Shown: positions 1 through 16,024 of the stretch, one piece after another
Layout of the letters: each line of letters starts with the position of its first letter
How positions within the stretch are numbered: position 1 is the stretch's first letter
Source of the DNA: Desulfobacteraceae bacterium
Lineage (GTDB): Bacteria > Desulfobacterota > Desulfobacteria > Desulfobacterales > Desulfobacteraceae
DNA length: 16,024 nt
Assembly: GCA_024225895.1 (NCBI GenBank)
Contig: JAAEMC010001016.1
Location: 1-16,024, forward strand
Direction: 5' to 3'
The notes under the pieces: model-generated
What the model saw: only the letters and a program-made list of their open reading frames with translations
What the model was told of the DNA's origin: nothing
The model's database searches: none
Made by a program: the position numbers and the translations under genes

Positions 1-453
1 AATCACAACAATATTCCGGTCCTGGTGCTCTCCATGCATGATGAATATCTTTATGCCCAAAGAGCGCTACATGCAGGTGCCCGAGGATATATAATGAAAC
101 AAGAGGCCATGGAATCTGTGGTTACTGCGGTCAGGCATGTTTTAAGCGGTAAAATTTATTTGAATGAAAATGTAAAAGAACATATTTTATCCAATATCGC
201 AGGAACCCCTAAATCCCGCGATAAAACCCCCATCGACAGGTTAACAGACCGGGAACTCCAGGTATTCAAGCTCGTTGGGCGCGGTTTTAGTACCAAAGAG
301 ATTGCCGAAAGACTTTTTTTAAGTATCAAAACCATTGGTACGTACCGGGAACGTATCAAGGAAAAACTGCATATTAAAAACGCTAATGAACTATTGCGGT
401 TTGCTGTTCATTTTGAAAAAACCGGTCAGATTCTGCCAAAAGAAACAACCTAA
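1..453 (+). CDS. Response regulator, NarL/FixJ (LuxR-type HTH) family, 5' end missing
   Basis: The reading frame is open from base 1 to the TAA at 451-453, so only the C-terminal ~150 residues are present; an in-frame GTG at 25 is an internal Val, not the start. What remains begins late in the receiver domain. It shows the beta-4 strand VLVLS, with Ser as the Thr/Ser switch residue, and GYIMK, whose Lys is the conserved phosphorylation-signalling Lys. The phospho-accepting Asp lies upstream of the window. After a linker comes a LuxR-type helix-turn-helix starting at RLTDRELQVFKLV, with the recognition-helix region STKEIAERLFLSIKTIGTY. Proteins of this architecture are DNA-binding partners of sensor histidine kinases. 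The target genes and partner kinase cannot be told from this fragment. The next gene starts 255 nt away behind its own promoter, so regulation of the acyl-CoA synthetase unit by this protein is only a possibility. Confidence 0.93.
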   Translation, partial: NHNNIPVLVLSMHDEYLYAQRALHAGARGYIMKQEAMESVVTAVRHVLSGKIYLNENVKEHILSNIAGTPKSRDKTPIDRLTDRELQVFKLVGRGFSTKEIAERLFLSIKTIGTYRERIKEKLHIKNANELLRFAVHFEKTGQILPKETT

Positions 454-500
454 CTTATCACTTCACACCCTACGTGTGTCTATCATTTGCCCTCTATGTA

Positions 501-520
501 GGTTTGTGCACCCACAAGCC
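501..520 (+). other. Short hairpin downstream of the response regulator
   Basis: GGTTTGTG (501-508) can pair with CACAAGCC (513-520) across a CACC loop, giving 8 bp with one G-U pair. No U-run follows, so it is not a standard intrinsic terminator, although it is the only obvious structure in the 255-nt gap after the response regulator. It may be chance or a weak RNA 3'-end element. Confidence 0.3.
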
Positions 521-571
521 ATGGTCCCTTCCAACCACATTCATTTTGGGTTTTCCACCGATTGTTAATTC

Positions 572-601
572 TTTACACCTTTACTACACCGATTTTATAA
601 G
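572..601 (+). promoter_or_regulatory. Predicted sigma-70-type promoter for the acyl-CoA synthetase unit
   Basis: TTTACA (572-577) and TATAAG (596-601) each match the -35/-10 consensus at five of six bases, with an 18-nt spacer. Transcription would start near 607-609 and give a ~100-nt leader before the ATG at 709. This is a motif match only. Confidence 0.5.
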
Positions 602-708
602 AAAATTTTTTATCGAGTTGGAAGGAGGTGGGACTGCACCCAAAAGATCCGGGTTAGACATTAACCTTTATTATAATAAACTTCATTTCAAAGGAAAAAG
701 GAAAAGAT

Positions 709-2334
709 ATGATAGTTCAACCGAATATGACAGACTATGACAAAGAGTATAAAGATTTTAAATGGGAAGTCCCCGAGCATTTTAATTTCGCTGGCGAGGT
801 CATTGACAAATGGGCTGAAGATAAAGAAAAACTGGCCATGTTATGGGTGGATGACAACGGTCTTGAGATAAAACAAACCTTTCACGATCTCAGCGTTGCA
901 TCCAAAAAAATGGCCAATGTTTTAAAAGAGCAGGGCATTGAACAGGGCGATGTGGTGATTGTTGTATTGCCCAGAAATATTGAATGGTGGGTCATTTTTA
1001 CTGCCTGTATCCGCATGGGCGCCTTGGTTGCCCCGGGAACTACACAGCTGACTGCAAAAGATTTGGAATTCCGCGCCAACAAATCAAATGCATCCTGTAT
1101 CATTACCAACTCCGAGATCGGAACAGAATTTGACAAAGTTGAGGATAAATGCGCGAACATTAAATCCAAAATCGTTATCGAAGAAAAGAAAGAAGGCTGG
1201 CTCTTTTTTAATGATGCCATGAATGCCGCATCCGACCAGTTTGAAACCGCAAAAACCAAAGCGGACGATAATTGTCTTGTCTATTTTACATCCGGTACCA
1301 CCGGATTCCCAAAAATGGCTTTGCATGCCCATTCCTATGCAATCGGCCATAAGGTGACCGGGAAATACTGGCTGGACCTGAAACCCGAAGACATGCACTG
1401 GAATGTCAGCGATACAGGCTGGGCCAAAGCTGCATGGTCAAGCTATTTCGGTCCATGGAACCAGGGTGCTGCTCAATTTATTCACCACACAGACCGTTTT
1501 GACCCTAAAACAACATTGGATCTTCTGGCCAAACACCCCATTACCACCATGTGTGGTGCCCCAACCATATACAGAATGCTGGTTCTTGAAGATCTCTCCC
1601 AATACAATTTCCCTGCATTAAGACATTGTGTCGGCGCTGGAGAACCTTTAAATCCTGAAATTATTGATGTCTGGAAAAAAGCCACAGACTGCACGATTCG
1701 TGATGGCTACGGCCAGACAGAAACAGTACTTCTTTGCGGAAGCTTTCCTTGCATCGAACCCCGTTTCGGCTCCATGGGCAAACCAACACCAGGTATTCAG
1801 CTACACGTGATTGATGAAGAAGGAAAAATATTACCGCCCAACCAGGAAGGCGATATTGCAGTGAAAATTGAACCGGAAAGACCGGTCGGCTTGTTTAAAG
1901 AATACTGGAAAGAACCGGATAGAACAGCATCTGCCTTCATCGACGGCTGGTATTTAACCGGTGACAAGGCATATGTAGATGAGGACGGCTACTTCTGGTT
2001 TGTTGGAAGGTCTGATGATGTTATCCTGACTTCAGGATACCGTATCGGCCCCTTTGAGGTGGAAAGCGCTTTGATTGAGCATGCCGCTGTCGCAGAATCT
2101 GCCGTTGTTTCAAGCCCGGATGAAACCCGCGGAGAGGTTGTAAAAGCCTTTGTTATTTTATCTGCACAATATGAAGCCAGTGATGACCTGGTCAAAGAAC
2201 TCCAGAACCATGTGAAAACCACTACCGCACCCTACAAATACCCTCGGAAAATTGAATTTGTCAAAGAATTACCCAAGACCATCAGTGGCAAAATACGCAG
2301 AATTGAGCTCAGAGACGCAGAGTGGGGCAGATAA
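709..2334 (+). CDS. AMP-forming acyl-CoA synthetase (medium-chain/ACSM-like)
   Basis: This 541-residue protein of the ANL adenylating superfamily activates a carboxylic acid with ATP and CoA to acyl-CoA, AMP and PPi in the cytoplasm. The core motifs are intact: the phosphate-binding loop TSGTTGFPK (194-202), GYGQTE (333-338), the hinge region YLTGD (415-419) followed by DGYFWFVGRSDDVI, and PKTISGKIRR (522-531), whose Lys528 is the adenylation lysine. Length and the segment HWNVSDTGWAKAAWSSYFGPW-like at ~230-250 (first part HWNVSDTGWAKA) resemble medium-chain acyl-CoA ligases rather than the longer acetyl-CoA synthetases. ATG 709 is preceded by AAGGA at 698-702 (6-nt spacing); a second ATG at 727 lacks an equally good site. 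The sodium:solute symporter downstream suggests uptake and activation of one acid. The substrate (short- or medium-chain fatty acid, or an aryl acid) cannot be fixed from sequence alone. Confidence 0.93.
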   Translation: MIVQPNMTDYDKEYKDFKWEVPEHFNFAGEVIDKWAEDKEKLAMLWVDDNGLEIKQTFHDLSVASKKMANVLKEQGIEQGDVVIVVLPRNIEWWVIFTACIRMGALVAPGTTQLTAKDLEFRANKSNASCIITNSEIGTEFDKVEDKCANIKSKIVIEEKKEGWLFFNDAMNAASDQFETAKTKADDNCLVYFTSGTTGFPKMALHAHSYAIGHKVTGKYWLDLKPEDMHWNVSDTGWAKAAWSSYFGPWNQGAAQFIHHTDRFDPKTTLDLLAKHPITTMCGAPTIYRMLVLEDLSQYNFPALRHCVGAGEPLNPEIIDVWKKATDCTIRDGYGQTETVLLCGSFPCIEPRFGSMGKPTPGIQLHVIDEEGKILPPNQEGDIAVKIEPERPVGLFKEYWKEPDRTASAFIDGWYLTGDKAYVDEDGYFWFVGRSDDVILTSGYRIGPFEVESALIEHAAVAESAVVSSPDETRGEVVKAFVILSAQYEASDDLVKELQNHVKTTTAPYKYPRKIEFVKELPKTISGKIRRIELRDAEWGR

Positions 2335-2370
2335 AATAATCGCCTTTGAATTATAGTTTTTATCCGCCTT

Positions 2371-2414
2371 GTTTCAGGCACCTGGATTTTTAACTCAAAC
2401 CGGGAGCCTGAAAC
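2371..2414 (+). other. Long intercistronic hairpin
   Basis: GTTTCAGGC (2371-2379) is an exact inverted repeat of GCCTGAAAC (2406-2414). Inside it CCTGG (2381-2385) pairs with CCGGG (2400-2404) through one G-U pair. The result is ~14 bp broken only by an A/A mismatch, with a 14-nt loop. No U-tract follows (TAATAACTA), so it is a poor intrinsic terminator. It could be an mRNA stabiliser or processing site that sets synthetase and transporter transcript levels apart. Confidence 0.55.
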
Positions 2415-2453
2415 TAATAACTATATTAAACAACCTTTAAGGAGTTCCATGCA

Positions 2454-2753
2454 ATGAAAGAAAAACTATACAAAAAAGAAATCACCATAACCATTATCTT
2501 CTCCGTACTCCTTCTCTTAATGGGACACTCTGCCTCTATATTTGTTCTCTTCCCCAGCCTTCAAACCGGAACCTTATGGGGATTTCCCGTACAATATATC
2601 GTTCCCATCCTCTTAGGCTGGTTCGGCATTGCAGCGGTCTGCCTTGTCATGACTATTGTGTGCAATAAATTTGATGATGAAATGGAAGAATTTGTCAGCC
2701 AGCTGCCCCCGGTAGTTGAAACTGAAACCGATACAAAAAAAATATATGAATAA
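2454..2753 (+). CDS. Small two-helix membrane protein, putative accessory subunit of the symporter
   Basis: The 99-residue product has a basic N-terminus (MKEKLYKKE), one hydrophobic helix at about residues 10-34, a short Thr/Gly/Trp loop, a second helix at about 45-70, and an acidic tail rich in Glu and Asp. TAAGGAG at 2438-2444 supports ATG 2454; an ATG at 2449 would end after two codons. Its stop at 2751-2753 lies 11 nt before the symporter start and overlaps that gene's ribosome-binding site, which implies tight co-expression. Small two-helix proteins (for example the DUF4212 and YhdT types) often precede sodium:solute symporters; assignment to one such family is by size, topology and position, not a firm motif. 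The likely role is assembly or regulation of the transporter in the inner membrane. Confidence 0.8.
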   Translation: MKEKLYKKEITITIIFSVLLLLMGHSASIFVLFPSLQTGTLWGFPVQYIVPILLGWFGIAAVCLVMTIVCNKFDDEMEEFVSQLPPVVETETDTKKIYE

Positions 2754-2764
2754 GGAGGAGGATT

Positions 2765-4399
2765 ATGCCTGCGGAATATGCACTAAGTAATGTTTGGATT
2801 GGAATTGGGATTGTCATTATCCTTTTTGCTATTTTTTATACAGTGGGTTGGTTTGCCAGCCAAAAGACCACATCAGATGAAGATTTTTACGCAGCCGGAT
2901 TTTCCATCGGGCCTGTTACCAATGGTCTTGGTATGGCAGCCACCTGGGCAAGTCTTGCCACATTTTTAGGAGTTATTGCCTTGATTCTTAAATTGCAGGT
3001 TCCCTTTGTCTACCTGTGGATTCAATGGGCAATTTCCATACCCCTTTTAACTCTTCTTTATGGGACCAGCCTGCGGCGTATGAAAGCCTTCACCCCTGCC
3101 ACATTTATCAGACAAAGATATGGGAAGGGCGCTACAATAGTCATTGTATGCTGGATGATTCTTATCATGGTCATGTATGCCTTAGGGCAGATGATAGGCC
3201 TTGGCCGGGCGTTCGAACTGCTTTTTGGCGTGCCCTATAATTATGCCATTGTAGTTGCGGGTCTGGCTACAGTTGGTTTTATTACCATCGGCGGTATGTA
3301 TGGCGCATCTTACAATGCTGCTTTCCAGATGGTGGTTATGACCATTGCCATGATTGTTCCCATGGGCGCCATTATGAAAGCTATGGGATCTTCAGGCTGG
3401 TGGTTTCCGCCCCTGGCCTACGGTGACATGGTGCCGGATATGATCAAAGCCATCCCTACATTTTTTGATCTAAAATATGATTTCAGATGGTATTTTGCAC
3501 TGATTCCAGCCTTCACTTTAGGGCCTGTGGCATTACCACATCTGGCCATGAAGGTCTTTACATCGTCTTCGGTTAAAAGCGCCCGGTGGGCAGTGGTTTG
3601 GTTTGCCCTCTTTTTAGGCCTGCTCTTTTCCGGTACCTATGTTGTTGGATTTGCCGGCAACTTTTTTACGGCTACTACCGGTAAAATCATAGAAAAACCA
3701 GACCAGACCATCCTAATTTTAAATGTCTTTTATAATCCGACCCTGGTTGCAGCCTTTGTAATGGGCGGTGCCCTTGCTGCAGGGCTTTCCACCATCGGTG
3801 GCAATTTAATGGCAATTGCAGGTCTTGTAGGAAGTGACCTCTTAGGAATTATCGCACCGGATATGGAATCGAATAAAAAGGTTAAATGGGGTTATGTTGC
3901 CCTTGCTATTGGCGGTGTTCTGGCCATTCTCATGGCATTTAAACCGCCCAAGTTTTTGGTAACTTCAATTCTCTGGGCCTTTGGACTTCTGGCCACCACT
4001 GCGACGCCTGCCATTCTTTTAGGCGTATGGTGGAAAGAAGCCAACAAACTGGCTTTGATGATATCCTCCATCTTTTGCGGCTTTCTTTACATCTTCATAT
4101 CCCCCCATGTTATTCCTTCGATTTGCATTGGAACAGGATTAGTTGCAAAACTTGGTATGTCAGGCGGAATGGTCACCATCCCCTTGAGCTTTGCCATGTT
4201 TATCATCTTGTCCATTGTCTTTAACCGGGTCCACCTCTTCCAGGCTTTTGCACCGACTCTGACAGACAAGAAAGTAATCGACACTATCCATGGATGGGGT
4301 ACCGATTATGAAGAAACCCGTTACAACGGCGTGACATGGCCGTTGATCCTTGCTGCCGGATGTATGTGTGTATTTTCCTGGGGATTAATACCCTGGTAG
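2765..4399 (+). CDS. Sodium:solute symporter family permease (monocarboxylate/acetate-type)
   Basis: This 544-residue, highly hydrophobic protein has about 13 predicted membrane helices, as expected for the SSS family. The region after helix 1, SDEDFYAAGFSIGPVTNGL (37-55), and the following AATWASLATFLG (58-69) match the family signature around the first sodium-coupled helices. A cytoplasmic C-terminal stretch precedes a last helix ending in WGLIPW. These permeases import a solute with Na+; family members near acyl-CoA synthetases usually carry acetate, pyruvate or other monocarboxylates. The exceptionally strong ribosome-binding site AAGGAGGAGG (2752-2761) precedes ATG 2765. Together with the small membrane protein and the synthetase upstream it forms a plausible uptake-and-activation module. 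The substrate is inferred from context only. Confidence 0.92.
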   Translation: MPAEYALSNVWIGIGIVIILFAIFYTVGWFASQKTTSDEDFYAAGFSIGPVTNGLGMAATWASLATFLGVIALILKLQVPFVYLWIQWAISIPLLTLLYGTSLRRMKAFTPATFIRQRYGKGATIVIVCWMILIMVMYALGQMIGLGRAFELLFGVPYNYAIVVAGLATVGFITIGGMYGASYNAAFQMVVMTIAMIVPMGAIMKAMGSSGWWFPPLAYGDMVPDMIKAIPTFFDLKYDFRWYFALIPAFTLGPVALPHLAMKVFTSSSVKSARWAVVWFALFLGLLFSGTYVVGFAGNFFTATTGKIIEKPDQTILILNVFYNPTLVAAFVMGGALAAGLSTIGGNLMAIAGLVGSDLLGIIAPDMESNKKVKWGYVALAIGGVLAILMAFKPPKFLVTSILWAFGLLATTATPAILLGVWWKEANKLALMISSIFCGFLYIFISPHVIPSICIGTGLVAKLGMSGGMVTIPLSFAMFIILSIVFNRVHLFQAFAPTLTDKKVIDTIHGWGTDYEETRYNGVTWPLILAAGCMCVFSWGLIPW

Positions 4400-4416
4400 G
4401 CATATTAAATAATTCA

Positions 4417-4498
4417 TATAGGGGCGGACCTGTGTGTCCGCCCTTTTCAGAGTCTGTACTATTGTTGAGACGGGCAGACACACAGGTCTGCCCCTACA
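4417..4498 (+). repeat. Inverted pair of REP-like palindromes (BIME-like element)
   Basis: Two 27-nt units face each other: 4417-4443 and, inverted, 4472-4498, agreeing at 24 of 27 positions after reverse-complementing. Each forms its own 8-bp hairpin: GGGCGGAC/GTCCGCCC in the left unit and GGGCAGAC/GTCTGCCC in the right. The two differences inside the stem are a compensatory G-C to A-T pair change. The units can also pair with each other across a 28-nt spacer. The left hairpin is followed by TTTT, so it may end transcription after the symporter, whose stop is at 4397-4399. REP elements are usually mobilised by RAYT (TnpA-REP) transposases encoded elsewhere; none is in this window. Confidence 0.85.
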
Positions 4499-4513
4499 TT
4501 TTTCGGGAATATC

Positions 4514-5065
4514 ATGAACGACTACCTTAAAGCTATGTCTGGTATTTTATTGTTTAATATCAGAGTGTTACACAAAATAAAACAAAAGCGTATCCAACTT
4601 TACTGCATAATAAATGTTACCATACTTGGCCTTATCTACGGCATTTTTGCTTTTTCTTTCAGTCAGACGCTGCTCATTGAAAAAGGAGTTGATCCTTCTT
4701 CATTTAATGCGTTTAAAATCATATTTGCAGGTATTCCTGTCGCCTTTTTGATGCATGGAGGTGCCTCGCTGTTTATCTGGGTCTTTTTAAAAGCCATTGG
4801 AGGAAAAAATGATTTTTTAGGCGCCTATTTTCATATGGGTATTGCCGCCATTGCCCTTTGGCCGGCAGCTCCTTTTGCAGCAGCTTTCCAGATCGGTATT
4901 TTTCAGCCTACTATTTTATGGCTTGCTATTATTACGGTATGTTACGGCATTGGTGTGAACTTTGCCGTCATAAAAAATGCTTATCAATTGACCCGCCTGA
5001 AAATGGTCATAGCCTCCACTGTATCAACAGCCTATATTGGTTGCTTCCTATATCTGTGGCTTTAA
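4514..5065 (+). CDS. Yip1-like integral membrane protein of unknown function
   Basis: The 183-residue product has a basic, probably cytoplasmic N-terminus (HKIKQKR near residue 20) and about five hydrophobic segments, roughly at residues 30-50, 68-95, 105-128, 132-152 and 162-182. A Gly/Ala-rich third segment and this spacing resemble the bacterial Yip1 domain, whose biochemical role is not established. ATG 4514 has only a weak upstream GGGA at 4505-4508, and the gene sits directly behind the REP pair, so translation may be poor or the start may differ. It is probably not part of the cobalamin operon, since the riboswitch promoter lies after its stop. The family assignment is tentative. Confidence 0.6.
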   Translation: MNDYLKAMSGILLFNIRVLHKIKQKRIQLYCIINVTILGLIYGIFAFSFSQTLLIEKGVDPSSFNAFKIIFAGIPVAFLMHGGASLFIWVFLKAIGGKNDFLGAYFHMGIAAIALWPAAPFAAAFQIGIFQPTILWLAIITVCYGIGVNFAVIKNAYQLTRLKMVIASTVSTAYIGCFLYLWL

Positions 5066-5107
5066 AGATATAGCTGATGATAACTACCTCTAATTACAAA
5101 GTTTTAC

Positions 5108-5136
5108 TTGACACAAAGAGACTTTCCGTCTATTTT
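5108..5136 (+). promoter_or_regulatory. Predicted sigma-70 promoter of the cobalamin operon
   Basis: A perfect TTGACA (-35, 5108-5113) is followed after 17 nt by TATTTT (5131-5136), a four-of-six match to the -10 box. Transcription would start around 5142-5144, exactly at the 5' edge of the riboswitch aptamer, which supports the call. Confidence 0.7.
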
Positions 5137-5140
5137 GTTC

Positions 5141-5310
5141 CGATGTACCAGGTGCTGCATCGCAGATAATAGGGAATCCTGTTAAAATCAGGAACGGACC
5201 CGCCGCTGTAGCCGGGGATGAACGCCACAATCGCCACTGTTGAGTTCCTAAATGAAAATGGGAAGGTGTGGTCAGTAAACAGATCCGGAAGTCAGAAAAC
5301 CTGCCTGGGC
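5141..5310 (+). promoter_or_regulatory. Cobalamin (adenosylcobalamin-type) riboswitch aptamer
   Basis: Conserved cobalamin-riboswitch segments occur in the right order. There is GGTGC near 5151, AATAGGGAATCCTGTTAAAA around 5168-5187, then the hallmark CCGCCGCTGTAGCCGGGGA near 5200-5218. GCCACTG follows near 5233 with GGGAAGGTG after it, and last comes CCGGAAGTCAGAAAACCTG ending at 5303. CCAGG (5148-5152) can pair with CCTGG (5304-5308) to close the P1 stem. An intrinsic terminator lies ~65 nt downstream, so binding of cobalamin most likely stops transcription of the uptake and synthesis genes. Any open frame across this stretch is spurious. Confidence 0.93.
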
Positions 5311-5374
5311 ATAGTATTGATTGTATTGCTCGCGAGGATTTGGGCTGATCAGCATAATGAGGAAAAATACGGTT

Positions 5375-5408
5375 CCCCTGCTGGAAATATTTCTGGCAGG
5401 GGTTTTTT
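5375..5408 (+). terminator. Rho-independent terminator, expression platform of the riboswitch
   Basis: CCCCTGC (5375-5381) pairs with GCAGGGG (5396-5402). The helix extends through two G-U pairs to GAA/TTC, and TTTTTT follows at 5403-5408. Its place between aptamer and first gene marks transcriptional attenuation. Part of its 3' arm, GGCAGG (5395-5400), is also complementary to CCTGCC (5300-5305) in the aptamer, a possible antiterminator pairing. Confidence 0.9.
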
Positions 5409-5464
5409 ATTATGCCCTATCCCGTGTTATTTTAATTATTAAATAACAAGGAGATTTATTAAGA

Positions 5465-5677
5465 ATGGCAAGAACAAAAAAGAGACAAGAAGTGGCAATA
5501 ATCCATCCTATGTTTCACATGAAACATGACCATTGGGTAGGGTTTGTTCGCATAGGGGCAGACATCTTTTCCAATCACATTAAGGATGCTGGCAAAGCTT
5601 CAGGCATACGTACCAAAAAGTTTGACATTAACGCCATAGGATTTGGCACGGGTCTGAAAGGCATGGCACAAGTTTGA
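5465..5677 (+). CDS. Small protein of unknown function with a His/Met-rich stretch, first gene of the cobalamin operon
   Basis: The 70-residue product starts at ATG 5465 behind AAGGAG (5448-5453, 11-nt spacing) and ends in a TGA that overlaps the permease TTG start, so it is probably translated and coupled. I do not recognise the family. Visible features are a basic N-terminus (ARTKKRQE), then HPMFHMKHDHW at residues 14-24 with four His (14, 18, 21, 23) and two Met, then a soluble-looking remainder with another basic patch (RTKK) and a Gly-rich end. There is no signal peptide and no membrane segment. As the first gene after a cobalamin riboswitch, a metal (cobalt) binding or delivery role is tempting. 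However, the MFHMKH part is encoded by the parS-like palindrome at 5511-5526, so the His/Met pattern may be a by-product of a DNA site. It could also be a remnant of a larger gene. Confidence 0.6.
   Translation: MARTKKRQEVAIIHPMFHMKHDHWVGFVRIGADIFSNHIKDAGKASGIRTKKFDINAIGFGTGLKGMAQV
5511..5526 (+). promoter_or_regulatory. parS-like ParB-binding site, copy 1
   Basis: TGTTTCACATGAAACA differs from the widespread chromosomal parS consensus TGTTTCACGTGAAACA only at the ninth base. It lies inside the small leader gene, starting at the second base of a Met codon and covering residues 16-21. An identical 16-mer lies at 10865-10880. Function as a ParB site is inferred from sequence only. Confidence 0.6.
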
Positions 5678-6717
5678 GTTTACCGGTTGCCATAGACAAA
5701 AGGAGGACGGGATATCTGGTGGTCTTGTTCTCCTTTTTCCTGACAGGGATGATCCTTCTATCTCTTTCCTTGGGATATATAAAAATTCCTGTTGCGGATA
5801 TTGTAAAAATTCTCTTTGCAAAAGCCTTTGGCAGACTTGATATATTACAGAGCACCAGCGAAACCTTTACTGCTGTCATCTTTGAAGTACGCCTTCCAAG
5901 GATTCTTACCTGCACCGTTGTTGGTGCCGCCCTGGCCGTTTCAGGCACATTGTTCCAGGGGATTTTACTCAATCCTTTAGCAGACCCTTACACGCTTGGC
6001 GTTTCTGCCGGGGCAGCCTTTGGTGCAAGTATTGCAATTTTATTAAATTTAGGGGCAGCCTTTGTTTCCATTCCGCTCTTTGCTTTTGCAGGAGCGTGTA
6101 CCACACTGTTTTTTGTCATTTTTCTTTCCTATTCCTCCAAGAACGCATTTTCAGGTCTATCATCCAACAACTTAATTTTGTCCGGCATTATTGTTGCCGC
6201 TATTTTATCAGCCGGGATCAGTTTCTTAAAATTCGTTGCCAATGAACAGGTCTCTGTTATCATTTTCTGGCTCATGGGAAGTTTTGCATCCAAAACATGG
6301 GCAAATTTTTCTCTGGTCTTATGCTTTTTGGTGGTTGGATACTTCATCAGTCTCTTTTATGCCAGAGATCTGAATCTAATCTGCCTGGGCGACCGCTCTG
6401 CCGCAAGCCTTGGCGTTGATCTTAAAAAAACAACATTGATTCTCCTTGTAACAGGCTCCATGCTTGCTGCCATTTGCGTGTCTGTTTCCGGAATTATCGG
6501 TTTTATCGGACTTCTTGTTCCGCATATGATTCGGTTTGTAACTGGCCCCGACCACCGCAGGCTTATCCCGGTGGCCTTGCTGGCCGGTGGCATCTTATTA
6601 TTGCTTGCTGATACCGTCACCCGGGCAGTACTTCCCCATGAAATCCCCATCGGTGTTCTGACCGCCTTGATTGGCGGCCCTGTCTTTTGTTGGATTTTTA
6701 AAAAGAGCCGAATGTAA
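5674..6717 (+). CDS. btuC: FecCD/BtuC-family ABC transporter permease
   Basis: This 347-residue integral membrane protein of the BtuC/FecCD family forms the channel of an importer for vitamin B12, other corrinoids or metal chelates. Family hallmarks are RLPRIL (73-78), NPLADPYTLGVSAGAAFGA (100-118), the ATPase-coupling region LGDRSAASLGVDL (238-250) and GFIGLLVPHMIR (276-287). About ten membrane helices are predicted, and the length is normal for the family. The chosen TTG start overlaps the previous stop (TTGA) and gives a short basic N-terminus before helix 1. An alternative GTG at 5719 has AGGAGG at 5701-5706 but leaves less N-terminus. The gene is followed 11 nt later by its ATPase. Control by the cobalamin riboswitch points to corrinoid uptake, though cobalt- or iron-chelate transport by this family cannot be excluded. 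Confidence 0.88.
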   Translation: MSLPVAIDKRRTGYLVVLFSFFLTGMILLSLSLGYIKIPVADIVKILFAKAFGRLDILQSTSETFTAVIFEVRLPRILTCTVVGAALAVSGTLFQGILLNPLADPYTLGVSAGAAFGASIAILLNLGAAFVSIPLFAFAGACTTLFFVIFLSYSSKNAFSGLSSNNLILSGIIVAAILSAGISFLKFVANEQVSVIIFWLMGSFASKTWANFSLVLCFLVVGYFISLFYARDLNLICLGDRSAASLGVDLKKTTLILLVTGSMLAAICVSVSGIIGFIGLLVPHMIRFVTGPDHRRLIPVALLAGGILLLLADTVTRAVLPHEIPIGVLTALIGGPVFCWIFKKSRM

Positions 6718-6728
6718 ATGGAGGAGCA

Positions 6729-7505
6729 ATGAAAATTTCAATCAACAATCTTTCTTTCTCCTATGATGCAGATTCCATTCTTCGGCAATTAAATTGTTCT
6801 TTTGAATCTGGAAATTTTTATGCCATCCTGGGCCCCAACGGTTCAGGGAAAACAACATTGCTGGACCTCATTGCCGGCTTTCTTAAGCCATGCCAGGGAG
6901 ATATCTTTTTCGACAAGCAAAAAATAGACTTACTGACAAAAAAGCAAACAGCAAAAAAGATTGGCCTGGTTTCTCAAAACTATTATATAAACTTTCCCTT
7001 TACGGTCCAGGAAGTTGTGATGATGGGGCGTCATCCTCATATACCGAGATTCTCACACCCGTCTGCCGACGACATAAACTTAAGCGAGAGTGTCATGGAG
7101 AAAACCGGCATTCTTCATCTGGCCCACCGAAGAGTGACTGAGTTGTCTGGTGGTGAAAAGCAGCGTTGTATTTTTGCCAGGGCATTGTGCCAGGACACCC
7201 CGGTGCTTTTGCTTGATGAGGCCTTCTCAAATATGGATATCAGTCATACCTTGCAGATGCTTAGGCTGGTGAGACAAAAAGTAATTGAAAAAAATCTTCT
7301 GGTGCTCTCTGTTTTTCACGATCTGAACCTGGCTTCAGCCTGGTGTGATGCACTGGTTTTTTTAAAAAAAGGACAGATTAAAGCTTTCGGGAAGACCAGT
7401 GAGGTCATGACAGATACAAATATTAAAACGGTTTTTGCTGTTGAGGCAAAAGTGGAATTTAATGAGCATGTACAAGCAAAACAGGCATATTTTAATGTTT
7501 CCTAA
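6729..7505 (+). CDS. btuD: ABC transporter ATP-binding protein, BtuD/FecE type
   Basis: The 258-residue cytoplasmic ATPase drives the permease encoded just upstream. It has a complete set of motifs: Walker A GPNGSGKT (35-42), Q-loop Gln83, signature LSGGEKQ (139-145), Walker B PVLLLDE (158-164) ending in the catalytic Glu, and H-loop His197 in VFHDLN. A very strong ribosome-binding site, GGAGGAG at 6720-6726, precedes ATG 6729. The gene lies 11 nt after the permease stop, and its end overlaps the start of the binding-protein gene. Organisation and riboswitch control indicate a BtuCDF-like corrinoid importer; the ATPase sequence itself does not reveal the substrate. Confidence 0.92.
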   Translation: MKISINNLSFSYDADSILRQLNCSFESGNFYAILGPNGSGKTTLLDLIAGFLKPCQGDIFFDKQKIDLLTKKQTAKKIGLVSQNYYINFPFTVQEVVMMGRHPHIPRFSHPSADDINLSESVMEKTGILHLAHRRVTELSGGEKQRCIFARALCQDTPVLLLDEAFSNMDISHTLQMLRLVRQKVIEKNLLVLSVFHDLNLASAWCDALVFLKKGQIKAFGKTSEVMTDTNIKTVFAVEAKVEFNEHVQAKQAYFNVS

Positions 7506-8448
7506 CTATTTACAGAAGGCATCCCTTAAAAAACTTTTGACTGCATTTGTCTTTTGTTTTGTTTTTTTATGGGGGACAGGGCCTTGTCTGGGCGCCAGGA
7601 TTCAAGACAAAAAGAGCCGGATCATCGATTTTGAAAAACCGTTTTCAAGGATTATTTCCCTATATGGAGCCCATACTGAAAACCTGTTCCATATGGAGCT
7701 TGACCAGGAAATCATCGGTGTAAGTGTAAATGATGCCTTCCCTGAAAAAGCCAATACCAAAGAACGCTTTTCTTACCATGATGACGCAGAAAAATTTTTA
7801 GGAAAAAAGCCTGACCTGGTATTAATCAGACCCATGATAGACAACGGGTATCCCAAATTCATAAACAGTCTTGAAAAATTCGGCATAACAGTGGTCTCCC
7901 TTCAACCGTCAAATATTCAAGAGATGTATGAATACTGGAAAAATTTAGGCCTGTTAACAGGGAAAACCAAGGCCGCAAATGAAATGATTGCCTCTTTTAA
8001 AGATAGTATTAAAGAAATTAGAGCATTGACAGCTCCCATCCAACCCAAGAAACAGGTTTATTTTCAAGCGATCCACAAACGGATGAAGACATTTACGCCG
8101 ACATCCATGCCCATTTTTGCCCTTGAGACTGCCGGGGGGATCAATATTGCTTCCGATGCCAAAGCATCCAGGAATACCAATATCGCTATTTACGGAAAAG
8201 AACAGATTCTTGCCAAGGCAAACCAGATAGATGTATTTCTTGCACAAAAAGGAGTAATGAATGCTGTCCATCTCGGCCAGATAAAAATGGAACCAGGTTT
8301 TAAAATAATAAAAGCAGTTAAGAACAACCAGGTATATTTAATAGATGAAAACATAGTATCCCGGCCTGTGCCCAGGCTTCTACAGGGAGTTCTACAGATC
8401 GGGAAACTGCTTTATCCTGATGTGTTCAATCAATTGGTAATAAACTAA
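7495..8448 (+). CDS. btuF: Periplasmic substrate-binding protein of the BtuCDF/FecBCD importer
   Basis: With the ATG at 7495 the product has 317 residues. It starts with a classic export signal: a basic n-region (LQKASLKK), a hydrophobic core (TAFVFCFVFLWG) and a plausible cleavage after CLGA. There is no proper lipobox, so a soluble periplasmic protein is more likely than a lipoprotein. The mature part begins SRIIDFEKPFSRIISLYG and continues as expected for helical-backbone (cluster III) binding proteins, with KPDLVLIRP near the middle of the first lobe and VYLID near the end. In-frame ATGs at 7462 and 7468 would extend the n-region; 7495 is preferred on the signal-peptide shape and the 11-nt overlap with the ATPase, though its ribosome-binding site is weak. 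The likely ligand is a corrinoid, judging by the riboswitch and neighbours. Confidence 0.85.
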   Translation: MFPNYLQKASLKKLLTAFVFCFVFLWGTGPCLGARIQDKKSRIIDFEKPFSRIISLYGAHTENLFHMELDQEIIGVSVNDAFPEKANTKERFSYHDDAEKFLGKKPDLVLIRPMIDNGYPKFINSLEKFGITVVSLQPSNIQEMYEYWKNLGLLTGKTKAANEMIASFKDSIKEIRALTAPIQPKKQVYFQAIHKRMKTFTPTSMPIFALETAGGINIASDAKASRNTNIAIYGKEQILAKANQIDVFLAQKGVMNAVHLGQIKMEPGFKIIKAVKNNQVYLIDENIVSRPVPRLLQGVLQIGKLLYPDVFNQLVIN

Positions 8449-8458
8449 AGGATATGTA

Positions 8459-9163
8459 ATGGACAGAAAAGGTAAATTATACGGAGTCGGCGTGGGACCG
8501 GGGGACCCCGAACTTATCACTGTAAAAGCAGTTCGGGTAATCAAAGCAGCTGATATTATCTTTACGGCTGGTTCTCCTAAAAACAACTACAGCCTTGCGG
8601 TGGAAATTGCCGCCCCTTATATTATGGACAATACAAAAGTAGTGAAACTCGATTTTCCCATGACAAAAGATGAAAAAGCGGTTGAAAAGGCCTGGCTTTA
8701 TAACGCCGGTGAAATCGCCAAGGTTTTAAAACAGGGAAAAACTGCTGTTTTCTTAACCCTTGGTGATCCCACAACTTATTCTACTTTTGGTTATGTTTTA
8801 AAAAAGATGAAATGCATCATGCCCGAGGCAGATATTGAAACAGTTCCGGGAATAACATCCTTTCATGCTGCAGCAGCCCGGCTGAACAGAATTCTTGTGG
8901 AAGCAGAAGAATCTTTATTGATAACCTCCGGTGCCTTTGGCGGAAATCAATTACGCAATATTAATCATGTTGAAAATGTGGCCATTGTCAAAGCCTACAA
9001 AAATATTAAAGACATTAATACTGTATTAAAAGAAACCGGTTTTGATAAGCGGGCCGTTGCAGTATCCAAATGCGGCAGGAAAAATGAAGAAATCATGGAG
9101 GATCTGGATGCCCTGGAAACCAGAGCCCCTGACTATTGGACACTGATACTTGCCGGAAAATGA
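8459..9163 (+). CDS. cbiL: Cobalt-precorrin-2 (cobalt-factor II) C20-methyltransferase CbiL
   Basis: This 234-residue SAM-dependent uroporphyrin-III/corrin methyltransferase adds the C20 methyl group, the first dedicated ring methylation after cobalt insertion. The family motifs are the N-terminal GVGPGDPELIT (11-21), the second glycine-rich segment LTLGDPTTYST (99-109), which is typical of the CbiL/CobI branch, and VPGITSFHAAAA (129-140). Length fits the family. ATG 8459 has AAAGGA at 8447-8452, overlapping the upstream stop. Its TGA (9161-9163) overlaps the next ATG as ATGA, implying translational coupling. The surrounding CbiG and CbiET place it in the anaerobic, early-cobalt pathway, so the substrate is expected to be the cobalt-bound form. 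Confidence 0.94.
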   Translation: MDRKGKLYGVGVGPGDPELITVKAVRVIKAADIIFTAGSPKNNYSLAVEIAAPYIMDNTKVVKLDFPMTKDEKAVEKAWLYNAGEIAKVLKQGKTAVFLTLGDPTTYSTFGYVLKKMKCIMPEADIETVPGITSFHAAAARLNRILVEAEESLLITSGAFGGNQLRNINHVENVAIVKAYKNIKDINTVLKETGFDKRAVAVSKCGRKNEEIMEDLDALETRAPDYWTLILAGK

Positions 9164-10224
9164 AAAGCCAGGGAATTCCATATAAAAAATTAGCTGTCTC
9201 TGTTATCGGGACACTTATTTTGTTCATTGCTGCTGTTGCATTCCTGGACACCATTACCTTTTTTGAAGGGATAAAAAAACTTGGCTGGCCACTGCTGCGT
9301 CTGTCTTTTTTCATCCTCATGGGTTTGACCGCTGGACAGGCTATAGAAACTTTAGGGTGGACACGGCAAGTGGCAGTGCTGGCACGTCCTTTATTTCGTT
9401 TTTCCAACCTGGGCCACCGATGCAGTGCATCCTTTACCACTGCGTTTCTTTCAGGAGCAGCAGCAAATGCCATGCTTTTTGATTTTTATAAGGAAGATAA
9501 AATAAACAAACTCCAACTTTTTTTAACCAATTATATTAACCAGTTTCCGATGTTTTTTTTACATCTTCCTACAACGATATTCATCGTACTGCCGCTTACC
9601 GGATATGCAGGGGTGCTCTATTTTAGTATTACCTTTTTGGCGACACTCTTTAGAACAATCTGTTTTTTGTTTTTTGGATATCTTTATCCTGGGCTTGGTT
9701 CTGCCGCTAAAAATAATAATATTGAAATGGACTCAAACACGGCTGACCGCAAGGAGAGCCCAGGTTTAGGACAGCTTTTTAAGACCATTAAATCGAAACT
9801 ACCCGGTCGAATTACCCGTATCATGGTCTGGGTATTACCCATTTATACCTTTGTTTTTATTCTAAACACCCATGGTTTTTTTGAATATCTAAATAGATCC
9901 ATGGCACAGTATTTAGCCTTGGAGATATTGCCTGTAGAATCTTTAGGCATAGTAATTTTATCATTTGCAGCAGAATTTACTTCCGGTTTTGCAGCGGCAG
10001 GGGCTTTGATGGATGCTGGTGTTTTAAACGTCAAGCAGACGGTTATTGCACTTTTACTGGGCAACATTCTGGCATTTCCCATTCGGGCTCTGCGACATCA
10101 ATTACCCAGATACATGGGAATTTTTTCTCCCAAAATGGGATTGCAGCTGCTATTATCCGGACAGTTCTTTAGGATAACAAGTCTTGTTTTTGTTGGTTTA
10201 ATTTACTATTTGGTGACGCCATGA
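9160..10224 (+). CDS. Nucleoside-recognition (Gate) domain-type membrane protein in the cobalamin operon
   Basis: The 354-residue inner-membrane protein has about eight to nine hydrophobic segments in two halves separated by a hydrophilic, charged loop at about residues 180-210. Each half carries a Gate/nucleoside-recognition-like segment: SFTTAFLSGAAANAMLFDF in the first, and AAEFTSGFAAAGALMDAGVL in the second. Homologous folds occur in SpmA/SpmB, FeoB and nucleoside transporters. ATG 9160 overlaps the cbiL stop (ATGA); the open frame extends upstream to a TTG at 9136, but that would overlap cbiL by 28 nt without a ribosome-binding site. The 3' end overlaps cbiET (ATGA). Sandwiched with overlaps on both sides among corrin-ring genes, it is presumably needed for cobalamin synthesis or uptake. 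Transport of cobalt, a corrinoid or a nucleobase precursor are possibilities, none shown by the sequence. Confidence 0.8.
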   Translation: MKSQGIPYKKLAVSVIGTLILFIAAVAFLDTITFFEGIKKLGWPLLRLSFFILMGLTAGQAIETLGWTRQVAVLARPLFRFSNLGHRCSASFTTAFLSGAAANAMLFDFYKEDKINKLQLFLTNYINQFPMFFLHLPTTIFIVLPLTGYAGVLYFSITFLATLFRTICFLFFGYLYPGLGSAAKNNNIEMDSNTADRKESPGLGQLFKTIKSKLPGRITRIMVWVLPIYTFVFILNTHGFFEYLNRSMAQYLALEILPVESLGIVILSFAAEFTSGFAAAGALMDAGVLNVKQTVIALLLGNILAFPIRALRHQLPRYMGIFSPKMGLQLLLSGQFFRITSLVFVGLIYYLVTP

Positions 10225-11450
10225 CTATCCCTGTACATATTATCGGTTTAGGATTAAGCAATAAAGATCTGACCCGGCAGCAAAAAAAAATAATTGAGGC
10301 TTGTGATCTGCTTGTAGGAGGGAAAAGGCTTCTCTCATTTTTTGAGTATCTTTCATGTGAAAAAATATCCATTACTTCGCCAATATCTAAAGTAATAACA
10401 AAAATTAAGTCTTCCATGGACACAAAACAAGTTGTGGTTTTAGCTTCCGGAGATCCACTTTTCCACGGAATTGGGTCTACTCTTTTGAAACATATGGACA
10501 AGGCGGATCTCGTAATACATCCCAACATATCTTCAGTGGCTGCAGCATTTGCAAAAATAAAGGAGCCCTGGCATGATGCCTGTCTGATCAGCCTTCATGG
10601 TAAATCAAAAAAAGATTTTAACCCCAGCGAGATTGCAAAAGAAAACAGGGTTGCCATATTAACTGACCCTAATTTCAGCCCTGCAGCAATTGCATCAAAA
10701 TTTATAGAAGCAAATATTGCAAACTTCACATTCTGGGTTCTTGAAAATATAGGCAGTGAAAAAGAAAAGATATCTTGTTTTGATGATACCGCTGAATTAA
10801 AAAATAATACATATTCCCACCCCAACCTTGTGCTCCTTATCAAAAAAGAAGGACTGCCATTGAATGTTTCACATGAAACACACATAGGGATGCCGGATGA
10901 GGCCTTTGCCCATGAAAAGGGGTTGATTACAAAATCAGAAATCCGAAGCATTACTTTATCCAAACTAAAACTTTCGAAAAACAATCATTTGCTTTGGGAT
11001 ATCGGTGCTGGATCAGGATCCGTTTCCATTGAAGCCAGTTTTATGATGACCCATGGAAAAATTATTACCATTGAAAAAAACCCTGAACGAATAAAAAACA
11101 TACAGGCAAACATTCTCAAGTTTGGATGTCATAATTTAACAGTGTTGAACACAAACTTCCCCAATGGGATTAAAACCCTTGACACCCCGGATCGTATATT
11201 CATAGGCGGTGGCGGGGAAAATCTTGAATTGATAATTTCAAAAGCAATAGATTGTTTGGCGCCAGGTGGTATTATCGTAATTAACACTGTGTTGCTGGAG
11301 AATTTGGATGCCGCCTGCAGGATTCTTGAAAAAAAGGGCTTATGCCCGCAGGTCACCCAGATCCAAATATCCAGGTCCAAACCCATGCCCTTTGGGAAAC
11401 GCATGGCAGCATTGAACCCGGTATGGATAATATCCGGGGAACAACCTTAA
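10221..11450 (+). CDS. cbiET: CbiE-CbiT fusion: C5/C15 methyltransferase and C12 decarboxylase (CobL-like)
   Basis: This 409-residue two-domain enzyme methylates the corrin ring at C5 and C15 and removes the C12 acetate carboxylate. Residues 1 to about 208 form the CbiE tetrapyrrole methylase domain, with VHIIGLGLSNKDLT (5-18) in place of the usual GxGPG loop, VLASGDPLFHGIG (73-85) and HPNISSVAAAFA (100-111). Residues from about 221 form the CbiT Rossmann-fold domain, beginning at THIGMPDEAF and containing the SAM motif DIGAGSGSVSIEA (260-272). GGGGENL (329-335) and the C-terminal SKPMPFGKRMAALNPVWII are typical. The start overlaps the previous stop (ATGA). A parS-like palindrome falls in the interdomain linker at residues 215-220. 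Separate cbiE and cbiT genes are common in other anaerobes; the fusion is known in CobL. Confidence 0.94.
   Translation: MTIPVHIIGLGLSNKDLTRQQKKIIEACDLLVGGKRLLSFFEYLSCEKISITSPISKVITKIKSSMDTKQVVVLASGDPLFHGIGSTLLKHMDKADLVIHPNISSVAAAFAKIKEPWHDACLISLHGKSKKDFNPSEIAKENRVAILTDPNFSPAAIASKFIEANIANFTFWVLENIGSEKEKISCFDDTAELKNNTYSHPNLVLLIKKEGLPLNVSHETHIGMPDEAFAHEKGLITKSEIRSITLSKLKLSKNNHLLWDIGAGSGSVSIEASFMMTHGKIITIEKNPERIKNIQANILKFGCHNLTVLNTNFPNGIKTLDTPDRIFIGGGGENLELIISKAIDCLAPGGIIVINTVLLENLDAACRILEKKGLCPQVTQIQISRSKPMPFGKRMAALNPVWIISGEQP
10865..10880 (+). promoter_or_regulatory. parS-like ParB-binding site, copy 2
   Basis: TGTTTCACATGAAACA is identical to the site at 5511-5526, 5,354 bp away, and one base from the parS consensus. 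It begins at the third base of an Asn codon, a different codon phase from copy 1, and encodes parts of residues 215-220 in the linker between the CbiE and CbiT domains. ParB binding is inferred, not shown. Confidence 0.6.
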
Positions 11451-11463
11451 ACAAGGCAATCAA

Positions 11464-12249
11464 ATGAACATAAAAGAAAATAAAGTGATCTTTGCAGGAG
11501 CGGGACCGGGAGATCCGGAACTGGTAACCGTAAAAACCATGAATGCACTTAAAAATGCCGATCTTATCATTTATGCAGGATCCCTGGTTCCTGAAGCGGT
11601 ATTGTGCTGGAAAGGTGAACAGACACGAACTGTATCCAGTGCCGGCATGAGCCTGGACCAGATCTTGGATGAAATCATAAAGTACATTGAAAAAGGGAAA
11701 AAAGTGGTGCGGCTGCATACAGGAGACCCTTCCTTGTATGGCGCCATTTTTGAACAGATGATGTTGTTGGATGAAAATGGGATCGCCTATGAGGTGATAC
11801 CAGGGGTAACCGCAGCTTTTGCAGCAGCAGCCAGGATGAAAATGGAGTATACACTTCCTGAAACCACACAGACTTTAATTCTGACACGTATTTCAGGCAG
11901 GACGCCTGTGCCGGAGGCTGAAGATCTTTCTCTTTTGGCTGCCCATAAAAGCTCCATGGCAATTTATTTGAGCATGGGCCACGCTCAAAAAGTAGAAAAT
12001 ATTTTAAAAGAACATTATGGCGAGGATGCGGTTTGTGCAATTGCCTATAAGGTCTCCCATCCGGAAGAAAAAATTATCACTACTCGAATAGGGAATCTAA
12101 CTGCAACCTGTCAAAACAATGAAATCACCCGGCATGCATTAATCATAGTGGGGAAAGCGGTGGCCGCAAGCCAGGACAAAAAAGCACTGGTAAAATCAAA
12201 ATTATATGATGCCAAGTTTTCACATGGATACAGACGCGCACAAAAATAA
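11464..12249 (+). CDS. cbiF: Cobalt-precorrin-4 C11-methyltransferase CbiF
   Basis: This 261-residue SAM-dependent enzyme methylates C11 of the contracted ring. It shows the N-terminal GAGPGDPELVT (12-22), RLHTGDPSLYGA (83-94) and VIPGVTAAFAAAA (111-123). The segment LPETTQTLILTRISGRTPVP (131-150) is characteristic of the CbiF/CobM branch and separates it from the other methyltransferases in this operon. The length is normal. The start ATG has AAGG at 11454-11457 and lies 13 nt after cbiET. Its 3' end overlaps cbiG by up to 44 nt. Confidence 0.95.
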   Translation: MNIKENKVIFAGAGPGDPELVTVKTMNALKNADLIIYAGSLVPEAVLCWKGEQTRTVSSAGMSLDQILDEIIKYIEKGKKVVRLHTGDPSLYGAIFEQMMLLDENGIAYEVIPGVTAAFAAAARMKMEYTLPETTQTLILTRISGRTPVPEAEDLSLLAAHKSSMAIYLSMGHAQKVENILKEHYGEDAVCAIAYKVSHPEEKIITTRIGNLTATCQNNEITRHALIIVGKAVAASQDKKALVKSKLYDAKFSHGYRRAQK

Positions 12250-13312
12250 TCCAGATAAAACAGATACGGACCACCGTGCCGCCATATGGGTTATCACACC
12301 TAATGGCCTGCCGGTGGCATCACTCCTTGAGAAAGAGCTAAAAGATGTTCAGTCTTTTGTATCTGAAAAATTGGTTTCAAATGATTCCAGGCCCAAGAAG
12401 GCTGTCCCATTTTCCAGCTTATCCAATGCCCTAAAGACAAATTTTAAAAAATTCAGCAGCCATATTTTTATATTCTCCACTGGAATTGCTGTAAGAATGA
12501 TTGCCCCGTTGCTGGAATCAAAACTAACAGATCCGGCTGTGGTCGTTCTGGATGACAGGGCTATCCATTGTATCAGTCTGGTTTCAGGTCATATCGGCGG
12601 TGCAAATGCTCTGGCAAAAAAAGTGGGAAAGCTGACCGGGGCAAATCCTGTTATCACAACTGCTACGGACACCAACAATCTGCCGGCAATTGACATGCTT
12701 GCCAAAGAAAATAACTGTGTCATTGAAAACCCCAGTGCAATTAAGAAAATAAATATGGCATTTCTCATGGGCAACAAATTGATTCTTGAAGATCCCATGG
12801 GAATCATTGAACAAAAATTATCCCGCAGGTTCTGGAATAAAAAAAAATCAATCCATGCCCCTGATGTCTTCTGTTCCCATATAATAAAGAACATTTCAGA
12901 CAACACCCTTGTGCTGCGGCCAAAAGTTTTAAGCATCGGGATCGGATGCAACCGAAACACCATGGCTTCTGAAATCCAGGATTTTCTTTTTACCACACTC
13001 AAGAAGCAATTGTTAAGCCAGAACGCTATTTTCACTCTTGCCACCATAGATGTGAAAAAAGATGAAAAGGGATTACTGGCGTTATCGGAACAATTGGAAT
13101 TGCCCCTGAAATTTTATGATAAAAATGCCTTGAATTCAGTGAAAAACATAGAAACACCATCGATGATGGCAAAAAAACATTTAGGAGTAAAAAGCGTATG
13201 CGAAGCAGCAGCGATTCTGTCAGCGGACAACGGAACCCTGATTCTACCCAAGCAAAAGCAGGGGAATGTCACACTGGCAGTTGCAATAAAAGATGTAAAC
13301 TCTACGTTGTAG
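12206..13312 (+). CDS. cbiG: Cobalt-precorrin-5A hydrolase CbiG
   Basis: The 368-residue product opens the delta-lactone of cobalt-precorrin-5A, releasing acetaldehyde, a step specific to the anaerobic pathway. The N-terminal and central domain is seen in IFSTGIAVRMIAPLL (89-103), DPAVVVLDDRA (109-119) and SLVSGHIGGANALA (124-137), followed by ITTATDTNNLPAIDMLA (150-166). The C-terminal domain starts at VLSIGIGCNRNT (241-252) and ends with GNVTLAVAIKD. The start is uncertain: ATG 12206 (44-nt overlap with cbiF) and ATG 12224 both lack a clear ribosome-binding site, and the first ~23 residues are a hydrophilic extension. The 3' end overlaps the cbiH frame by 115 nt. The sequence gives no sign of a frame error in the conserved parts. 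Confidence 0.93.
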   Translation: MMPSFHMDTDAHKNNPDKTDTDHRAAIWVITPNGLPVASLLEKELKDVQSFVSEKLVSNDSRPKKAVPFSSLSNALKTNFKKFSSHIFIFSTGIAVRMIAPLLESKLTDPAVVVLDDRAIHCISLVSGHIGGANALAKKVGKLTGANPVITTATDTNNLPAIDMLAKENNCVIENPSAIKKINMAFLMGNKLILEDPMGIIEQKLSRRFWNKKKSIHAPDVFCSHIIKNISDNTLVLRPKVLSIGIGCNRNTMASEIQDFLFTTLKKQLLSQNAIFTLATIDVKKDEKGLLALSEQLELPLKFYDKNALNSVKNIETPSMMAKKHLGVKSVCEAAAILSADNGTLILPKQKQGNVTLAVAIKDVNSTL

Positions 13313-14070
13313 GAACCGGGCCTGGAAGTCCCGATCATATGTCCCAAAGGGCAATAGCCGTTTTGCAAAAAGCTGATTCAGTTGCGGGATATTCTACATA
13401 TATTAATCTGATAAAAGATAAAAAGATCATTTCCACAGGCATGATGAAAGAGGTTGAACGGGTGGAAAAAGCCATTGATCAGGCTCTGAAAGGTCGTCGG
13501 TGTGCTCTTGTTTCCGGCGGCGATCCCGGTATCTATGCCATGGCTGGACTGGTTTTCGAGATATGCCGTCAACGGGATATTAAACTTTTGAGAAACTCCA
13601 ATATAGATGTAACAAATGAACATGAAAAGATGATCGAACTTGAGATCGTACCGGGTATTCCGGCCCTTGCTGCCGGTGCCGCACTGGCGGGTGCACCCTT
13701 GACCCATGATTTTGCCGCCGTCAGCTTAAGTGATCTTCTTACGCCGTGGACAAAAATTGAAGCGCGATTGACCCATGCTGTCCAGGCAGATTTTGTTATT
13801 GTTTTATACAATCCTAAAAGCAAAAAAAGGGATTGGCAACTCAAAAGGGCCCAGGAATTGATTTTAGAACACAGAGATTCGAAAACTCCTGTAGCTATTG
13901 TGACGGGAGCCATGCGGGATAATCAGGAAATCAGCTTCACTACCCTTGGGGATTTGGATCAAGCCCTAGTTGGAATGCAAACGGTTGTCTTCATCGGTTC
14001 ATCATCTTCGATCCGGTATATGGATTTCTTATTTACACCCAGGGGTTATTCCCATAAGTATTCAATTTAA
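13198..14070 (+). CDS. cbiH: Cobalt-precorrin-3 C17-methyltransferase (ring contraction) CbiH, with N-terminal extension
   Basis: The conserved enzyme begins at KLYVVGTGPGSPDHMSQRA (34-52) and shows VSGGDPGIYAMAG (105-117) and VPGIPALAAGAALAGAPL (151-168), plus VIVLYNPKSKKR, all typical of the CbiH/CobJ branch that methylates C17 and drives ring contraction. In-frame ATG, GTG or TTG codons are absent between the conserved core and ATG 13198. That ATG has a good site, AGGAG (13183-13187), 10 nt upstream. The consequence is a 115-nt overlap with cbiG and a 33-residue N-terminal extension of low-complexity type with Cys24, Cys29 and Cys33. A -1 frameshift linking CbiG and CbiH is the alternative, but no convincing slippery heptamer is visible. 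The total of 290 residues exceeds the usual ~240, partly from this extension and partly from an insert at about residues 125-148. Confidence 0.92.
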   Translation: MRSSSDSVSGQRNPDSTQAKAGECHTGSCNKRCKLYVVGTGPGSPDHMSQRAIAVLQKADSVAGYSTYINLIKDKKIISTGMMKEVERVEKAIDQALKGRRCALVSGGDPGIYAMAGLVFEICRQRDIKLLRNSNIDVTNEHEKMIELEIVPGIPALAAGAALAGAPLTHDFAAVSLSDLLTPWTKIEARLTHAVQADFVIVLYNPKSKKRDWQLKRAQELILEHRDSKTPVAIVTGAMRDNQEISFTTLGDLDQALVGMQTVVFIGSSSSIRYMDFLFTPRGYSHKYSI

Positions 14071-14097
14071 TCTTTTTGGATACGAAACCAAGGAGAA

Positions 14098-14109
14098 TTT
14101 CACATGAAA
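14098..14109 (+). promoter_or_regulatory. Third copy of the palindrome core, over the cobO start codon
   Basis: TTTCACATGAAA matches the inner 12 bases of the two 16-bp parS-like sites exactly, but the two outer bases on each side differ. It contains the ATG start of cobO at 14104. It may be chance, a degenerate ParB site, or an operator-like element; the first explanation cannot be excluded. Confidence 0.25.
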
Positions 14110-14616
14110 GGATATACTCAGATATATACGGGTGACGGAAAAGGAAAAACCACCGCAAGTCTCGGTCTTGCACTCCGAGCCGCTGGTGTCGGTCTTTCTG
14201 TCTTTATTGCCCAATTTCTGAAAAAGGGAGATTATTCAGAGATCAAAGCCTTGGAACAATTTAAAAACATCACTATTGAACAATATGGCACAGGAAAATT
14301 TGTCCGGGGTAATCTCACTGAAGAGGAGCGTGCCAAAGGCAGAGAAGGATATCTAAGGCTTTGTGAAATATTAACTAAAAGTGATTATGATGTAGTCATT
14401 GCAGAAGAGGGGAACGTAGCTCTTTTGTGCGGCCTTGTTACGGAAAAAGAACTTCTTGCCCTTATGGATATGAAACCGGAAAATATGGAACTTATAATAA
14501 CCGGACGTGGCGCCACGCAATCAATGATAGACTGTGCTGACCTGGTCACGGAGATGATAGAAATTAAGCATTACTATAAAAAAGGTATCACTGCCAGGGT
14601 GGGAATTGAAAAATGA
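14104..14616 (+). CDS. cobO: Corrinoid adenosyltransferase, CobA/CobO/BtuR type
   Basis: The 170-residue cytoplasmic enzyme transfers the 5'-deoxyadenosyl group of ATP to the cobalt of cob(I)yrinate diamide or salvaged cobalamin. The P-loop GDGKGKTT (10-17) is followed by ASLGLALRAAG (18-28), a pattern specific to this family. Further signs are IAQFLKKGDYSE, DVVIAEEGNVALLCGL in the middle and LIITGRGATQSMIDCADLVTE-like sequence (LIITGRGATQSM) near residue 130-140. The length is at the short end of the family. AAGGAG (14090-14095) precedes ATG 14104, and a 33-nt gap separates it from cbiH. The stop overlaps the cbiP start as ATGA. It can serve both synthesis and salvage of corrinoids imported by the ABC transporter. 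Confidence 0.94.
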   Translation: MKGYTQIYTGDGKGKTTASLGLALRAAGVGLSVFIAQFLKKGDYSEIKALEQFKNITIEQYGTGKFVRGNLTEEERAKGREGYLRLCEILTKSDYDVVIAEEGNVALLCGLVTEKELLALMDMKPENMELIITGRGATQSMIDCADLVTEMIEIKHYYKKGITARVGIEK

Positions 14617-16024
14617 AAATAAATAATTTAGCTGTCCTAGGTACCGGCTCTGATGTGGGAAAAAGCATCGTGGCTGCAGCCATTTTACGATCCCTTGTCG
14701 ATAAAGGACTGAGTGCTGCACCATTTAAAGCCCAGAACATGTCCAACAACTCGGGTATCACTCCGGAAGGGCTGGAGATGGGCAGGGCACAAATTGTCCA
14801 GGCCGAGGCAGCCAAGATCACACCGCACGTGGAGATGAATCCTATCCTGTTAAAACCCACCGGAGAAAAACAATCCCAGGTTGTTCTTCATGGAAACGTA
14901 CAAGCAAATCATACGGCCATGGACTACCACAAGAAAAAAGATTTTTATTTTCAGCAGGCCTGCAAATCTTTTAAAAAGCTTCAGAACCGGTATGATACCA
15001 TTGTTCTTGAAGGAGCCGGCTCCTGTGCAGAAGTCAATTTAATGGCCAATGATATTGTCAACTTCCCCATGGCAGAATATGCAAAAGCAGATGTGATTTT
15101 GGTGGCAGATATTCACAGAGGTGGTGTTTTCGGTCAAATTGTCGGGACCCTGGAATGCCTGCCTGAAAAATACCGAAATATGATTAAGGGATTTATTATC
15201 AACCGGTTCAGGGGAGACATTGCCCTGTTCAAGGATGGAGTTTCCTGGATTGAAGAAAAAACAGGAAAAAAGGTCTTTGGTGTGCTGCCATGGTATTCCC
15301 ATTTTAAGATCGATGCAGAAGATTCTGTAGAGGTTGAGTCGTGTGTTGGCGTAAAAGATCTGAAAGGAGACAAGCCTGCTATCGGTATTATTCGACTGCC
15401 GCACATCTCCAATTTTACAGATTTCCATGTTTTGTCCAAAATCACTTCCATTGATACTGTATTTATTGACAGTCCTGCGCATCTTGAAAAACTGGATGTC
15501 CTTATCATTCCCGGGTCAAAAAACACCCGGGCAGATCTTGAGTGGGTGAAACAAATCTTTAAAGGCACGATAAAAACGTTTCATGATCAAAACAAGCATA
15601 TTCTTGGGATTTGCGGCGGCTATCAGATCCTCGGTAAGTACGTGGATGACCCGGATGGGCTTGAAGGAGAACCGGGCAGAACCAAAGGTATTGATCTGCT
15701 GCCGGTGGTAACAGTTCTCAAGGCACCAAAAACCACCACCTTAAGCGATTTTAACTGGGACGGAGCTAAAGGCAGGGGATATGAGATTCATATGGGTTAC
15801 ACCCAATGCCTTGATGCAGCACCTTTGCTTTCCATTACCAAAAGAAACGGCCTGCCCTGCCAAACTGAGGATGGGTGTGTCTCAAATGATAAAACCATCT
15901 TAGGAACATACATACATGGTTTTTTTGATGAACCCTCTATCCTGGAAAAATGGTTTGATCTCATAGGGCTTTCTAATATTCAGTTAAGTGAACAGGAAGG
16001 TCTTTCGTCCAAAGAGACAGATTA
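14613..16024 (+). CDS. cbiP: Cobyric acid synthase CbiP/CobQ, 3' end missing
   Basis: The frame is open from ATG 14613 to the window edge, giving 470 residues of an expected ~490-510. The enzyme uses glutamine and ATP to amidate the b, d, e and g side chains of adenosylcobyrinate a,c-diamide. The N-terminal ATP-binding domain begins MKINNLAVLGTGSDVGKS (1-18), followed by FKAQNMSNNS (43-52) and the conserved MNPILLKPTG region. The C-terminal class I glutaminase-like domain has GICGGYQ with nucleophile Cys334 and TYIHGFFD with His435, so the catalytic pair is intact. Only the last few codons are lost at the window edge. It is translationally coupled to cobO (ATGA) and is the last visible gene of the operon. 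Confidence 0.94.
   Translation, partial: MKINNLAVLGTGSDVGKSIVAAAILRSLVDKGLSAAPFKAQNMSNNSGITPEGLEMGRAQIVQAEAAKITPHVEMNPILLKPTGEKQSQVVLHGNVQANHTAMDYHKKKDFYFQQACKSFKKLQNRYDTIVLEGAGSCAEVNLMANDIVNFPMAEYAKADVILVADIHRGGVFGQIVGTLECLPEKYRNMIKGFIINRFRGDIALFKDGVSWIEEKTGKKVFGVLPWYSHFKIDAEDSVEVESCVGVKDLKGDKPAIGIIRLPHISNFTDFHVLSKITSIDTVFIDSPAHLEKLDVLIIPGSKNTRADLEWVKQIFKGTIKTFHDQNKHILGICGGYQILGKYVDDPDGLEGEPGRTKGIDLLPVVTVLKAPKTTTLSDFNWDGAKGRGYEIHMGYTQCLDAAPLLSITKRNGLPCQTEDGCVSNDKTILGTYIHGFFDEPSILEKWFDLIGLSNIQLSEQEGLSSKETD

Follow-up and report, generated by a model that had tools for sequence, protein, structure and literature searches.

Chromosomal ParABS systems act on parS, a 16-bp near-palindrome with the consensus TGTTTCACGTGAAACA. 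According to the portions of a review that concern them, parS sites are found most often near the origin (PMC7333895). The Caulobacter sites, as described in the relevant part of PMC5815017, lie inside essential or costly genes and have one conserved half, GTGAAA. A related ParB-family protein, Noc, recognizes a binding site (NBS) that reads TATTTCCC in the account of PMC7383237, where position 2 is A and position 7 is C.

The locus described here contains two identical 16-mers, which on the grounds of sequence comparison are very probably chromosomal parS sites, forming part of a small array that the family keeps over a cobalamin operon and its downstream genes. Like chromosomal parS, the sites are 16-bp near-palindromes that lie several together within about 5–15 kb, partly inside genes, and they are near the sampled skew minimum in three of four relatives. 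They differ from it in the CACATG centre, which is common in the family, in the placement of the array in a cobalamin operon, and in the position of dnaA (in two genomes also of parB) megabases away from the inferred origin. The Caulobacter crescentus cluster resembles them in that it, too, consists of several imperfect sites that share a conserved half and stand close together in essential or costly genes. That cluster is situated about 8 kb from the origin, as described in the same part of PMC5815017, whereas the origin is placed here from coarse skew only. Intragenic parS is already known; the features that seem particular to our case are the operon in which the sites lie, the high frequency of the CACATG centre and the footprint at codon level.

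The window, i.e., the whole stretch of 16,024 nucleotides that was analysed (contig JAAEMC010001016.1 of a Desulfobacteraceae bacterium), carries a cobalamin operon with a riboswitch, a FecCD permease, an ABC ATPase, a binding protein, a tetrapyrrole methylase, a membrane protein and a domain fusion that we take to be CbiET (Table 1). The genes 3' of it are presumably CbiF, CbiG, CbiH, CobA and CbiP. An inverted repeat at 4416–4499, with 34-nt arms that are 85% complementary and 16 nt apart, is situated between the 2765 and 4514 ORFs and appears terminator-like by eye.

Table 1. Coordinates of the sites and genes of the cobalamin operon in the window.
Feature	Position	Strand	Remarks
Cobalamin riboswitch aptamer	5133..5321	+	RF00174, 96.8 bits
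70-aa ORF enclosing site 1	5465..5677	+	AAGGAG before start; stop overlaps TTG start of FecCD
parS-like site 1 (position P1)	5511..5526	+	TGTTTCACATGAAACA, between cobalamin riboswitch and FecCD
FecCD-type transport permease	5674..6717	+	PF01032, 310.9 bits
ABC transporter ATPase	6729..7505	+	Named by eye from sequence
Periplasmic binding protein (BtuF-like)	7435..8448	+	PF01497
Tetrapyrrole methylase	8459..9163	+	PF00590; presumably CbiL-like
TP_methylase + methyltransferase domain fusion, holds site 2	10221..11450	+	Domain search; taken to be CbiET
parS-like site 2 (position P2)	10865..10880	+	Same TGTTTCACATGAAACA, CbiET interdomain linker, residues N-V-S-H-E-T
Gene at P3-bearing position in relatives	12206..13312	+	Presumably CbiG-like; window reads ATT TCA GAC AAC there

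A preliminary description of this DNA had reported identical 16-mers at these two places, one base away from parS. A sequence scan of the window confirmed exact copies of TGTTTCACATGAAACA on the plus strand, spaced by 5.35 kb and each having one mismatch to consensus parS. The differing codon phases were also recovered on both ORFs: site 1 starts at codon position 2 in the 5465 ORF, and site 2 at codon position 3 in CbiET. The left half of the site, TGTTTCAC, is canonical and the sole change sits in the right half, ATGAAACA, the centre being CACATG as compared with CACGTG in the consensus. The 16-mer had been called a palindrome; its two 7-base arms do match, but the central CA does not, so that the palindrome is imperfect. 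On both strands of the window, no 16-mer occurs twice other than TGTTTCACATGAAACA and the overlapping word that starts one base before it and is part of this pair. By recalculation, the chance expectation for the window is 0.00018 16-mers that differ from consensus parS by at most one base under uniform composition and 0.00019 under an order-3 Markov model, close to the initial figure of about 0.0002 in 16 kb. A weaker match at 10349–10364, in the first part of CbiET (two mismatches to the 16-mer, three to the consensus), may be due to chance.

The two copies had further been assigned to two unrelated genes. This is correct for copy 2, which is in CbiET, but doubtful for copy 1, because its ORF is an orphan and the corresponding place in the relatives is the leader between the riboswitch and FecCD. 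A Pfam search with the 70-aa ORF found nothing, nor did a search of the 115 other genomes, and the ORF is possibly not a genuine gene. Across the parS-like site it encodes MFHMKHDH, in its N-terminal part.

Genome-wide counting of the 16-mer and of the consensus, as proposed in the preliminary description, was carried out on the window's own assembly (4,635,801 bases in 1184 contigs, 81% complete). At this completeness, the assembly contained the window's two exact copies of TGTTTCACATGAAACA only, three matches with two mismatches to the 16-mer elsewhere, and no exact consensus parS. The exact sites were then counted in 116 genomes including this one, 70 of them from the window's family and 46 from the order's other families. 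TGTTTCACATGAAACA was present in 24 of the 70 family genomes (own included) and in two of the 46 others, as against one of 70 and 29 of 46, respectively, for the exact consensus. These counts support a lineage-specific parS variant with a CACATG centre, as had been suggested, though the family is not exclusive to CACATG: the centre is frequent in it, and canonical cores with CACGTG stand at the same positions in relatives. The parS-type core GTTYCACRTGRAAC was detected in 77 of 86 family genomes, while the reversed control of the core gave eight matches in seven of the 86. Among family genomes with a completeness of 90% or more and a contamination of 5% or less, the proportion was 40 of 42. The nine of 86 genomes in which the core was not found comprise six below 90% completeness and three at or above it. 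The sites cluster in one region in the relatives as well.

One cobalamin operon carries the sites at constant positions in different genomes, namely after the riboswitch (P1), in the CbiET linker (P2) and in CbiG (P3). At P1, a site with at most three mismatches to the consensus follows the riboswitch in seven of the eight relatives' loci scanned, locus L201 being without one. P1 was seen in a Desulfobacula sp. MAG (L296), and genome G062 carries the exact consensus there. At P3, GTT[T/C]CACGTG[A/G]AAC was found in 25 of the 45 loci with CbiG sequence, representing 19 distinct genomes; many of these 45 loci had been fetched because they bear a site, and several end before P3. The core at P3 in the relatives is GTT[T/C]CACGTG, and the site is absent from the window (Table 1). 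Within one genus, four genomes (G013, G026, G031 and G041) showed a further core site at 86–89 bases from the CbiET match, measured from its 3' end.

Codon-level conservation at P2 was assessed on the 24 best CbiET hits, all from the window's family and including its own, after realignment. The cut at rank 24 was chosen after the hits at ranks 25 and 26 (G004 and G016) had been seen to be without the P2 motif. In these 24 genomes, valine was encoded by GTT (21/21), serine by TCA (20/20), histidine by CAT (17/17), glutamate by GAA (23/23) and threonine mostly by ACA (19/24). The third-position identity over the five codons was 0.896 as compared with a gene mean of 0.433 (sd 0.096; 24 sequences, relatedness uncorrected), and the two best of 380 windows along the gene by this measure both cover the P2 site. 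When third-position identity minus amino-acid identity is used as the sole measure, P2 is only 17th of 380. The CbiET linker is variable in sequence, and the P2 residues vary along the DNA motif: a change of serine to proline retains GTTCCAC, and a change of histidine to arginine in G068 yields the canonical centre CACGTG. Thus, in the comparison of related genomes at synonymous positions that had been proposed at the outset, the bases at P2 were kept where the residues vary. Third codon positions that are 90% identical, while amino-acid identity ranks 84th of 380 windows, indicate that the DNA at P2 is itself under selection, beyond the needs of the protein. No such motif was found at this place in 26 other CbiETs, 10 from the family and 16 from other families.

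A motif that recurs in one operon could also be the operator of a cobalamin-pathway regulator, which we regard as very unlikely. The position of P1 directly 3' of the riboswitch would suit an operator. The distances to CbiET were counted, among the core matches listed, in the 27 family genomes that had both such a listed match and a CbiET hit. At least one core site was within 20 kb of CbiET in 15 of these genomes (38 of those genomes' 43 sites), which also speaks for an operator. Among the same listed matches, however, nine of the 27 genomes had their sites on the contig of CbiET but at a distance of more than 20 kb, and three had them on other contigs. In the other families, an exact 16-mer and CbiET were on different contigs in all 12 genomes with both, these being draft assemblies, and two of the three recurrent positions, P2 and P3, are intragenic. 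The operator was rejected because of the sites more than 20 kb away in nine of the 27 genomes (matches listed) and the 16 CbiETs of other families without the motif.

In G015, G032, G054 and G065, sites occur by three further protein genes away from CbiET, the products of which we take to be DUF342-type, LigT-like and radical-SAM proteins. The DUF342-type and LigT-like genes are found downstream of the operon in G033, G060 and G062 too, and the neighbourhood is therefore partly shared. Outside the shared neighbourhood, TGTTTCACATGAAACG sites were observed twice in G015 (L191 and L192), twice in G032 (L188, 7.5 kb apart) and once in G054; they are perhaps carried by a repeat element.

For the proteins, a strong ParB_N protein was present in all 24 family genomes examined, and a ParA-like ORF adjoins parB in all 12 ParB loci read. 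The ParB helix in these 12 loci is GKNRSTIAN. By an ungapped count from G170 and K171, the family ParB has R173, G201 and R204, lysine being found at neither 179 nor 184, with asparagine at position 172 as compared with S172. R173 and G201 together with the lack of lysine at 179 and 184 is the pattern of a parS-type ParB, as given in the part of PMC7383237 dealing with these residues. Solved ParB chains match the family ParB well. In the window's own assembly, the sole ParB_N match was weak and did not reach the cut-off; the assembly's completeness of 81% may explain the missing strong match. Beside parB, 24 loci spanning about 3.3 kb each contained no parS with two or fewer mismatches to the consensus, but one match with three mismatches (L063) and five with four.

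Several family genomes have extra ParB_N proteins, and four of 24 genomes (G015, G028, G032 and G065) carry sites of mixed type, for instance TGTTTCCCGTGAAACA. Both observations would favour binding of the sites by another ParB-family protein, e.g., a Noc-like one, in place of the chromosomal ParB. We consider such a binder highly improbable, as the residues of the conserved family ParB are of the parS type in the 12 loci read, and the bases at positions 2 and 7 (G and A) fit parS and not the Noc site. The NBS was rejected on these two distinguishing bases, at which the window sites (TGTTTCAC) differ from it. The 16-mer could also have arisen twice by chance or as a side effect of the encoded protein, in favour of which one may cite that the own assembly has only two exact copies, both readable as peptides. 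Such an origin retains a negligible probability in view of the low chance expectation, the recurrence in relatives and the third-position conservation at P2, which led us to reject the coding by-product.

The chromosomal parS reading is based on the sites themselves, their positional and base-level conservation, ParA–ParB in the relatives, and the proximity to the skew minimum in three of four genomes. We infer that these sites are bound by ParB, also in the variant with the CACATG centre, and that the window's own genome is laid out likewise. The chromosome's ParB would nucleate at the TGTTTCACATGAAACA sites, and loaded ParB would slide onto the flanking DNA. At the array, ParB would serve origin segregation and SMC loading.

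The position relative to the origin was estimated from GC skew in four relatives (G060, G057, G033 and G015), using 20 samples of 20 kb per genome and a two-arc fit. By this coarse sampled skew, the inferred origin is 0.21 Mb from the sites in G060, 0.24 Mb in G057 and 0.58 Mb in G033. G015 has a weak skew, and its inferred origin is 1.83 Mb from the site at 143049, which argues against an origin-proximal location. The origin-proximal zone assumed in the preliminary description is thus supported by the sampled skew in G060, G057 and G033 and contradicted in G015, the comparison referring to relatives only. Denser sampling of G033 between 4.40 and 5.16 Mb showed a noisy transition, with sites of at most three mismatches only at the operon. 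Forty coarse stretches of G033 and G015 (800 kb) contained five matches, all with three mismatches.

The distance from the skew minimum to dnaA was 2.35 Mb in G060, 2.57 Mb in G057 and 1.90 Mb in G033, and that to parB was 1.78, 2.54 and 0.30 Mb, respectively. In G015, dnaA is 0.35 Mb from the inferred origin. A megabase distance of dnaA (and of parB in G060 and G057) from the skew minimum is an unusual layout. In G060, G057 and G033, dnaA may be no marker of the origin, and it was dropped as such, since the sampled skew puts it 1.9–2.6 Mb from the minimum.

An effect of ParB on the expression of the B12 genes, such as the silencing or bending suggested in the preliminary description as a layer over riboswitch control, is possible but unsupported. 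In Streptococcus pneumoniae, ParB–parS is said, by the title of a 2015 study by Attaiech on competence, to modulate other functions. By its title, this would be a precedent for the candidate effect on B12 expression considered here. For B. subtilis, the relevant part of the review PMC7333895 states that ParB at its native level does not silence parS-adjacent genes. A further-reaching scenario, which we consider unlikely, is a centromere array recruited into the B12 operon, where ParB at P1, P2 and P3 would tie B12 synthesis to replication and segregation, and parS DNA would have written linker peptides (VSHET, V-S/P-R-E) that would otherwise drift.

With the sites read as chromosomal parS, a partition site would be kept in a metabolic operon across a bacterial family, where it would dictate codons and partly residues of B12 enzymes. 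The sites would point to the origin region in genomes in which dnaA gives no guidance, and the array opens the way to a test of ParB loading against B12 gene expression.
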